Assembly: GCF_002764115.1 (NCBI RefSeq)
Contig: NZ_CP017944.1
Coordinates: forward strand, 222,439 to 286,438
DNA: 64,000 bases
Direction of reading: 5' to 3'
From: Phyllobacterium zundukense
GTDB lineage: Bacteria; Pseudomonadota; Alphaproteobacteria; Rhizobiales; Rhizobiaceae
Shown here: positions 1-64,000 of the stretch, one piece after another
Layout: each line of letters opens with the position of its first letter
How positions within the stretch are numbered: position 1 is the first letter of the stretch
The notes under the pieces: generated by a model
Seen by the model: the letters and a program-made list of their open reading frames with translations, nothing else
The model's database searches: none
Told to the model about the DNA's origin: nothing
Program-made: the position numbers and the translations under genes

Positions 1-797
1 CGCAGCTCTATCCAGAGCGCGAGGACACGGCGAGCCGCCAAAACGTGCTCGACGTCAAGAATTTCGACGTGCCAGGCTATGCTCGCGACGCCTCATTCAC
101 CCTGCGCAAAGGCGAAATCCTCGGATTTGCCGGGTTGATCGGCGCCGGTCGCACTGAACTGTTCGAAGGATTGGTCGGGCTGCGCACGGGCCATGGTGAG
201 GTCACGCTGAACGGCAAGCCGGTAAAGTTCCATACCGTTCGCGACAGCATGGCAGCGGGCATCGTTTACTTGAGCGAGGATCGCAAGGGCAAGGGCCTTC
301 TGCTCGCGCAGGATCTGCGCACCAACCTGACACTGGCGACGCTGGAGAAATTCACCAAGGGTCCGTTGATCGAGCGGAAGCGTGAGGACAAAAGCCTCGA
401 CAAGGCCATCGTCGATTTCGACATCCGCGCCCGCCGCCGCGATCTACTGGCCGGGCAGCTTTCCGGCGGCAACCAGCAGAAACTTCTCCTGGCGAAGATG
501 ATGCTGCTGGAGCCGAGCATCGTCATCATAGACGAGCCGACGCGTGGTATCGACATCGGCACCAAGGAACAAATCTACAAATTCATCGCCGACCTCGCCA
601 AGGCAGGCAAATCAGTAATCGTCATCTCGTCGGAAATGCAGGAACTCATCGGCATTTGCCATCGCATCCTCGTCATGCGCTCGTCGCGCATCGTCGGCGA
701 GGTCACCGGCGATGCGATGACCGAAGATGAAATTGTCGTCTACGCCACCGGCGTGAAAATCAACGAAGCAGAGCTTTACAGTGCGGGGAACGCATGA
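1..797 (+). CDS. Sugar ABC transporter ATP-binding protein, C-terminal part
   Basis: This is the C-terminal portion of a double-domain sugar importer ATPase of the RbsA/MglA type. It energises import through the permease and binding protein downstream. The frame is open to the left edge (reads QLYPERED before the first GTG), so the first nucleotide-binding domain lies outside the window. The second domain shows the signature LSGGNQQK and the Walker B stretch IIDEPTRGID. As in this family, the second domain lacks a canonical Walker A. The stop codon overlaps the permease ATG (ATGA), so the two genes are translationally coupled. The last ~120 bases are repeated downstream as part of a tandem duplication, but this copy is complete. 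Confidence 0.93.
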   Translation, partial: QLYPEREDTASRQNVLDVKNFDVPGYARDASFTLRKGEILGFAGLIGAGRTELFEGLVGLRTGHGEVTLNGKPVKFHTVRDSMAAGIVYLSEDRKGKGLLLAQDLRTNLTLATLEKFTKGPLIERKREDKSLDKAIVDFDIRARRRDLLAGQLSGGNQQKLLLAKMMLLEPSIVIIDEPTRGIDIGTKEQIYKFIADLAKAGKSVIVISSEMQELIGICHRILVMRSSRIVGEVTGDAMTEDEIVVYATGVKINEAELYSAGNA

Positions 798-1432
798 GCG
801 ACACCAAGACAATAACCGACACACGCGGTATTGGCCGCAAGTTCGCGGATCTCGACAAGACGGCGGTTGCGCCATTTCTCGCGCTTGCCGCGCTGTTCCT
901 GCTTGGCGCGCTGGTCAACCCGAATTTCCTGTCCATCGACAATCTCCTCAACGTCCTGACCCGCTCTTCCTTCATCGCCATCATCGCAGTGGGTGCGACC
1001 TTCGTCATCTCCGCCGGCGGGCTCGACCTCTCCGTCGGATCGATGGCTGCGCTCGTCGCGCATCGTCGGCGAGGTCACCGGCGATGCGATGACCGAAGAT
1101 GAAATTGTCGTCTACGCCACCGGCGTGAAAATCAACGAAGCAGAGCTTTACAGTGCGGGGAACGCATGAGCGACACCAAGACAATAACCGACACACGCGG
1201 TATTGGCCGCAAGTTCGCGGATCTCGACAAGACGGCGGTTGCGCCATTTCTCGCGCTTGCCGCGCTGTTCCTGCTTGGCGCGCTGGTCAACCCGAATTTC
1301 CTGTCCATCGACAATCTCCTCAACGTCCTGACCCGCTCTTCCTTCATCGCCATCATCGCAGTGGGTGCGACCTTCGTCATCTCCGCCGGCGGGCTCGACC
1401 TCTCCGTCGGATCGATGGCTGCGCTCGTCGCG
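676..1432. repeat. 372-bp perfect tandem duplication bounded by 13-bp microhomology
   Basis: Bases 676-1047 recur as 1048-1419 with no difference that I can see. The 13-mer TGCGCTCGTCGCG occurs at 676, 1048 and 1420, exactly 372 bases apart, so the unit is bounded by a short direct repeat. The unit holds the last ~120 bp of the ATPase gene and the first ~254 bp of the permease gene. In the ancestral order the 13-mer would have occurred once in each gene. Slippage or recombination between those two copies would give this structure. The result is an intact ATPase, a truncated permease start, a repeated ATPase tail, and an intact permease. It may be a real recent duplication or an assembly error. 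Confidence 0.93.
794..1102 (+). pseudogene. Truncated first copy of the sugar ABC permease
   Basis: The first ~89 codons match the intact permease that starts at 1166. At the duplication junction (about 1060) the frame runs into repeated ATPase sequence in a non-coding phase, giving an Arg-rich tail and a stop at 1100-1102. The product would hold only the N-terminal tail and about two membrane segments, so it cannot form a channel. The ATPase stop overlaps its start, so in vivo ribosomes would make this peptide before reaching the intact copy. It is a by-product of the tandem duplication and not a separate gene. Confidence 0.9.
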
Positions 1433-2176
1433 GGTATCATGATCCTGTTCCTGAATTCGGCAGCCATTGACGGTGATACGGCCATGCTGGCAGCCGGCGT
1501 CGTTGTCGCCATCGGCGTCGGGGCTCTGGCGGGGTTATTGAACGGCGCCGTCATCACGATCGGCAAGATAGAGCCCTTCATCGTCACGCTCGGCACCATG
1601 GCGATCTTCCGCTCGGTCACCGTCTGGCTGGCCGATGGCGGGTCGATCGCCATGAAATCAATCGCGATGCGTAACATGTTCCGCCCGGTCTATACGGGCG
1701 TTTTCCTTGGCCTGCCATTTCCGGTCTGGCTCATCATCGCAGTCGGCCTGCTCGGTGCGTTCATTCTCTATAAAACCTCATTCGGACGGCATGTGATCGC
1801 CGTCGGTTCGAACGAGGATGTCGCGCGCTATTCCGGCATCCACGTCAACCGCGTGCGGGCCATGACCTATATCCTTCAGGGCATCTGCGTGGCGATTGCC
1901 GTTGTGGTCTATGTTCCGCGTCTTGGTGCAGCCACCACCACCACCGGCATGCTGTGGGAGTTGCAGGCGATCACGGCCGTGGTCATTGGCGGCACCGCGC
2001 TGCGCGGTGGCGTCGGCCGTATCTGGGGCACGATCTGCGGTGCCTTCATGCTGGAGATCGTCGGCAACATCATGGTGCTCTCCAACATCGTCAGCGAATA
2101 TCTGATCGGTGCCGTCCAGGGCACGATCATCATCATCGCTATGCTGGTGCAGCGTACGCTGCAGAAGAAAAAGTGA
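1166..2176 (+). CDS. Sugar ABC transporter permease, RbsC family
   Basis: A 336-aa inner-membrane permease of the branched-chain/ribose type (BPD_transp_2), about the usual length for RbsC. It starts MSDTKTITD, has a ~25-residue cytoplasmic tail and then about eight to ten hydrophobic segments. The family motif AGGLDLSVGSMAALVAG is at residues ~74-90, and the conserved loop ALRGGVGRIWGT is near residue 275. The start overlaps a duplicated copy of the ATPase stop, as in the original gene pair. It works with the ATPase before it and the binding protein after it. The transported sugar cannot be told from the sequence. Confidence 0.93.
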   Translation: MSDTKTITDTRGIGRKFADLDKTAVAPFLALAALFLLGALVNPNFLSIDNLLNVLTRSSFIAIIAVGATFVISAGGLDLSVGSMAALVAGIMILFLNSAAIDGDTAMLAAGVVVAIGVGALAGLLNGAVITIGKIEPFIVTLGTMAIFRSVTVWLADGGSIAMKSIAMRNMFRPVYTGVFLGLPFPVWLIIAVGLLGAFILYKTSFGRHVIAVGSNEDVARYSGIHVNRVRAMTYILQGICVAIAVVVYVPRLGAATTTTGMLWELQAITAVVIGGTALRGGVGRIWGTICGAFMLEIVGNIMVLSNIVSEYLIGAVQGTIIIIAMLVQRTLQKKK

Positions 2177-2192
2177 ATAAGGGTGTGTTGAG

Positions 2193-2311
2193 ATTCAGGT
2201 CAGGGCGAGACGAAAATGGTGGTTTTCGAGAACCGGAGCGCAGTGGACATTCTAGTCCATGAGCACCGGAAGCGGAGAACACCGCCATTTGCAGGCCGCC
2301 ATGGTCTGAAT
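2193..2311. repeat. 119-bp imperfect palindromic intergenic element
   Basis: Three pairs of inverted arms share one centre at about 2252: ATTCAG (2193) with CTGAAT (2306), AAATGG (2214) with CCATTT (2285), and TGGAC (2244) with GTCCA (2255). The segments between also resemble each other in inverted order (CCGG is present on both sides). Such a long nested palindrome between the permease and binding-protein genes looks like a dispersed intergenic repeat of rhizobia, and the RNA would fold into one long hairpin. It could reduce read-through or stabilise the binding-protein mRNA. Family assignment needs a genome-wide search. Confidence 0.6.
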
Positions 2312-2396
2312 ATCAGCATAGCCTAAACGGGACGGGGGAACGGGGCCACCCACCGAGCCGCAATCAAGGCCCGAACTAAAAATTGGGAGAAGACAA

Positions 2397-3341
2397 ATGC
2401 GTAAACTTTTGATCGGTCTTGTCGGGGCGGTTCTCGCTTCGTCGATGACCCTCGCCAACGCCCAGGACAAGAAGGTCAACATCGCTGTTTCCATTCCAGC
2501 GGCTGACCACGGCTGGACCGGCGGCGTCGTCTATCACGCCGAACGCGCAGCCAAGATTCTCGAAGCCAATCATCCGGGCTTGAAGATCACCATCAAGACA
2601 TCGCCGGACGGCGCGTCGCAGGCCAATGCGCTGGAAGATCTGACGACCCAGGGCATCGATGCACTGGTAACCCTGCCGCACAATTCCGACGAGCTGACCG
2701 ATCCGATCCGCGCGGTCAAGGAAAAGGGCGTCTTCGTTACCGTGGTTGACCGGGCGTTGTCCGATCCGACCATTCAGGATCTCTACGTTGCCGGCAATAA
2801 TCCGGAACTCGGCCGTGTCGCGGGCGAGTATCTCAAGAATACGCTGAAAACTGGTGACGTCGTGGTCATCCGCGGTCTGCCGATCGTCATCGATGAAGAG
2901 CGCCAGAAGGGTTTTGACGATGCGATCGCCGGCAGCGGCATCAAGGTCCTCGACAAGCAGTTCGGTAACTGGTCCCGCGATGATGCCTTCAAGATCATGC
3001 AGGACTACCTGACCAAGTTTCCGAAGATCGACGCCGTATGGTGCCAGGACGACGACATGGCTGTCGGCGTGCTCGAAGCCATCAGCCAGGCCAAGCGTAC
3101 CGACATCAAGATGGTTATCGGCGGCGCCGGCATGAAGGACATGATCAAGCGCGTTGCCGATGGCGATGCAATGACACCGATCAACGTCCTCTATCCGCCT
3201 TCAATGGTCGCGACTGCAATGGAACTCACCGCCGCCAATTTCTACGACCAGGTACCGGTGCGCGGCAAGTATATCCTCGACGCAACCCTCGTCACCAAGG
3301 AAAATGCCAAGGAGTTCTATTTCCCTGACTCACCCTTCTAA
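2397..3341 (+). CDS. Periplasmic sugar-binding protein of ABC importer
   Basis: A 314-aa protein of the ribose-binding type (Peripla_BP_4). A Sec signal peptide covers residues 1-23 (MRKLLIGL...LANA-QDKK). The mature part has the usual two-lobe pattern, beginning KVNIAVSIPAADHGWTGG and with ...VTVVDRALSD and VVIRGLPIVIDEERQKGF. A good ribosome site (GGGAGAAG) lies just before ATG. It is the last gene of the operon after ATPase and permease and is followed by a strong terminator. The likely ligand is a monosaccharide or sugar alcohol. The pattern is not close enough to E. coli RbsB to name the sugar. Confidence 0.9.
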   Translation: MRKLLIGLVGAVLASSMTLANAQDKKVNIAVSIPAADHGWTGGVVYHAERAAKILEANHPGLKITIKTSPDGASQANALEDLTTQGIDALVTLPHNSDELTDPIRAVKEKGVFVTVVDRALSDPTIQDLYVAGNNPELGRVAGEYLKNTLKTGDVVVIRGLPIVIDEERQKGFDDAIAGSGIKVLDKQFGNWSRDDAFKIMQDYLTKFPKIDAVWCQDDDMAVGVLEAISQAKRTDIKMVIGGAGMKDMIKRVADGDAMTPINVLYPPSMVATAMELTAANFYDQVPVRGKYILDATLVTKENAKEFYFPDSPF

Positions 3342-3371
3342 TCTTGAGGTCAGTTAGCCAACTGAAAACTG

Positions 3372-3398
3372 GAAAGGCCCGCAAGGGCCTTTCTTTTA
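3372..3398 (+). terminator. Rho-independent terminator of the sugar ABC operon
   Basis: A perfect 9-bp stem, GAAAGGCCC / GGGCCTTTC, with a GCAA tetraloop at 3381-3384 is followed by TTTT. It lies 30 bp after the binding-protein stop. It also abuts the end of tonB on the other strand, so it may serve both convergent units. Confidence 0.88.
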
Positions 3399-4598
3399 AC
3401 CGCCGAACGCCAGCGGTATGTTGAAAGCCCAGGTGGAGCGGCCTGCGTCAGCTGGTATTGGCGGGAAGGGTGCCGCACGGCGCACCGTGTCCATGCCCGC
3501 CTTGTCGACAGCGGCATTGCCAGAGCTGCGGCCAATGCCGACGCCGGTTACGCTGCCATTGCTGGCAACGACAAACGAGACGAGCACCTCACCGCGCAGC
3601 CGTCCCTGCCGCCGCAGTGCCCGACGCAGCTTTGATGTCACAGTGCCGGGATAATTGGAAACGGCAGCGTTGCCCTGCGCCAAAGCTTTGCCCTTGGCAT
3701 TTCCATCGGCATTCTTCTGGCCATCGTTCTTTCCATCGGCAATACCGCTGCGCGCGGTCCGCTCATTTTTGCCGTCACCGCCCGATGCTGCCTTCGCCGG
3801 CGCTTTCGTGGCCTTTGCCGCTGGCGCTGCTTTCTTGGCAGGCTCTTGCGGCTTTTCAACAGTGCGCTTTTCGGGCGCATGTGTCTCGATCGCTGGCTTC
3901 TGCACCACGGGCTTTTCTACCGCCTTTACTACGGGTTCATCCTCGACCGGCTGGATCATTTCCCTGGAAGGTTGCTGAACCACGTTTTCATCCTGCGTCG
4001 GCTGCAGCGGCGTAACGGCAAGAATTTCAGGCGCCTCGCTTGGGGCAACTTTCAGCACTTCCGCCGGAGCCGGATCAACGGCTACAGGTATGCTCTCGAC
4101 AGGAGTTACTCTCTCTACCGGTTCAGCGACTTCGACGGGCCTTGCCGTTTCGACCTCCTTTACCGGCTTCGGCATCGCCATGGTCACCAATGAAACGTTC
4201 ATTGCCTCGGGATTTGCCGGTTCGGGAGCGCCGGAGGCATTCGCGTCCACCGATCCATCGCCGAGCAGAGCCGCCATCGTGTCCTCACTACCGGCGATCA
4301 GCACTTCATCGGCAACGAAGCCGATAAGAAGCAGGGCAAATGCCGCATGAAACCCGCAGGAGATGGCAAGCTTCCGGTACCACTTCGATGTAGACATCTG
4401 CGGCTTGGCCGCAAGACTTCCATGTTCAACAGCATCGGAGGAAAGTTCACATTCCCTTGTATCGGGAAGTTCGGCGACTGCAGTTTCGTCTTCTGCCACA
4501 CCGAGAAAGGCATCGTTCTCGATTACAAAAAGCGCTGGTGGATCCTTGCGTTTGCGAGCAGGTGATACTTCGGGTCGGAACGCCAGCGCATAGGCCAT
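3396..4598 (-). CDS. tonB: TonB energy-transducing protein of the heme locus
   Basis: A 400-aa TonB. It couples the inner-membrane proton gradient (with ExbBD) to the outer-membrane heme receptor encoded upstream in the same operon. A long cytoplasmic tail (residues 1-75), as in other rhizobial TonBs, precedes one membrane segment (~77-98). That segment carries the conserved SxxxH motif (S80-H84). A long Pro/Glu/Lys/Ala-rich periplasmic spacer (~130-300) follows, then a TonB C-terminal domain from about 315 (SKLRRALRRQGRLRGEVLVSFV, ending STWAFNIPLAFGG). The start lies 2 bp after the stop of the unknown exported protein, so the three minus-strand genes form one operon. It is probably iron-regulated through the 7.4 kb promoter. 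Confidence 0.93.
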   Translation of the reverse strand: MAYALAFRPEVSPARKRKDPPALFVIENDAFLGVAEDETAVAELPDTRECELSSDAVEHGSLAAKPQMSTSKWYRKLAISCGFHAAFALLLIGFVADEVLIAGSEDTMAALLGDGSVDANASGAPEPANPEAMNVSLVTMAMPKPVKEVETARPVEVAEPVERVTPVESIPVAVDPAPAEVLKVAPSEAPEILAVTPLQPTQDENVVQQPSREMIQPVEDEPVVKAVEKPVVQKPAIETHAPEKRTVEKPQEPAKKAAPAAKATKAPAKAASGGDGKNERTARSGIADGKNDGQKNADGNAKGKALAQGNAAVSNYPGTVTSKLRRALRRQGRLRGEVLVSFVVASNGSVTGVGIGRSSGNAAVDKAGMDTVRRAAPFPPIPADAGRSTWAFNIPLAFGG

Positions 4599-4600
4599 TT

Positions 4601-5155
4601 CTAACTCCCGAATTGCACGCCGGATTTCGTTGTTGGATTAAGTTGGCGGATACAGGCCTTTGGATCGACACCCGCGCCGGAACATTCGGTCGCATCGTTA
4701 ACCAGGACACGGGCGATCTTGGAACAATCCGTATCACCAAGATCGAAGCGCCGGACCTTGGTCTTGCCCTGAGGCAGGTCCTTGAAATCCAGAACCGTGA
4801 TCCGGTCGACCACCTGGGCCTGATTGAATAACGCAATCTCGAACGCCGCCTTGTCGAGCGGCGCTTTGAGATTGTTGGTGACGATGAACGTCAGCCTGCA
4901 GCCCTTGTCGGAGGCCTGCAGGGCGTTAAGTTCAAGTGTCAGGGTTGGCGCCGCCGGGGAGGACTCTTGCCCCGACGTCGCCCCTGTTGCGGCAAGCAGG
5001 AATATGGCTGTACTACAGCGCCGCGCGTCCGTAAGGACCCCCAAAGGACGCTGTAGCCTTCTGACACTACGCATGATCCGGTTCGAAAAAAGCGAGCGTT
5101 TTTCGGGATCGTGCGTGGGTGTCATGCTATGGCCAAGGCTTGCTGCAAATTTCAT
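4601..5155 (-). CDS. Unknown exported protein between heme receptor and tonB
   Basis: A 184-aa protein of unknown function. An ATG 2 bp after the receptor stop is preferred over the upstream GTG. The C-terminal ~120 residues (TLTLELNALQASDKGCRLTFIVTNN...) look like a small secreted beta-rich domain with four cysteines (KGC, TDC, ATEC, KAC), probably periplasmic. The N-terminus is odd: residues ~14-48 are encoded by a double-palindrome element (5013-5114), which splits what would be a simple signal peptide (MKFAASLGHSM then IFLLAATGATSGQ). An ATG inside the element at 5074 would give an Arg-rich n-region followed by the hydrophobic stretch, so export may survive. Its place between receptor and tonB suggests a role in heme uptake. 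Confidence 0.75.
   Translation of the reverse strand: MKFAASLGHSMTPTHDPEKRSLFSNRIMRSVRRLQRPLGVLTDARRCSTAIFLLAATGATSGQESSPAAPTLTLELNALQASDKGCRLTFIVTNNLKAPLDKAAFEIALFNQAQVVDRITVLDFKDLPQGKTKVRRFDLGDTDCSKIARVLVNDATECSGAGVDPKACIRQLNPTTKSGVQFGS
5013..5114. repeat. RIME-like double palindrome inserted in frame in a coding region
   Basis: Two adjacent palindromes are present. The first, 5013-5056, has arms CTACAGCG and CGCTGTAG. The second, 5071-5114, has arms GCATGATCC and GGATCGTGC (one mismatch). Each is 44 bp and together they span 102 bp, exactly 34 codons. From memory this matches the described form of rhizobial intergenic mosaic elements (RIME, ~108 bp with two large palindromes), and the hairpin sequences resemble common rhizobial intergenic repeats. 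Such elements normally sit between genes. Here one is read through by the exported-protein ORF. Confidence 0.7.
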
Positions 5156-5157
5156 GA

Positions 5158-7302
5158 TTACCACCCGAATTGTTTCGCCAGCGTGAGCTTGAAGGTGCGT
5201 CCCTTCGCGTCCGTACCGGCTAGGTTGTTGCGATAGAATTTGTCGAAGAGGTTCTCGACCGCGAAACGTGCCTCGAAGCCGGCATATTTTTCGTCAGTCG
5301 GCTTCCATGAGGCGAAGATGTCGTGCACGCCATAACCCGGCGTTGGCTCGCCGGTGAAACCGGTGTCCGCAGAAGCGGCAAACCTGCCACGCCAGCCATA
5401 CTCGACGCCGTAGTCAACCACGCGTCCGCCAAGCGTCAGCGCGAGATTCTGCGCCGGAATACTCGTCAGGGGTTCGCCGGTCTCCTCGTCCTCGCCCTTG
5501 ATGTAGCTATAGGCGGCACGGGCGAAGAACACCTCGGCATCATAGGAACCTTCGACCTCGATACCGTAGATCTTGGCTTCATTTATGTTGACGTAATAGG
5601 TGACTGGCAGCCGGTTGCGATTGTCCGGATTGGTCGTGATCAGATTGCGCAGCTGGTTATAGAAACCGGTTGTCTTCAGCTGCAGCGTGTCGCCGGCGCG
5701 GGCAAGGTCATAACCCGAAACGGCAAAACCGACCTCGTAGTTATTCGACGTTTCCTTTTCCAGATCGATGCTGGCAATCCGCCCGCCCGGATAGGTCCGG
5801 CCCGGTACAGAGGTCGAGTACAGTTCGTCGATGGTCGGGAAACGCTCCGTGTGTGCGACCGATCCAAACACCGAGAACGTATCGTTGAACTTGTAGAGCG
5901 CCGCGAGCTTGGGCGATATGGCGTCATCGGACTCATCGTCCGCACCTCGGATACCATCGGCAGGCGACGTTTCGCGGTAATCGAAGCGAATGCCTGGGAT
6001 CAATGTCAGCTTTTCACGCCAGATAAATTCGTTCTGGGCATAGAGGCCGTATTTTGTTTCCGTGCCTTCGGGATGGAAAAGGATCGCTCCGGGCGAAAGG
6101 CCAGCAATTGATTCCGCCTCACGATCCTGATGGCTGATCTGCGTGCCGAGCGTCAGGAAGTTTTCGAAATTATCGCCCTTGTATTCGAACGTGTTCTCAA
6201 GCCGCGCCTGCAACGTCTTGTAGGCATAGTCTGAATCGTCGAACAGCGGGCTCGGGACTCCCGGCAGACCGGACGCATTGGACTGCTTGTTGGATGTGTC
6301 GGAGTAGGAAAGGTTGAACTTCAGATCAAGCCACGGATTGTCGCTCGCCGGATTTTCATAGGCGAACACCACTGTCTGGTCGGTGACCTTGCGGTCGACC
6401 GTACCGAAACCGCTATCGGTCTGCGAGTATTCCTGATCGTCCGTATCGCCCTGCCAACGCTGATACGAAAGCCGGATCGTCTGCTCATTTCCGTCGCCAA
6501 ATCGATAGGTGCCCTTGGCGAGGCCGGACCAGGATTCGAATTCAGAGCCGGAAATATCATCGCCATTGCCGTCCGTAAAATCGTTGGACTGGCGGTAATT
6601 CCCCATGCCGAGGAACTCGAAATTCTCGTTGATCCGCGTCGCGTAAATGGTCGAGCCGAGAAGGCCGGTGCCATTGGAATCATAGGCGCTCTTGACGCGA
6701 ACTGCATTGTTCTGGCCATCAGCGAGAAAGTCCGCGGCATCCTTCGTCGTCAAATTAATAACGCCGCCGAGCGCGCCGGAACCATAAAGCGTCGAGGACG
6801 CCGGTCCGCGTAGCACTTCGACCTGCTTGTAGAGCTCGGGATCGCTGAAGAAGGATCCCATGCGGTATTGCTCGTAGAATTTTGGCGTACCGTCGACATT
6901 GATGATGATCTTGGATTCATCAGCCGCTGCCGCCGCACCGATACCGCGAATGTTGAATGCCTCGCCGAACACGCGGTCACTGCCGATGGCGGTCACGCCG
7001 GGGACGTCGCGCAGCGTGTCGCCGATCGTTTGTGGCTGATCCTGGTCGATCTGTTCCTGATCGATCACTGTCACCGCCTGCGGCGTGTCGATAGCAATCT
7101 TGTCGACACCTGCACCCACGACCAGGCGCTGCAACAGGGTCACGCGGCCCTTCTTCGCCGCCTCACCTTGAACCGGCTCACTTGTTTCCGTTTTCTGTTC
7201 CGCCTGCTGCGCCCCAGCAACATGCGTTCCAATCATCATCGTCATTGCCGCTCCGCCAAGCAAAGCAGTGATATTGCGTGCCACCAGCCCCATAATTCTC
7301 AT
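5158..7302 (-). CDS. hmuR: TonB-dependent outer-membrane heme receptor
   Basis: A 714-aa outer-membrane receptor for heme or hemoproteins (BhuA/ShuA/HmuR type). A signal peptide ends near AGAQQ (residue ~32). The plug domain follows: VDKIAIDTPQAVTVIDQEQI, then the TonB-dependent receptor signature IRGIGAAA and LRGPASSTLYGSGALGGVINL. The beta-barrel ends in ...LTLAKQFGW with the expected terminal aromatic. The region HTERFPTIDELYS aligns with the FRAP box of heme receptors but is not identical, so the classical motif is degenerate. Start choice is ambiguous, because ATG 7293 is also possible. It is the first gene of an operon with the exported protein and tonB, and is divergent from hmuP. Confidence 0.93.
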   Translation of the reverse strand: MRIMGLVARNITALLGGAAMTMMIGTHVAGAQQAEQKTETSEPVQGEAAKKGRVTLLQRLVVGAGVDKIAIDTPQAVTVIDQEQIDQDQPQTIGDTLRDVPGVTAIGSDRVFGEAFNIRGIGAAAAADESKIIINVDGTPKFYEQYRMGSFFSDPELYKQVEVLRGPASSTLYGSGALGGVINLTTKDAADFLADGQNNAVRVKSAYDSNGTGLLGSTIYATRINENFEFLGMGNYRQSNDFTDGNGDDISGSEFESWSGLAKGTYRFGDGNEQTIRLSYQRWQGDTDDQEYSQTDSGFGTVDRKVTDQTVVFAYENPASDNPWLDLKFNLSYSDTSNKQSNASGLPGVPSPLFDDSDYAYKTLQARLENTFEYKGDNFENFLTLGTQISHQDREAESIAGLSPGAILFHPEGTETKYGLYAQNEFIWREKLTLIPGIRFDYRETSPADGIRGADDESDDAISPKLAALYKFNDTFSVFGSVAHTERFPTIDELYSTSVPGRTYPGGRIASIDLEKETSNNYEVGFAVSGYDLARAGDTLQLKTTGFYNQLRNLITTNPDNRNRLPVTYYVNINEAKIYGIEVEGSYDAEVFFARAAYSYIKGEDEETGEPLTSIPAQNLALTLGGRVVDYGVEYGWRGRFAASADTGFTGEPTPGYGVHDIFASWKPTDEKYAGFEARFAVENLFDKFYRNNLAGTDAKGRTFKLTLAKQFGW

Positions 7303-7399
7303 TCTCTCCAGGTTCAGTTAGTCGCTGGCTGGCCGGGAGAGCTTCATGGGATGCTCCAATGCTTGCTTGCAGTTTTTGTCTTGTTTCGAAGGCAATGGT

Positions 7400-7461
7400 A
7401 AACTTGACTCATTGACTCTTCTTTAAGTTGAGTAATAAATATGATAATACGAGTCAAGTTT
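7400..7461. promoter_or_regulatory. Divergent hmu promoter with 11-bp inverted repeat
   Basis: A perfect inverted repeat, AAACTTGACTC (7400-7410) and GAGTCAAGTTT (7451-7461), brackets 40 bp of AT-rich DNA between hmuR and hmuP. The half-site TTGACTC also recurs at 7412, directly after the first. TTGACT resembles a -35 box on either strand, and the centre holds TATGAT/GATAAT-like hexamers. Known regulators of rhizobial heme genes are Irr, RirA and HmuP. I cannot match this repeat to a documented box for any of them. It is a strong candidate operator or paired divergent promoter. Confidence 0.6.
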
Positions 7462-7524
7462 AATTCACCGGAATAATGCGGGCGGCATTGTTTCGGACAA
7501 AATCAACCGAAAAGGCCAATTGCC

Positions 7525-7734
7525 ATGTCCCGGCGTCAAGTCATCGATCTGCAGGTTCGTCTTCCGAATGTGACACCAATTCGCACCGGTCTTGCCAAAC
7601 CGGTGCAGCAGGACATTCGCGTTTTCGGCAGCGACATTCTGTTCGATGGCTCGAACGAGGTCGGCATCGAACATGCCGGATCGCTTTACCGGCTAAAAAT
7701 CACCCGTCAGGGCAAACTGATCCTGAACAAATAA
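7525..7734 (+). CDS. hmuP: Hemin uptake protein HemP/HmuP
   Basis: A 69-aa member of the HemP family. The diagnostic C-terminal stretch SLYRLKITRQGKLILNK is present at residues ~53-69. In Bradyrhizobium and Burkholderia relatives HmuP/HemP acts as a positive regulator of the heme receptor under iron limitation. Here it is the first gene of the plus-strand heme operon, divergent from the receptor, so it could act on the shared promoter region upstream. The ATG at 7525 fits the family's usual start. hmuS follows after 21 bp. Confidence 0.88.
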   Translation: MSRRQVIDLQVRLPNVTPIRTGLAKPVQQDIRVFGSDILFDGSNEVGIEHAGSLYRLKITRQGKLILNK

Positions 7735-7755
7735 CGAAATAAGTGGGCTTGAGAC

Positions 7756-8814
7756 ATGACTGAGACTGTAAAACCAACACCCGAAGCGATCCGGCAGGCG
7801 AGGGCGGACAATCCGAAAATGCGCGAGCGCGACCTCGCACAGCAATTTGGAATATCCGAGGCCGATCTGGCAGCCGCCTATTGCGGGATCAACGTCATTC
7901 GCATCAGCCCGCGCATCGAAACGTTCCTGACCGAGATCGAATCGCTTGGCGAAGTTCTGGTGTTGACGCGCAATGAAAGCGCCGTGCACGAGAAGATCGG
8001 CGTCTATGACAAGCCTGTCGTCGGCAAGCATGCCTCGATGCTGCTCGGCGAGCAGATCGATATGCGCATCTTCCCGAATTCCTGGGCTCACGGCTTCGCA
8101 GTCGAAAAACACGATGGCGAGGACGTCCGCCGCAGCCTGCAGTTTTTCGACGCCGCTGGCGAAGCGATCCACAAGATCCACCTGCGCCCGGCATCCGATC
8201 TGGCAGCCTATGAGACGCTCGTCGCTACGCTGCGCCTGGACGACCAGTCCCAGACCCTGGAGCTGACATCGCTCCCGAAGTCCGAGGAAAAAACCCTTGA
8301 GATCGCGGAACTGGATGCTTCCGGCCTGCGCGACCGCTGGAGCCAGATGAAGGACGTGCATGAATTCTTCGGCATCCTGCGTTCGCTCAAGATGACGCGC
8401 CATCAGGCGGTGCAGGTGATCGGCCAGGATTACGCCTGGCAGCTCGATGCCGATGCACTGGCAGCGATGATGCACCATTCTGCACAGGAGCAGATCCCGA
8501 TCATGTGCTTCGTCGGTAACCGCGGCTGCATACAGATTCATTCGGGACCCATTCAGTCGGTCAAAGCCATGGGCCCGTGGATCAATATCCTGGACGAGAC
8601 TTTTCACCTGCATCTGCGCACCGATCACATTGCCGAGGTCTGGGCCGTGCGCAAGCCGACCAAGGATGGCCACGTCACATCGCTCGAGGCCTATGGCTCC
8701 GAAGGCGAGATGATCATCCAGTTCTTTGGCAAGCGGCATGAGGGAGCGGGCGAGCGCAGCGACTGGCGCCAGCTGATCGAAAGCCTGCCGCGCCTGATGC
8801 GTGTCGCAGCATAG
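7756..8814 (+). CDS. hmuS: Cytoplasmic heme-handling protein HmuS
   Basis: A 352-aa protein of the HemS/ShuS/BhuS family. It receives imported heme in the cytoplasm and passes it on or helps degrade it. The sequence is the typical internal duplication of two ~170-aa halves. The first half starts IRQARADNPKMRERDLAQQFGISEADLAAAYCG, a pattern shared across HmuS proteins. The second half has LRDRWSQMKDVHEFFGILRSLKMTRHQAVQVIG and ends WRQLIESLPR. No signal peptide is present, as expected. It is the second gene of hmuPSTUV. Confidence 0.94.
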   Translation: MTETVKPTPEAIRQARADNPKMRERDLAQQFGISEADLAAAYCGINVIRISPRIETFLTEIESLGEVLVLTRNESAVHEKIGVYDKPVVGKHASMLLGEQIDMRIFPNSWAHGFAVEKHDGEDVRRSLQFFDAAGEAIHKIHLRPASDLAAYETLVATLRLDDQSQTLELTSLPKSEEKTLEIAELDASGLRDRWSQMKDVHEFFGILRSLKMTRHQAVQVIGQDYAWQLDADALAAMMHHSAQEQIPIMCFVGNRGCIQIHSGPIQSVKAMGPWINILDETFHLHLRTDHIAEVWAVRKPTKDGHVTSLEAYGSEGEMIIQFFGKRHEGAGERSDWRQLIESLPRLMRVAA

Positions 8815-8824
8815 GGAATTGACG

Positions 8825-9706
8825 ATGACACTCAGACTCCCGATCATCGCCGGCGTTCTAGGCTTGTTATCCTTGTCCGGCGCCGCCTTTGCCGAAGAAA
8901 TCACCGGCCGCGTTCCCGATGCAAGCCGGGTGGTGTCGATCGGCGATTCCATCACCGAGATTGTCTATGCGCTCGGCGAGGAGGGGCGGCTGGTCGGTCG
9001 CGATTCGACCAGCACCTATCCCGACGCAGCCAACAAGCTGCCGGATGTGGGCTATATGCGCGCGCTGTCACCGGAGGGTGTGCTGTCGATCAACCCGACC
9101 GCAATCATCGCTGTCGAGGGTAGTGGTCCGAAAGAAACCATCGAGGTTCTCAGGAAGGCGAGCGTCCCCTTCGTCTTCGTGCCTGAAAAATACACCGCCG
9201 CCAGTGTGGCAGAGAAAATCCGCATCGTCGGCAAGGCACTTGGTGCCGACGACAAGGCGGAAAAGCTTGCAAAGCAGGTCGAAGCCGATCTTGCCGCCGC
9301 TCAAGCCGAGACGAAGGACGTCAAGGCTCGCAAGCGTGTGCTCTTCATCCTCAGCGCCAAGGACGGCAAGATCATGGGCTCGGGAACCAAGACGGCCGCC
9401 AATGGCATAATCGAACTCGCCGGCGCGGAAAATGCTGTCACGCAGTTTGAGGGCTACAAGCCGCTGACTGACGAGGGCATCATAACGGCAAGGCCGGACG
9501 TCGTTCTCGTCATGGATCGCGGCGGCGATCACTCCGCTGCGAATGCCGAGCTTCTCGTCAACAAGGCCATAGCTGCAACGCCTGCAGGCGAGGCCAAGAA
9601 CATCGTGCGCATGAACGGGCAACTTCTTCTCGGTTTTGGTCCGCGGGCGGCAAAGGCAGCGCATGATCTTGCCAAGGCAATCTACGGCAACGAAGTGAGC
9701 CAATGA
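8825..9706 (+). CDS. hmuT: Periplasmic heme-binding protein HmuT
   Basis: A 293-aa periplasmic heme-binding protein of the BtuF/TroA-like fold. It carries heme from the outer-membrane receptor to HmuUV. A signal peptide covers residues 1-23 (MTLRLPIIAG...GAAFA). The start at 8825 is preferred over 8801 because it directly precedes the signal peptide. RVVSIGDSITEIVYALGEEGRLVGRDSTSTYP is the family's N-terminal lobe, and the tail GFGPRAAKAAHDLAKAIYG matches the heme group's C-terminus. It overlaps hmuU by 4 bp. Confidence 0.94.
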   Translation: MTLRLPIIAGVLGLLSLSGAAFAEEITGRVPDASRVVSIGDSITEIVYALGEEGRLVGRDSTSTYPDAANKLPDVGYMRALSPEGVLSINPTAIIAVEGSGPKETIEVLRKASVPFVFVPEKYTAASVAEKIRIVGKALGADDKAEKLAKQVEADLAAAQAETKDVKARKRVLFILSAKDGKIMGSGTKTAANGIIELAGAENAVTQFEGYKPLTDEGIITARPDVVLVMDRGGDHSAANAELLVNKAIAATPAGEAKNIVRMNGQLLLGFGPRAAKAAHDLAKAIYGNEVSQ

Positions 9707-10824
9707 GCTATTCCGTCTTGATGAAGCCAGCCGCCCTGCGATCAACACAGGGTGGCGGAAAAACGCGTGCGGAAGGCGACCGTTCCTTTCTGGCGAAGTG
9801 CGTGATCCTGGTGCTTTGCATGGTTCTCGTGGCAACGATCATGTTCAGCCTTGCGGCTGGCGCATCTGATGCGTCGATCGTTTCGGTCATCGGCACAATG
9901 TTTTCGAGCGCCGGCAGCACAGGCGATGCTTTGACGCTGCGCGATCGCATCATCATCTACGACATCCGCCTGCCGCGCGTTATTCTCGGCGCGCTGATCG
10001 GCGCTTCGCTCGCCGTTTCCGGCGCGGTCATGCAGGGCCTTTTCCGAAATCCCTTGGCTGATCCCGGCATCGTCGGCGTATCGGCTGGTGCCGGCCTTGG
10101 CGCCGTCAGCATGATCGTCCTCGGCGGTACTTTCCTTGCACCTCTAATCGCCCTGTTCGGTTTCTATGCCTTGCCGCTGGCTGCCTTCTTCGGCGCGCTC
10201 GCCTTCACGCTGATCCTTTATCGTGTTGCCACGCGGCGCGGGCAGACATCCATCGCCACCATGCTGCTTGCCGGCATCGCCCTTGGCGCCATGGCCGGTG
10301 CCTATATGGGCGTCCTCGTCTACATCGCCGATGACCGGCAGTTGCGTGACCTCACCTTCTGGGGGCTGGGCTCGCTAGCCGGCGCCAACTGGGTGAAAAT
10401 TGCTGCCGCCGGTCCGTTCATCATACTGGCATTGCTGATCTCCCCCTTTCTCGCCCGCGGTCTCAACGGCCTTGCCTTGGGGGAGGCGGCAGCGAGCCAT
10501 CTCGGCATTCCAGTCCAGCGCTTCAAACGCATCGCGATTTTGGTTGTCGCGGCGGCAACCGGTGCGTCCGTTGCCGTCAGCGGCGGCATCGGCTTCGTCG
10601 GCGTGGTCGTCCCGCATCTGCTGCGCCTGATGATCGGACCGGATCACCGCTACCTGCTTCCGGCCGCCGCCCTGCTCGGCGCAAGCCTGTTGCTGCTTGC
10701 CGACGCGGTCAGTCGCACCATTGTCGCTCCGTCGGAACTGCCCATCGGCATCGTGACCGCTGCTGTCGGCGCGCCCTTCTTCCTGTGGATATTGCTGCGC
10801 CGCCGCGGCATTCTGGATCTATGA
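9703..10824 (+). CDS. hmuU: Heme ABC transporter permease HmuU
   Basis: A 373-aa FecCD-type permease with about ten membrane segments. It forms the inner-membrane heme channel with HmuV. Family landmarks are DIRLPRVILGALIGASLAVSGAVMQGLFRNPLADPGIVG (residues ~85-123), the cytoplasmic coupling region VVVPHLLRLMIGPDHRYLLPA near 305, and a C-terminus ending PFFLWILLRRRGI. A ~25-residue hydrophilic extension precedes the first membrane segment. It is coupled to hmuT and hmuV by 4-bp ATGA overlaps. Confidence 0.94.
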   Translation: MSYSVLMKPAALRSTQGGGKTRAEGDRSFLAKCVILVLCMVLVATIMFSLAAGASDASIVSVIGTMFSSAGSTGDALTLRDRIIIYDIRLPRVILGALIGASLAVSGAVMQGLFRNPLADPGIVGVSAGAGLGAVSMIVLGGTFLAPLIALFGFYALPLAAFFGALAFTLILYRVATRRGQTSIATMLLAGIALGAMAGAYMGVLVYIADDRQLRDLTFWGLGSLAGANWVKIAAAGPFIILALLISPFLARGLNGLALGEAAASHLGIPVQRFKRIAILVVAAATGASVAVSGGIGFVGVVVPHLLRLMIGPDHRYLLPAAALLGASLLLLADAVSRTIVAPSELPIGIVTAAVGAPFFLWILLRRRGILDL

Positions 10825-11618
10825 CAATGATCGAAGTTTCCGACGTTTCCGTTTTCCTCGGCAAGAAGCAGATCGTTGAAAATGCCAGCTTCAACACGGA
10901 AGCTGGGCAATTCACGGTGATCGTCGGTCCTAACGGCTCAGGCAAGACGACCCTGATGCGAGCCCTGTCCGGCGATTTGCCATTCACAGGGCGCATCGCC
11001 ATCAACGGACATTCAATCGACCAGCTGAAGCTCTGGCAAATGGCGGCGATGCGCGCGATCCTGCCGCAATCCACGTCACTGTCCTTCCCGTTCACGGTAC
11101 GGGAAATCGTCAAGCTCGGACTGACCAGCGGCCGCTCGGGAGCCGCGCGGCGTGAGGCGGAAGACCTGCCGGACGAAGCGCTGGCGCTGGTCGATCTCGC
11201 CGGGTTTGGCGGCCGTTTCTATCAGGAACTCTCCGGGGGCGAACAGCAGCGGGTGCAACTTGCCCGTATCCTCTGTCAGGTCTGGCAGCCCGTCCTTGAC
11301 GGCCAGCCGCGTTTTCTCTTTCTCGACGAACCGGTCTCCAGCCTCGACATCAAGCACCAGCTGATCATCATGCAGATCGCCCGGGCCTTTGCGAAGCGAG
11401 GCGGCGGCGTCATCGCCATCCTGCACGACCTGAACCTCACTGCGATGTATGCCGATCGTGTCGTCGTCATGCATCGCGGGTGTACCGATTCTGTGGGAAC
11501 ACCTGCGGAAGTCTTGACCGATGAGCGCATCCTGCGCGTCTATGAATGCGCGCTTAAGGTCGGTGCCTTACCCGCCGCGCAGGTCCCGTTCATACTGCCG
11601 CAGTCAGCTGCGATATAA
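10821..11618 (+). CDS. hmuV: Heme ABC transporter ATP-binding protein HmuV
   Basis: A 265-aa ATPase that powers heme import through HmuU. Walker A is GPNGSGKTT (~34-42), the signature is LSGGEQQRVQLARIL, and Walker B is FLFLDEPVSSLD. An H-loop follows (ILHDLNLTAMYADR). The start at 10821 overlaps the hmuU stop (ATGA) and is preferred over the upstream 10785 candidate. The stretch AQLLCQVWQP-like insertion between the signature and Walker B (ARILCQVWQPVLDGQPR) is usual for HmuV. It is the last gene of the plus-strand heme operon. Confidence 0.94.
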   Translation: MTMIEVSDVSVFLGKKQIVENASFNTEAGQFTVIVGPNGSGKTTLMRALSGDLPFTGRIAINGHSIDQLKLWQMAAMRAILPQSTSLSFPFTVREIVKLGLTSGRSGAARREAEDLPDEALALVDLAGFGGRFYQELSGGEQQRVQLARILCQVWQPVLDGQPRFLFLDEPVSSLDIKHQLIIMQIARAFAKRGGGVIAILHDLNLTAMYADRVVVMHRGCTDSVGTPAEVLTDERILRVYECALKVGALPAAQVPFILPQSAAI

Positions 11619-11678
11619 ATTGTCAGGAGCGATTTTTCTACCTATTGACACAGCATTGTTATTTGATACTAAATATAG

Positions 11679-11870
11679 ATGTTCCGGTTCTCTCGGTCGC
11701 AAGACTGGGAGCTAAGAGGGAAGTCGGTGAAGTGGGTCATTTCCACCAATCCCGGCGCTGCCCCCGCAACTGTAAACAGCGAGTTGCTGTCGCCTAAGGT
11801 CACTGGAGTGTTGCTTCGGGAAGGCCAGACAGCAGCGCCGACCTGTGAGCCAGGAGACCTGCCGAAACAT
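11679..11870 (+). ncRNA. Cobalamin (B12) riboswitch aptamer
   Basis: The region carries the conserved blocks of the cobalamin riboswitch in order: AGAGGGAAGTCGGTG (~11714-11729), GCTGCCCCCGCAACTGTAA (~11757-11775), GGTCACTGGAG (~11798), and the B12 box AGCCAGGAGACCTGCCG (11848-11864). The closing stem P1 pairs ATGTTCCGG (from ~11679) with CCGAAACAT (to ~11870). It lies ~120 bases before nrdA, in the same direction, with a structured stretch between. In this class adenosylcobalamin usually lowers expression. The gene controlled here is a B12-independent ribonucleotide reductase. Confidence 0.95.
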
Positions 11871-11907
11871 GATGATCGTCCACGGGCGGGGTGTCCCGGT
11901 GTGTCGC

Positions 11908-11987
11908 TTGCAATGGTCGGCGCGCCAAGCTGACCATCCACATTGCAATGCGTGCGCTCGACCTTTGCCCCCAACATTTGGGGTAAA
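11908..11987 (+). promoter_or_regulatory. Riboswitch expression platform with RBS-sequestering hairpin
   Basis: Two hairpins lie between the aptamer and nrdA. The first pairs TTGCAATGGTC (11908-11918) with GACCAT...ATTGCAA (11932-11948, a CCAC bulge). The second pairs TTTGCCCC (11964-11971) with GGGGTAAA (11980-11987) around an 8-nt loop. It buries the only purine-rich ribosome-binding site (GGGGT), just 3 bases before the ATG at 11991. No U-tract follows, so control of translation start is more likely than transcription termination. Confidence 0.65.
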
Positions 11988-11990
11988 CAC

Positions 11991-14870
11991 ATGTCTCTTG
12001 TCCTTGAAACTACTCGTACTGATGGCACTACGCCAGCTCGTGCCGGTGAAGCATTGCAGGCCACCGAGCCCGGTTATCGCGTCATCCGCCGCAACGGCTC
12101 GGTTACACCTTTCGATCCGCTCAAGATCACCGTCGCACTGACCAAGGCGTTTCTCGCCGTCGAAGGCAACGTCGCTGCCGGTTCGCGCCGCGTGCATGAT
12201 GTGGTCGAAGCGCTCACCGCCGACATCGTCACTACGCTGAAGCGGCGCAGTGCGGAAGGCCGCCTGTTTCACATTGAGGGTATTCAGGATCAGGTCGAGC
12301 TCGCATTAATGCGCAGCGAAAACCACAAGGTGGCGCGAGCCTATGTGCTCTACCGCGAAGAGCGGGCGCAGGAACGTGCGAAGGCCGCCACTGGAATCGT
12401 TAGCGATGCTGGTCCGATGTTCACAGTCACACTGCTCGATGGCCGCCGGGAGCCGCTCGACGACGACCGCCTGTCGCGCATTATCGACGAAGCCTGCGAA
12501 GCGCTGGAGGGCGTGCAGGCCGCTCCTGTCCTCACCGAGACCCGCCGCAATCTCTATGATGGCATAACGCTGGAGGAACTCTCCCTCGCGCCAATCCTTG
12601 CGGCGCGTACACTGGTCGAGACCGAACCCAATTATGCTTTCGTCACCGCGCGTCTGCTGCTCGACAAGCTGCGTCGCGAGGCGCTGAGCTTTGTCTTCGG
12701 CCGGCCGGAACAGGCGACCCAGCATGAAATGACCAAGCGCTATGCAGGGTATTTTCCGGCCTATGTGAAGGCCGGCATCGAAGCCGAACTGCTGGATCCC
12801 GAACTCGCGCGCTTCGACCTGACCCGCATTTCCGCGGCCCTCAAGCCGGAGCGTGACCTGCAGTTCCAGTATCTCGGCCTTCAGACCCTCTATGACCGCT
12901 ATCTGCTGCAGACGCGCGGCATACGTTTCGAATTGCCGCAAGCGTTCCTCATGCGCGTCGCCATGGGGCTTAGCCTGCGGGAAATCGACCGCGAAGCCCG
13001 CGCCATCGAGTTCTACGATCTCCTGTCCTCGTTCAACTTCATGGCTTCGACGCCGACCCTGTTCAATGCCGGCACCCAGCGCGCGCAGCTTTCCTCCTGC
13101 TTCCTGACCACTGTCGCCGATGACCTCGACGGAATCTTCAAGGCGGTGAGAGACAATGCACTGCTGGCCAAATATTCCGGCGGCCTCGGCAATGACTGGA
13201 CGCCGGTGCGCGGACTTGGCGCCCATATCAAGGGGACGAACGGCGAAAGCCAGGGCGTGGTGCCGTTCCTGAAAGTCGCCAATGATACAGCGATAGCGGT
13301 CAATCAGGGCGGCAAGCGCAAGGGCGCGGTCTGCGCCTATCTCGAAACCTGGCACATCGATATCGAGGAATTTCTCGACCTGCGCAAGAACACCGGCGAC
13401 GACCGCCGCCGCACCCATGACATGAACACCGCCAACTGGGTGCCGGACCTGTTCATGGCCCGTGTCGAAGCGGACGAAAACTGGACCCTGTTCTCTCCCG
13501 ACGAAACGCCCGAGCTGCATGATTTGTACGGTGCAGCATTCAAGACCAGATACGAATTCTACGAAACGAAAGCCGCACGCGGCGAGATCAAGATCTTCCG
13601 CACTGTACGGGCGCTGGATTTGTGGCGGCGCATCCTCACCATGCTGTTCGAAACAGGCCATCCGTGGGTGACGTTCAAGGATCCGTGCAATATCCGCTCA
13701 CCCCAGGGCCATGCGGGTATCGTGCATTCATCCAATCTTTGCACCGAAATCACCCTCAACACTTCGAAGGACGAGGTCGCAGTGTGCAATCTCGGTTCGG
13801 TCAACCTTGCCAATCATGTGACACCCCTTGGCCTTGATCTGGATCAACTTGCCCGCACCGTCTCGACCGCCATGCGCATGCTCGACAATGTCATCGACAT
13901 CAATTTCTACACCATTCCCGAAGCCCGCCACTCGAACCTGCGCCATCGTCCAGTGGGCCTTGGTCTGATGGGCTTTCAGGATGCACTGCAGGCATTGCGC
14001 ATCCCCTATGCTACCGACGAGGCAGTGGCGTTTGCCGACCTGAGCATGGAGGCAATTTCCTGGCATGCGATTTCAGCATCCGTCGATCTTGCTGCGGAGC
14101 GTGGCCGCTATCCGAGCTTCACCGGCGCGCTCTGGTCAAAGGGCATCCTGCCCATCGACTCCATCGAATTGCTGAACGACGCCCGCAAGGCAAGCGGCGG
14201 CCGGCTCGACATGGACCGTTCGTCGACGCTCGATTGGGAGGCGCTGCGCAAACGCGTAAAGACCACGGGCATGCGCAATTCCAACTGCATGGCCATCGCC
14301 CCCACAGCGACCATCTCCAATATTTGCGGCGTCGCCCAGTCCATCGAGCCTGCCTACCAGAACCTCTTCGTCAAATCCAACATGTCAGGCGATTTCACCG
14401 TCGTGAACAGTGCGCTGGTGCGCGACCTGAAACAACGCGGATTGTGGGACGAGGTAATGATCTCGGATCTCAAATATTTCGACGGCTCGGTTGGCGAGAT
14501 CGACCGTATCCCTGCAGACTTGAAGGCCCTTTATGCCACCGCCTTCGAGATCGACAGTTCCTGGCTGATCGCTGCGGCCTCGCGCCGGCAGAAATGGATC
14601 GACCAGGCCCAGTCGCTCAATCTCTATATTGCCAATCCGAGCGGCAAGAAACTGGACGAGCTTTACCGGCTTGCCTGGAACAGCGGCCTGAAAACCACCT
14701 ATTACCTGCGCTCGCGTTCGGCATCCCATGTGGAGAAATCCACCCTGAAGGGCACGGACGGCAAGCTCAACGCCGTGGCGGCAAAGCCTGCGCCGGAGCC
14801 AATCCTGCTTTCCGAACCCGCCGGCAATGTCTGCTCGATCAATGATCCTGACTGTGAGGCCTGCCAATAG
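11991..14870 (+). CDS. nrdA: Ribonucleoside-diphosphate reductase alpha subunit, class I
   Basis: A 959-aa catalytic subunit that reduces ribonucleotides to deoxyribonucleotides. The ATG at 11991 is used because it follows the leader's ribosome site. Two ATP-cone-like regulatory segments lie at the N-terminus (~25-110 from [18 protein letters not shown], and ~145-230). Active-site cysteines are C370 (LSSCFLTT), C584 (NLCTEI) and C599 (VCNLGSVNL). The radical-transfer pair is in TTYYLRS near 905. The C-terminal thioredoxin-type pair is C955/C958 (DCEACQ). It forms an operon with nrdB. Length and the extra cone are typical of the longer NrdA subtypes and unlike E. coli NrdA (761 aa). Confidence 0.95.
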
Positions 14871-14919
14871 GCGCCTTCGCGCCCCCTGCCTCAACCTCAT
14901 GGAAACCTGGGAACTGACG

Positions 14920-16041
14920 ATGCTTGACTGGACCGAAACCACAAACAGCCCGAAACGCGCCATTCATCCGGCGCCTACCGCAACCGCCGATGCCACCGGA
15001 CTCGGCAATATCGATCGCGGCGGTGGCCGCGTGCGTGTCGATGACAAGGCGATGATCAATGCGCGCGCCGATGTGAACCAGCTTCTGCCGCTCAAATATC
15101 ACTGGGCATGGGAGAAATATCTTGCCGGCTGCAACAACCACTGGATGCCGACTGAAGTATCGATGCAGGCGGATATCGCTCTGTGGAAATCCAGGGACGG
15201 GCTGACCGATGACGAGCGGCGCATGATCAAGCGCAATCTCGGCTTCTTCGCCGCTTCCGAGTCCCTCGTCGCCAATAACATCGTTCTGGCGATCTACCGC
15301 CATCTCACCAATCCCGAATGCCGGCAATATCTGTTGCGCCAGGCCTTCGAAGAGGCGGTCCATACCCATACGTTTCAGTATATTGTCGAGAGCCTTGGCC
15401 TTGATGAAGGCGAGCTCTTCAACATGTACCGCGAAGTGCCGTCGATTACCGACAAGGCGGCCTGGGCGCTGAAGCACACGCAAAATCTCGACAATCCCGA
15501 TTTCAAGACAGGCACGCCGGAATCCGATCAGTCCTTCCTGCGCGATCTCGTCGCTTTCTACGTCATCTTCGAGGGCATGTGGTTCTACACAGGCTTCGCC
15601 CAGATCCTGTCGCTCGGGCGGCGCAACAAGATGGTCGGTATCGCCGAGCAGTATCAATACATCCTGCGCGACGAGAGCATCCACATGAATTTCGGCATCG
15701 ATGTGATCAACCAGATCCGGAACGAGAACCCGCATTTGTGGACCAGGGCATTTCAGGACGAGATCCGCGACATGATCAGGGTCGCTGCCGAGCTGGAAGC
15801 ATCCTACGGCCGCGATACGATGCCGCGCGGGTTTCTCGGGCTCAATGCTGCACTGTGCGAAAGCTACATGTATTTCATCGCCAACCGCCGCTGCGCTCAG
15901 TTAGGCCTCGTCCCCGTCTTCGCCGAGACAGACAATCCATTTCCCTGGATGTCGGAAGCCATGGATCTGAAGAAGGAGAAGAACTTCTTCGAAACCCGTG
16001 TCATCGAATACCAGAACGGCGGAGCACTGGCATGGGATTGA
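14920..16041 (+). CDS. nrdB: Ribonucleotide reductase beta subunit, class Ic signature (Phe for radical Tyr)
   Basis: A 373-aa metal-cofactor subunit. Metal ligands read as E114 (ASESLV), E145 and H148 (EEAVHTHTF), E218 (FEGMWFY), and E252 and H255 (RDESIH). Where E. coli NrdB has radical Tyr122 (ETIHSRSY), this protein has F152. Where class Ia/Ib have Asp as first ligand, it has Glu. Both features define class Ic of Chlamydia trachomatis, whose Mn(IV)/Fe(III) centre replaces the tyrosyl radical, and the surrounding sequence also closely resembles the Chlamydia protein as I recall it. The C-terminus [18 protein letters not shown] carries the tyrosine used for radical transfer. ATG 14920 is preferred over 14827 and 14899. 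Metal use is inferred. Confidence 0.93.
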
Positions 16042-16274
16042 AACTCGCGGAACGGGTGGCGGCCAACCCGTCAACCGGTTCGGCCACTGCGCGGCCGGAA
16101 GATATCTTCCTCGCCTGGTTGTTCTGGCTGCCGAAGAATGCGGACCTGCTCGAGGCCGCGAGCCGCGAGATCCAGCGCATCGATTCCCGTGCCATCGATG
16201 CGGAGGGCCCGCAGCAATTAAAGGCGCTGTTCATGGCCTTGATCGAAAATCTGAGAGGGGGCAGGGCGTATTGA
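16032..16274 (+). CDS. 80-aa unknown protein translationally coupled to nrdB
   Basis: An 80-residue ORF ([15 protein letters not shown]...) starts 10 bp inside the 3' end of nrdB, on the same strand, and ends at a hairpin. The overlap and lack of any gap indicate a real third gene of the RNR operon. It is mostly helical in appearance: an amphipathic LAERVAAN, a hydrophobic [17 protein letters not shown] near 33-49, and a final helix [15 protein letters not shown]. There are no cysteines, no signal peptide and no known domain that I recognise. A role in assembly or metal loading, or as a small NrdB partner, can be proposed only from its position. Confidence 0.72.
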
Positions 16275-16282
16275 GCCCTGCC
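16260..16282 (+). terminator. Hairpin at the end of the RNR operon
   Basis: An 8-bp perfect stem, GGCAGGGC / GCCCTGCC, has its loop on the stop codon of the 80-aa ORF. There is no U-tract after it, so it may be a weak terminator or an mRNA 3'-end stabiliser. Confidence 0.45.
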
Positions 16283-16324
16283 ATAACTGCGACATTTCCT
16301 GCCGCCAATAGAATTGATTTGTTG

Positions 16325-16344
16325 ACATAAACATATCTTTATGT
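16325..16344. promoter_or_regulatory. 20-bp palindrome in the metH promoter
   Basis: ACATAAA (16325-16331) and TTTATGT (16338-16344) flank CATATC, giving a 20-bp palindrome with a single mismatched pair, 47 bp before metH. ArsR-family SahR is a known regulator of metH and other SAM-cycle genes in Proteobacteria, and the AT-rich palindrome is of the kind expected for it. I could not verify the consensus. No SAM or B12 riboswitch is seen here. Confidence 0.5.
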
Positions 16345-16391
16345 GACCCTGCCGCCTCATCCAAATCACGGATCATGAGGCCTGTCGAGTT

Positions 16392-19300
16392 ATGAGTATT
16401 GCAGTCGATAATCTGTTCGGTCCCATGGACGCTCCGCGGGACGGACGGGAGGTTTTTGCGGCGCTTACCAAGGCGGCGCAGGAACGTATCCTCATTCTCG
16501 ACGGCGCCATGGGCACGCAGATCCAGGGTCTCAACCTCAACGAGGAAAGCTTTCGCGGCGAGCGCTTTGCGGACTGCTCCTGTCATCTGCAGGGCAATAA
16601 TGATCTCCTGATCCTGACGCAGCCGCAGGCAATCGAGGATATCCACTATGCCTACGCCATGGCAGGTGCCGATATTCTCGAAACCAACACCTTTTCCTCC
16701 ACGACCATCGCCCAGGCTGACTACAGCATGGAAGAGGTGGTCTATGAGCTGAACCGGGATGGCGCGCGGCTTGCCCGCCGTGCTGCCTTGAAAGCGGAGC
16801 AGAAGGATGGCCGCCGCCGCTTTGTCGCCGGCGCGCTCGGCCCGACCAACCGCACCGCCTCGATTTCACCGGATGTCAACAATCCCGGCTATCGCGCTGT
16901 TACCTTCGACGATCTGCGCATTGCCTATGCCGATCAGGTGCGCGGCCTCATCGATGGCGGCGCGGATATCATCCTTATCGAGACGATCTTCGACACGCTC
17001 AATGCCAAGGCGGCAATCTTCGCGACACAGCAGGTGTTCGAGGAGAAGGGTATCACCCTTCCGGTGATGATCTCCGGCACGATTACCGACCTGTCCGGTC
17101 GCACGCTTTCAGGCCAGACCCCGACGGCCTTCTGGTATTCGGTGCGCCATTCCCGGCCTTTCACCATCGGTCTCAACTGCGCGCTCGGCGCCAATGCCAT
17201 GCGCGACCATCTGGCGGAAATTGCCAGCGTTGCGGATACGTTCGTCTGCGCCTATCCCAATGCCGGCCTGCCCAACGAATTCGGCCAGTATGACGAGAGC
17301 CCAGAGGCGATGGCTGCGCAGTTGGAGGAATTCGCCAAGGAAGGCCTGCTCAACATCGTCGGCGGCTGCTGCGGCTCTACCCCCGAACATATCCGGGCGA
17401 TTGCCGAGGCCGTCGGCAAGTACAAGCCGCGCGAGATTCCCGAGACCGCGACGCATATGCGCCTCTCGGGCCTCGAGCCCTTCACGCTGACCAAGGATAT
17501 TGCCTTCGTCAATGTCGGTGAGCGCACCAACATCACCGGCTCCGCAAAGTTCCGCAAACTCATCACCGCCGGCGATTTCGGCGCGGCGCTTGATGTCGCA
17601 CGCGATCAGGTCGCCAACGGCGCGCAGATCATCGACATCAACATGGATGAAGGCCTGATCGACAGCGAAAAGGCCATGGTCGAGTTCCTCAACCTGATCG
17701 CCGCCGAACCGGATATCGCCCGCGTGCCGGTGATGATCGATTCATCCAAATGGGATGTCATCGAAGCCGGGTTGAAATGCGTCCAGGGCAAGCCGCTGGT
17801 CAATTCCATCTCCATGAAGGAAGGCGAGCAGGCCTTTATCGACCACGCCAGGAAGGTGCGCGCCTATGGTGCTGCCGTGGTCGTCATGGCGTTCGACACG
17901 GACGGTCAGGCCGATACGCTGGAACGCAAGGTCGCGATCTGCACGCGGGCCTATGAGCTTCTGACTACAGAGGCCGGTTTCCCGCCTGAAGATATCGTCT
18001 TCGATCCAAATGTCTTTGCCGTCGCCACCGGCATCGAAGAGCACAATGGCTATGGCGTCGCCTTTATCGAAGCAACGAAGCAGATCACCGAAACCCTGCC
18101 GCATGTGCATATTTCCGGGGGCATCTCCAATCTGTCCTTCTCGTTCCGTGGCAATGAGCCGGTCCGCGAGGCCATGCACGCGGTATTCCTCTACCATGCT
18201 ATCCAGGTCGGCATGGACATGGGTATCGTCAATGCCGGTCAGCTCGCGGTCTATGAATCTATCGATCCGGAATTGCGCGAAGCCTGCGAGGATGTGGTTC
18301 TCAACCGCCGCGACGATGCCACCGAGCGGCTGCTCGACCTTGCAGAGCGCTACAAGGGTTCAGCGGGCAAGGAAGCGCGCGAACGCGATCTTGCCTGGCG
18401 CGAATGGAGCGTCGGCAAGCGCATCGAGCATGCGCTGGTCAATGGCATCACTGAATTCATCGATGTCGATACCGAAGAGGCGCGGCTTGAAGCCGAGCGG
18501 CCATTGCATGTGATCGAAGGTCCGTTGATGGCCGGCATGAATGTCGTCGGCGATCTCTTCGGTGCCGGCAAGATGTTCCTGCCCCAGGTGGTGAAATCTG
18601 CCCGCGTGATGAAACAGGCGGTGGCTCTGCTCCTGCCCTATATGGAGGCGGAAAAACTTGCCAATGGCGGCACCGGCGAGCGCGAAAGTGCCGGCAAGGT
18701 GCTGATGGCGACCGTCAAGGGCGACGTGCACGATATCGGCAAGAACATCGTCGGCGTCGTACTTGCCTGCAACAATTACGAGATCATCGATCTGGGCGTC
18801 ATGGTGCCTTCGGCGAAGATCCTGCAGATCGCCAAGGAACAGAAAGTCGATATTATCGGTCTCTCCGGCCTGATCACGCCATCGCTCGACGAGATGGTGC
18901 ATGTCGCCTCGGAAATGGAGCGGGAAGGCTTCGATATACCGCTGCTGATCGGCGGTGCCACGACCAGTCGCGTGCACACTGCGGTCAAGATCAATCCGCG
19001 CTATAATAAGGGCCAGACCATCTATGTGACGGATGCGGGCCGCGCCGTTGGCGTCGTCTCCAATCTCCTGTCGCTGGAGACCAAGCCTGGATATGTCGAG
19101 ACGATCCAGGCCGAATACGTGAAAGTCGCGGAGGCCCATGCGCGCAATGAAGCTGACAAGCAGCGTCTGAGCATCGACAAGGCCCGCGCCAATGCGCAGA
19201 AGATCGACTGGTCATCCTACACGCCGCCCAAGCCCAGCTTCCTCGGAACGCGGGTGTTTGAGAATTACGATCTTGTCGAAATCGCCCGCTACATCGATTG

Positions 19301-20168
19301 GACGCCATTCTTCCAGACTTGGGAATTGAAGGGCCGCTACCCGGCCATTCTCGAGGATGAAAAGCAGGGGGCAGCAGCACGGCAGCTCTTCGACGATGCG
19401 CAGGCAATGCTGCAGAAGATCATTGCCGAGAAATGGTTCAACCCGAAGGCGATTATCGGCCTATGGCCAGCGGGTACCGTCGGCGACGACATTCGCCTGT
19501 TCACCGACGAAGCACGCAAGGAGGAACTTGCGACGTTCTTCACCCTGCGCCAACAGCTGTCGAAGCGCGATGGCCGCCCGAATGTGGCACTCGCCGATTT
19601 CGTCGCGCCCGTGGATAGCGGCAGTCAGGATTATATCGGCGGATTTGTCGTCACCGCCGGCATCGAGGAAATCGCCATTGCCGAGCGCTTCGAGCGGGCC
19701 AATGACGATTATTCGTCCATCCTTGTCAAAGCTTTGGCCGACCGTTTCGCCGAAGCCTTTGCCGAATTGATGCACGAACGTGTTCGCAAAGAGTTCTGGG
19801 GCTACGCGCCCGACGAAACCATTGCGCCGGATGAGCTGATCGGCGAACCCTATCGCGGCATCCGCCCGGCACCCGGCTATCCGGCACAGCCGGATCATAC
19901 GGAAAAGGAAACGCTGTTCCGGCTGCTCGACGCCGAGGCCAAGATCAATGTGCGCCTCACGGAAAGCTATGCCATGTGGCCCGGCTCATCCGTTTCGGGC
20001 ATCTATATTGCCCATCCGGACAGCTATTATTTTGGCGTCGCCAAGGTCGAGCGCGATCAGGTGGAAGACTATTCGAAGCGCAAATCCATGCCAATCGAAC
20101 AGGTCGAGCGCTGGCTTGGCCCGATCCTCAACTACGTCCCGGCGCCACGGGTTCAGGCCGCCGAGTGA
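16392..20168 (+). CDS. metH: Cobalamin-dependent methionine synthase
   Basis: A 1258-aa full-length MetH. It transfers the methyl group of methyltetrahydrofolate to homocysteine through enzyme-bound cobalamin. Modules in order: the homocysteine domain with zinc ligands C263, C326 and C327 (LNCALG, GGCCGS); the pterin domain from ~370 ([16 protein letters not shown]); the B12 cap and binding domain with [11 protein letters not shown], whose H780 is the cobalt ligand; and the AdoMet reactivation domain (~920-1258) with [12 protein letters not shown]. All catalytic residues are present. It is a single gene after a palindromic promoter. Its 3' end overlaps the convergent AraC gene by 16 bp. Sitting next to a B12-riboswitch operon underlines local cobalamin use. 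Confidence 0.97.
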
Positions 20169-20992
20169 AGGTAATGGCGCGGCGGCGCGCCGAGCATGCG
20201 CTTGAACATGGTCGTGAAGGCCGGCACGCTGTTGTAACCGAGGTCAAGCGCGACGCTGGTTACCGGCTCGCCTTCGGTCAGGCGCGGCAGGGCTGAAAGC
20301 AGACAGGCCTGCTGCCGCCAGGTGGAAAGGCTGAGGCCCGTCTCCCGGCGGAACATCCGCGTGAAAGTACGCCGGCTCATGCCGAGCCTGTCGGCCCAGT
20401 CATCGATATTGGTGTGGGGGGAGGGATCTTTGAGAAAACCCCGGCAAAGCGCCGCCAGCCGTCTGTCGTCCGGGAAGGGCAGACCCAGAGGCCGCTCCTG
20501 CAAGTTCGGTATTTCATGCAATAGCAGTCCCATGATGTAGGTAGTGCGCGGATCCGCCAGCACATCGGCTGGCGCCGCGACCGCCTCCCTGATCAGATTA
20601 TCCACGAGCGGCGTCAGGCCCACCACATGCAGATGGCTCTTCAGCCCCTCGACCGCATCAGGCCGCACATAGATTGAATGCATCGCGACATCGCCGAGCA
20701 TGTCGACAGCATGTTCGATCCCGGCGGGCAGCCACAGGGCATGATGCGGCGGCACCATCCAGCGGCCGAACTGCGTCGTCACCATGGCGACGCCGGTGAT
20801 CGCATGCAGCAATTGCGACTGGCTGTGATGATGGTCGGGAATATGAAAACCGGATGGATAATGGGCGGCGAGGGCAAAAACATCGCCATCCGCCTGCTCG
20901 AGCCACTCGAGACGCATCTTGTGCAGTTTTTCCAATTCCACGCCGGTGGCATTGCGTGCGGCAAAGGTCATGTAGCGCATTATTTGGCCCAC
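20153..20992 (-). CDS. AraC-family regulator with cupin sensor
   Basis: A 279-aa transcription factor. The N-terminal half is cupin-like ([37 protein letters not shown]). The C-terminal AraC domain (~180-275) has two helix-turn-helices: [32 protein letters not shown], then [27 protein letters not shown]. It is divergent from the MFS exporter at 21111, with ~118 bp between starts, so the exporter is its probable target. This pairing of cupin/AraC regulator with a divergent transporter is common. Start could also be ATG 20980. Its end overlaps the metH stop in the opposite direction. Confidence 0.88.
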
Positions 20993-21110
20993 TTACGAAA
21001 GAACTGGACCAAACCACGAAAGCAGGTTGCCTGCAACAGGTATATCAGTGGCTGAAAGGGCGGCGCAGTCGTTTGCGGATAATGCCCTCGTTCTTCGATG
21101 GAAACGCCAA

Positions 21111-22331
21111 ATGACCGATACCACCATGCCTGCGCAGCGCACTTCCGCTGAAACCACCGTCTTTGCCATCATTTTTGCCGTCAGCTTCTGTCACCTGCTC
21201 AATGACATGATGCAATCGCTGCTTTCGGCCATCTATCCGATGCTGAAGCAGAATTACGGCCTCGATTTCAAGCAGATCGGCTTTCTTACCCTGACGTTCC
21301 AGGTCACTGCCTCGCTGTTACAGCCGATCGTCGGCACTTATACCGACAAGCGGCCCATGCCCTATTCGCTGCCCGTCGGCATGGCATTCTCGCTGGTCGG
21401 GCTTGGCCTTCTTTCCATCGCGACCCACTATGTCATGCTGCTTGCCGGTGCCGCTTTCATCGGCATTGGGTCATCAATATTCCATCCGGAATCCTCGCGT
21501 GTGGCCCGGCTGGCCTCCGGCGGCCGTCATGGTCTCGCCCAGTCATTCTTCCAGGTCGGCGGCAATTTCGGCACGGCAAGCGGTCCGCTGCTTGCCGCCT
21601 TCATCGTCCTGCCACGCGGCCAGCAGAGCATCGCCTGGTTTTCGGTTGCAGCTTTGATCGGGATGATCATTCTTTACCAGGTCGGTAGCTGGTACCAGCG
21701 CTACCGTGCCGCCAATGCCAATAAACCGGCTGCAAGCAAGCAGTTGAAACTGCCGCGCGGCAAGGTCGCGATGTCCTTGATCATCCTGACGCTGCTGGTC
21801 TTCACCAAGAACATCTATCTCGCCAGCATCTCCAGCTATTACACCTTCTATGTCATCCACAAGTTCGGCATATCGGTGCAGCAGTCGCAGATGATGCTCT
21901 TCCTGTTCCTGGGGGCGGCCGCTGTCGGGACCATTCTCGGCGGACCGATCGGCGACAAGATCGGCACAAAAGCCGTGATCTGGTTCTCGATCCTCGGCGT
22001 CCTGCCGTTCACGCTGATGATGCCCTATGCCAGCCTGTTCTGGACCGGCATCCTGACAGTCTTCATCGGCCTCATTCTGTCCTCGGCCTTTCCCGCCATT
22101 GTCGTCTTCGCGCAGGAACTGGTGCCGGGCCGCGTCGGCATGATCGCCGGCATCTTCTTCGGCTTCGCCTTCGGCATGGCAGGCATTGCCGCCGCAGTGC
22201 TTGGCTTCGTCGCCGATATCAAGGGCATCGACTATGTCTATATGGTCTGTTCGTACCTGCCGTTCCTCGGTCTGCTGACGATCTTCCTGCCGAGTATGCG
22301 GGAAGTTCGGGGAGAAAGCGTCGTAGCATAA
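21111..22331 (+). CDS. MFS exporter, fosmidomycin-resistance (Fsr) type
   Basis: A 406-aa MFS protein with about twelve membrane segments. It begins TTVFAIIFAVSFCHLLNDMMQSLLSAIYPMLKQNYGLDFKQIG, the typical opening of Fsr proteins, and contains GTYTDKRPMPYSLPVGM and the loop GIGSSIFHPESSRVARLASGGRHGLAQSFFQVGGNFG, also diagnostic. The start at 21111 is preferred because the upstream 28 codons are not part of the family. It probably exports small toxic compounds. Real substrate is unknown. It is divergent from an AraC regulator and ends in a good terminator. Confidence 0.9.
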   Translation: MTDTTMPAQRTSAETTVFAIIFAVSFCHLLNDMMQSLLSAIYPMLKQNYGLDFKQIGFLTLTFQVTASLLQPIVGTYTDKRPMPYSLPVGMAFSLVGLGLLSIATHYVMLLAGAAFIGIGSSIFHPESSRVARLASGGRHGLAQSFFQVGGNFGTASGPLLAAFIVLPRGQQSIAWFSVAALIGMIILYQVGSWYQRYRAANANKPAASKQLKLPRGKVAMSLIILTLLVFTKNIYLASISSYYTFYVIHKFGISVQQSQMMLFLFLGAAAVGTILGGPIGDKIGTKAVIWFSILGVLPFTLMMPYASLFWTGILTVFIGLILSSAFPAIVVFAQELVPGRVGMIAGIFFGFAFGMAGIAAAVLGFVADIKGIDYVYMVCSYLPFLGLLTIFLPSMREVRGESVVA

Positions 22332-22339
22332 ATGCCAGA

Positions 22340-22370
22340 AAAGCCCGGGAACACCTTCCGGGCTTTGCTT
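22340..22370 (+). terminator. Terminator after MFS exporter gene
   Basis: A perfect 9-bp stem, AAAGCCCGG (22340) / CCGGGCTTT (to 22366), has a 9-base loop and is followed by GCTTATTT. It sits 8 bp after the stop. Confidence 0.8.
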
Positions 22371-22391
22371 ATTTCAGACCCGGCGTGGGGT

Positions 22392-22471
22392 CTGCTGACG
22401 CCGATTGTCAGCAGGGGTGGTTTGCAAACCCGCCAATCGCCTCCATATAAGGAACATCATTCCCAATGATG
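22392..22471 (+). promoter_or_regulatory. Leader with three hairpins or palindromes before the ABC-2 exporter
   Basis: Three perfect inverted repeats occur in 80 bp upstream of the ATPase gene: CTGCTGAC/GTCAGCAG (22392-22414, 7-nt loop), the 12-bp palindrome GGTTTGCAAACC (22419-22430), and CATCATT/AATGATG (22455-22471, 3-nt loop). They may be stacked regulator sites or a structured 5' leader. No known riboswitch motif is recognised. Confidence 0.45.
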
Positions 22472-22536
22472 CTTCGCGTCAAACGATGCGTTCTGTTAAA
22501 GACGTCCAGACCGAAATTCCTTTCCAGGTACCCTTC

Positions 22537-23463
22537 ATGTCCTCAGCCATCTCTGTCTCCAGCCTTTACAAAACCTATTCAACCGGTTTCGAAGCGCTGA
22601 AGAACATCAATCTCGACATCCGCCACGGCGAGATTTTCGCTTTGCTCGGCCCGAACGGCGCGGGCAAGACCACGTTGATCTCGACGATTTGCGGCATCGT
22701 CAATCCGACATCGGGGACTATCCTCGCCGACGGGCACGATATCATCAAGGAGTATAAAGCCGCGCGAACGAAGATCGGTCTCGTTCCGCAGGAGCTGACA
22801 ACGGATGCCTTCGAGACTGTGTGGAATACGGTCAGCTTCAGCCGGGGTCTCTTCGGCAAGCCGGCCAATCCAACGCATATCGAGAAGATCCTGAAGGAGC
22901 TGTCGCTGTGGGATAAGAAGGACGCGAAGCTCATGACGCTCTCCGGCGGCATGAAGCGCCGTGTGATGATCGCCAAGGCGTTGTCACATGAACCGGAAAT
23001 CCTCTTCCTGGACGAGCCTACCGCCGGCGTCGATGTCGAATTGCGGCGTGACATGTGGAATGTCGTGCGAGCGCTGCGCGCCTCAGGCGTGACCATCATT
23101 CTGACGACGCATTACATCGAGGAAGCCCAGCAGATGGCGGACCGGATTGGTGTCATCAGTCATGGCGAAATCATTCTGGTGGAGGAAAAGGACGAACTGA
23201 TGCGCTCACTCGGCAAGAAGCAGCTGCGGCTGCATCTGCAGGGAAAGCGCGACGGCGTGCCGGACTCGCTGGCCAAATATGGCCTCGAACTGTCGCCGGA
23301 TGGTTGCGAGCTGATCTATACCTACGACACCCAAAAAGAGCGCACCGGCATCACTGCACTGCTGAAAGATCTCGACAAGGCCGAAGTCCGGTTCAACGAC
23401 ATTCAGACGAAGGAAAGCTCGCTCGAGGAAATCTTCGTCAGCCTCGTGAGGGAACGCAAATGA
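22537..23463 (+). CDS. ABC-2 type exporter ATP-binding protein
   Basis: A 308-aa ATPase of the YadG/CcmA/NodI type. Walker A is GPNGAGKTT (~40), the signature is [15 protein letters not shown], Walker B is [13 protein letters not shown], and the switch is [15 protein letters not shown] ~75-residue C-terminal domain after the NBD is usual for this exporter family. The ATG at 22537 is chosen because the NBD starts at once ([12 protein letters not shown]). The 44 codons upstream, though open, include hairpin sequence. It overlaps its permease gene by 4 bp. Confidence 0.9.
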
Positions 23464-24221
23464 ACCTCTACGCCATCAAAGCAATCTACCTGTTCGAGAT
23501 GCACCGCACGTGGCGAACGATCATGCAAAGCGTGATCTCGCCCGTGGTTTCCACCAGCCTTTATTTCGTCGTATTCGGTTCGGCAATCGGCGGGCGTATC
23601 CCCGAAATCAATGGCGTCAGCTATGGCGCCTTCATTGTGCCCGGCCTGATCATGCTGTCACTCCTGACGCAAAGCATTTCGAACGCTTCCTTTGGCATCT
23701 ATTTTCCGAAATTCGTCGGCACGATCTACGAACTCCTGTCGGCGCCTGTCTCCTATGTGGAGATCGTCATCGCCTATGTCGGCGCAGCTGCGTCGAAGTC
23801 GATCATCCTCGGCCTGATTATCCTTGCGACGGCCGCATTGTTCGTGCCGCTGCGGATAGAGCATCCTTTCGTAATGCTGCTCTTCCTCGTTCTCACTGCC
23901 GTCACCTTCAGCCTCTTCGGCTTTATCATCGGCATTTGGGCCGATGGCTTTGAAAAGCTGCAGCTCGTACCGCTGATGATCATCACGCCACTCACCTTCC
24001 TCGGCGGCAGTTTCTACTCCATCGACATGCTGCCGCCATTCTGGCAGACGGTGACGCTGTTCAATCCGGTCGTGTATTTGATCAGTGGTTTCCGCTGGAG
24101 CTTCTATGGCCTGTCGGACGTGCATATCGGCACGAGCCTCGCCATGACGGCAGTGTTCCTCATCGCGTGTATGGTGACCCTGCGCTGGATCTTCAAGACG
24201 GGGTATCGGTTGAAGAGTTAG
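23460..24221 (+). CDS. ABC-2 type exporter permease
   Basis: A 253-aa inner-membrane protein of the YadH/NodJ type with six predicted membrane segments. It starts [40 protein letters not shown]. The late [41 protein letters not shown] is the ABC-2 signature region. ATG overlaps the ATPase stop (ATGA). With that ATPase it forms a two-gene exporter. The cargo is unknown. YadGH relatives are housekeeping in many Proteobacteria. Confidence 0.92.
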
Positions 24222-24309
24222 GGTTAATTGAAACTGAAACGGCCTGAAGACAAGATTTCTTCGGATTAGCGTTTGCGCGATCTAGAAGGTGCAAGGGCGA
24301 CTGTTCGCA

Positions 24310-24537
24310 TTAGGGCAGTTCATCGCGCAACCGATTGACGAATTCCATCGTAACAGGAGTTCCGTCCTTTACGGCCAGCAACGGCACGCCGTTGCGCTCA
24401 CTTCTGCTGGTAGATGGCGCCTGCAGAGATTTACGGGCAAGCATTGATATGACCTCTCCGATTGTCTTGTTTTGATGTTCAGCTAGCCCTTTCGCGGCCG
24501 CAAGCACATCGTCCTCAATAGCCAAAGTTGTTCGCAC
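24310..24537 (-). CDS. Orphan VapB-like ribbon-helix-helix antitoxin
   Basis: A ~75-aa protein, MRTTLAIEDDVLAAAKGLAEHQNKTIGEVISMLARKSL..., with the opening of VapB-type antitoxins. A GTG start at 24537 is preferred because GGAG lies 4-8 bases before it. The TTG at 24549 has no such site. No PIN-domain or other toxin gene lies next to it on either side, so the module appears to have lost its toxin, or the antitoxin acts alone. It sits between the ABC exporter and the MarR regulator. Confidence 0.7.
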   Translation of the reverse strand: MRTTLAIEDDVLAAAKGLAEHQNKTIGEVISMLARKSLQAPSTSRSERNGVPLLAVKDGTPVTMEFVNRLRDELP

Positions 24538-24547
24538 CGCTATCTCC

Positions 24548-24575
24548 AAACATCACGCATCAAACATCACGCATC
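24548..24575. repeat. Two tandem copies of a 14-bp repeat
   Basis: AAACATCACGCATC occurs twice in direct succession just upstream of the orphan antitoxin start. It may be a slippage duplication or a pair of direct-repeat sites for the ribbon-helix-helix protein. Confidence 0.7.
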
Positions 24576-24613
24576 AAAGATAGCTCGGCCCTAAGACAAT
24601 ATTAAGCATCGCT

Positions 24614-25066
24614 CTATCTAAAATATGCCTCCAACGCAGCCAACCCGGCTTTCAGCTCTTTCTCGCCGCGTTGGCCGAGGTTCGCCAGCAGTTCGGCCTC
24701 GAACGCATGCGCTATCTTGGCGAGATCGACGTATGCCCGACGCCCTGCAGCCGTGAGCTCCAGATTCTCGATGCGCCGGTCGTCTCCGTCACGTTTGCGT
24801 TGCAGCCAGCGCCGCTGCTCAAGCGCGAAGACTGCTCGCGAAACTTTGGTCTTGTGCATGGAGGAGTGCACGCCAATGGCCGTTGCCGTCAGCGTGCCGA
24901 ACTGCCCAAGCGTCGCCAGAGTGCGCCATTCCGGCCGTGTCAGACCGTACTGATCCCGGTAGAGACTGGCGAAGCGCTGACTGACGGCCTCGGCCGCCTT
25001 GTTCAGCCGATAGGGGATGAAGTCCTCCAGTATCAGCGGCGGTCGCTCGGGTGTCTCATCGGTCAT
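24614..25066 (-). CDS. MarR-family regulator of homogentisate genes
   Basis: A 150-aa MarR-type winged-helix protein. The core is YGLTRPEWRTLATLGQFGTLTATAIGVHSSMHKTKVSRAVFALEQRRWLQRKRDGDDRRIENLELTAAGRR, with the usual DDRR wing. Start at MTDETPERPP is preferred. It is divergent from hmgA with 85 bp between starts, so it very likely controls hmgA-fah-maiA, perhaps in response to homogentisate or another intermediate. Confidence 0.9.
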   Translation of the reverse strand: MTDETPERPPLILEDFIPYRLNKAAEAVSQRFASLYRDQYGLTRPEWRTLATLGQFGTLTATAIGVHSSMHKTKVSRAVFALEQRRWLQRKRDGDDRRIENLELTAAGRRAYVDLAKIAHAFEAELLANLGQRGEKELKAGLAALEAYFR

Positions 25067-25086
25067 TACAGCAAATCCCCATTCGC

Positions 25087-25124
25087 AGTTGATAGTTACA
25101 AAATAGATCGTCACAATTGCAACT
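25087..25124. promoter_or_regulatory. Possible MarR operator between marR and hmgA
   Basis: An imperfect inverted repeat with outer arms AGTTG (25087) and CAACT (25120) and related inner bases lies in the 85-bp divergent region. It would cover both promoters. The symmetry is weak, so this is tentative. Confidence 0.35.
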
Positions 25125-25151
25125 AAATTGGTCTAGGATGGAGGAGGAACC

Positions 25152-26471
25152 ATGGCCGCTTTTCATTATATGCCGGGCTTCGGCAATGATTTCGAAACCG
25201 AATCCTTGCCGGGCGCCCTGCCGCAGGGACAGAACTCGCCGCAGCGTTGCGCCTACGGGCTTTATGCCGAACAGCTTTCCGGTTCACCCTTCACCGCCCC
25301 GCGCGGCATCAACGAGCGTTCGTGGCTCTATCGTATTCGCCCTTCCGTCAAGCACAGCGGACGCTTCACCCCGGCACGCCGCGAACACTGGAAGACCGCG
25401 CCCAATCTCGACGACCATGAACTACCGATCGGCCAGTTGCGCTGGAACCCTACGCCTATGCCGAAGGAGCCGGTCAATTTTATCGACGGTGTCCGCACCA
25501 TGACCACGGCCGGCGATGTGCATGGGCAGGCGGGCATGGCGGCGCATGTCTATGCCTTCAACAGTGACATGGAGGACGACTATTTCTTCGACGCGGATGG
25601 CGAGTTGCTGCTGGTACCGGAAAAAGGCAGGCTTCGTATCTTCACAGAGATGGGTATCATCGAAGTCGAACCCTCGGAGATCTGCATCATTCCGCGCGGC
25701 ATGATGGTCAAGGTAGCAGCACTCGATGGCGAGGCGCGCGGCTATATCTGCGAGAACTATGGAGCGAAATTCTCGCTACCCGATCGCGGCCCGATCGGTG
25801 CCAACTGCCTTGCCAATCCGCGGGATTTCAAGACACCGGTCGCAGCCTACGAGGACAAGGAGGTGCCATGCCGTTTGCATGTGAAATGGTGCGGCAAGTT
25901 CTATGAAACCACGCTCGACCATTCGCCGCTCGACGTTGTCGCATGGCACGGCAATTATGCGCCGTACAAATATGACCTGCGCACCTTCTCGCCCGTCGGC
26001 GCGATCCTGTTCGATCACCCCGATCCGTCCATCTTCACCGTGCTCACCGCACCTTCCGGCGAAGAGGGAACAGCCAATGTCGATTTCGTGATTTTCCCGC
26101 CACGCTGGCTCGTGGCCGAGCACAGTTTCCGCCCCCCCTGGTACCACCGCAACATCATGTCGGAATTCATGGGACTGGTATATGGTCAGTACGATGCCAA
26201 GGAGGAGGGGTTTGTGCCCGGCGGCATGAGCCTGCACAACATGATGCTGCCGCATGGTCCCGATGCAATGGGTTTCAACAAGGCTTCGACGGTGGAGCTC
26301 AAGCCGCATCGTCTCGAAAGCACCATGGCGTTCATGTTCGAGACGCGTTTTCCGCAGCACCTTACCCGCTTTGCCGCGGAGCTTGAGTCGCTGCAGGACA
26401 ATTATGCGGATTGCTGGACAGACCTGAAGAAGCGGTTCAACGGCACACCCGAGGGAGACTGGTCAGAATGA
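25152..26471 (+). CDS. hmgA: Homogentisate 1,2-dioxygenase
   Basis: A 439-aa Fe(II) dioxygenase that opens the homogentisate ring to maleylacetoacetate. It starts [31 protein letters not shown], the strongly conserved family opening. Iron ligands read as H332, E338 ([11 protein letters not shown]) and H368 (LPHGPDAM), the same spacing as in the human enzyme. A strong ribosome site (GGAGGAGG) precedes the ATG. It is the first gene of hmgA-fah-maiA, overlapping fah by 4 bp. Confidence 0.97.
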
Positions 26472-27481
26472 AACTCGCCTCGCTGAACGACGGAACACGG
26501 GATGGCAAGCTCGTCATCGTATCGAAGGACCTGACGCGCTACACCGATGCTTCCTTCCTGACACCAACCCTGCAGTCAGCGCTCGACGACTGGTCGCGCC
26601 TCGCCCCGCATCTGGAAGCGCTCGCCACAAGCCTTGAACATGGCGCCGTTCCGACCGGGCGGTTTCACGAACATGAAGCCCTGTCGCCGCTTCCACGCGC
26701 CTATCAGTGGGCCGATGGTTCGGCCTATGTCAATCACGTCGAGCTGGTGCGCAAGGCGCGCGGCGCCGAGATTCCTGCGAGCTTCTGGACCGATCCGCTG
26801 ATCTATCAGGGGGGCTCCGACAGTTTCCTGGGTCCACGCGAACCGATCTGGGTGGCGGATGAAGCTTATGGCATCGACATGGAGGGCGAAGTCGCTGTGA
26901 TCGTCGACGACGTGCCGATGGGCATCAGCGTCGATGAAGCACGAAACGCGATCCGGCTTATCATGCTCGTCAACGATGTCAGCCTGCGCGGGCTCATTCC
27001 GGCTGAACTCGCCAAGGGGTTCGGCTTCTTCCAGTCCAAGCCCTCCTCGGCCTTTTCACCGGTGGCGGTGACACCCGACGAATTGGGCGATGCCTGGCGT
27101 GACGGCAGGGTTCATCTTCCGCTGCAGGTCGATCTCAACGGCAAGCCTTTCGGCCGCGCCAATGCCGGTATCGACATGACCTTCGATTTTCCCACGTTGA
27201 TTGCCCATGCCGCGAAGACGCGGCCGCTTTCCGCCGGAGCGATCATCGGCTCCGGCACCGTGTCCAACAAGCTCGACGGCGGCCCGGGCATGCCTGTGGA
27301 AGACGGCGGCGCCGGTTATTCCTGCATCGCCGAAATCCGCATGATCGAGACCATCAAGCATGGCGCGCCTCAGACTCCTTTCATGCGCTTCGGCGACGTC
27401 GTGCGGATCGAGATGAAGGACGAGCATAGCCGCTCGATCTTCGGTGCCATCGAGCAACAGGTCGTCCACTATGACCGGTAA
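26468..27481 (+). CDS. fahA: Fumarylacetoacetate hydrolase
   Basis: A 337-aa hydrolase that cleaves fumarylacetoacetate to fumarate and acetoacetate, the last step of tyrosine breakdown. [22 protein letters not shown] is the bacterial N-terminus. The FAH fold carries the metal region [22 protein letters not shown] and [33 protein letters not shown], and ends in ...[21 protein letters not shown]. The ATG overlaps the hmgA stop, and its own end overlaps maiA by 11 bp, so the three are tightly coupled. Confidence 0.94.
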
Positions 27482-28118
27482 GGCAATTCTCTATGACTAC
27501 TGGCGCTCGTCCGCCAGTTACCGGGTGCGCATTGCGCTCAACCTTCTTGGGCTTGAGTATGAAACCGTGCCCGTCAATTTACTGAAGAACGAACATAAGG
27601 GCGTCGATCATCTCTGCCGCAACCCGCAGGGCCTGGTACCGACACTTGCCATGGACGGGCGGATGATGACGCAGTCGCTCGCGATCATCGAGTATCTCAA
27701 TGAAATTTACCCCGATGCCGGCTTCCTGCCGCCTGACCCCGGGGCGCGCCAGCGGGTACGGTCCCTGTCTCATGCCATCGCCATGGAGATACACCCCGTC
27801 TGCAATATGGGCGTGATAGCGCATGTCATGCAACTGACAGGCGGAGGCGAGGAGGTGCGTGAGCTCTGGATGCGCAAGTTCATCGCTGAAGGGCTCTTGG
27901 CGTTCGAGGCGATGCTGGATCATCCCGATACGGGCAAATTCTGCCATGGCGACACGCCCGGCATGGCGGATTTCTGTCTTGTGCCGCAGGTTTACAACGC
28001 CCGGCGCTGGGGCGCGGACATTGATAATCTCAAGCGCGTCAATGCGATCGCTGAACGTTGTCAGACGATCAAAGCCTTTGCTGCAGCCCATCCTGACCGG
28101 GTGAAGCCTTCCGAATAG
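27471..28118 (+). CDS. maiA: Maleylacetoacetate isomerase (zeta-class GST)
   Basis: A 215-aa glutathione-dependent isomerase that converts maleylacetoacetate to fumarylacetoacetate. It has the zeta GST pattern: YDYWRSSASYRVRIALNLLGLEYE (residues 8-31), where the usual SSCS motif reads SSAS, NPQGLVPTLAMDG, and TQSLAIIEYLNEIYPD. C-terminal KFCHGDTPGMADFCLVPQVYNARRW is also typical. The Cys-to-Ala change is in a position that is not essential in characterised relatives. It is the third gene of the operon. Confidence 0.95.
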   Translation: MTGKAILYDYWRSSASYRVRIALNLLGLEYETVPVNLLKNEHKGVDHLCRNPQGLVPTLAMDGRMMTQSLAIIEYLNEIYPDAGFLPPDPGARQRVRSLSHAIAMEIHPVCNMGVIAHVMQLTGGGEEVRELWMRKFIAEGLLAFEAMLDHPDTGKFCHGDTPGMADFCLVPQVYNARRWGADIDNLKRVNAIAERCQTIKAFAAAHPDRVKPSE

Positions 28119-28161
28119 ACATCGCCGACACAGCCCCCCATCCTATGGGGAAAACCGGATG

Positions 28162-28539
28162 TCAGATTACCGTCACATCGTACTGGCTGAATATCTTATC
28201 CGATGTCAGGATTGTCAGGTTTTCCATCTGCGCCTGGGCTATGAGCATGCGGTCAAAGGGGGCTCGGTGGTGATCGCCTAGTTGTTCCGTACGCGCCGCA
28301 TGCAGCTCGTTGACCGCAAGGAACGGAATGTTGTGCGCCCTTACCGTATCGACAATATCGCCATCGAGGACAAGTTTGCCCAAGGCGCGCTTAATCGCGA
28401 TCTCCCAGATGGAGGCGACGCTGACGATGAGGCCATTACCCTGCTGAAGGATGGCGCGTTGCGACCGTGAAAGTCTCGAATCGTCGCTGACAGCCCACAG
28501 CAGCACATGCGTGTCGATAAGATAGAGCGGACGGCTCAC
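28162..28539 (-). CDS. vapC: PIN-domain toxin VapC
   Basis: A 125-aa PIN-domain ribonuclease toxin. Conserved acidic residues are D9 (YLIDTHVLLWA), E in SIWEIAIKRALGKL, and D in HRAPFDRMLIAQA. It starts with GTG overlapping the antitoxin stop by 4 bp. The PIN/Phd pairing makes a full type II module. It lies between maiA and hppD, transcribed opposite to maiA and in the same direction as hppD. Confidence 0.9.
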   Translation of the reverse strand: MSRPLYLIDTHVLLWAVSDDSRLSRSQRAILQQGNGLIVSVASIWEIAIKRALGKLVLDGDIVDTVRAHNIPFLAVNELHAARTEQLGDHHRAPFDRMLIAQAQMENLTILTSDKIFSQYDVTVI

Positions 28540-28763
28540 TTGACGTAATCATCCCACTCGCCAAGATCATTGAAGTCGTCCGAAATCTTCACGCGTCCCT
28601 TCAGGGCGCCAATCAGGCTACCGGGCTGGACATTCTGATTGGGCAGGGGCGATATGGTTGCGACCGCCTTGCCGTGACGCGTGAGGACGATCTTCTCGCC
28701 TGACTGTGCACGGGCGACGAGCTCTGAAAATTTGGCTTTCGCTTCCGCGATTGAAACGTTCAC
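28536..28763 (-). CDS. Phd/YefM-family antitoxin
   Basis: A 75-aa antitoxin: MNVSIAEAKAKFSELVARAQSGEKIVLTRHGKAVATISPL is the Phd/YefM DNA-binding half, and the acidic tail (SDDFNDLGEWDDYVK) should bind the toxin. A GTG start at 28763 with AGGAG 7 bases before it is preferred over the ATG at 28784. A perfect inverted repeat lies directly upstream, as expected for autoregulation. Confidence 0.88.
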   Translation of the reverse strand: MNVSIAEAKAKFSELVARAQSGEKIVLTRHGKAVATISPLPNQNVQPGSLIGALKGRVKISDDFNDLGEWDDYVK

Positions 28764-28774
28764 AGCAATGCTCC

Positions 28775-28798
28775 TTATGACCATAATTTAGGTCATAA
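28775..28798. promoter_or_regulatory. Operator of the vapC/phd module
   Basis: TTATGACC (28775-28782) and GGTCATAA (28791-28798) form a perfect 8-bp inverted repeat around ATAATTTA, overlapping the region 12-35 bp upstream of the antitoxin start. Confidence 0.65.
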
Positions 28799-28828
28799 TT
28801 ACACCCAAAGCAATGCTGCTGTTATCGC

Positions 28829-29953
28829 CTACTCCGCCGCCTCGATCTTGATCACGCCGCGACGGATCTGGTCTTCCTCGATCGACTCGAACAGGGCGCG
28901 GAAATTGCCCTCGCCAAAGCCCTCATCACCCTTGCGCTGGATGAATTCGAAGAAGATCGGCCCGATCACCGTCTTGGAGAATATCTGCAAGAGGATCTTG
29001 GTCATGCCGCCATCAACGACGCCTTCGCCATCGATCAGAATACCGTGTTTCTTCATCCGCTCGATCGGCTCGTCATGGCCGTGCACGCGGTCATGCGATT
29101 TCTCGTAATAGGTTTCCGGCGGCCCGGGCATGAATTTCAGCCCGTTATCGGCAAGCTTGTCGGTTGCGTCATAGATCGCCTCCGTCCCGACTGCGATGTG
29201 CTGGATGCCTTCGCCCTTGTACTTGCGCAGGTACTCCTCGATCTGGCTCTTGTCGTCGGTGGATTCATTCAACGGAATGCGAATCTTGCCGCAGGGCGAG
29301 GTGATGGCGCGCGACACAAGGCCTGTCAGCTTGCCGGCAATATCGAAGAAATGGATCTGCTTGAAGCCGAAGAGCTCCCGATAGAACGCCCACCACTTGT
29401 CCATGTTGCCGCGATAGACATTGTGGGTCAGGTGGTCGAGATAGTAGAAGCCGACGCCTTCCGGCTTTGGGTCGCGTTCACCCAGCCATTCGAACTCGGC
29501 TTCATAGGCCGAGCCCCTGTCGCCATAGGTTTCGACGAAATACAACATCGATCCGCCAATGCCGACAATGGCCGGAACATCGAGCGTCTTGTCATCGCCT
29601 TCATAGGGCGTCGCACCTTTTGCCACCGCATGGTTGAACGCATGCTTGGCATCCACCACGCGCCAGGCCATGGAGGGCGCGCATGGTCCATGCTTCTCGA
29701 CGAATTTGGTAGCGTGAGAACCTGGCTCGGCATTGAGGATGTAATTGATATCGCCTTGGCGCCACACCGTTATGTTCTTGGTCTTATGTCGGGCAACCGG
29801 CATGTAGCCCATGCGGGCAAACAGCTCTTCCAGCTTTTCCGGCTCAGGATGCGAGAATTCGACGAATTCGAAGCCATCCGTTCCGGCAGGGTTGTCGTTG
29901 CTGATTACAGCCTTCGGTGCGTCATGCGGAAACGGGCCCATATCATCCTCCAT
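28829..29953 (-). CDS. hppD: 4-Hydroxyphenylpyruvate dioxygenase
   Basis: A 374-aa Fe(II) enzyme that turns 4-hydroxyphenylpyruvate into homogentisate, the step before HmgA. Iron ligands read as H174 (LDHLTHNV), H252 (IQHIAVGT) and E336 (FFEFIQRKG). Conserved regions FYRELFGFKQIHFFDI and the C-terminal QIFSKTVIGPIFFEFIQR are present. Start could also be MGPFPHDAP at 29941. It is divergent from an Lrp/AsnC regulator and split from the hmgA operon by a toxin-antitoxin pair. Confidence 0.96.
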   Translation of the reverse strand: MEDDMGPFPHDAPKAVISNDNPAGTDGFEFVEFSHPEPEKLEELFARMGYMPVARHKTKNITVWRQGDINYILNAEPGSHATKFVEKHGPCAPSMAWRVVDAKHAFNHAVAKGATPYEGDDKTLDVPAIVGIGGSMLYFVETYGDRGSAYEAEFEWLGERDPKPEGVGFYYLDHLTHNVYRGNMDKWWAFYRELFGFKQIHFFDIAGKLTGLVSRAITSPCGKIRIPLNESTDDKSQIEEYLRKYKGEGIQHIAVGTEAIYDATDKLADNGLKFMPGPPETYYEKSHDRVHGHDEPIERMKKHGILIDGEGVVDGGMTKILLQIFSKTVIGPIFFEFIQRKGDEGFGEGNFRALFESIEEDQIRRGVIKIEAAE

Positions 29954-30024
29954 TCGGTTGTCCGTATTATCGCGCAGATCACCCGCAATGTGCTTGCATT
30001 TACACGCTCATCGGGGGTATGTTT

Positions 30025-30039
30025 TGCATGTTTCATGCA
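30025..30039. promoter_or_regulatory. 15-bp palindrome between hppD and the Lrp regulator
   Basis: TGCATG (30025-30030), TTT, CATGCA (30034-30039) is a perfect palindrome 24 bp before the regulator start in the 109-bp divergent region. It is a probable site for the Lrp-type protein controlling itself and hppD. Confidence 0.5.
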
Positions 30040-30062
30040 TATTATTAGCAAAGGGCGCATGA

Positions 30063-30524
30063 ATGGAGCAACTTGACCCATCTGACCGCAAAATACTCAT
30101 CTGCCTGCAGGAAGACGGGCGGTTGACGAACAACGAGCTTTCCGAGCGGATCAACCTCTCGCCATCGCAATGTTCACGCCGCCGTACCAGGCTAGAGGAG
30201 GAAGGATATATTCGCGGTTACCGGGCGGAAATAGACCGGGAAAAGCTTGGCCTCGGCATCGTCAACATCATCTCCGTGACGCTTGCGACCCACAACCGGG
30301 ACAATGCGCGGCGTTTCTCCGAACTGATCTCCAACCTGCCGCAAGTGATGGAAGCCCATGCGCTGACCGGCGAGATGGACTACTTCATCAAGGTGGTGAC
30401 GCCGGACTTGCGCTCGTTGTCGGCCTTCGTCAATGACGTCCTGCTGCCGCACGAATCGGTGCAGAATGTCAAAACCGCCATCGTGCTCGACACGCTGAAG
30501 GAAGACGGGCGCTTGCCAATTTGA
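30063..30524 (+). CDS. Lrp/AsnC-family regulator divergent from hppD
   Basis: A 153-aa Lrp/AsnC protein. The HTH (LDPSDRKILICLQEDGRLTNNELSERINLSPSQCSRRRTRLEEEGYIRGYRAEI) occupies residues 4-57. The RAM ligand domain follows, with VMEAHALTGEMDYFIKVVTPDLRSLSAFVND. The divergent arrangement with hppD suggests that it controls hppD in response to an aromatic amino acid or keto acid. Confidence 0.92.
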   Translation: MEQLDPSDRKILICLQEDGRLTNNELSERINLSPSQCSRRRTRLEEEGYIRGYRAEIDREKLGLGIVNIISVTLATHNRDNARRFSELISNLPQVMEAHALTGEMDYFIKVVTPDLRSLSAFVNDVLLPHESVQNVKTAIVLDTLKEDGRLPI

Positions 30525-30618
30525 ATAGTTGCAAAATTTCGCGGCAACGCGTCTTCAAATTAGGCATGAATTACCATATCTTAAATGATACTGAAATTCG
30601 TACACATTGGAGAACACC

Positions 30619-30864
30619 ATGCAGCGTGTCGAAGCTCCGGTCGCCGTGAGCGTGTCCGACCTCAAAAAGAGCCCCACGGCCATCATGAATGAAGCAAATG
30701 GCGAGGCTGTGGCAGTGCTCAACCATAATCGGATTATGGCTTACATGGTCCCGGCAGACGTCTATGAAGCCATGCTCGATCGGCTTGATGATCTCCATCT
30801 TGCTGAAATCATCGAATCTCGCTCCGGCGAAGAGGGTGTTCCGGTCGACATCAATGAGCTTTAA
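30619..30864 (+). CDS. relB: Phd/YefM (RelB-like) antitoxin
   Basis: An 81-aa antitoxin. MQRVEAPVAVSVSDLKKSPTAIMNEANGEAVAVLNHNRIMAYMVPADVYEAMLDRL is typical of the antitoxin paired with RelE in alphaproteobacteria. The ATG at 30619 has GGAG 6 bases upstream and is preferred over the TTG at 30607. The toxin start lies 11 bp inside its 3' end. Confidence 0.88.
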   Translation: MQRVEAPVAVSVSDLKKSPTAIMNEANGEAVAVLNHNRIMAYMVPADVYEAMLDRLDDLHLAEIIESRSGEEGVPVDINEL

Positions 30865-31135
30865 GCTCGAATTCCTGCCTTCGGCGCGGAAGGAATGGGA
30901 CAAACTTGGAGCCACCATACGCCAGCAATTTGTCAAAAAGCTGAAAGAACGGCTTGATGCTCCGCGTATTCCAAGCGCGGCGCTGCATGGCATGCCCGAT
31001 CACTACAAGATCAAGCTGCGTCAGGCCGGCTACCGGCTGGTTTATCGCGTAGATGACGAGACCATAACAATTATCGTTGTCGCAGTGGGGAAACGAGAGC
31101 GCAATGCAGTCTACGAACGCGCCAAGAAACGTTAG
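30854..31135 (+). CDS. relE: RelE/ParE-superfamily toxin
   Basis: A 93-aa RelE-type mRNA interferase: MSFKLEFLPSARKEWDKLGATIRQQFVKKLKERL, then DHYKIKLRQAGYRLVYRVDDETITIIVVAVGKRERNAVYERA. The basic and aromatic C-terminus (GKRERNAVY) is the usual RelE active region. The start at 30854 overlaps the antitoxin. Its stop overlaps that of the convergent pdeM by 4 bp. Confidence 0.92.
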   Translation: MSFKLEFLPSARKEWDKLGATIRQQFVKKLKERLDAPRIPSAALHGMPDHYKIKLRQAGYRLVYRVDDETITIIVVAVGKRERNAVYERAKKR

Positions 31136-31848
31136 AGATAAAGCGCCTTCCTTATCATCGGATAGACCCGTGCATGGCCGAGCATATAGGCGGTGATCGC
31201 GTGGGCATCGAACAGCCCGTGAAATGCTCGGCCGAGAATGTTGAGCCCACCCGTATAGGCGCCGAAGGCCGGCATGATCATGCGCGATTGGTCGCTGGCG
31301 AAACAGCGCCGCTGCACTGCTTGCCCGCGGCGCACCACCTTGGCCGCCGGATGCAGGTGCCCGGCGATCTCGCCGGGGCAGGGCATCTTCGACGGCTCAT
31401 GCCGGAAGACGAGATTACCGAGCGCCAGTTCCGTGAATGTCTCGCCCGGCAGATTCGCAGGATGCTCCGGGTCGTGGTTGCCGGTGATCCAGATCCACTC
31501 GCGTCCCGCCATCAGCACGGCAAGTTCCGCTGCATAGAGTGCAGGCAGGCGGGCCGCCGCATCGCCATCGTGGAAACTGTCGCCGAGACTGATTACACAG
31601 ACCGGATTGTATCGCGCGATGACCTTGGCAAGCGCAGCCAGCGTCGTCGCCGTATCGTAGGGCGGCAGCATCATGCCGCGGCGGGCAAAGGAAGAGCCCT
31701 TTTCGAAATGCAGATCGGACACAACAAGAATCCGGTCACTTTCGAGGTAAAGCGCCCCAGACGGATCGCAGACGGCCCGCTGCCCGGCAATGACCATTTC
31801 GGCCGTGCCGTGCAAAGCTGTCTTCGTCGCCTGAAATGCCAAATTCAT
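31132..31848 (-). CDS. pdeM: Ligase-associated metallophosphoesterase
   Basis: A 238-aa calcineurin-like phosphoesterase of the ligase-associated DNA damage response family. Metal motifs in order: ILVVSDLHFEKG (D-x-H), SLGDSFHDGD (GD), ITGNHDPEH (GNHD) and EIAGHLHPA (GHxH). It is encoded immediately after the ligase-associated helicase (ATGA overlap at 31845-31848), and the exonuclease and ligase genes lie on the other side. All four products are thought to act together in DNA repair or end processing. The exact substrate is not known. Confidence 0.93.
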   Translation of the reverse strand: MNLAFQATKTALHGTAEMVIAGQRAVCDPSGALYLESDRILVVSDLHFEKGSSFARRGMMLPPYDTATTLAALAKVIARYNPVCVISLGDSFHDGDAAARLPALYAAELAVLMAGREWIWITGNHDPEHPANLPGETFTELALGNLVFRHEPSKMPCPGEIAGHLHPAAKVVRRGQAVQRRCFASDQSRMIMPAFGAYTGGLNILGRAFHGLFDAHAITAYMLGHARVYPMIRKALYL

Positions 31849-34400
31849 CTATGGTCCATCATTTCGCGGGTCAGCTCGTCGGCGATCTCTTCCAGCAGCC
31901 TTTCATGCGCTTCGCCAGGAACGCGTTCCTTGCCGATTTCCATCATTACGGGAACGGCGAGCGGCGAAATCCGGTCGAGATCCTTGTGTACGATATGCCC
32001 CTTGATTCGGCTTAGCATATCGGCCAAACGGCGAATGTCGAGGAGGCCCGTTGCGGCATCGGCACGTGTCGCCTGGATCAGGATGTGGTCCGGCTCGTGC
32101 TCCCGCAGCACGTCATAAATCAAGTCGGTCGAGACCGTCACCTGCCGGCCGGACTTCTCTTGACCAGGGTGGCGTTTTTCCACGAGGCCGGAGATGAGCG
32201 CGCAATTGCGGAAGGTTCGCTTCAGCATCCAGCTTTCCGCCAGCCACGCTTCGAGGTCGTCGCCCAGCATGTCCTCGTTGAAGAGTTCCGCCAGCGGCAG
32301 TTCGCCGTTTTTGAACATGCGACCCATGTCGCGATGGCCCCAGATCGTAAGCGCATAATCCGTGGCGATGAAGCCGAGAGGGCGGGCCTTGGCCCTTTCC
32401 AGCCGCCGCGTCAGCAGCATGCCGAGCGTCTGGTGCGCCAGCCTGCCTTCAAAAGGATAAGTCACCATGTAGGAGCGCTCGCCGCGCGGGAACGTCTCGA
32501 CAAGCAGGCTGCCAGGCTGCGGCAGCACGGATCTGTCTTTCTGGATGCGCAGCCAGTCGCTGACCTGATCCGGCAAGGCGCCCCACCGTGCCGGATCGCC
32601 CAGCATGGAGCGCACCTGGTCGGCGAGATAGGTGGTCAGCGGGAATTTGCCGCCGGCATAGGCCGGAATCTTGGCATCAAAGCCCTCCGCGTTCGACACG
32701 ATGCACTCATTCTCGCGAATACCCTCGAAGCGCAGCACGCGGCCGGAGAAGAAGAACGTATCGCCGGGACTAAGGCCTTCGACGAAATATTCCTCCACCT
32801 TGCCGAGCACCGGTCCCCCACGCGCATTGGCCCCCTTGCCGCGCTGGCGGGTAAGCCGCACATTGAGGCTCGGCGCCTCGATGATCGTGCCGACATTCAA
32901 TCGGTATTGCTGGGCAAAGCGCGGATGGGTCACGCGCCACGTACCGTCGACAGTCTGGCGGATTTTGGCGAAACGCTCATAGCTCTTCAACGCGTAACCG
33001 CCGGTCGCGACGAAATCGACGATGCGGTCGAAGGTCTCGCGCGGCACCGCTGCGTAGGGCAGGGCGGTGGTAACCTCTTCATAGAGATCATCGGCACGGA
33101 AGGGTTCTGCGCAGGCCATCCCGAGTACATGCTGCGCCAGCACGTCAAGTGACCCTTCGCCGAGCGGCGGCGTGTCCTGTGCACCGATGTAATTGGCATC
33201 GAGAGCCGCCTGGCATTCCATCACCTCGAACCGGTTGGCCGGCACGAGAATGGCACGCGATGGTTCGTCCATGCGGTGATTGGAGCGGCCGATACGCTGG
33301 GCAAGGCGGCTTGCCCCCTTCGGTGCGCCGACATGGATGACGAGATCGACATCGCCCCAGTCAATACCGAGATCGAGCGTTGAGGTGGCGACGACGGCGC
33401 GCAGGGCGTTGGCGGCCATCGCCTGCTCGACCTTGCGGCGCTTGCTGACATCGAGCGAGCCGTGATGCAGCGCTATCGGCAGATTGTCGTCATTCGCCAT
33501 CCACAGGTCATGGAAAATGCGCTCGGCCTGGCTGCGCGTATTGACGAAGATCAGGGTGGTCCCATGCCGCTTGATCGCATCGTAAATACCCGGCAGGGCA
33601 TAGACCGCCGAGTGCCCGGCCCACGGAATATGGTCATCGGTTTCGAGGATGGTGATGTGCGGCTTCGCACCACCCTCCACCGTGACGAGGCTGGCCATCG
33701 CCGAATTCCCGGTTTGTGGCAGCAGCCAGCGCCGCAGCGCATCCGGATCGGCGACCGTGGCGGAGAGGCCTATCGTCTGCACCCCCGGCTGCAGCCGGCG
33801 CAACCGCGCCAGCCCGAGTGACAGAAGGTGTCCACGCTTGGAGGTGACAAGCGAATGCAGTTCGTCGAAGATCACATAGCGCAGGTCTTCGAAGAAACGC
33901 CCGGCATCCTTGGCTGAGATCAGCAGCGCCAGCTGTTCCGGCGTCGTCAGCAGGATATCAGGCGGGGCCAGCTTCTGCCGCTGGCGCTTATAAGCGGGCG
34001 TATCGCCGGTGCGGGTTTCCAGAGAGATATCCAGCCCCATTTCATCGATGGGCTTTTCGAGGTTGCGACGAATGTCGACGGCCAGTGCCTTCAGTGGTGA
34101 GATATACAGCGTGTGAACGCCGCGGCTCGTGGCATTGCTCTTGCCGCGGCTTGCGAGGTCGACCAGCGCCGGCAGGAATCCGGCCAGCGTCTTGCCCGCG
34201 CCGGTCGGGGCGATCAGCAGCGTCGAATTCCCCTGCTGTGCCTGCCTCAAAAGGTCGAGCTGATGCGTGCGCGGCGACCAGCCCTTCGCCTGAAACCAGT
34301 TCAGGAAAGGCGGCGGCAGAAGAGGGGTGCCGATATCGGCGAGGGGTGCTTTGCTGGTGCTCACTGCGGCGAATGTAATGGTGCGGCGGCAATGCGCCAA
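31845..34400 (-). CDS. Ligase-associated DEXH-box helicase, Lhr family
   Basis: An 851-aa helicase of the Lhr superfamily, in the ligase-associated group. Motifs are: Walker A APTGAGKTLAGFLPALVDL (~65-84), motif II FDELHSL (DELH), motif III LSATVADP, RNA/DNA-contact and motif VI QRIGRSNHR. The C-terminal ~350 residues form the Lhr-type winged-helix and beta-barrel core (VLGKVEEYFVEGLSPGDTFFFSGRVLRFEG). A GTG at 34364 (start STSKAPLADIG) is also a possible start. It is divergent from the exonuclease gene at 34452. Confidence 0.94.
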   Translation of the reverse strand: MAHCRRTITFAAVSTSKAPLADIGTPLLPPPFLNWFQAKGWSPRTHQLDLLRQAQQGNSTLLIAPTGAGKTLAGFLPALVDLASRGKSNATSRGVHTLYISPLKALAVDIRRNLEKPIDEMGLDISLETRTGDTPAYKRQRQKLAPPDILLTTPEQLALLISAKDAGRFFEDLRYVIFDELHSLVTSKRGHLLSLGLARLRRLQPGVQTIGLSATVADPDALRRWLLPQTGNSAMASLVTVEGGAKPHITILETDDHIPWAGHSAVYALPGIYDAIKRHGTTLIFVNTRSQAERIFHDLWMANDDNLPIALHHGSLDVSKRRKVEQAMAANALRAVVATSTLDLGIDWGDVDLVIHVGAPKGASRLAQRIGRSNHRMDEPSRAILVPANRFEVMECQAALDANYIGAQDTPPLGEGSLDVLAQHVLGMACAEPFRADDLYEEVTTALPYAAVPRETFDRIVDFVATGGYALKSYERFAKIRQTVDGTWRVTHPRFAQQYRLNVGTIIEAPSLNVRLTRQRGKGANARGGPVLGKVEEYFVEGLSPGDTFFFSGRVLRFEGIRENECIVSNAEGFDAKIPAYAGGKFPLTTYLADQVRSMLGDPARWGALPDQVSDWLRIQKDRSVLPQPGSLLVETFPRGERSYMVTYPFEGRLAHQTLGMLLTRRLERAKARPLGFIATDYALTIWGHRDMGRMFKNGELPLAELFNEDMLGDDLEAWLAESWMLKRTFRNCALISGLVEKRHPGQEKSGRQVTVSTDLIYDVLREHEPDHILIQATRADAATGLLDIRRLADMLSRIKGHIVHKDLDRISPLAVPVMMEIGKERVPGEAHERLLEEIADELTREMMDHR

Positions 34401-34451
34401 GGCTTTGTTTGTCAGGATTGCATGGAGCGAAATGCGACCTATCTTCGTTAG

Positions 34452-35489
34452 ATGGGAAACCCGAGGATCACCTTGCTGAAACGCCCCGAAGCTCTCCTGT
34501 GCTCGACGCCAGCTGGCCTCTATTCACCAGCCGGCGATTTCTATATCGATCCGGTGCGCCCGGTGGATCGTGCACTGATTACTCACGGTCATTCGGACCA
34601 TGCGCGCTCCGGACATCAAAAGGTGATGGCGACGCAACAGACGCTCGACATTATGGGCCTGCGCTATGGCGCGAATTTCGCTGGCGAAACGCAAGCTGCC
34701 GATCTCGGCAAATCTACCGAGATCAATGGCGTCACCGTCAGCTTTCATCCGGCCGGCCATGTGCTGGGTTCCGCGCAGATCGCCGTCGAAAAGGATGGCA
34801 TGCGCATCGTTGCTTCAGGCGACTATAAGCGGCGCGCCGATCCGACCTGTCTCGGCTTCGAGCCGGTCGCCTGCGATGTCTTCATCACCGAAGCGACCTT
34901 CGCGCTGCCGGTGTTCCGGCACCCTGACAGCCGCGACGAGATCGCCAAGCTTTTGAGATCTGTCGAGCAGTTTCCCGAACGCTCGCACCTCGTCGGCGCC
35001 TATGCACTCGGCAAAGCGCAGCGCGTCATTCGCATGCTGCGCGATGCAGGTTATGACCGGACGATTTATATTCACGGCGCTTTGGCCAAACTGTGCGATT
35101 ATTACGAGACGCAGGGCGTTAGCCTCGGACACCTAGCTCCCGCAACCATCGAGACGGGAGACACTGCGGATTTCGCCGGCGCGATCATCGTCGGTCCGCC
35201 ATCAGCCTTTCTTGATCGCTGGGCGCGGCGCTTTCCCGATCCCGTGTCCTGCTTCGCCTCGGGCTGGATGCGCATTCGCCAAAGGGCCCGCCAGCAGGGT
35301 GTGGAATTGCCGATCATCCTTTCCGATCACTGCGATTGGGACGAACTCACCGATACGATCACTGAACTTGGCCCTTCCCAGGTCTGGGTGACGCATGGGC
35401 GCGAGGAAGCCTTGGTGCGCTGGTGCGACCTGAATGGCTTTGCCGCTCGGCCGCTGCATCTGGTCGGCTACGAGGATGAGGGGGACTAG
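34452..35489 (+). CDS. Ligase-associated DNA exonuclease, beta-CASP metallo-beta-lactamase fold
   Basis: A 345-aa protein resembling CPSF-exonuclease/SNM1-type nucleases. The metal motif HGHSDHARSGH (residues 45-55) and later FHPAGHVLGSAQI and SGDYKRRADPT are the MBL landmarks. C-terminal ILSDHCDWDELTDTI and VWVTHGREEALVRW complete the fold. It is followed after 6 bp by the ATP-dependent ligase, so they are co-expressed. It probably trims DNA ends before ligation. Confidence 0.93.
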   Translation: MGNPRITLLKRPEALLCSTPAGLYSPAGDFYIDPVRPVDRALITHGHSDHARSGHQKVMATQQTLDIMGLRYGANFAGETQAADLGKSTEINGVTVSFHPAGHVLGSAQIAVEKDGMRIVASGDYKRRADPTCLGFEPVACDVFITEATFALPVFRHPDSRDEIAKLLRSVEQFPERSHLVGAYALGKAQRVIRMLRDAGYDRTIYIHGALAKLCDYYETQGVSLGHLAPATIETGDTADFAGAIIVGPPSAFLDRWARRFPDPVSCFASGWMRIRQRARQQGVELPIILSDHCDWDELTDTITELGPSQVWVTHGREEALVRWCDLNGFAARPLHLVGYEDEGD

Positions 35490-35495
35490 ATTTTA

Positions 35496-37121
35496 ATGGA
35501 GGAATTCGCACAGCTCCTCGACAGGCTGGTTCTGACACCTGCGCGCAATGGCAAGCTTACTTTGCTTGTCGATTATTTCCGCGACACGCCCGATCCCGAT
35601 CGCGGGCTTGCACTTGCCGCCATTACCCGTGACCTCGACATCGCCAATGTCAAACCGGCGATGATCCGCGCACTCATCGCCGAGCGCATGGATGAGCAGC
35701 TCTTCGCCTATTCCTATGATTATGTCGGCGATCTCGCCGAAACCATTTCGCTCGTCTGGTCCACGGACGAACCCGTCCGCGCCAATGCCGTGCCCACCCT
35801 TGGCGAAGTGATCAGCTCGCTGGCCCGGGCCTCGCGCAGCGATGCGGTGCGGCTGGTTGAGCGATGGCTGGATCAGCTAGACGCTTCAGCCCGCTATGCT
35901 CTGCTCAAGCTTGTCACTGGCGGCCTGCGCATCGGCGTGTCGGCGCGGCTCGCTAAGCAGGCGCTGGCGCAATTCGGCGAGGTCGACGTCACCGAGATTG
36001 AGGAATTGTGGCACGGGTTGAAACCGCCCTATGAGCCGCTCTTCGCCTGGCTGGAAAACAAGGCGGACAAGCCGCAGAGCCTCGCCGCCGCACCCTTCCG
36101 CCCGGTCATGCTGTCGACCCCGCTCGAAGAGCCCGATTACTCGAAGGTCAACGCAGATGAATATGCCGCCGAGTGGAAGTGGGACGGCATCCGCGTGCAA
36201 TTGACCGCGGAGGGCGGGCGGCGCCGCATCTATTCGCGCACCGGCGATGATATCTCCCACGCCTTTCCCGACATCGCCGATTTCATGACCTTCGAAGGCA
36301 CGCTCGATGGCGAGCTGCTGGTGGCCCGCAGTGCTGATTCCGGCGTCGAGATCGGCGCATTCGGCGACCTGCAGCAGCGTCTCAACCGCAAGAATGTTTC
36401 CCCCAAGCAGCTCGAGAGCCATCCCGCCTTTGTCCGGCTCTATGACCTGCTCTTCGACGGCAAGAAGGATGTCCGTGCCTTGCCCTTTGCCGAACGCCGC
36501 ACCCGGCTCGAAGCCTTCGTCAAAAATCTCGAGCCGACACGGTTCGATCTTTCGCCACTGGTTCCCTACAAGACCTTTGAGGACCTCGTCGAATTGCGCA
36601 AGAATCCGCCGCACCCGATCATCGAAGGGCTGATGCTGAAGCAACGCTCCTCGGCCTATGTGCCGGGTCGCCCCAAGGGGCCCTGGTTCAAGTGGAAGCG
36701 CGATCCTTTCATCATCGATGCCGTGCTCGTCTATGCGCAGCGCGGTCATGGCAAGCGCTCAAGCTACTACTCGGACTACACGTTCGCAGTGTGGACGGGG
36801 CCGGAAACGGAGCCGCATCTGGTCCCGGTCGGCAAGGCCTATTTCGGCTTCACCGACGATGAGCTGAAACAGCTGGACGCATTCGTGCGCAACAACACGA
36901 CTGAGCGCTTCGGGCCGGTGCGTTCGGTGCGGGCCGAGCCCGAACATGGCCTTGTGCTCGAAGTCGCTTTCGAAGGGCTCAACCGCTCCAAGAGGCACAA
37001 GTCCGGCGTCGCCATGCGTTTCCCGCGCATATCGCGCCTGCGCTGGGACAAGCCGCCGATCGAAGCGGACCGGCTGGAAACGCTTGAAGCACTCCTGCGC
37101 GATTCCGAAACGAAAGATTGA
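35496..37121 (+). CDS. ATP-dependent DNA ligase of the repair cluster
   Basis: A 541-aa ATP-dependent ligase (extra to the NAD-dependent LigA). Residues 1-200 are the N-terminal DNA-binding domain. The adenylated lysine is K228 in motif I (EWKWDGIR). Motifs III (FEGTLDGELLV), IV (PIIEGLMLK) and V (GPWFKWKRD) follow. The C-terminal OB-fold ends RISRLRWDKPPIEADRLETLEALL. Together with exonuclease, helicase and phosphoesterase it makes the full ligase-associated set. Confidence 0.94.
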   Translation: MEEFAQLLDRLVLTPARNGKLTLLVDYFRDTPDPDRGLALAAITRDLDIANVKPAMIRALIAERMDEQLFAYSYDYVGDLAETISLVWSTDEPVRANAVPTLGEVISSLARASRSDAVRLVERWLDQLDASARYALLKLVTGGLRIGVSARLAKQALAQFGEVDVTEIEELWHGLKPPYEPLFAWLENKADKPQSLAAAPFRPVMLSTPLEEPDYSKVNADEYAAEWKWDGIRVQLTAEGGRRRIYSRTGDDISHAFPDIADFMTFEGTLDGELLVARSADSGVEIGAFGDLQQRLNRKNVSPKQLESHPAFVRLYDLLFDGKKDVRALPFAERRTRLEAFVKNLEPTRFDLSPLVPYKTFEDLVELRKNPPHPIIEGLMLKQRSSAYVPGRPKGPWFKWKRDPFIIDAVLVYAQRGHGKRSSYYSDYTFAVWTGPETEPHLVPVGKAYFGFTDDELKQLDAFVRNNTTERFGPVRSVRAEPEHGLVLEVAFEGLNRSKRHKSGVAMRFPRISRLRWDKPPIEADRLETLEALLRDSETKD

Positions 37122-37126
37122 CTTCC

Positions 37127-37921
37127 TCAGCGCTTCGGCGGTGCCGGAAAGAAGATACTCGTCCGGCGCTGGTAATCGCGAAAGGCATTGCCACGCGAGG
37201 CCAGCATGTGTTCTTCGAGCGGCGGCACACCGGAGATATGACGCAGCAGCATATACATCAGCACAGGCGCGGCGAGCGTCAGCCAGCCATGGAAATAGTC
37301 GCCGTCGAAATCCGCGGCGATCAGCACATAGGATGTCCAGCCCAGCCACTCGAAGAAGTAATTCGGATGGCGCGACCAGCGCCAGAGTCCGGCATCGCAG
37401 ATCCTGCCGCGATTGGTGGGATCGCTGCGGAAGCGCTTGAGCTGCCAGTCGGCAATGGCTTCGCCCGCCAGCGCGATGAGCATGATCAAAGCTCCGAGAT
37501 AGTCGGGAAATTCAAGCTCCACGTCCGGACGTGCTGCGGCGATATAGACGCAAATGATCAGGATAATGCCAGCAAAGGCGTGGCTCTGCAGGAAGAAGAA
37601 CATGCGCGGATCGGCGGCATCGCCCCATTCTTCGCGCAATCTGGCATAGCGAGGATCATCGTGGCTCCCCAGCGTTCGGACAAGGACATGCCCGCCAAGC
37701 CGCAGCGACCAGGCGGCAAGCAGTGCCACGACCAGATATTGTCGCGCCGGAGAGACCATGTCGCCCGACAGCACGGCGAGAATTCCGATTGCCCCGATCC
37801 CGAATGACCAGAACACGTCGGCCCAGCCATTATTGCCGGTTGCCCGCTGCATGAGCCATGCCATGGCCATGACCGCACACATGGCAACAGCTGCGATGAT
37901 GAGAATGGGAACTGCAGTCAT
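37127..37921 (-). CDS. DUF1295 membrane protein
   Basis: A 264-aa inner-membrane protein of the DUF1295 family, related to the C-terminal part of steroid 5-alpha-reductase and ICMT-like enzymes. About seven membrane segments are visible. The conserved tail is GLWRWSRHPNYFFEWLGWTSYVLIA ... SGVPPLEEHMLASRGNAFRDYQRRTSIFFP. ATG 37921 is preferred over 38062, since the 47 codons upstream are not membrane-like. Substrate is unknown. It converges with the ligase gene, 5 bp apart. Confidence 0.88.
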   Translation of the reverse strand: MTAVPILIIAAVAMCAVMAMAWLMQRATGNNGWADVFWSFGIGAIGILAVLSGDMVSPARQYLVVALLAAWSLRLGGHVLVRTLGSHDDPRYARLREEWGDAADPRMFFFLQSHAFAGIILIICVYIAAARPDVELEFPDYLGALIMLIALAGEAIADWQLKRFRSDPTNRGRICDAGLWRWSRHPNYFFEWLGWTSYVLIAADFDGDYFHGWLTLAAPVLMYMLLRHISGVPPLEEHMLASRGNAFRDYQRRTSIFFPAPPKR

Positions 37922-38314
37922 AGGGCGGAGTACCCCGAGGTGGAATTCTCCGTATCTTCGTGTATTCGTGTCGGCATCGCGGTAATATAGGCAACGTCCG
38001 AATAGGCAGCAATGCCAAGCTTCAATCAATCCACCGCCCGCATTTGGGCGTAGATCCTTCATCGAGCGGGCTTAAGCAGGCTTTTCCACACAAACCGGAT
38101 ACGATTGTCATATGCGCGCAATTTGCCGCATTTTCATCGAAAAGTGCCGTCAAATGGCGCTTTGGTCCATATGGTGCAACAATTTTTTGACGTGCTCGTA
38201 AGTCCCGTATTCAAAAAATATTACAACGAAAGCATTAGACCCTCCTTGCCTTTGGGAAAATTTTGGCATTTGTTCATGCCTTCGCAATTCTCTTAGAGGG
38301 GAAGGAAAAGAAAA
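37922..38314. other. 393-bp non-coding region before oppA
   Basis: No credible ORF or known RNA is seen. The stretch becomes AT-rich towards oppA (38180-38300). A TTGACG at about 38188 with TATTCA 15 bases later is a weak promoter candidate. A long 5' leader of oppA is likely, and a small-RNA target could lie in it. A strong ribosome site (GAGGGGAAGG) ends the region. Confidence 0.4.
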
Positions 38315-39910
38315 ATGACCTTTATGAAACTCAATCTCCGTGCGGCCTTGCTGCTTGGATCACTTATGATCGGCGCAAGCCCGGCACTGGCCGAAATGGT
38401 ACTTCATCGCGGCAACAGCGGCGAGCCGCAGACCCTCGATCAGTCGCAGACTTCGATCGACATCGAAGCCTTCATCGTCAAGGACCTCTATGAAGGCCTG
38501 ACCGTTTATGACGCCGACGGCAAGATCGTGCCGGGCGCCGCGGAAAGCTGGACCGTATCGGATGACGGCACTGTCTACACGTTCAAGATCCGCGCCGATG
38601 CAAAATGGTCGGACGGCTCCCCCGTGGTTGCTGAAGACTTCATTTTCTCGATGCGCCGCGTCGAGGACCCGAAAACGGCAGCAGGTTACGCCAATATCCT
38701 TTATCCGATCAAGAATGCCGAACAGATCAACAAGGGCAAATTGCCGGTTGATCAGCTTGGCATGAAGGCCGTTGACGACAAGACGCTCGAAATCACCCTG
38801 GAACGCCCGACCCCCTTCTTCATCGAGCTCCTGTCGCATCAGACCGCACTGCCGATCAACAAGGCAAGCTTCGAGAAGAATGGCGCTGATTTCGTCAAGC
38901 CGGGCAAGCTCGTTGGCAATGGCGCGTTCAAGCTCGCCGAGCACGTGCCGAACGATCATCTGACTGTCGTCAAGAACGAAAACTACTGGGACGCTGCCAA
39001 CGTCAAGCTCGACAAGGTGATCTTCTATCCGATTGACGACCAGGCTGCGAATGTTCGGCGCTACGAAGCCGGCGAACTCGACCTCGTCTACAATTTCTCG
39101 TCCGACCAGATCGATCGCCTGCGCGCTGCCAATGCGAAACAGGTCCATGTGACTCCGGCAGCAGCGACCTATTACTATCCTTTCGACACGCGTACCGAAC
39201 CCTTCAACGACGTTCGCGTCCGACGCGCACTTTCGATGGCCGTCGATCGCGACTTCCTCGCCAAGGATATCTACAACGGGACGAAATTGCCGGTCTATTC
39301 CATGGTTCCTCCGGGGCTTGAGACCTATGGCGAGCCAGCCAAGCCTGACTTTGCCGGCATGTCGCAGCTCGATCGCGAAGACAAGGCCGTGGAACTGATG
39401 AAGGAGGCCGGTTACGGTGAGGGCGGCAAGCCGCTGAACATCGAAATCCGCTACAACACCAACCCGAACCATGAACGCGTCGCTACGGCCGTCGCCGACA
39501 TGTGGAAGAAAACCTTCGGCGCCAATGTGACGCTGATGAATCTCGATATCTCGTCGCACTACGCCTATCTGCAGGAGGGCGGCAAGTTCAACGTCGCCCG
39601 CGCCGGCTGGACTGCCGACTATGCCGATGCGGAGAACTTCCTCAACCTCAGCGTCAGCAGCAACAAGACCTTCAATTACGGGCATTATGAAAACCCGGAA
39701 TTCGATGCGCTGATGAAGAAGTCCTATGAAGAGCGCGATCCGGCAGCCCGTTCGAAGATCCTGCATGATGCCGAAGCTCTGATCATGCGTGATCAACCGA
39801 TCGCTCCATTGATGAACGACGCCAATCTCTGGCTCGTGAACGATAAGGTCAAGGGCTGGGGCGACAACGCCAACAACGAACATCTGAGCAAGTATCTGAG
39901 CGTAGAATAA
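38315..39910 (+). CDS. oppA: Oligopeptide-binding protein of ABC importer
   Basis: A 531-aa periplasmic binding protein (SBP_bac_5). A signal peptide covers ~1-26 (FMKLNLRAALLLGSLMIGASPALA). Mature LHRGNSGEPQTLDQSQTSIDIEAFIVKDLYEGLTVYDADGKIVPGAAESW is the OppA opening. VGNGAFKLAEHVPNDHLTVVKNENYWDAANVKLDKV is another family landmark. First gene of oppA-B-C-DF. A GC-rich hairpin after it probably raises its mRNA level relative to the membrane genes. Confidence 0.94.
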   Translation: MTFMKLNLRAALLLGSLMIGASPALAEMVLHRGNSGEPQTLDQSQTSIDIEAFIVKDLYEGLTVYDADGKIVPGAAESWTVSDDGTVYTFKIRADAKWSDGSPVVAEDFIFSMRRVEDPKTAAGYANILYPIKNAEQINKGKLPVDQLGMKAVDDKTLEITLERPTPFFIELLSHQTALPINKASFEKNGADFVKPGKLVGNGAFKLAEHVPNDHLTVVKNENYWDAANVKLDKVIFYPIDDQAANVRRYEAGELDLVYNFSSDQIDRLRAANAKQVHVTPAAATYYYPFDTRTEPFNDVRVRRALSMAVDRDFLAKDIYNGTKLPVYSMVPPGLETYGEPAKPDFAGMSQLDREDKAVELMKEAGYGEGGKPLNIEIRYNTNPNHERVATAVADMWKKTFGANVTLMNLDISSHYAYLQEGGKFNVARAGWTADYADAENFLNLSVSSNKTFNYGHYENPEFDALMKKSYEERDPAARSKILHDAEALIMRDQPIAPLMNDANLWLVNDKVKGWGDNANNEHLSKYLSVE

Positions 39911-39917
39911 CCAACGA

Positions 39918-39947
39918 GCGCGCAACCCGTGATAGCGGGTTGCGCGC
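39918..39947 (+). terminator. Strong intercistronic hairpin after oppA
   Basis: GCGCGCAACCCG (39918-39929) and CGGGTTGCGCGC (39936-39947) form a perfect 12-bp stem with a 6-base loop, 7 bp after the oppA stop. No real U-tract follows, so it likely protects oppA mRNA or attenuates reading into oppB. Confidence 0.7.
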
Positions 39948-40142
39948 CTCCGTTTGCTCAGGCCACCATGTGCCAGTTTTCCGCCAGCAAATTTACAATC
40001 CGGAAATTTCACATCGTCGCGTCTCATTCATGAGTGCGGCGAATGGAAGTTCTTGAACCTTGCGGCGGAATGCAGTCTTCTGACACAGCTCGTGTGAGCG
40101 GGGCCTCTCAAGGGGCAACGTCAACAGGAAGAGATTAACTCG

Positions 40143-41066
40143 ATGTTTCAATTTGTTCTTCGCCGTCTGGCGAGTGCAGTGCCGACATTGTTCATTGTCG
40201 TCACGATTTCCTTTTTCCTCATGCGGTTTGCGCCCGGGGGTCCCTTCAATCTGGAAAGACCTCTGCCACCAGCAACGATGGAAAACCTGATGAGGGCCTA
40301 CCATCTGGACCAGCCCCTGTGGAACCAGTATCTCCAATATCTGAAAAATGCCGTAACCGGCGATTTCGGCCCGAGCTACATCTACAAGGACAACACCATC
40401 GCCGAACTGATCGGCAAGGGCCTGCCTTACTCGATCCAGCTTGGCACCTATGCGCTTCTGCTCGCCCTCATCGGCGGCGTTCTTGTCGGCACACTTGCCG
40501 CGCTCAGGCAGAACAGTTTTCTCGATTTTCTTGTCATGTCCGTCGCCACCACCGGTGTGACGGTGCCAAACTTCGTTGTCGGGCCAATCCTGACGCTGAT
40601 CTTTGCCCTGCTGCTGTCGTGGGTGCCTGCCGGCGGCTGGGGCGACGGGTCGCTGAAATTCCTTATCCTTCCGGTGATCACGCTCGCACTGCCGCAGCTG
40701 GCAGTGTTCGCCCGGCTGACGCGCGGCTCGATGATCGAAGCCCTGCACGCCGACCATATCAGAACCGCACGCGCCTATGGGCTGCCGTCACGCGCGGTGG
40801 TGGTCACCCACGCCATGCGCGGAGCGCTCTTGCCCGTGGTGTCCTATCTCGCGCCATGCGCCGCAGCTCTCCTGACCGGTTCGGCCGTCGTCGAATCCAT
40901 CTTCACCATCCCCGGTGTGGGCAGGTACTTCGTGCTCGGTGCAATCAACCGCGACTACACGCTCGTCATGGGAACAGTGGTTCTCGTGGCGATCTTCGTC
41001 ATCGTTTTCAATCTTGTGGTCGATATTCTCTACGGCCTTCTTGATCCGAGGGTTCGTCATGACTGA
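40143..41066 (+). CDS. oppB: Oligopeptide ABC transporter permease OppB
   Basis: A 307-aa permease with six membrane segments, N-terminal MFQFVLRRLASAVPTLFIVVTISFFLMRFAPGGPF as in OppB/DppB. The cytoplasmic EAA loop is LHADHIRTARAYGLPSRAVVVTHAMRGALLPVVS. The C-terminal VVESIFTIPGVGRYFVLGAINRDYTLVMG is also diagnostic. It overlaps oppC by 8 bp. Confidence 0.95.
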   Translation: MFQFVLRRLASAVPTLFIVVTISFFLMRFAPGGPFNLERPLPPATMENLMRAYHLDQPLWNQYLQYLKNAVTGDFGPSYIYKDNTIAELIGKGLPYSIQLGTYALLLALIGGVLVGTLAALRQNSFLDFLVMSVATTGVTVPNFVVGPILTLIFALLLSWVPAGGWGDGSLKFLILPVITLALPQLAVFARLTRGSMIEALHADHIRTARAYGLPSRAVVVTHAMRGALLPVVSYLAPCAAALLTGSAVVESIFTIPGVGRYFVLGAINRDYTLVMGTVVLVAIFVIVFNLVVDILYGLLDPRVRHD

Positions 41067-42198
41067 TCTGACCGATATCCCCACGACCATCATCCCGCCG
41101 GAAGAGTCCAAGGGGCGCAGCCTGTTCCAGCTCGCCGTTATCCGCTTCCGCCGCAATCGTGCTGCGATGAGCGGCATCGTGATGCTCACGCTCATCACCA
41201 TCTTTTCGTTCTTCGGGCCTTATCTGATCAACCATACCTATGATCAGGTGTTCCCGTCCTATGTGACAGCCCCGCCAAGCCTGGAGCCGCTTCCCAGGGC
41301 GGACACTCTGGGTGACGTAATGAAGGGTGTTGCGGATCGTGCCCGCGTCGAGCTTCGCGACTTCGCCGTTGAGGGCAACACCTTCACCGCAACCATCCAT
41401 TCCGATCAGCCCATCGATCCGCGTGCTACCCGCTATTTCGACCGCGCCAACGAGTTCGACAATACGCAGGTCACCGCCACCGAAGAAGACGGCAGGACGC
41501 TGAAGTTGACCGGGGAGGTCCACCGCGAATATTTCCTCTTCGGCACGGATACCAATGGCCGCGACATGCTGGCTCGCATCATGCTCGGCGGCCAGATTTC
41601 GCTCGCCGTCGGCTTCCTCGCCAGCCTCGTTTCGCTGGCTGTGGGCGTCACCTATGGCGCGATCTCCGGCTATCTTGGCGGGCGTGTTGACAATGTGATG
41701 ATGCGGCTTGTCGAGATTCTCTATTCACTCCCCTTCGTGTTCCTCGTCGTGGTGCTGGTCGTGTTCTTCGGCCGCAGCTTCATCCTGATCTTCCTGGTCA
41801 TCGGTGCGGTGGAATGGCTCGATATGGCCCGTATCGTGCGTGGCCAGACACTTGCCCTGAAGCGCCGCGAATTCATCGGCGCCGCACAAGCGCTCGGCTT
41901 GACTGACTGGCAGATTATCCGCCGCCACATCATCCCGAATACCATCGGACCGGTCATCGTTTTCGTCACAGTGGTCGTGCCAAAGGTCATTCTTCTGGAA
42001 AGCTTCCTCTCCTTCCTCGGCCTTGGTGTTCAGGCACCGCTGACCAGTTGGGGCGCGCTGATTTCCGAAGGCGCCAACAAGATGCAATCCGCACCCTGGC
42101 TGCTGATCTTCCCGGCCATCTTCTTCGTCGTTACCCTGTTCTCGCTGAACTTCATCGGCGACGGGTTGCGCGACGCACTCGACCCCAAGGACCGCTGA
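41059..42198 (+). CDS. oppC: Oligopeptide ABC transporter permease OppC, enlarged
   Basis: A 379-aa permease, ~75 residues longer than E. coli OppC (302). After the first membrane segment (~38-55), a ~95-residue hydrophilic stretch (~58-155; VFPSYVTAPPSLEPLPRADTLG...EDGRTLKLTGEVHREYFLFGTDTNGRDML) precedes the transport core. The core is canonical: GTDTNGRDMLARIMLGGQISLAVG, the EAA loop FIGAAQALGLTDWQIIRRHIIPN, and ESFLSFLGLGVQAPLTSWGALI. The extra domain would face the periplasm and might touch OppA. ATG at 41059 overlaps oppB. Confidence 0.93.
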   Translation: MTDLTDIPTTIIPPEESKGRSLFQLAVIRFRRNRAAMSGIVMLTLITIFSFFGPYLINHTYDQVFPSYVTAPPSLEPLPRADTLGDVMKGVADRARVELRDFAVEGNTFTATIHSDQPIDPRATRYFDRANEFDNTQVTATEEDGRTLKLTGEVHREYFLFGTDTNGRDMLARIMLGGQISLAVGFLASLVSLAVGVTYGAISGYLGGRVDNVMMRLVEILYSLPFVFLVVVLVVFFGRSFILIFLVIGAVEWLDMARIVRGQTLALKRREFIGAAQALGLTDWQIIRRHIIPNTIGPVIVFVTVVVPKVILLESFLSFLGLGVQAPLTSWGALISEGANKMQSAPWLLIFPAIFFVVTLFSLNFIGDGLRDALDPKDR

Positions 42199-42199
42199 T

Positions 42200-43816
42200 A
42201 TGACTGCCGATTCAAAGGGCACCAACGAAAATGTACTGTCCGTACGCGGACTGAAAGTCGACTTCACCACTCCGGACGGCGATGTAAACGCCGTCAAGGG
42301 CATCGACCTCGATGTGAAGCCGGGCGAAACCCTGGCCGTTGTCGGAGAGTCCGGCTCCGGCAAGAGCCAGACCATGATGGGTATCATGGGTCTGCTTGCC
42401 AATAATGGCCGGGTTACCGGCTCGGCAAAGTATCGCGGCAAGGAACTGGTAGGGCTTCCGCTCCAGGGCCTCAATGAAGTGCGCGGCTCGAAGATCACCA
42501 TGATTTTCCAGGAGCCGATGACCTCGCTCGATCCGCTCTATACGATCGGACGGCAGATCGCCGAACCTATCGTTCATCACAAGGGCCTCACCTTCAAACA
42601 GGCGAAGGTGCGGGTACTGGAACTGCTTAAGCTCGTCGGCATTCCCGAACCCGAACGGCGCATCAACTCCTATCCGCATGAAATGTCCGGTGGCCAGCGC
42701 CAGCGTGTCATGATCGCCATGGCGCTGGCCAACGAGCCTGACCTCCTCATTGCCGATGAGCCGACCACAGCGCTCGACGTGACGATCCAGGCACAGATTC
42801 TGGACCTGCTGCGCTCGCTGCAGAAACGCTTCGGCATGGCCGTCGTGCTCATCACCCACGATCTCGGCATCGTCAAGCATTTCGCCGACCGCGTCGTCGT
42901 CATGCGCCGCGGCGAGGTGGTGGAGAAGGGCAGCATCAAGGATATCTTCGAGCAACCGAAGGAAGACTACACCAAGATGCTTCTGGCCTCCGAACCGAGC
43001 GGCACCAAGCAACCGCCCGCCGATACAGCGCCCATCATCCTCGAAGGCCGTAACGTGACGGTGGATTTCGCCATAGGCGGTGGTTTCTTCTTCGGCTCCA
43101 ATACCGCTTTTCGCGCCGTCGACGGCGTGAGCGTCCGGCTGAAAAAGGGGCAGACGATTGGCATCGTCGGTGAATCCGGCTCCGGCAAATCGACACTCGG
43201 GCGGGCGCTTCTGCGCCTCCTGCCAAGCGGCGGTCATTATCATTTCGGCGACAAGAACATCTCGAGCTTCGACCGCTCCGCCATGCGGCCGCTACGAAGG
43301 GAGTTGCAGCTCGTCTTCCAGGATCCCTACGGATCGTTGTCGCCGCGCCAGACCGTGGGCGAGATCATCACCGAGGGTCTGCTCATTCACGAGCCGCAAC
43401 TGTCACGCACCGAGCGCGACAAGCGCGCCGTCGCTGCGCTGAAGGAAGTCGGCCTCGATCCCGCAGCACGCAATCGCTACCCGCACGAGTTTTCCGGCGG
43501 CCAGCGTCAGCGCATCGCCATTGCCCGCGCCGTAATCCTGAAGCCGAAGGTGGTCATTCTTGACGAGCCGACATCGGCGCTCGACCGTTCCGTGCAGGGA
43601 CAGGTGATCGAGCTTTTGCGGGACCTGCAGAAAAAGCACGGCCTCTCCTATGTCTTCATCAGCCACGATCTGGCGGTGATCAAGGCCATGTCCGACTATG
43701 TCATCGTGATGAAGAACGGCAAGATCGTCGAGGAAGGCCAGACCGAGGAGATCTTCGACTCCCCGCACCAGGCCTATACCAAGACGCTGATGGCCGCGGC
43801 GTTCGATCTGGAGTGA
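42200..43816 (+). CDS. Fused oligopeptide ABC ATPase OppDF
   Basis: A 538-aa double ATPase that joins OppD and OppF in one chain. Domain 1: Walker [14 protein letters not shown] (~50), signature [15 protein letters not shown], Walker [14 protein letters not shown]. Domain 2: Walker [15 protein letters not shown] (~325), signature [15 protein letters not shown], Walker [13 protein letters not shown]. Each domain carries the oligopeptide-family C-terminal extension. It starts 1 bp after oppC and ends the operon. Such fusions are common in alphaproteobacteria. Confidence 0.95.
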
Positions 43817-43892
43817 CGGCTCTTGCTTTCAACCGCAAAGGACGCCATTTTATAGACAATTGCGTATATCCATATAGACGCGGAGTTATAGA

Positions 43893-44132
43893 ATGGCGTT
43901 TTCCGTGAAAGACAAAGCGACCGATGAGGCGGTGCGACGGCTGGCAAAGCTGAAGAATACAACTCTTACCGAGGCCATTCGCGAAGCCGTTGTCCATGAA
44001 TATGACCGTGCCAAGCGAGAAACTCCGTTGCACGAAAAGCTGGAGAAGATTTTCGAAGAGTACCGGAGTTATCCGAAGACTGGTCTGGAGGCCGATAAAG
44101 CTTTCTTCGACGACCTTTCGGGCGACGAATGA
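43893..44132 (+). CDS. vapB: VapB-type antitoxin
   Basis: A 79-aa antitoxin, MAFSVKDKATDEAVRRLAKLKNTTLTEAIREAVVHEYDRAKRETPLHEKLEKIFEEYRSYP, of the ribbon-helix-helix VapB family (Rv0623-like). The C-terminal tail (GLEADKAFFDDLSGDE) should bind the toxin. It overlaps vapC by 4 bp. AT-rich promoter sequence with two ATAGAC copies lies upstream. Confidence 0.9.
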   Translation: MAFSVKDKATDEAVRRLAKLKNTTLTEAIREAVVHEYDRAKRETPLHEKLEKIFEEYRSYPKTGLEADKAFFDDLSGDE

Positions 44133-44527
44133 TATTTGTGGACGCTTCGGCTGTGATCGCCATTGTCGATGGCGAAGAAGACGCTGACTCGCTTTCCGAG
44201 CGGCTCACTCAAGGTTCGACTGTTTATATCTCGCCAATGGTCGTCTACGAAACTGTAACCGGCCTCGCCCGCAAGAGGTCCTGTGCAATCGAAGTTGCCG
44301 AACGAGCAGTCGATATTTTCATTGACCAGACCGATGCTCAAACAGTCGATGTCACTGCAGCAATTGGCAGGGATGCTGTTGCTGCATTCAACAGATTTGG
44401 CCGCGGCCGCCATAAGGCTAATCTCAACATGGGCGATTGCTTTGCTTACGCCTGTGCCAAGGCACATCAATTGCCCTTGTTATTTAAGGGCAATGACTTC
44501 CCTTACACCGATATTGAAGTGGCTTGA
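44129..44527 (+). CDS. vapC: VapC PIN-domain toxin
   Basis: A 132-aa PIN-domain ribonuclease. Acidic residues are D5 (MIFVDASAVIAIVDGE), E in YETVTGLARKRS, and D in LNMGDCFAYACAKAHQLPLLFKGNDF. The family is VapC30-like. It is a complete type II module with vapB, placed between the opp operon and the sugar genes. It converges with fructokinase, 15 bp apart. Confidence 0.93.
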   Translation: MIFVDASAVIAIVDGEEDADSLSERLTQGSTVYISPMVVYETVTGLARKRSCAIEVAERAVDIFIDQTDAQTVDVTAAIGRDAVAAFNRFGRGRHKANLNMGDCFAYACAKAHQLPLLFKGNDFPYTDIEVA

Positions 44528-44542
44528 AACGGCCGCCGGTGC

Positions 44543-45478
44543 TCACGCCAGCTCCGAACGCCAGGGCGGATTAGCACCCGCCCGTGAAACGGTCACGGCT
44601 GCTGCCTTGACGCCGAGCAGCAGTGCATCGCTGATCTGCGCTTCGCTCAGCGCGGTGAGCGCGGTCTTCGTCAATAGCCCGGCCTCCTCGAGCGAGGCGA
44701 GCACGCCGGCGGTAAACGTATCGCCAGCCCCGACCGTATCGACAACCGGCACTTTCTGGGCCGCGACATGCACGGTGAGATCGGCGGTATAGCCCGTCAC
44801 ACCATCGGCGCCGTGCGTGACGAGAATGAGCTTCGGCCCCTGTTCCGCTGCCGGGACGATCCAGCGCCGCGCGATCTCATCCATCGTACCGCTTTCGCCG
44901 AACCAGCGCATGTCCTCATCGGAAATCTTGACGATATCGGTCATGGCGATCATGCGGCGCATGCGGGCGATATGCTTCTCCTTGTCGGGGATGAATCCCG
45001 GCCGGATATTCGGGTCAAGGATGATCACGCGCTTTTCATGCTCGCGCGCCATCAATGCCTCGTAGGTCGAGCCGCATGGTTCCGGGATCAGGCTGATCGC
45101 GCCGAACTGCAGCGCCCTGACATTGTCGCCGAGTTCGGGCAGGTGTTCGATGGCAAGGGAACGCCCGGCGCTGTTCTCGTCATAAAACATATAGCTTGCC
45201 TGCCCGTCGGTCAGGCGCACGAATGCCAGCGTCGTCGGCTGCGGTGAAATATGGGCGTAGCGGGTGCCCACATAGTTGGCGGCGAGGCTGTCAAGCAGCA
45301 TCTGGCCGAAGAAATCCGACGAAATCCCCGAGAAAAATTCTGTCGGAACGCCAAGCCGCCCCAGTGCGATAGCCGTGTTGAACACGGCGCCACCGACATA
45401 GGGCGCAAATGCGGGTTCTCCCGCATCGCTCTTGCGCTGCAGCATGTCGATCAGGGCTTCACCACAACATAAAATCAT
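44543..45478 (-). CDS. Fructokinase, PfkB family
   Basis: A 311-aa sugar kinase. N-terminal MILCCGEALIDMLQRKSDAGEPAFAPYVGGAVFNTAIALGRLG is the PfkB substrate half. The C-terminal signature VVDTVGAGDTFTAGVLASL carries the catalytic Asp. It probably phosphorylates fructose brought in by the divergent frc operon. It follows the fucU-like gene after 3 bp and ends the minus-strand operon ROK-fucU-kinase. Confidence 0.92.
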   Translation of the reverse strand: MILCCGEALIDMLQRKSDAGEPAFAPYVGGAVFNTAIALGRLGVPTEFFSGISSDFFGQMLLDSLAANYVGTRYAHISPQPTTLAFVRLTDGQASYMFYDENSAGRSLAIEHLPELGDNVRALQFGAISLIPEPCGSTYEALMAREHEKRVIILDPNIRPGFIPDKEKHIARMRRMIAMTDIVKISDEDMRWFGESGTMDEIARRWIVPAAEQGPKLILVTHGADGVTGYTADLTVHVAAQKVPVVDTVGAGDTFTAGVLASLEEAGLLTKTALTALSEAQISDALLLGVKAAAVTVSRAGANPPWRSELA

Positions 45479-45481
45479 CGG

Positions 45482-45919
45482 TCAGTCTTTCTCAGGATAA
45501 ATGACACCCTTGCGGATGATAATATTGGCATAGAGCCGCGGCTCGCTTGTCGCAATGATGGTATGGGCATTTTTCACACGCGCATAGAGCGCATCGCCGT
45601 CGAGTGCAACCAGCGTGAAGCCCGGCGCGCGCCGGGCACAGACCTGTTCCATCTCTTCATGCACGGGATCGGTAAGTGTCGGATTACCTTTTACCGACGC
45701 GCGGAACAAGGCCTCCAGCACGAAATCATCCACCGGCACCACCTGCAATATGGCGTCGAGCAAGGGGATGAGCGGCAATCCGTCGGCGCGGATCAGCCGC
45801 CTCGCATGTTCCAGCGCTGGATAGTTGCCATCGACCAGTGCGATCTCGTCGCCGTGGCCCATGGCGCGCAGGGTGGCCAGCAGTTCCGGCCCGAGGATGG
45901 GCGGAATTCCAATGAGCAT
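45482..45919 (-). CDS. RbsD/FucU-family sugar mutarotase
   Basis: A 145-aa protein of the RbsD/FucU fold, MLIGIPPILGPELLATLRAMGHGDEIALVDGNYPALEHA, with the conserved H-G-D at ~22-24. It interconverts sugar anomers to speed up entry into metabolism. The sequence is of the FucU half of the family. It sits 2 bp after the ROK gene and before the fructokinase. Here it likely serves the fructose/mannose/ribose route. Confidence 0.9.
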   Translation of the reverse strand: MLIGIPPILGPELLATLRAMGHGDEIALVDGNYPALEHARRLIRADGLPLIPLLDAILQVVPVDDFVLEALFRASVKGNPTLTDPVHEEMEQVCARRAPGFTLVALDGDALYARVKNAHTIIATSEPRLYANIIIRKGVIYPEKD

Positions 45920-45921
45920 GA

Positions 45922-47163
45922 CTAGTCAACCTTCCTGAAGATTTTTTGTCCAAGCAAGAAGCGATCGGAGAGCGGCAGGCTCGCTGCCCCCAGCGCCCGC
46001 GCGTGAATGCCGACGGTTCCTTCCAGGATCACCGGCAATTCGATCCCTTCGAGATCGAATGTCTCGACATGTCGGCGCACGGCGAGGACGATACGCGAAC
46101 GTACGCTTTCCGGCATCCAGCCATCGATGATGGCCGCCTGGAAATCCACCACCGAAGACGATGCGATGACCGCCTGGGCGATTGCCTTGCCCGCCCGGTC
46201 GATCCACTCGTCCAGTTCGGCACCCATCACGCCCCAGTCTTCCGGCGAAGCCCAGAGGGGCGAGGGGTCCCGCCCCAGCTCCGTGACCACGCGTTCGAGC
46301 GCGGTGATCGACGCTATATCGATCAGCTGCCGTGGCGTGCCATCGGCACCCGGTACCGGCATCGAGCCGAGAGCGCCGGCGTTGCCACTGCGGCCCGCAT
46401 AAAGGCTGCCATTGATGACGATGCCGCCGCCGATGAACGAGCCTATGTAGAAATAGACGAAATCATTGACGTCCTTGGTCTGGCCGAACACCAGCTCGGC
46501 GCCGCAGGCAGCAGTCATGTCGTTCTGCAGATAGACCGGAAACGAGCAGAGCGCAGCAACGCGTGCGCGGATATCGCACCCCCGCCACTGGTCCATGATC
46601 TCCTGCGGTGCGCCGACCGTATCGGCCCATTTCCACAGTTCGAATGGCGCGGCAATGCCGATCCCGGCAATCCTGTCGCGCTGCTTCGAGGTTAGCCCCC
46701 GTATCATTTCTGCTATGCCTTCCGCCGCAAAGTGGAAGATCGGCTCGGGTGTGGGATAGTCATAGGGCATGTGCAGCATGGACCGGATTTTCCCAAGAAA
46801 ATCGATCAGCACCAGATCTGCACTGCGGCGGCCGATCTTCAGTCCAAGGAAGAATGCCCCCTCCGGATTGAGCGACATCGGGATCAATGGCTGGCCGATA
46901 CGGCCGCGCAATGGCTCCTCGCGCGACAGGAGCTCATCGGCTTCCAGCATGCGCATGATGATCGAACACGTCTGCGCCGAAAGCCCGGTCATACGGGCGA
47001 TCGCCGTCTTGGCCAGGCTACCATGCTGGCGCAACAACGACAGCACCACACGTTCATTGTGATCGCGCATTCCGCTCTGGTTTGTGCCGTGATGGAGCGT
47101 CGGCCTGGTTCCTCCCGTGCCGCTGCGCTCCGATACTCGAATGCCCAAGTGGGACTCCTCCAT
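45922..47163 (-). CDS. ROK-family repressor of the frc genes
   Basis: A 413-aa regulator. The N-terminal HTH is RDHNERVVLSLLRQHGSLAKTAIARMTGLSAQTCSIIMRMLEADELL (~32-78). The ROK sugar-kinase-like domain follows, FLGLKIGRRSADLVLIDFLG, GIGIAAPFELWKW and YIGSFIGGGIVINGSLYAGRSGNAGALGSMPV. The classic ROK zinc Cys cluster is not evident. ATG 47163 is preferred because the 47202 start would lie within the operator. It is divergent from frcB, so it is the likely frc repressor, with sugar as inducer. Confidence 0.9.
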   Translation of the reverse strand: MEESHLGIRVSERSGTGGTRPTLHHGTNQSGMRDHNERVVLSLLRQHGSLAKTAIARMTGLSAQTCSIIMRMLEADELLSREEPLRGRIGQPLIPMSLNPEGAFFLGLKIGRRSADLVLIDFLGKIRSMLHMPYDYPTPEPIFHFAAEGIAEMIRGLTSKQRDRIAGIGIAAPFELWKWADTVGAPQEIMDQWRGCDIRARVAALCSFPVYLQNDMTAACGAELVFGQTKDVNDFVYFYIGSFIGGGIVINGSLYAGRSGNAGALGSMPVPGADGTPRQLIDIASITALERVVTELGRDPSPLWASPEDWGVMGAELDEWIDRAGKAIAQAVIASSSVVDFQAAIIDGWMPESVRSRIVLAVRRHVETFDLEGIELPVILEGTVGIHARALGAASLPLSDRFLLGQKIFRKVD

Positions 47164-47193
47164 ATATCCGTCGACAATGGAGATATCCGGCAA

Positions 47194-47237
47194 ACCTGTC
47201 AATATTAAATCAGAGTGATTTATTAATGTTGACAGGT
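47194..47237. promoter_or_regulatory. Large hyphenated palindrome between ROK regulator and frcB
   Basis: ACCTGTCAA (47194-47202) and TTGACAGGT (47229-47237) are perfect 9-bp arms. Inside, the sequence continues with the same symmetry: ATTAA and AAATCA on the left mirror TGATTT and TTAAT on the right, apart from one change and a 3-base offset. It lies 31 bp before the ROK start and 134 bp before frcB. It is the probable ROK operator. Confidence 0.7.
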
Positions 47238-47370
47238 CGCAAACAGTGGTATTTGCTATGGTCCAACACTTGGCCGGGAGGATAACTGTCCGAGATGTTC
47301 AACGCGGAACCAGGGTGCGACCGTCGTCGGCCCGTCGCGCATTTGCGCGATTTTTTTGGGAGGAAGTGAA

Positions 47371-48405
47371 ATGCGTAGAAGTTTCTATCTGAAATCGACC
47401 GTTCTGGGCGCAGCCGCTGTGGCGATTGCTGCCTTTGCCGCTCCGGCGCAGGCTGCAGGTGTGGGCGCATGCCTCATCACCAAGACCGACACAAATCCCT
47501 TCTTCGTCAAGATGAAAGAGGGCGCACTTGCCAAGTCGAAGGAACTCGGCGTTGACCTCAAGACCTATGCCGGCAAGATCGACGGCGACAGCGAAAGTCA
47601 GGTCGCAGCAATCGAGACCTGCATCGCCGATGGCGCCAAGGGTATCCTGATCACCGCATCCGACACGGCCGGTATCGTCTCCTCGGTCAAGCAGGCTCGC
47701 GATGCCGGCATCCTGGTCATCGCTCTCGACACGCCGCTTGATCCGGCTGATGCGGCCGATGCGACCTTCGCCACCGACAATCTCCTTGCCGGCGAACTGA
47801 TCGGCAAATGGGCTGCCGGAACACTCGGCGACAAGGCCAAGGACGCCAAGGTCGCGTTCCTCGACCTGAGCCCGTCACAGCCGACGGTTGACGTTCTGCG
47901 CGACCAGGGCTTCATGAAGGGCTTTGGCATCGACGTCGTCGACATCAACAAGATCGGCGACGAAAAGGACCCGCGCATTGTTGGCCATGACGTTACCAAC
48001 GGCAATGAAGAAGGCGGCCGCAAGGCGATGGAAAACCTTCTGCAGAAGGATCCGGGCATCACCGTCGTCCACACGATCAACGAACCTTCCGCTGCCGGTG
48101 CCTATGAAGCACTCAAGGCTTTCGGCAAGGAAAAGGACGTTCTCATTGTTTCGGTCGATGGCGGCTGCCCAGGGGTGAAGAACGTCGAAGCCGGTGTCAT
48201 CGGTGCAACGTCGCAGCAATACCCGCTGCTGATGGCATCGCTCGGCATCGAGGCGATCAAGAAGTTCGCCGACAGCGGCGAAAAGCCAAAGCCGACCGAA
48301 GGCAAGAACTTCTTCGATACGGGCGTTTCGCTCGTCACCGACAAGCCGGTCCAGGGTCTCGAATCCATCGACGTCAAGACTGGCATGGGCAAGTGCTGGG
48401 GCTGA
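47371..48405 (+). CDS. frcB: Fructose/mannose/ribose-binding protein FrcB
   Basis: A 344-aa periplasmic binding protein. Signal peptide ~1-29 ([17 protein letters not shown]...APAQA). Mature [45 protein letters not shown] is as in S. meliloti FrcB, and so is the tail [27 protein letters not shown]. Four cysteines. ATG 47371 follows GGGAGGAAG. First gene of the frc operon. In S. meliloti the Frc transporter takes up fructose, mannose and ribose. Confidence 0.94.
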
Positions 48406-48460
48406 TTTGAGCTGACCTTTCCCTCCGAACGTCGGGAGGGATGCAGCAAAGCGACGGGGA

Positions 48461-48477
48461 GGGCCCGAAAAGGGCCC
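48461..48477 (+). terminator. Intercistronic hairpin between frcB and frcC
   Basis: GGGCCC (48461) and GGGCCC (48472) pair around GAAAA, preceded at 48421-48440 by a second hairpin (CCCTCCGA with TCGGGAGGG). There is no U-tract. They likely allow more FrcB than membrane protein to be made. Confidence 0.5.
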
Positions 48478-48574
48478 TTCCTGCCGCCACGCCGATACCC
48501 TCCCACGGAGGGTTGTCACCGCGCTAACACTTCTTCTCTAAACAGAATACAATACCCTTTTCGGGGAGGCACCC

Positions 48575-49657
48575 ATGACAGAGTCCCAGACAACGTCCCA
48601 GCCCAAGCAGGAGTTTGAGCGCGTACTGACGCAAAGCTCGACTGCCGTTGCCAGTTTCGACACCCATGAGAAAAGCCTGCTCGAGAAGCTGCGGCATTTC
48701 CTTCATTCCAGCCCGGCTTCCGTTCCTCTTATTGTTCTGGTGATGTCGCTGATCATCTTTGCGATCATTGTCGGCTCCCGCTTCTTCACGCCATTTGCGC
48801 TGTCGCTCATCCTGCAGCAGGTGGCAATCGTCGGCATTATCGGCGCGGCACAAACGCTCGTCGTGCTGACCGCGGGCATCGACCTCTCTGTCGGCGCCAT
48901 CATGGTGTTGACATCGGTCATCATGGGTCAGTTCACCTTTCGCTACGGAATGCCGGTCGAGCTCGCGATCCTGTGCGGCGTCGCACTCGGCGCGCTATGC
49001 GGCTTCGTCAATGGTGTGCTGATCGCCTATCTCAAATTGCCGCCCTTCATCGTCACCCTCGGCACGTGGCAGATCTATCTCGCGACGACCTATATCTATT
49101 CGGCCAACGAGACGATCCGCGCCCAGGACATCGAGGCGAATGCAAGGCTGCTGCAGTTCTTCGGCGAGAAAATCAATATTGGCGGGGCCACTTTCACCTA
49201 TGGCGTGTTCGCCATGATCATCCTCATCGCCATTCTCTGGTATGTACTCAACCATACCGCCTGGGGCCGTCACGTTTACGCCATCGGCGATGATGCGGAG
49301 GCGGCAAAGCTGTCCGGTGTCAGGACCAAGCGCGTTCTCATTGCGGTCTACGTGCTGGCCGGACTGATCTGTGCGCTGGCGGGCTGGGCCTCGATCGGAC
49401 GCAATGGTTCGGTTTCCCCGCAGATCGGCCAGTTCGCCAATATCGAATCCATCACTGCAGTGGTGATCGGCGGCATGTCGCTCTTCGGCGGACGTGGCTC
49501 CATTCTCGGCATGCTCTTTGGCGCGCTGATCGTCGGCGTCTTCTCCTTCGGCATGCGCATGTATGGCACCGATGTTCAATGGACCTACCTGATCATCGGT
49601 GTATTGATCATCTTGGCTGTGGCCATCGACCAGTGGATCAGAAAGGTAGCAGGCTGA
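48575..49657 (+). CDS. frcC: Fructose ABC transporter permease FrcC
   Basis: A 360-aa permease of the RbsC/FrcC type with a ~45-residue N-terminal cytoplasmic extension, then ~8-10 membrane segments. The family motif is TAGIDLSVGAIMVLTSVI near 103, and GMSLFGGRGSILGMLFGALIVGV follows near the end. Its stop overlaps the frcA ATG by 1 bp (TGATG). Confidence 0.94.
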   Translation: MTESQTTSQPKQEFERVLTQSSTAVASFDTHEKSLLEKLRHFLHSSPASVPLIVLVMSLIIFAIIVGSRFFTPFALSLILQQVAIVGIIGAAQTLVVLTAGIDLSVGAIMVLTSVIMGQFTFRYGMPVELAILCGVALGALCGFVNGVLIAYLKLPPFIVTLGTWQIYLATTYIYSANETIRAQDIEANARLLQFFGEKINIGGATFTYGVFAMIILIAILWYVLNHTAWGRHVYAIGDDAEAAKLSGVRTKRVLIAVYVLAGLICALAGWASIGRNGSVSPQIGQFANIESITAVVIGGMSLFGGRGSILGMLFGALIVGVFSFGMRMYGTDVQWTYLIIGVLIILAVAIDQWIRKVAG

Positions 49658-50436
49658 TGTCCAGAGAACCCATCCTCACCGCGCGCGGCCTTGTAAAACG
49701 CTATGGCCGCGTCACCGCCCTCGATCATGCGGATTTTGATCTCTATGCCGGCGAAGTGCTGGCGGTGATCGGCGACAACGGTGCCGGGAAATCCTCGCTT
49801 ATCAAGGCGATTTCCGGCGCCATTCATCCCGATGAAGGCGAGATGACCCTCGAGGGCAAGCCGATCCACTTCCGCTCGCCCATGGAAGCCCGCGATGCCG
49901 GCATCGAGACCGTCTATCAGACTCTCGCATTGTCGCCGGCATTGTCCATTGCCGACAACATGTTCCTTGGCCGCGAAATCCGCAGGCCTGGCATTCTCGG
50001 CAGCTGGTTCCGCATGCTCGATCGCAAGACCATGGAAAAGCGGGCTCGCGACAAGCTCACCGAACTCGGCCTTATGACCATCCAGAACATCGGTCAGGCG
50101 GTGGAAACGCTCTCCGGCGGTCAGCGTCAGGGCGTGGCCGTGGCGCGTGCTGCCGCCTTCGGCTCCAAGGTCGTCATCATGGACGAGCCGACGGCAGCGC
50201 TCGGCGTGAAGGAATCCCGCCGCGTCCTGGAACTTATCCAGGATGTGAAAAAACGCGGATTGCCGATTGTGCTGATCTCGCACAATATGCCACACGTTTT
50301 CGAAGTGGCGGACCGTATCCACATTCACCGGCTGGGAAAGCGCCTTACCGTGATAGACCCCAAGGAATATACAATGTCGGATGCCGTCGCCTTCATGACC
50401 GGGGCCAAGACCCCGCCGGCCGAGAGTATTGCATAA
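49657..50436 (+). CDS. frcA: Fructose ABC transporter ATPase FrcA
   Basis: A 259-aa single-domain ATPase, unlike the double RbsA. Walker A is GDNGAGKSSLIKAI (~38), signature LSGGQRQGVAVARAAAF, Walker B VVIMDEPTAALG, H-loop LISHNMPHVFEVADRIHI. The single-domain form is usual for FrcA. It is coupled to frcC, and the isomerase gene follows after 15 bp. Confidence 0.94.
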   Translation: MSREPILTARGLVKRYGRVTALDHADFDLYAGEVLAVIGDNGAGKSSLIKAISGAIHPDEGEMTLEGKPIHFRSPMEARDAGIETVYQTLALSPALSIADNMFLGREIRRPGILGSWFRMLDRKTMEKRARDKLTELGLMTIQNIGQAVETLSGGQRQGVAVARAAAFGSKVVIMDEPTAALGVKESRRVLELIQDVKKRGLPIVLISHNMPHVFEVADRIHIHRLGKRLTVIDPKEYTMSDAVAFMTGAKTPPAESIA

Positions 50437-50451
50437 AGGAAAAGATTGAGA

Positions 50452-51141
50452 ATGAAGCGTTCTGAAGTCAACGAGATCATCCGCGAGAGCGACAAGTTCA
50501 TCCGCTCGTTCGGCTATGTCATGCCGCCCTTCGCCTATTGGTCGCCGGAAGAGCTGAAGGCCCGTACCGCCAGCGATTCCAAGGCTATCCTTCAGGCTCG
50601 TCTCGGCTGGGATATCACCGATTACGGACAGGGCAAGTTCGATGAGCTTGGCCTGTTCCTCTTCACCACCCGCAACGGCAATCAGGAAGACCTGAAAAAG
50701 GGTGGCGGCATGCTCTATGCCGAGAAGATCATGATCAGCCGCGAAAAGCAGCTGTCGCCGATGCACCGCCATATCGTCAAGGCGGAAGACATCATCAATC
50801 GTGGCGGCGGCACGCTCGTGCTCGAACTGTTCAACTCCAATCCCGATGGCAGCGTCGATGAAAAGACCGATGTCGAGGTCGCTACGGATGGGCGCATCGT
50901 CAGGCAGAAGGCTGGCGGCCTGTTGAAGCTGCAGCCGGGCGAAAGCGTTACGCTCCTGCCGGGGAACTGGCATGCCTTCTGGGGCGAGGGCGGCGACGTC
51001 CTGATCGGCGAAGTCTCGACTGTCAATGACGACCTCACCGACAATATCTTCCGCGAACCCATCGGCCGTTTCTCCTCGATTGACGAGGATGAGGCGCCCT
51101 TGCACCTGCTCGTTTCCGACTATGACAAATGGCTCGCCTGA
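50452..51141 (+). CDS. D-lyxose/D-mannose ketol-isomerase, cupin type
   Basis: A 229-aa cupin isomerase of the D-lyxose isomerase family (Lyx_isomer). Start MKRSEVNEIIRESDKFIRSFGYVMPPFAYWSPEEL is the family opening. Metal residues lie in LSPMHRHIVKAEDIINRGGG (H-x-H) and LPGNWHAFWGEGGDVLIGEVSTVNDD (H, E). E. coli homologues act on D-lyxose (to D-xylulose) and D-mannose (to D-fructose). Inside the frc operon it would turn imported mannose into fructose for the divergent fructokinase. S. meliloti frcBCAK, as I recall, has no such gene in this place. Confidence 0.88.
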   Translation: MKRSEVNEIIRESDKFIRSFGYVMPPFAYWSPEELKARTASDSKAILQARLGWDITDYGQGKFDELGLFLFTTRNGNQEDLKKGGGMLYAEKIMISREKQLSPMHRHIVKAEDIINRGGGTLVLELFNSNPDGSVDEKTDVEVATDGRIVRQKAGGLLKLQPGESVTLLPGNWHAFWGEGGDVLIGEVSTVNDDLTDNIFREPIGRFSSIDEDEAPLHLLVSDYDKWLA

Positions 51142-51159
51142 TTGGCGCGGCAAAATAGT

Positions 51160-51786
51160 ATGTTGATCACCCTCGACGATCTGGTTCCTGAGCTCTTGGC
51201 CCGTGCGGCGAAGACCAAGCGGCTAATCGTGGCTATTGCCGGTCCGCCGGGGGCCGGCAAATCCACCGTTGCGACAACCCTCTGCGCGGCCATCAACGCG
51301 CGCGATCCGGTTGCGGCAGCCGTCGTGCCGATGGACGGGTTCCACCTCGACAATGCCATTCTCGACGCGCGGAATCTTCGCAAGCGCAAGGGTTCGCCGC
51401 CGACATTCGACTGCGCCGGTTTCGAGGTGCTTCTGAAGCGCCTGCGCGACATCAGCGAGGACGTCGTCATCCCGCTATTCGACCGCAAGCTTGATCTGGC
51501 GCGGGCAGGGGCAGGCATCGTCAAGGCCGGCCAGCGTATTCTCCTGGTCGAAGGCAATTACCTTTTGCTCAACCAGCCACCCTGGGACCGGCTGGCGCCG
51601 CTCTTCGACGTGACGATTTTTCTCGATGTCGACCGGATCGAGCTGGAAAACCGGCTGGTGCAGCGCTGGCTCGGTTTCGGCTACAATGTCGGCTCGGCAC
51701 AACAGCGCGCCTTGTCAAACGACATGCCCAACGCGGAGCTGGTTGTGGAAGAGTCGCGGCCTGCGGATTTCACCATCAGCAATTGA
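51160..51786 (+). CDS. frcK: FrcK-like P-loop kinase
   Basis: A 208-aa uridine kinase/pantothenate kinase-like protein. P-loop AIAGPPGAGKSTVATTL is at ~24-40, and MDGFHLDNAILDARNLRKRKGSPPTFDC resembles the family's substrate loop. LLVEGNYLLLNQPPWDRLAPLFDVTIFLDVDR is also typical. ATG 51160 is preferred over TTG 51142. The last gene of the frc operon, as frcK is in S. meliloti, where a role in fructose metabolism was assigned. The true substrate is open. Confidence 0.82.
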   Translation: MLITLDDLVPELLARAAKTKRLIVAIAGPPGAGKSTVATTLCAAINARDPVAAAVVPMDGFHLDNAILDARNLRKRKGSPPTFDCAGFEVLLKRLRDISEDVVIPLFDRKLDLARAGAGIVKAGQRILLVEGNYLLLNQPPWDRLAPLFDVTIFLDVDRIELENRLVQRWLGFGYNVGSAQQRALSNDMPNAELVVEESRPADFTISN

Positions 51787-51802
51787 TCCTTTTACAGCAA
51801 AG

Positions 51803-52612
51803 CTAGCTTCGCGGCGAAAGCTGCGTGGCCATATCGTCCATGATTGCGGCGGCAGCGATGCGGGTGATGCCCGCCCAGGATTGGAGAACATCAGGCGTGA
51901 TGCGATAGGCGGGGCCGGTTACCGAGACGCCAGCGATCAGTTGCCGGTCGGCCGAGTGAATCGGCGCTGCGACGCAACAGATCCCCGTCTCATGCTCTTC
52001 CCGGTCATAGGCATTGCCCTCGGTGCGGATAAGCTCGATTTCATCCAGCAAGCCTCGGGAGTCGCCTATCGTGTTCGGCGTGAACCGCTTGAAGACAATC
52101 CGGGTGACCCGCGCCTGCAACTCGTCATTGGCCAAAGCGGAGAGCGCCGCCTTGCCGACACCGGTACACCAGGCTGGCGCAGTGTTGCCGATCTGCGAAA
52201 CCATGCGAATGTTTTGCCGGCTTTCAATCTTGTCGACGTAGATGACTTCGGTGCCGCGCAGTACGCCGAGATGAACGGTTTCGCCGGTCGCCTCATGCAA
52301 CTTGCGGATGTGTGGCTCGGCGATACTGCGGAACTGGTTGCTGGCCCAGGCCTTCGATGCGAACTGCAAGAGCCGCAGCCCGAGCCCATAGGAGTGGTCG
52401 CGGTTGACCGTCAGCAAACCTTCCTCGATCAGGTTGGAGATTTGCCGGTGCAGCGTGCCGCGCGGCTGGTCGGTGAGGCGCAGCACATCGGTGAAGCGCA
52501 ACGGTTGGGGTGAGGCTGCGATGATGTCGAGGACGGCGATCGCCTTACCGAGCGTTCCCGTTCCGGCCGCTTCCGCGCCAGCCGGCGTACTGGTGGGTAC
52601 GCTCTTTTTCAT
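51803..52612 (-). CDS. IclR-family regulator of the sugar-acid operon
   Basis: A 269-aa IclR-type regulator. The winged HTH (~20-80) reads LGKAIAVLDIIAASPQPLRFTDVLRLTDQPRGTLHRQISNLIEEGLL. The effector domain includes WCTGVGKAALSALANDEL and GICCVAAPIHSADRQLIAGVSVTGPAYRITPD. ATG 52612 is chosen because the 39 codons upstream are not part of the fold. It is divergent from SDR-dgoK-dgoA-SMP30. The two palindromes between them are its likely sites. Confidence 0.92.
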   Translation of the reverse strand: MKKSVPTSTPAGAEAAGTGTLGKAIAVLDIIAASPQPLRFTDVLRLTDQPRGTLHRQISNLIEEGLLTVNRDHSYGLGLRLLQFASKAWASNQFRSIAEPHIRKLHEATGETVHLGVLRGTEVIYVDKIESRQNIRMVSQIGNTAPAWCTGVGKAALSALANDELQARVTRIVFKRFTPNTIGDSRGLLDEIELIRTEGNAYDREEHETGICCVAAPIHSADRQLIAGVSVTGPAYRITPDVLQSWAGITRIAAAAIMDDMATQLSPRS

Positions 52613-52809
52613 CCTACCATCTTCCTCGATTGTCCACGCCACACCAGTCTGACGGGAATCAAAAAACTCGAGGTCGATCCCGCACAAGATTTGCACGAGT
52701 TTGGGCGATTCTCGTACAAGAACTGGCAAATTTCGTATGAAAAAGTGCGATTCTGGGACAAGTTTATCAACCCTCGCGAGAATTTTAGTTGTGTGCGATA
52801 GTTAAAGCC

Positions 52810-52832
52810 AATGGGACTTGACTTATCCCATT
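52810..52832. promoter_or_regulatory. Inverted repeat, upstream site in IclR/SDR region
   Basis: AATGGGA (52810-52816) and TCCCATT (52826-52832) form a perfect inverted repeat with 9 bp between, including a TTGACT that may be a -35 box. The half-site is close to that of the 52864 palindrome. Confidence 0.5.
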
Positions 52833-52863
52833 CTAGGATGACAATTCAGCATAGTCAAACAGC

Positions 52864-52880
52864 GTTCCATATAATGGAAC
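52864..52880. promoter_or_regulatory. Palindromic operator before the SDR gene
   Basis: GTTCCAT, ATA, ATGGAAC makes a perfect 17-bp palindrome 25 bp before the SDR start. IclR-family operators are often palindromes with this TGGAA/TTCCA flavour. It probably overlaps the promoter or the early transcript. Confidence 0.6.
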
Positions 52881-52905
52881 TTATTCGTCTTGCGAGATTA
52901 CTAAC

Positions 52906-53673
52906 ATGATGCCTTCCGCCATTTTTCCGGACCTGAAAGACCGTTCCGTCCTCATCACCGGTGGGGGCTCCGGCATCGGCGCCGCGCTGACCGAAGGCTT
53001 CGTCCGCCAGGGTTGCCGGGTCGCCTTCATCGACATCGCCGATGAGCCATCGCAGGCGCTTGTGGAGCGTTTGGGCAAGGAGCATGGCAATAGCCCGCTC
53101 TATCTGAAAGCCGACCTTACCGACGTGGAGGAACTGCGCAATGCAGTTGCAAAAGCCATTGATACCAATGGCTTGATTACCGTTCTCGTCAACAACGCGG
53201 CCTGGGATGACCGGCACGACATCGACGATGTGACGGTCGAGTACTGGGACAGGAACCAGTCGATCAACCTGCGCCCGCAGTTCTTCGCCGCTCAGGCCGT
53301 AGTGCCCGGGATGCGCCAGTCCGGCGGCGGTTCCATTATCAACTTCACCTCGACATCCTATATGATCAATCAGGGCAATATGCCCTCCTATACGGCTGCC
53401 AAGGCGGGAATCATCGGTCTTACCAAGGGGTTAGCAGGAAGGCTCGGACCGGACAATATCCGCGTCAACGCAATTGCCCCCGGCTGGGTAATGACGGATC
53501 GCCAGCGTACGCACTGGGTGACGGAAGAAGGACTCAGAGCCCACATGAACAAGCAGGTTCTGCGTGAGGAAATCCAGCCTGGCGATATGGTCGGTCCCTG
53601 CCTGTTCCTTGCTTCGGATGCGGCCCGCATGCTCAGCGCCCAGACGCTGATCGTCGACGGAGGCTATCTGTGA
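52906..53673 (+). CDS. Short-chain dehydrogenase, sugar-oxidising candidate
   Basis: A 255-aa classical SDR. Cofactor motif TGGGSGIG (18-25), NNAA (96-99), catalytic S149/Y162/K166 (FTSTS, YTAAK). With dgoK, dgoA and a lactonase in the same operon it is likely a galactose or related aldose 1-dehydrogenase giving the lactone. The family assignment is firm and the substrate is inferred from context. Its TGA overlaps the GTG start of dgoK. Confidence 0.85.
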   Translation: MMPSAIFPDLKDRSVLITGGGSGIGAALTEGFVRQGCRVAFIDIADEPSQALVERLGKEHGNSPLYLKADLTDVEELRNAVAKAIDTNGLITVLVNNAAWDDRHDIDDVTVEYWDRNQSINLRPQFFAAQAVVPGMRQSGGGSIINFTSTSYMINQGNMPSYTAAKAGIIGLTKGLAGRLGPDNIRVNAIAPGWVMTDRQRTHWVTEEGLRAHMNKQVLREEIQPGDMVGPCLFLASDAARMLSAQTLIVDGGYL

Positions 53674-54596
53674 CCTCTACCCCCTGTTATGCGTTAAGTG
53701 ATTGGGGAACAAGCCGTTTTCGCCTTTGGATTGTCGATAACGAGGGCCGGGTTCTGGCTGAAAAGCGTTCCGATGACGGGCTCGATACGTCGCGTTCCCG
53801 TGGCTTTGCCTTAACGCTGGAAGGCCATCTTGCAGGGCTTGGCGCACCCGCGGGTCTGCCCGTCATCATCTGCGGCATGGCCGGTTCGCGGCAGGGCTGG
53901 ATCGAGGCAAATTACGTGCCGGTACCCGCCGATCTGTCGGCGATTCTTTCGGGCGCGGTGAAGATCCAAGGCATTGACCGCGACGTGCGGATCATCCCCG
54001 GGCTCGCGCAATCCGGCACATCTCCCAACGTCATGCGCGGCGAAGAAACCCAGTTGCTCGGTGCTATCCTTGATCGGAATTTATCCAATGGAATCATTGC
54101 GATGCCCGGCACCCACTCCAAGTGGGTCGAACTCGAGCACGGTAGGGCGAAGAGCTTTTCCACCTATCTGACAGGTGAACTTTACGCGCTTCTCGCCTCG
54201 CAATCGATCTTGCGCCATTCCATCGGCGACGCCGCTGCTTCCGCCTCGCCCGACCATCCACAATTCACCGCGGCGCTTGAGCTGATGCTCTCCGGCGAGA
54301 GGATGCTAGGCGAACTCTTCGGCATCCGCGCTGCCATGCTCCTCGACAACCTGCAGCCTGAGGGCGCTGCCTCGCGGTTGTCCGGCCTGCTCATTGGCGC
54401 CGAAGTCGCCGCGGCGAAGGTAAAGCTCAGCGGCAAGGTAACGCTCGTCGCCTCCGATGCCATGGCTGCGCTCTACGGCAAGGCTTTGCGCGTTGCCGGT
54501 CTTGAATTTGATCTCGTCGATGCCGACGAAGCCGTGCGCAAAGGACTCTTCGTCGCCGCATGCGGCATCTGGCCAGCTAGAGGACCTTCTGCATGA
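53670..54596 (+). CDS. dgoK: 2-Dehydro-3-deoxygalactonokinase
   Basis: A 308-aa kinase of the DgoK family. SDWGTSRFRLWIVDNEGRVLAEKRSDDGL is the ATP-site opening, then ICGMAGSRQGWIEANYVPVPADL and MPGTHSKWVELEHGRAKSFSTYLTGELYALL, both diagnostic. It phosphorylates 2-keto-3-deoxygalactonate at C6. A GTG start at 53670 overlaps the SDR stop (GTGA). It overlaps dgoA by 4 bp. Confidence 0.94.
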   Translation: MTSTPCYALSDWGTSRFRLWIVDNEGRVLAEKRSDDGLDTSRSRGFALTLEGHLAGLGAPAGLPVIICGMAGSRQGWIEANYVPVPADLSAILSGAVKIQGIDRDVRIIPGLAQSGTSPNVMRGEETQLLGAILDRNLSNGIIAMPGTHSKWVELEHGRAKSFSTYLTGELYALLASQSILRHSIGDAAASASPDHPQFTAALELMLSGERMLGELFGIRAAMLLDNLQPEGAASRLSGLLIGAEVAAAKVKLSGKVTLVASDAMAALYGKALRVAGLEFDLVDADEAVRKGLFVAACGIWPARGPSA

Positions 54597-55237
54597 TCCG
54601 ATCTTCCGCCACTTGGCCGAAGCTGAAACGCGACCTCATCGCCATCCTGCGCGGCGTCAAGCCTGACGAGGTGCTCGCCATTGGTGAAGCCCTCGTCGAG
54701 GCTGGTATCGATGTCATAGAGGTACCGCTAAATTCTCCGGACCCGTTCCAATCCATTGAATTACTTGCGAAAAAACTACCGTCGCATGTACTGGTCGGCG
54801 CCGGTACAGTGCTCGATCCTGCCGATGTCGTGCGGCTAGCCGAAGCCGGCGGGCGCCTGATGATCAGCCCAAATGTCGACACTGCCGTGCTCGCCGCCGC
54901 AGCCGAGGCGGGCATGGTGACCATGCCCGGCGTCTTCACGCCAACCGAAGCTCTCGCAGCACTGCGGGCAGGCGCGTCCGGCCTGAAATTCTTCCCAGCC
55001 AGTGTGCTCGGCCCCGACGGCATCAAGGCGATCAGCGCAATATTGCCGAAGGGCACTGTCATCGGCGCCGTCGGCGGCGTCGACGAAAACAGCTTTGCCG
55101 CCTATGCCAAGGTCGGCGTCCGCACCTTTGGTCTGGGCTCGAGCCTTTACAAGCTTGGCGCCTCCGCGTCCTTTGTCCGCGACCGGGCAAAGGCGACGGT
55201 CGAAGCCTATGACCGCATATTTACCGGAGCCTTATGA
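54593..55237 (+). CDS. dgoA: 2-Dehydro-3-deoxy-6-phosphogalactonate aldolase
   Basis: A 214-aa class I aldolase of the KDPG/KDPGal family. The catalytic E43 (DVIEVPLNSPDP) and Schiff-base K132 (GLKFFPAS) are present. SPNVDTAVLAAAAEAGMVTMPGVFTPTEA is also typical. It yields pyruvate and glyceraldehyde 3-phosphate. It is the short (single-domain) DgoA, and the dehydratase domain or gene DgoD is absent from the cluster. Confidence 0.94.
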   Translation: MIRSSATWPKLKRDLIAILRGVKPDEVLAIGEALVEAGIDVIEVPLNSPDPFQSIELLAKKLPSHVLVGAGTVLDPADVVRLAEAGGRLMISPNVDTAVLAAAAEAGMVTMPGVFTPTEALAALRAGASGLKFFPASVLGPDGIKAISAILPKGTVIGAVGGVDENSFAAYAKVGVRTFGLGSSLYKLGASASFVRDRAKATVEAYDRIFTGAL

Positions 55238-56112
55238 TGGATCAGCCGAAGATCAGCGTTTTCTACGATGTGGCTTGTGAACTTGGCGAGGGGCCGGGCT
55301 ACGATGCGTTGACCAAGACTGTCTGGTGGTTCGATATTGTCACCGGGCGCCTGTTTGAAAAACCCTTGGCCGGTGGTGATGTCCAAATTCACACTCTCGG
55401 ACAGATGGCCAGTGCGCTCGCCGTCATCGACGAGAAGAGACAGCTCATTGCGACCGAAACCGGACTCTTCATCCGCGATCGGCTGACCGGCCACACCACG
55501 ATGCATCAGCCGATCGAGGCCGACAATCCGTCCACTCGCTCTAACGATGCGCGTGTGCACCCTGCCGGAGCCTTCTGGATCGGCACGATGGGCAAGAAGT
55601 CCGAGAAGGGCGCTGGTTCGATCTATTGGTACCGGCGCGGCGAGTTACGCAAGCTTTTCAGTGACATATCAATCAGCAACTCGATCTGCTTTTCGCCCGA
55701 TGGCCGTACCGCCTATTTCGCCGACACTGGCAAGAACATCATCTGGCGCGTCGATACCAACCCTGAGACGGGCTTGCCAGTCGGCGAGCCGGCGCTGTTC
55801 TATCAGCACAAGGAAAAAGGCGGTATCGACGGATCGGTCGTTGATGGAGACGGCAATCTGTGGAACGCCTGCTGGGGCCGATCAAGCATCGACGTTTACG
55901 ACCCGTCAGGCAAGCGCATCCGTTCCATCGAAATGCCGGTCCGGCAACCTTCCTGTCCTGCATTTGTCAGTGAGGACACGGCCAATATGATTATAACGAC
56001 GGCCTATCATCAGATGACCGAGCCTGTGCACCGGTCCGATCCCGATGCTGGAAAGACCTTTCTGGTCGAGCTTGCCGGCAAGGGTCGCCTCGACCCTCCT
56101 GTAAGATTGTAG
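55234..56112 (+). CDS. SMP-30/gluconolactonase-family lactonase
   Basis: A 292-aa six-bladed propeller lactonase. Metal ligands can be read in VACELGEGPGYD (Glu), NDARVHPAGAFWIGTM (Asn/Asp), and KGGIDGSVVDGDGNLWNACW (Asp). It would open the aldonolactone made by the SDR. ATGA overlap with dgoA makes a four-gene operon. The lactone preference (galactono- or arabino-) is not decidable here. Confidence 0.9.
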   Translation: MMDQPKISVFYDVACELGEGPGYDALTKTVWWFDIVTGRLFEKPLAGGDVQIHTLGQMASALAVIDEKRQLIATETGLFIRDRLTGHTTMHQPIEADNPSTRSNDARVHPAGAFWIGTMGKKSEKGAGSIYWYRRGELRKLFSDISISNSICFSPDGRTAYFADTGKNIIWRVDTNPETGLPVGEPALFYQHKEKGGIDGSVVDGDGNLWNACWGRSSIDVYDPSGKRIRSIEMPVRQPSCPAFVSEDTANMIITTAYHQMTEPVHRSDPDAGKTFLVELAGKGRLDPPVRL

Positions 56113-56125
56113 TTTTACAGAACCA

Positions 56126-56142
56126 GAAGGAACCATTCCTTC
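56126..56142 (+). terminator. Short hairpin after the dgo operon
   Basis: GAAGGAA and TTCCTTC pair around CCA, 13 bp after the lactonase stop. There is no U-tract, so this is only a possible terminator. Confidence 0.35.
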
Positions 56143-56242
56143 AGGACCCCGTTATTGCCCCTGTAACCGACCGAAAAAGCGACTGTTTAGCGGAAGCCGT
56201 CAGGCTGCCGAATGGTTGCCATGTCTGAAACAGGAGAATGCG

Positions 56243-56746
56243 ATGGGTCTCTTTTCCAAGGATATCAAAACGATGGACGATCTCTTCGTCCATACGCTGC
56301 GTGACATTTATTATGCAGAAAACCAGATCGTAAAAGCGCTGCCGGAGATGATCGACAAGGCTTCAGACCAGGAGTTGAGGGATGGTTTCGAGCGCCATCT
56401 GCAGGAAACAGAAGTGCAGATCGAAAGATTGGAGCAGGTTTTCAAATTGCATGGCGTGGAGGTCAGCGGTGTGAATTGCCCGGCAATCGACGGCATTCTG
56501 GAAGAAGCTGATGAAGTGGCCGGAGAGGTCGATGACGACCAGGTACTCGATGCCGCGCTCATTGCCGCCGGACAGGCCGTCGAGCATTACGAAATCGCGC
56601 GCTACGGCACGCTCGTCGCCTGGGCAAAACAGCTCGGCCGCAATGACTGTGCAGCCTTGCTTCAGCAGAACCTTCAGGAAGAAATGAAGACCGACAAGGC
56701 CCTGACGGCAATGGCTGAAAGCCGCGTCAATGCTGCGGCCGCCTAG
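56243..56746 (+). CDS. DUF892 (YciE/YciF-like) ferritin-fold stress protein
   Basis: A 167-aa protein. MGLFSKDIKTMDDLFVHTLRDIYYAENQIVKALPEMIDKASDQELRDGFERHLQETEVQIERLEQVF is the typical DUF892 start. Four-helix ferritin-like fold with Glu and His pairs (YYAENQ, HLQETE, AVEHYEIARYGTLVAWA). Linked to general stress and metal handling in other bacteria. The ATG at 56243 follows AGGAGAATGCG. It has its own terminator. Confidence 0.93.
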   Translation: MGLFSKDIKTMDDLFVHTLRDIYYAENQIVKALPEMIDKASDQELRDGFERHLQETEVQIERLEQVFKLHGVEVSGVNCPAIDGILEEADEVAGEVDDDQVLDAALIAAGQAVEHYEIARYGTLVAWAKQLGRNDCAALLQQNLQEEMKTDKALTAMAESRVNAAAA

Positions 56747-56763
56747 CTTTTCTTCGCTCCTGC

Positions 56764-56792
56764 AAAAGCCCGCACATTGATGCGGGCTTTTT
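56764..56792 (+). terminator. Rho-independent terminator after the DUF892 gene
   Basis: AAAAGCCCGCA (56764-56774) and TGCGGGCTTTT (56781-56791) pair perfectly (11 bp) around CATTGA, ending in a run of T. Confidence 0.92.
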
Positions 56793-56868
56793 CGTATTTG
56801 GCTCAAGTCCGGAACAATCACCTCGCCCACCCGTTCACCCATCAAAACGAGGAAAAGCGAGACAGAAC

Positions 56869-57015
56869 ATGGCAAAGAGAATCGATGCCGAAGACGCAAA
56901 ACAAGGCAGGCAGGGCTATCCCGTTCTGGCCATTCTGGCCGTTTCCTTGGGGTTAGCGGCGCTCGTCTGGCTAGCTGTCGAGGTTTACGGTCAGCTTATC
57001 GCCAACGGCATGTGA
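56869..57015 (+). CDS. 48-aa single-span membrane protein
   Basis: A small gene reading MAKRIDAEDAKQGRQGYPVL..., 48 residues. A basic, hydrophilic N-terminus (1-16) precedes one membrane segment (~18-38, VLAILAVSLGLAALVWLAVEV) and a short tail ending ANGM. The type is common among small unannotated membrane proteins of rhizobia. It lies 77 bp after the DUF892 terminator, with a GAGG further upstream than ideal. Function is unknown. Confidence 0.6.
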   Translation: MAKRIDAEDAKQGRQGYPVLAILAVSLGLAALVWLAVEVYGQLIANGM

Positions 57016-57079
57016 CGTAAGCCAGTTCCCCTATTCTAAATGGCTATTGACAAGTCGCAGCGGCTGTCATTTTATTGGC

Positions 57080-57117
57080 AATCCATTATTAGGTATTATA
57101 TTCCATTATAATGGATT
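57080..57117. promoter_or_regulatory. Nested palindromes before the amino-acid-type ABC operon
   Basis: AATCCATTA (57080-57088) and TAATGGATT (57109-57117) are perfect 9-bp arms, and the 14-bp palindrome TCCATTATAATGGA (57102-57115) overlaps the right arm. They lie 40-77 bp before the binding-protein start, so a regulator site there is likely. Confidence 0.5.
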
Positions 57118-57156
57118 ACAAATATAACATTCGCTTTGACGAATAGGGGAACTAAA

Positions 57157-58002
57157 ATGTCCAAACGATTTTACGTCGCGGCCGCTGTTGCCGCACTCAG
57201 CATCCTGCCTTCGATCAGCGCCTTCGCCCAGGAAACCAAGAGCAAACTTGATGAAGTTCTGGCTCGCGGCCACCTCGTGCTCGGTACGGGCAGCACCAAT
57301 GCGCCATGGCATTTCAAGAGCGCCGACGACAAGCTGCAAGGCTTCGACGTTGACATGGGCCACATTATTGCCAAGGCACTTTTCAACGATCCGGAGAAGA
57401 TCGAATTCGTCAACCAGTCTTCGGATGCCCGCATTCCGAACATCACCACTGACAAGGTCGATATTACCTGTCAGTTCATGACCGTTACGGGCGAGCGCGC
57501 CCAGCAGATCGCCTTCACCATTCCTTATTACCGGGAAGGCGTCGGCCTCATGCTGAAGGCCGACAGCAAATATGCTGATTATGCTGCTCTTAAAGCCGCG
57601 GGTTCATCAGTGACGATCTCCGTTCTGCAGAATGTCTATGCCGAGACCATGGTGCATGCTGCCCTGCCGGAAGCCAAGGTCGATCAGTATGAATCCCAGG
57701 ACCTGATCTATCAGGCGCTGGAATCCGGCCGCGCCGATGCAGCTGCGACGGACCAGTCGTCGCTCGCCTGGTACATGACCCAGAACCAGGGACGCTACAA
57801 GGATGCCGGTTACGGCTGGAGCCCCCAGACCTATGCCTGCGGTGTCAAGCGCGGCGACCAGGATTGGCTGAACTTCGTCAACACGGCACTTCACGAAGCC
57901 ATTACGGGCGTCGAATTCGATTTTTATGCCAAATCGTTCAAGACATGGTTTGGCAAGGATCTGACGCCGCCGCAAATCGGCTTCCCGGTCGAGTATAAGT
58001 AA
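57157..58002 (+). CDS. Amino-acid-type ABC transporter binding protein
   Basis: A 281-aa periplasmic binding protein (SBP_bac_3). Signal peptide ~1-24 (MSKRFYVAAAVAALSILPSISAFA). SKLDEVLARGHLVLGTGSTNAPWHFKSADDKLQGFDVDMGHIIAKALF is the family opening; DARIPNITTDKVDITCQFMTVTGERAQQIAFTIPYYREGVGLML follows. ATG 57157 is preferred. The usual R in the ligand motif is within ERAQQ. Gene context (KdgD-like enzyme) suggests that the substrate may be an acidic sugar or amino acid. Confidence 0.9.
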   Translation: MSKRFYVAAAVAALSILPSISAFAQETKSKLDEVLARGHLVLGTGSTNAPWHFKSADDKLQGFDVDMGHIIAKALFNDPEKIEFVNQSSDARIPNITTDKVDITCQFMTVTGERAQQIAFTIPYYREGVGLMLKADSKYADYAALKAAGSSVTISVLQNVYAETMVHAALPEAKVDQYESQDLIYQALESGRADAAATDQSSLAWYMTQNQGRYKDAGYGWSPQTYACGVKRGDQDWLNFVNTALHEAITGVEFDFYAKSFKTWFGKDLTPPQIGFPVEYK

Positions 58003-58070
58003 CCCCGGTTATCCTACGGCTCCGGCCACGCCGGAGCCGTGCTCTTCTGGTTCCGAACGGTGGGCACTTC

Positions 58071-58733
58071 ATGGGCTACACATTGAATTTTGCTGCAGTC
58101 TGGCGCAGCTTTGACCTTTTGCTTGAGGGACTGGCACTCAGTCTTGCCCTGGCCTTCGGCGCAATCCTCATCGGCGCCGTGATCGGCCTGTGCACCGCCT
58201 TCTGTCTGATCTCGAAAAATGGCTTCATAAAACGGCCGGCCGGCATGTACGTGACGATCATCCGCAACACGCCAATTCTCGTGCTCGTCCTGTTCACCTA
58301 TTTTGCGCTCCCGCAGGTGGGTTTCCGGCTCGGCAAGATCGAAAGCTTCGTCTTCACGCTGGCTCTTTATTCCGGTGCCTATCTGGCGGAAGTCTTCCGG
58401 GCGGGGCTGCTGTCAATTCCGGCGGGCCTTCGTGAGGCTGGCCTCGCCATTGGTCTTACGGAAATGCAGATCCGCACGTCGATCATTGCGCCGCTGATGT
58501 TCCGAAATGTCCTGCCATCGCTCAGCAGCACCATTATTTCGCTGTTCAAGGACACCTCGCTGGCTGCTGCCATTGCCGTGCCTGAACTGACCTTCGAGGC
58601 GCGCAAGATCAATGTCGAAACATTCCGCGTCATCGAGACATGGATCGTCGCGAGCTGCCTCTACGTGTTCACCTGTTCGATCCTCGCGGCGATGATGCGC
58701 GCCGTTGAGCGTCGCCTGTCATTACCGAGGTGA
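58071..58733 (+). CDS. Amino-acid-type ABC permease 1
   Basis: A 220-aa HisM/GltJ-type permease with five membrane segments. The VTIIRNTPILVLVLFTYFALPQ region and the EAA loop AGLREAGLAIGLTEMQIRTSIIAPLMFRNVLPSL are diagnostic. It precedes the second permease by 4 bp. Confidence 0.92.
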   Translation: MGYTLNFAAVWRSFDLLLEGLALSLALAFGAILIGAVIGLCTAFCLISKNGFIKRPAGMYVTIIRNTPILVLVLFTYFALPQVGFRLGKIESFVFTLALYSGAYLAEVFRAGLLSIPAGLREAGLAIGLTEMQIRTSIIAPLMFRNVLPSLSSTIISLFKDTSLAAAIAVPELTFEARKINVETFRVIETWIVASCLYVFTCSILAAMMRAVERRLSLPR

Positions 58734-58737
58734 TGTG

Positions 58738-59400
58738 ATGGAAATAGCTCATTTCCTCGATGTTCTTTGGCTCGCGCGCATGCCGATTCTCAAAGGGCTT
58801 GGAGTTACGATTTCAATCTCGCTCCTGGCGATCTGCTTCGGCACTGTGCTCGGTATCTTCGTCGGCCTCGCTCTAACCTATGGCGTTCGCCCGCTGCGCT
58901 GGATTGTTCGAGGATATACCGACTTCATCCGCGGTACGCCGGTGCTGGTCCTCGTCCTCGCCAGCTATTATGTGCTTGGCACCATTGGCCTCGATCTCGG
59001 GCCGTTCCAGGCCGGGGTGCTCGCGCTCGCCGTGTTCTGCAGTTCCCATGTCGGCGAAATCGTTCGCGGGGCCCTGCAATCAATCCCCAAGGGACAGACG
59101 GAAGCAGCCAAGGCGATCGGTCTGACCTTCCCGCAAACCTTTGCCTATGTGCTCGGACCGCAAGCACTTCGACAAGTCCTGCCGGCATGGGTCAATACGG
59201 CTGCGGAAATGGTCAAGGCATCGACCTTGCTCTCCATCATCGGCGTCGCCGAGCTGCTGCTGCGCACCCAGGAGCTGATCTCGCGATCTTTCATGAGCCT
59301 CGAATTCTATTTCTTTGCCGGCTTTCTCTATTTTGTCATCAACTACGCCATCGAGCGTTTCGGCCGCTATGTCGAACGCAAGACCGCAGTTCCATCGTAA
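58738..59400 (+). CDS. Amino-acid-type ABC permease 2
   Basis: A 220-aa permease of the same family. YTDFIRGTPVLVLVLASYYVLG and the EAA loop KGQTEAAKAIGLTFPQTFAYVLGPQALRQVLPAWVNTAAEMVKASTLLS are present. ATG at 58738 is preferred over the 58705 candidate. It pairs with permease 1 as a heterodimer. Confidence 0.92.
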   Translation: MEIAHFLDVLWLARMPILKGLGVTISISLLAICFGTVLGIFVGLALTYGVRPLRWIVRGYTDFIRGTPVLVLVLASYYVLGTIGLDLGPFQAGVLALAVFCSSHVGEIVRGALQSIPKGQTEAAKAIGLTFPQTFAYVLGPQALRQVLPAWVNTAAEMVKASTLLSIIGVAELLLRTQELISRSFMSLEFYFFAGFLYFVINYAIERFGRYVERKTAVPS

Positions 59401-59412
59401 GGACGTCCTCCG

Positions 59413-60183
59413 ATGTCAAACCACCTTCTCGAAATCCGCGACCTGCACAAAAGCTATGGCGATGTCGAAGTCCTGAAAGGCGTCGACTGTACAATGTCGC
59501 AAGGCGATGTCATCAGCATTATCGGGTCAAGCGGCTCCGGCAAGACAACCATGCTGCGCTGTATCAACATGCTGGAAGAATTTCAGGACGGCTCGATCAG
59601 CATCGACGGCCAGGAGATCGGCTACGAGATGGTAGGCGGCCAGCGGCGCCGCAAGAAAGAGAAGGAGATCGCGCGTCAGCGGGCACTGACCGGCATGGCA
59701 TTCCAGCAGTTCAACCTGTTCCCGCATATGACTGCTGCCCGCAACATCATGCTTGGCCTGATTAAGGTCAAAAAGTTGAGCAAGGAAGAAGCGCGGTCCA
59801 TTGCCGAAAAATGGCTGGACCGTGTCGGTCTTCGCGCCCGTGCCGATCATTTCCCCGGCCAGCTTTCAGGCGGCCAGCAGCAGCGTGTGGCGATCGCGCG
59901 CGCAATTGCCATGAATCCCAGACTGATGCTTTTCGACGAAGTGACATCCGCACTCGATCCGGAACTCGTCAACGAAGTGCTGCAGGTGATCAAGACATTG
60001 GCCCAGGATGGAATGAGCATGCTGCTGGTCACCCACGAAATGCGTTTTGCCTACGAGGTTTCCAACCGGGTCATCTTCATGAACCAGGGGCGTATCGGCG
60101 AGGAGGGCAACCCGCGGGAGATGTTCCACAAGCCGAAGAGCGAGCGGCTTGCGGAATTCTTGAAGACCTCAAGCTTCGGTTGA
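59413..60183 (+). CDS. Amino-acid-type ABC ATPase
   Basis: A 256-aa ATPase of the GlnQ/HisP type. Walker [16 protein letters not shown] (~38-52), signature [16 protein letters not shown], Walker [16 protein letters not shown]-loop [17 protein letters not shown]. An Arg/Lys-rich insert ([16 protein letters not shown], ~76-91) follows the HisP-like region. Last gene of the transporter, converging with the KdgD gene 24 bp away. Confidence 0.94.
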
Positions 60184-60207
60184 CGCTTTCGGCGTGCCGC
60201 TGGCCAA

Positions 60208-61122
60208 TCAGGCTTGCGGCCCCAGCGTCTCGATAAGTTGCCCAAGGTCCTCTACATCCCGGGCCGTGCAGTCGACCAGCGGCGCGCGGACCGGTCCGGC
60301 AGACCGGCCAACGATCGACGCTCCTGCCTTGACGATGCTTACTGCATAACCTGGAACACGGTTGCGGATGGCAATGTAAGGCAAGAAGAACTCGCTTAAC
60401 AGTTTCCCCGTCGTGGCCCGGTCATTTTCAGTGACGGCCCGGTAGAAGGCGAGGGCGGTTTGCGGAATGAAATTGAAGACGGCCGATGAATAGACATCGA
60501 CACCCATGGCCTTGTAAGCCTCCGCATAGACCTCGGCTGTCGGCAGGCCGCCGAGATAGGCAAAACGATCACCCAGACGGCGGCGGATCGAAACCATATT
60601 CTCGATTTCGCCGACACCATCCTTGAAGCCGATCAGGTTCGGGCATTTGTCAGCGAGGCGCTCCAAGGCGTCGGCGTTCAATTTGCACACGTTGCGGTTG
60701 TAGACAATGACACCGAGGGTGGTCGCGGCGCAGACCGCCTCGACATGCCGGCAGATACCTTCAACGCTGGTCTCGGTAAGATAATGCGGCAGCAGAAGCA
60801 GCCCGGCAGCACCATTCTTCTCGGCGTTCCGAGCCATCTCAGCAGCGATCCTCGTCCCGTATGCGGCAGCCGCAATAATCGGCACTTCCTTGCCGCAAGC
60901 TGCTATCGCGGTGCGAACGACATCTTCATGCTCAGCCGGTGTCAGTGAGAACCCTTCGCCCGTTCCGCCACCGACAAACAGGGCCGAAGCTCCATACGGC
61001 GCCAGCCACTCCAACCGTTTCGTATAGGAAGCTGGAGCGAAATCGCCATTCCCATCGAAATCGGTGATGGGAAAGGAAAGGAGACCGGAGCTGATGATCT
61101 GCTTGAGTGCCTGACAATGCAT
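60208..61122 (-). CDS. kdgD: 5-Dehydro-4-deoxyglucarate dehydratase-like (KdgD), DHDPS family
   Basis: A 304-aa class I aldolase-fold enzyme. Start [28 protein letters not shown] and later [59 protein letters not shown] are as in 5-keto-4-deoxyglucarate dehydratases. Schiff-base Lys is K167 and the partner Tyr is Y141. The product would be 2-oxoglutarate semialdehyde from glucarate or galactarate. A related activity (hydroxyproline pathway) is the main alternative. ATG 61122 is used. Regulated by the GntR gene upstream. Confidence 0.87.
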
Positions 61123-61165
61123 GGGAGCCTCGTTTGAAATCGAAAGTCGATCACGATTAGCATCA

Positions 61166-61190
61166 TGTATGTCATCATACAACTAAGAAT
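61166..61190. promoter_or_regulatory. GntR-type palindrome before kdgD
   Basis: TGTATG (61166-61171), TCAT, CATACA (61176-61181) is a perfect inverted repeat 44 bp before the KdgD start. FadR-type GntR operators have this kind of TGTATGA core. A related sequence, ATGTCATACAAC plus TAAGAAT, lies before the 62254 gene. Confidence 0.6.
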
Positions 61191-61238
61191 TTTCAGCACT
61201 GACGGATATGCGGAGAGATCACATGCCTGCGAAAAAGT

Positions 61239-61967
61239 TCACTGCGGCTTTTTGTCGGAATGCGATGCATTGCTGCGCAGGCGATCACGGCTGCTGCCGA
61301 GGTGGAGGCGCATGGCAGCACGGGCACCTTCCACATCCTGCGCCTTGATGGACTGATAGATCTGGTCGTGCTCACGGTTCACGCGCTCCAGATATTCGCG
61401 TTGCGGTAACCCGTTGAGCCGATGGGTTTGCAAGCGCGTACGGGGAATCAGCAGCTCACCCAAGTAGTTGAACATGCTAAGAAAATGACGGTTTTTTGTC
61501 GCGGATGCGATAGCACGGTGGAACTCGAGATCCGCGTGTATCGAGCTTTCGTCTCGTTCGATCGCTTCGTTCATCAGGTCGAGTGCGGTCTTGATCCTGT
61601 CGAGATCGCTATCGTCGCGGCGCAGTGCAGCCAAGGCAGCAGCTTCGAGTTCAATGCTGATTCTCAACTCCATAACGCCGATGATTTCCTCGACGAGTTC
61701 GAGATTGTCTTCTTCGATCCGGAAGGGAGCGGCGGGGATTTCCTTAAGGACGAAGGCACCGATACCCTGCTGTGTATGGACCAGACCTTTAGCTTTCAAA
61801 TTGGCGATCGCTTCACGTACAACAGTACGACTCACATTGAATTCACCGATCATGTCTTGCTCTGTCGGCAACCGTTCGCCGCGCTTGTAATGACCAGACA
61901 TGATCCGGTCTGCAACAGCCTTAACCAATTGACCTGTAAGCGTTTCTCGTTTGCCAAGACCGGACAT
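61239..61967 (-). CDS. GntR-family regulator, FadR (FCD) type
   Basis: A 242-aa repressor. The winged HTH reads GQLVKAVADRIMSGHYKRGERLPTEQDMIGEFNVSRTVVREAIANLKAKGLVHTQQGIGAFV (~11-70). The FCD effector domain has metal-type His residues in ADLEFHRAIASATKNRHF and LNREHDQIYQSI. ATG 61967 has AAGG 5 bases before it and is preferred over 61988. It is between kdgD and the solute-binding gene and likely regulates both and perhaps the ABC operon. Confidence 0.9.
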   Translation of the reverse strand: MSGLGKRETLTGQLVKAVADRIMSGHYKRGERLPTEQDMIGEFNVSRTVVREAIANLKAKGLVHTQQGIGAFVLKEIPAAPFRIEEDNLELVEEIIGVMELRISIELEAAALAALRRDDSDLDRIKTALDLMNEAIERDESSIHADLEFHRAIASATKNRHFLSMFNYLGELLIPRTRLQTHRLNGLPQREYLERVNREHDQIYQSIKAQDVEGARAAMRLHLGSSRDRLRSNASHSDKKPQ

Positions 61968-62208
61968 CAATACCTTCTCTGCTTCCATCAGGCAGCACTA
62001 CTCTATTTACCCAGGAGCAGGGTGCTCCGAAGCGTTTTTTCGATAAAGTAAGATATCATATATTCGTTCTGTGGAAACCACGCATATCAATTTTGCCCAC
62101 AAAATCAGATGCTTCAGTCAAGCCGAACCCCTGCCATTCTCTCTCCTATCATTATTTCGCTAGTATCAGCCAAATTTTGGCTTGCTCGCCATCGAATTCA
62201 ATACTACG

Positions 62209-62228
62209 ATGTCATACAACATAAGAAT
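62209..62228. promoter_or_regulatory. Second GntR-like site before the solute-binding gene
   Basis: ATGTCATACAAC then A then TAAGAAT is nearly the same block as ATGTCATCATACAAC TAAGAAT at 61169-61190. It sits 25 bp before the start at 62254. Confidence 0.5.
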
Positions 62229-62253
62229 ATCGCTGATCATAGGGGAGGAAACT

Positions 62254-63857
62254 ATGTCGCATTTTCGTGCCTTACTGGCCGGGACGACTGCCATCGTCGC
62301 TGCCATCACAATGAGTGTTGCCGAGGCGAAGACACCGCAAGACCAAATGGTCATCGGCATGAATATGGTCAATCTGACCAGCCTCGATCCGCACAATGTC
62401 AATTCTTATGAATCCTACCACGTCATAGCCAATCTCTACGACACGCTGGTCCGCAACGATCCGCAGACGCCGGGCAAGGTTTTGCCCATGCTGGCGAAGT
62501 CATGGAATATCATGCCGGACGGAACGATCGAATTCACGCTGGACGACAAGGCGACATTCCAGAGCGGGCGCAAGATTACGGCCGGGGATGTAGCCTATTC
62601 CCTCCAGCGTGCTGTCAAGCTTGGACTGCTTGCCAAGTCCTATTATGCCAACTGGGGCTACACTGCGGACAATGTTGACCAGAAATTTCATGCCAAGGAC
62701 GACAAGACCTTCGTCATGGAAGTGGCAACGCCTGTTGCACCTTCGCTGAAGCTTGGCGCACTCACACGTGCCTATGGAGCCGTGCTCGACAAGGAAGTGA
62801 TCGCCAAGCACGAAAAGGATGGCGATATGGGGCGCGGCTGGTTGGCTTCGAACGCCGCCGGCTCTGGTCCGTTCACGCTCAACCGCTGGAATCCCAACGA
62901 CATTGTCGTGCTCAACCGGTTCGACACTTATTGGGGCGGCGAACCAAAGATGAAGCGCGTGCTCGTACGCCATCTTCCTGAATCGCAGACGGAACGCTTG
63001 CAGCTGGAGAAGGGCGATCTCGACGTCGGCTTCCAGCTCGTTTCCGCTGATATTGACGGCCTTTCAAGCAATCCGGACATTGTCATCGACCGGCTCGTCG
63101 GTTCGGGCTTCTACTACCTGATCATGAGCACCAAGGACCCTGAATTCGCCAAGCCGGAAGTCCGCAAGGCGTTGCGCTATTGCATCAACTACAAGGACAT
63201 CAATGATGTCGTGATGAAGAACTACGGCAAGAGTACAACGACATTCGTTCCGTCCGACATACCGGGCTACCTTCCGGACATCGGCAACAAATATGACCCG
63301 GAGAAATGCAAGCAGGATCTGACTGCTGCGGGCTATGGCGACGGCTTCAGCAAGCTGCTGCTTTCGCTCAATTCCACGCCCTATGCAGATCTTGCCACAG
63401 CGATTCAGCAAAACCTGGCGGTGGCCGGCGTCAAGGTCGAGATTCAAACCGGCAACGGCGATCAAACCTACGGGCCAATGCGTGATCGCAAGTTCCAGCT
63501 CGGCGTCGGGCGCACAGCCTCTTCCGCGCAGACGGATGCGGATGGCTGGATACGCACGCATGCTACAATCCCGACAATACTGACGGGCGCCAATCTCGCC
63601 AATCTACAGGCGTGGCGTGCGTCTTTTGAACTGCCAGAAGTCAACAAACTGGTCGACGAAGCGTCCGCAATCACCGACAATGAAGAAAAGCCGCGTCGAA
63701 CTTTACGAGCAGGCATTGAAGCTGTTTGAAGAGTCCGCTCCGCCTATCATCCCGATTCGCAGCGTGTCGATCCTTATGCCAAGAGCGCCCGCCTCAAGAA
63801 CTATGTCGGCGATATTGGCTGGATGACCGATGGGATCAGGTCGAGAAACAGGACTAG
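62254..63857 (+). pseudogene. Peptide/opine-type ABC binding protein with 3' frameshifts
   Basis: A SBP_bac_5 (DppA-like) protein of ~530 aa. Signal peptide ~1-25 (MSHFRALLAGTTAIVAAITMSVAEA); the mature part is normal (QMVIGMNMVNLTSLDPHNVNSYESYHVIANLYDTLV). The ATG 62254 follows AGGGGAGGA. From ~63690 the coding phase breaks: the frame must shift after NEEK to give RVELYEQALKLFEESAPPIIPI, again near 63762 to give QRVDPYAKSARLKNYVGDIGWMT, and again near 63828 to end WDQVEKQD with TAG at 63855. All three look like single-base errors, so the gene may be intact in the organism. Confidence 0.8.
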
Positions 63858-63882
63858 AAAAGCAGAGTCAGGTCGCCCGCGC

Positions 63883-64000
63883 ATGGTCAACCAGGTAGAA
63901 ACGGCAGTCCGGACGCCGAGGCGGCGTTCGGGTCTGCGAAAATATCGCCGTTTCGGCGGGCACTGCTGAGTGTAGTGACGACACTCTTCCTGCTCGTACT
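63883..64000 (+). CDS. Start of an ABC permease, partial, one apparent frameshift
   Basis: The ATG at 63883 begins MVNQVETAVRTPRRRSGLRKYRRFG, a basic N-terminus. A 1-base shift near 63957 is needed to continue into ALLSVVTTLFLLV, the start of a first membrane segment. It fits a DppB/OppB-type permease following the binding protein. The window ends before any diagnostic motif. Confidence 0.55.

Follow-up and report, generated by a model that had tools for sequence, protein, structure and literature searches.

Class Ic-type ribonucleotide reductase genes behind a predicted cobalamin riboswitch in Phyllobacterium zundukense

To our knowledge, the chemistry of class Ic ribonucleotide reductases (RNRs) is known almost entirely from one intracellular pathogen. 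The class and its residues are established (excerpts of PMC8463856, PMC4118035 and PMC9936198). Its R2 subunit from Chlamydia trachomatis (R2c; 1syy, 4d8f, 4m1h, 4m1i) has glutamate as first metal ligand, phenylalanine at the radical site and all remaining ligands, as has the NrdB described here. An actinobacterial R2 from Saccharopolyspora erythraea (6y2n), whose structure comes from a paper on beamline methods with no metal chemistry in its excerpts (PMC7467353), aligns with this NrdB ungapped over residues 36-373 and has the same residues at the 11 sites compared below.

Cobalamin riboswitches are known from other RNR genes. Streptomyces nrdABS, reportedly described with a B12 riboswitch by Borovok in 2006, resembles our locus in having a cobalamin riboswitch before nrdAB and an NrdJ in the same organism, but is called class Ia. 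B12-riboswitch control of the class Ia nrdAB of Streptomyces is also reported in excerpts of PMC4991794. Propionibacterium acnes shares with our locus a riboswitch and an NrdR box before nrdAB as well as the presence of NrdJ, and both its nrdAB and its nrdDG genes are annotated with cobalamin riboswitches (PMC3848588, in part). For P. aeruginosa, a B12 response of the nrd genes that involves no riboswitch is reported (excerpt of PMC5962746). In S. meliloti, according to passages of PMC6759758, nrdJ is essential and E. coli nrdAB sustained a strain lacking it; class I can therefore replace class II in a rhizobium. In the literature available to us in excerpt, we found nothing tying a cobalamin riboswitch to a class Ic enzyme, and a 2003 comparative-genomics study of B12 regulation may note the coupling.

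The locus described here lies in a 64-kb stretch of the Phyllobacterium zundukense genome (the window), which forms the last 64 kb of a 286-kb contig (286438 bp) and reaches up to the contig end. Its features are listed in Table 1.

Table 1. Features at the nrdAB locus, in window coordinates
Feature	Position	Strand	Basis or remark
hmuS-hmuT-hmuU-hmuV, heme use/uptake	7756..11618	+	names from Pfam families and gene order; genomic context, not counted with the system
NrdR-box-like element 1, CTACCTATTG	11638..11647	+	overlaps -35-like TTGACA (11645-11650)
cobalamin riboswitch aptamer, RF00174	11668..11880	+	119.3 bits (gathering 31.5), full model 1-189
NrdR-box-like element 2, CTAAATATAG	11669..11678	+	31 bp from element 1, presumed -10 region
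CCCCCGC of the aptamer	11761..11767	+	complementary to GCGGGG at 11886-11891
CCCCC-AACATTT-GGGG hairpin holding Shine-Dalgarno-like GGGG	11968..11983	+	7 nt before ATG 11991
nrdA, catalytic subunit, 959 aa from ATG	11991..14870	+	barrel and ATP-cone families, conserved positions
nrdB, class Ic-type R2 subunit, 373 aa	14920..16041	+	residues, translation, NF005550 673.7 bits (cut-off 309)
metH, B12-dependent methionine synthase	16392..20168	+	downstream context

The NrdB and NrdA subunits

The translation of nrdB is a single intact open frame; a longer listed ORF starts at 14827. In an alignment, the first metal ligand is E114 (in ASESLV) and the radical-tyrosine site is occupied by F152 (in EEAVHTHTF), exactly the two residues that a first-pass annotation of this DNA had numbered, and both match R2c. 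The other five ligands are kept (E145, H148, E218, E252, H255), and W75, Y154, Y247 and Y364 were located as further sites. Across 11 ligand and pathway columns, the window NrdB, 6y2n and 1syy all read WEEHFYEYEHY, whereas E. coli NrdB reads WDEHYHELEHY. Class Ic is recognized by phenylalanine or another redox-inert residue at the radical-tyrosine site, by glutamate as first ligand alongside the other five, and by grouping with C. trachomatis R2c, not with class Ia or Ib. NrdB has these residues, and it groups with R2c both in search scores and in a tree, where the branch with all E/F rows on one side is weak (60/25). The best solved relatives are the S. erythraea R2 (688.5 bits) and, more distantly, R2c (446.9 bits), while E. 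coli R2 chains are far off at about 50 bits.

Several other assignments were rejected. NrdB lacks both the aspartate first ligand and the radical tyrosine of a class Ia small subunit. Class Ie subunits are metal-free, with ligand carboxylates replaced; NrdB keeps four glutamates and two histidines. R2lox oxidases have no large-subunit partner; here nrdA adjoins nrdB, and the best R2lox model (NF006200) scores 56.8 bits against a cut-off of 194. Class Id requires a Tyr/Glu pairing (PMC8463856, in excerpt), where NrdB has F152/E114.

For a broader comparison, 80 loci were kept of 581 encoding a relative. By their titles they come from Alphaproteobacteria, Acidobacteria and Actinomycetes; in the best segment they share 79-91% identity with the window, which may hint at lateral transfer. 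Glutamate and phenylalanine occupy both sites (E/F) in 200 of 201 aligned sequences (the window, the 80 of 581 loci and 120 proteins); these, like all E/F counts given here, come from related sequences and not from independent events. The exception, P0002, has aspartate and tyrosine (D/Y), and one sequence has V in the E252 column. P0002, a protein of 608 aa from a public contig, contains an internal duplication and shows Asp/Tyr in an otherwise R2c-like sequence; an artefact of assembly is possible. Another set, of 339 sequences, comprises 216 E/F, 123 D/Y and no mixed pairs. It leaves out P0002, P0055 and P0122 (length cut) and includes the D/Y relatives found from G031, a genome of the same family; its D/Y rows also contain E. 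coli NrdB and NrdF and the NrdF of another family genome, G063. The D/Y relatives (that of G031 and the 119 read of P0122-P0241) have the aspartate first ligand and radical-site tyrosine of class Ia, unlike the window NrdB.

In a tree of 59 sequences, the window protein lies inside the E/F set with the C. trachomatis and S. erythraea proteins, next to those of a Phyllobacterium locus (L003) and of genome G149. All E/F rows fall on one side of a branch that 57% of 200 bootstrap trees contain, and together with P0002 they are held at 98/100. The tree program flags long branches for E. coli NrdB, the C. trachomatis protein, G063 NrdF and P0002. The D/Y rows sit between E. coli and the E/F set, which makes Asp/Tyr to Glu/Phe the simpler direction of change, under a root that is our own inference and not the program's. 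Residues, sequence search and tree position all back the class Ic assignment of the first-pass annotation. The protein type is common, and class Ic RNR itself is a known kind of enzyme; NrdB, judged by its residues, probably runs on a Mn/Fe centre without a tyrosyl radical. In one family genome (L107; G062 C38:129458-130572), nrdB matches in two overlapping frames, covering residues 1-314 and 316-373, a split that may reflect a frameshift or a sequencing error.

The partner subunit is intact. It was compared with E. coli NrdA at ten positions (T209, C225, N437, C439, E441, C462, Y730, Y731, C754, C759), catalytic and pathway residues among them, and has the same residue in 10 of 10; the ATP-cone family matches NrdA in two stretches. 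The ORF listing starts nrdA at TTG 11943 (975 aa); the ATG at 11991 is the likelier start, because of its spacing from the Shine-Dalgarno-like hairpin. Between nrdB and metH there is a small ORF (16059-16274) with no Pfam match and, at 1e-10, no match in the 80 of 581 loci.

The leader of nrdA

At gathering thresholds, Rfam yields a single match in the window: RF00174, directly upstream of nrdA, with a covariance score above threshold for the full aptamer. The leader is predicted to bind cobalamin. GCGGGG, which lies within a hairpin at 11884-11897, and the CCCCCGC of the aptamer form a putative kissing pair, whose loops we take to be L5 and L13.

The hairpin before the start codon would, as we read it, be the Shine-Dalgarno sequestering element of a translational switch. 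Its layout (C4...G4) recurs in 34 of 40 Pseudomonadota loci, the window included, against 1.9 expected from shuffles, with loops that differ in sequence and length. It is absent from all seven Acidobacteriota and all six Actinomycetota loci, so the mode of switching must differ there. In the minimum-energy fold of the window leader, the hairpin is not a stem of its own. The hairpin counts, like those for NrdR boxes, refer to the window and 53 loci from a profile scan and leave out L065, L077 and L080; the hairpin count also leaves out L061, which has no start.

NrdR boxes come in pairs spaced about 31 bp apart. The two predicted boxes of the window have this spacing and match the core at 17 of 20 positions, by sequence the arrangement of an NrdR regulon member. 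Pairs with at least 15 of 20 matches occur in 27 of 54 loci, including the window, against 0.14 expected from shuffles; the consensus was taken from PMC4009431, seen in excerpt.

Co-occurrence with a second reductase

The P. zundukense genome comprises six contigs (3.95 Mb, 640, 586, 533, 286 and 211 kb), the five smaller ones with one RepC match each. nrdAB and metH share the 286438-bp contig with its own repC, and a class II nrdJ lies on the 3.95-Mb contig. Its product scores 2350.9 bits with the equivalog model NF005736 (cut-off 1737). The genome search gave no other small-subunit family match and no class III NrdD. The first-pass annotation had missed both this class II enzyme and the riboswitch before nrdA. 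Five further RF00174 matches lie elsewhere in the genome. Judged by eye, the first long frames after four of the five encode an ABC ATPase, a BluB-like protein, a Rieske oxygenase and a CbtA-like protein; we count the BluB-like and CbtA-like cases for the B12 reading given below.

NrdB matches were found in 35 of 151 genomes of the family, 19 at 66% identity or above and 16 at 27% or below. Among the 19, one (G031) is D/Y and 18 reach 80% identity or more. Of these 18, the window and 15 others were read, all 16 as E/F; the reading did not include G074, whose nrdA is divided between contigs, or G062, whose nrdB runs over two frames. RF00174 lies just before nrdA, on the same strand, in 16 of the 18 genomes with this NrdB type; in G074, split over C22 and C31, it was placed by position on the second contig. 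For a genome of 6.2 Mb with six riboswitches, we calculate a probability of about 2 in 10,000 per genome that one falls by chance within 500 bp and on the right strand. All 16 carry a further large-subunit gene, which, outside G074 and G008 with their fragmented copies, resembles P. zundukense NrdJ in score and frame length, the NrdJ model itself having been applied to the P. zundukense gene only. The two exceptions, G076 and G044 (1.4-1.5 Mb), have no RF00174 anywhere, a single large-subunit gene and no class II gene.

G031 (L101) has an Asp/Tyr NrdB 66% identical and an NrdA 61% identical to those of the window, and no riboswitch upstream of nrdA. Another genome of the window's genus, G063 (L102), has class Ib-like NrdE/NrdF in place of class Ic: no class Ic-type NrdB was found, its NrdF groups with E. 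coli NrdF, and it carries a further large-subunit gene of NrdJ size.

Among the loci drawn from the 80 of 581, RF00174 precedes nrdA in 56 of 76, spread over Pseudomonadota, Acidobacteriota and Actinomycetota. Four were dropped from this count with nrdA cut (L002, L007, L042, L058). In 31 of the 56, the profile scan agrees with Rfam (31 of 31 compared); 18 rest on Rfam run on the locus itself (L065, L077 and L080 on Rfam alone) and seven on the profile scan alone (L004, L012, L029, L031, L033, L049, L055). The other loci are 19 without an upstream riboswitch and one ambiguous case excluded from the 56 (L063, whose match lies some 0.75 kb before the start expected for nrdA). Four of the 19 have RF00174 downstream of nrdB (L067, L071, L075, L079), and one (L039) has an nrdA match that covers residues from 218 onwards. 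A second large-subunit gene is present in 67 of 72 genomes searched for these loci. Five genomes have a single one, with a riboswitch in L019 and L060 and none in L021, L057 and L073, and 16 of the 19 riboswitch-less genomes nonetheless carry a second one. A one-to-one rule, by which the riboswitch implies class II and the reverse, does not hold; the link is strong but not strict.

The E/F residues in L074 (Streptomyces nanshensis) raised the suspicion that the riboswitch-controlled RNR of Streptomyces is class Ic under a class Ia label. For the genus we rejected this, the NrdBs read there being D/Y: 58 of 61 genomes have an NrdB that shares 33-36% identity with the L074 protein and two have no match; a reading of 29 of the 58 gave 28 with D/Y and one (L134) in a wrong reading frame.

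B12 supply and alternative readings

Residues, riboswitch match, boxes, NrdJ and co-occurrence, all observed here, make it quite probable that nrdAB is a B12-repressed class Ic Mn/Fe backup for the chromosomal NrdJ, used when B12 is short; metal content, B12 binding, the direction of regulation and the identity of the dominant RNR are the parts that we infer. In R2c, Mn(II), Fe(II) and O2 would give rise to a Mn(IV)/Fe(III) centre, which, in place of a tyrosyl radical, would generate the thiyl radical in NrdA. Plentiful adenosylcobalamin would bind the leader riboswitch, the Shine-Dalgarno hairpin would form, translation of nrdA would be held down and NrdJ would do the work. With B12 or cobalt short, the leader would open and the Mn/Fe enzyme be made. 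NrdR would add nucleotide-responsive repression at the promoter.

We also lean, with little better than even confidence, towards a more general switch from cobalt to manganese/iron, a B12 riboswitch being coupled to a Tyr-free Mn/Fe RNR in Alphaproteobacteria, Acidobacteriota and some Actinomycetota. B12 supply would then set the metal on which DNA synthesis depends. The family genomes without class II (two small ones) and the close relative with the Asp/Tyr (iron) site, G031, all lack the riboswitch. If such a switch exists, the cofactor of class Ic would be a widespread, B12-controlled choice in many other bacteria, and these would offer tractable hosts for asking why Mn/Fe is preferred over Fe/Tyr when cobalt is short. 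The window type and its Asp/Tyr relatives of about 66% identity, as in G031, would form a natural pair for studying the interconversion of classes Ia and Ic.

An enzyme kept mainly for oxidative or nitrosative stress or iron limitation, with the riboswitch secondary, seems unlikely to us. The absence of a tyrosyl radical from a Mn/Fe centre would suit it, as would the adjoining hmuSTUV genes, an Nramp-family transporter in the genome and the report that class Ia nrdABS of S. coelicolor is raised under oxidative stress (PMC4991794, in excerpt). Yet in up to 7 kb of flank, hmuSTUV lies beside nrdAB in only two of the 80 loci (of 581), both Phyllobacterium, and HmuU/HmuV are also near nrdAB in G149, of the window's own genus; HmuV-like matches in L020, L022, L032 and L035 are weak (25-30% identity) and were taken as other ABC ATPases. 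With this distribution we rejected heme/iron genes as defining the function, and the link that the first-pass annotation had drawn to them is not supported. Its class Ic reading is supported, its rationale of resistance to superoxide or nitric oxide is not: scans for Rfam families and NrdR boxes brought up a cobalamin riboswitch and a box pair, elements that suggest control by B12 and NrdR.

The other two alternatives concern the radical centre. We doubt that NrdB, class-Ic-like in its E/F residues, holds another metal pair (Fe/Fe or Mn/Mn) in vivo. Mismetallation of the R2 scaffold has been noted (excerpt of PMC8463856) and ligands alone do not fix the metal (excerpt of PMC4118035), but NrdB has the residues of C. 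trachomatis R2c at all 11 sites compared, and this, with its search score against that protein, speaks against another pair. Much less credible still is a class Ia enzyme with its radical tyrosine displaced to Y154 or Y247. Both tyrosines are near the ligands in sequence and both occur in the D/Y relative G031, but C. trachomatis R2c, the type enzyme for a Tyr-less radical, has equivalents of both, and NrdB fails the Asp/Tyr residue test. The first-pass annotation had named Y154 as a shifted radical tyrosine that would overturn class Ic; since R2c carries the same tyrosine, its presence is uninformative.

Two further arrangements of cobalamin riboswitches were seen near nrdAB. In an Amycolatopsis locus (L067), which has none before nrdA itself, a riboswitch at 8233-8455 follows nrdB and precedes a gene recognized by eye as encoding MetE (B12-independent methionine synthase). 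L092, L099, L100 and L018 have, just downstream of nrdB, a gene that looks like one for a Rieske-type oxygenase, with a second riboswitch in front of it; in P. zundukense, the riboswitch before such a gene is found at C1:673092 (L096), away from nrdAB.
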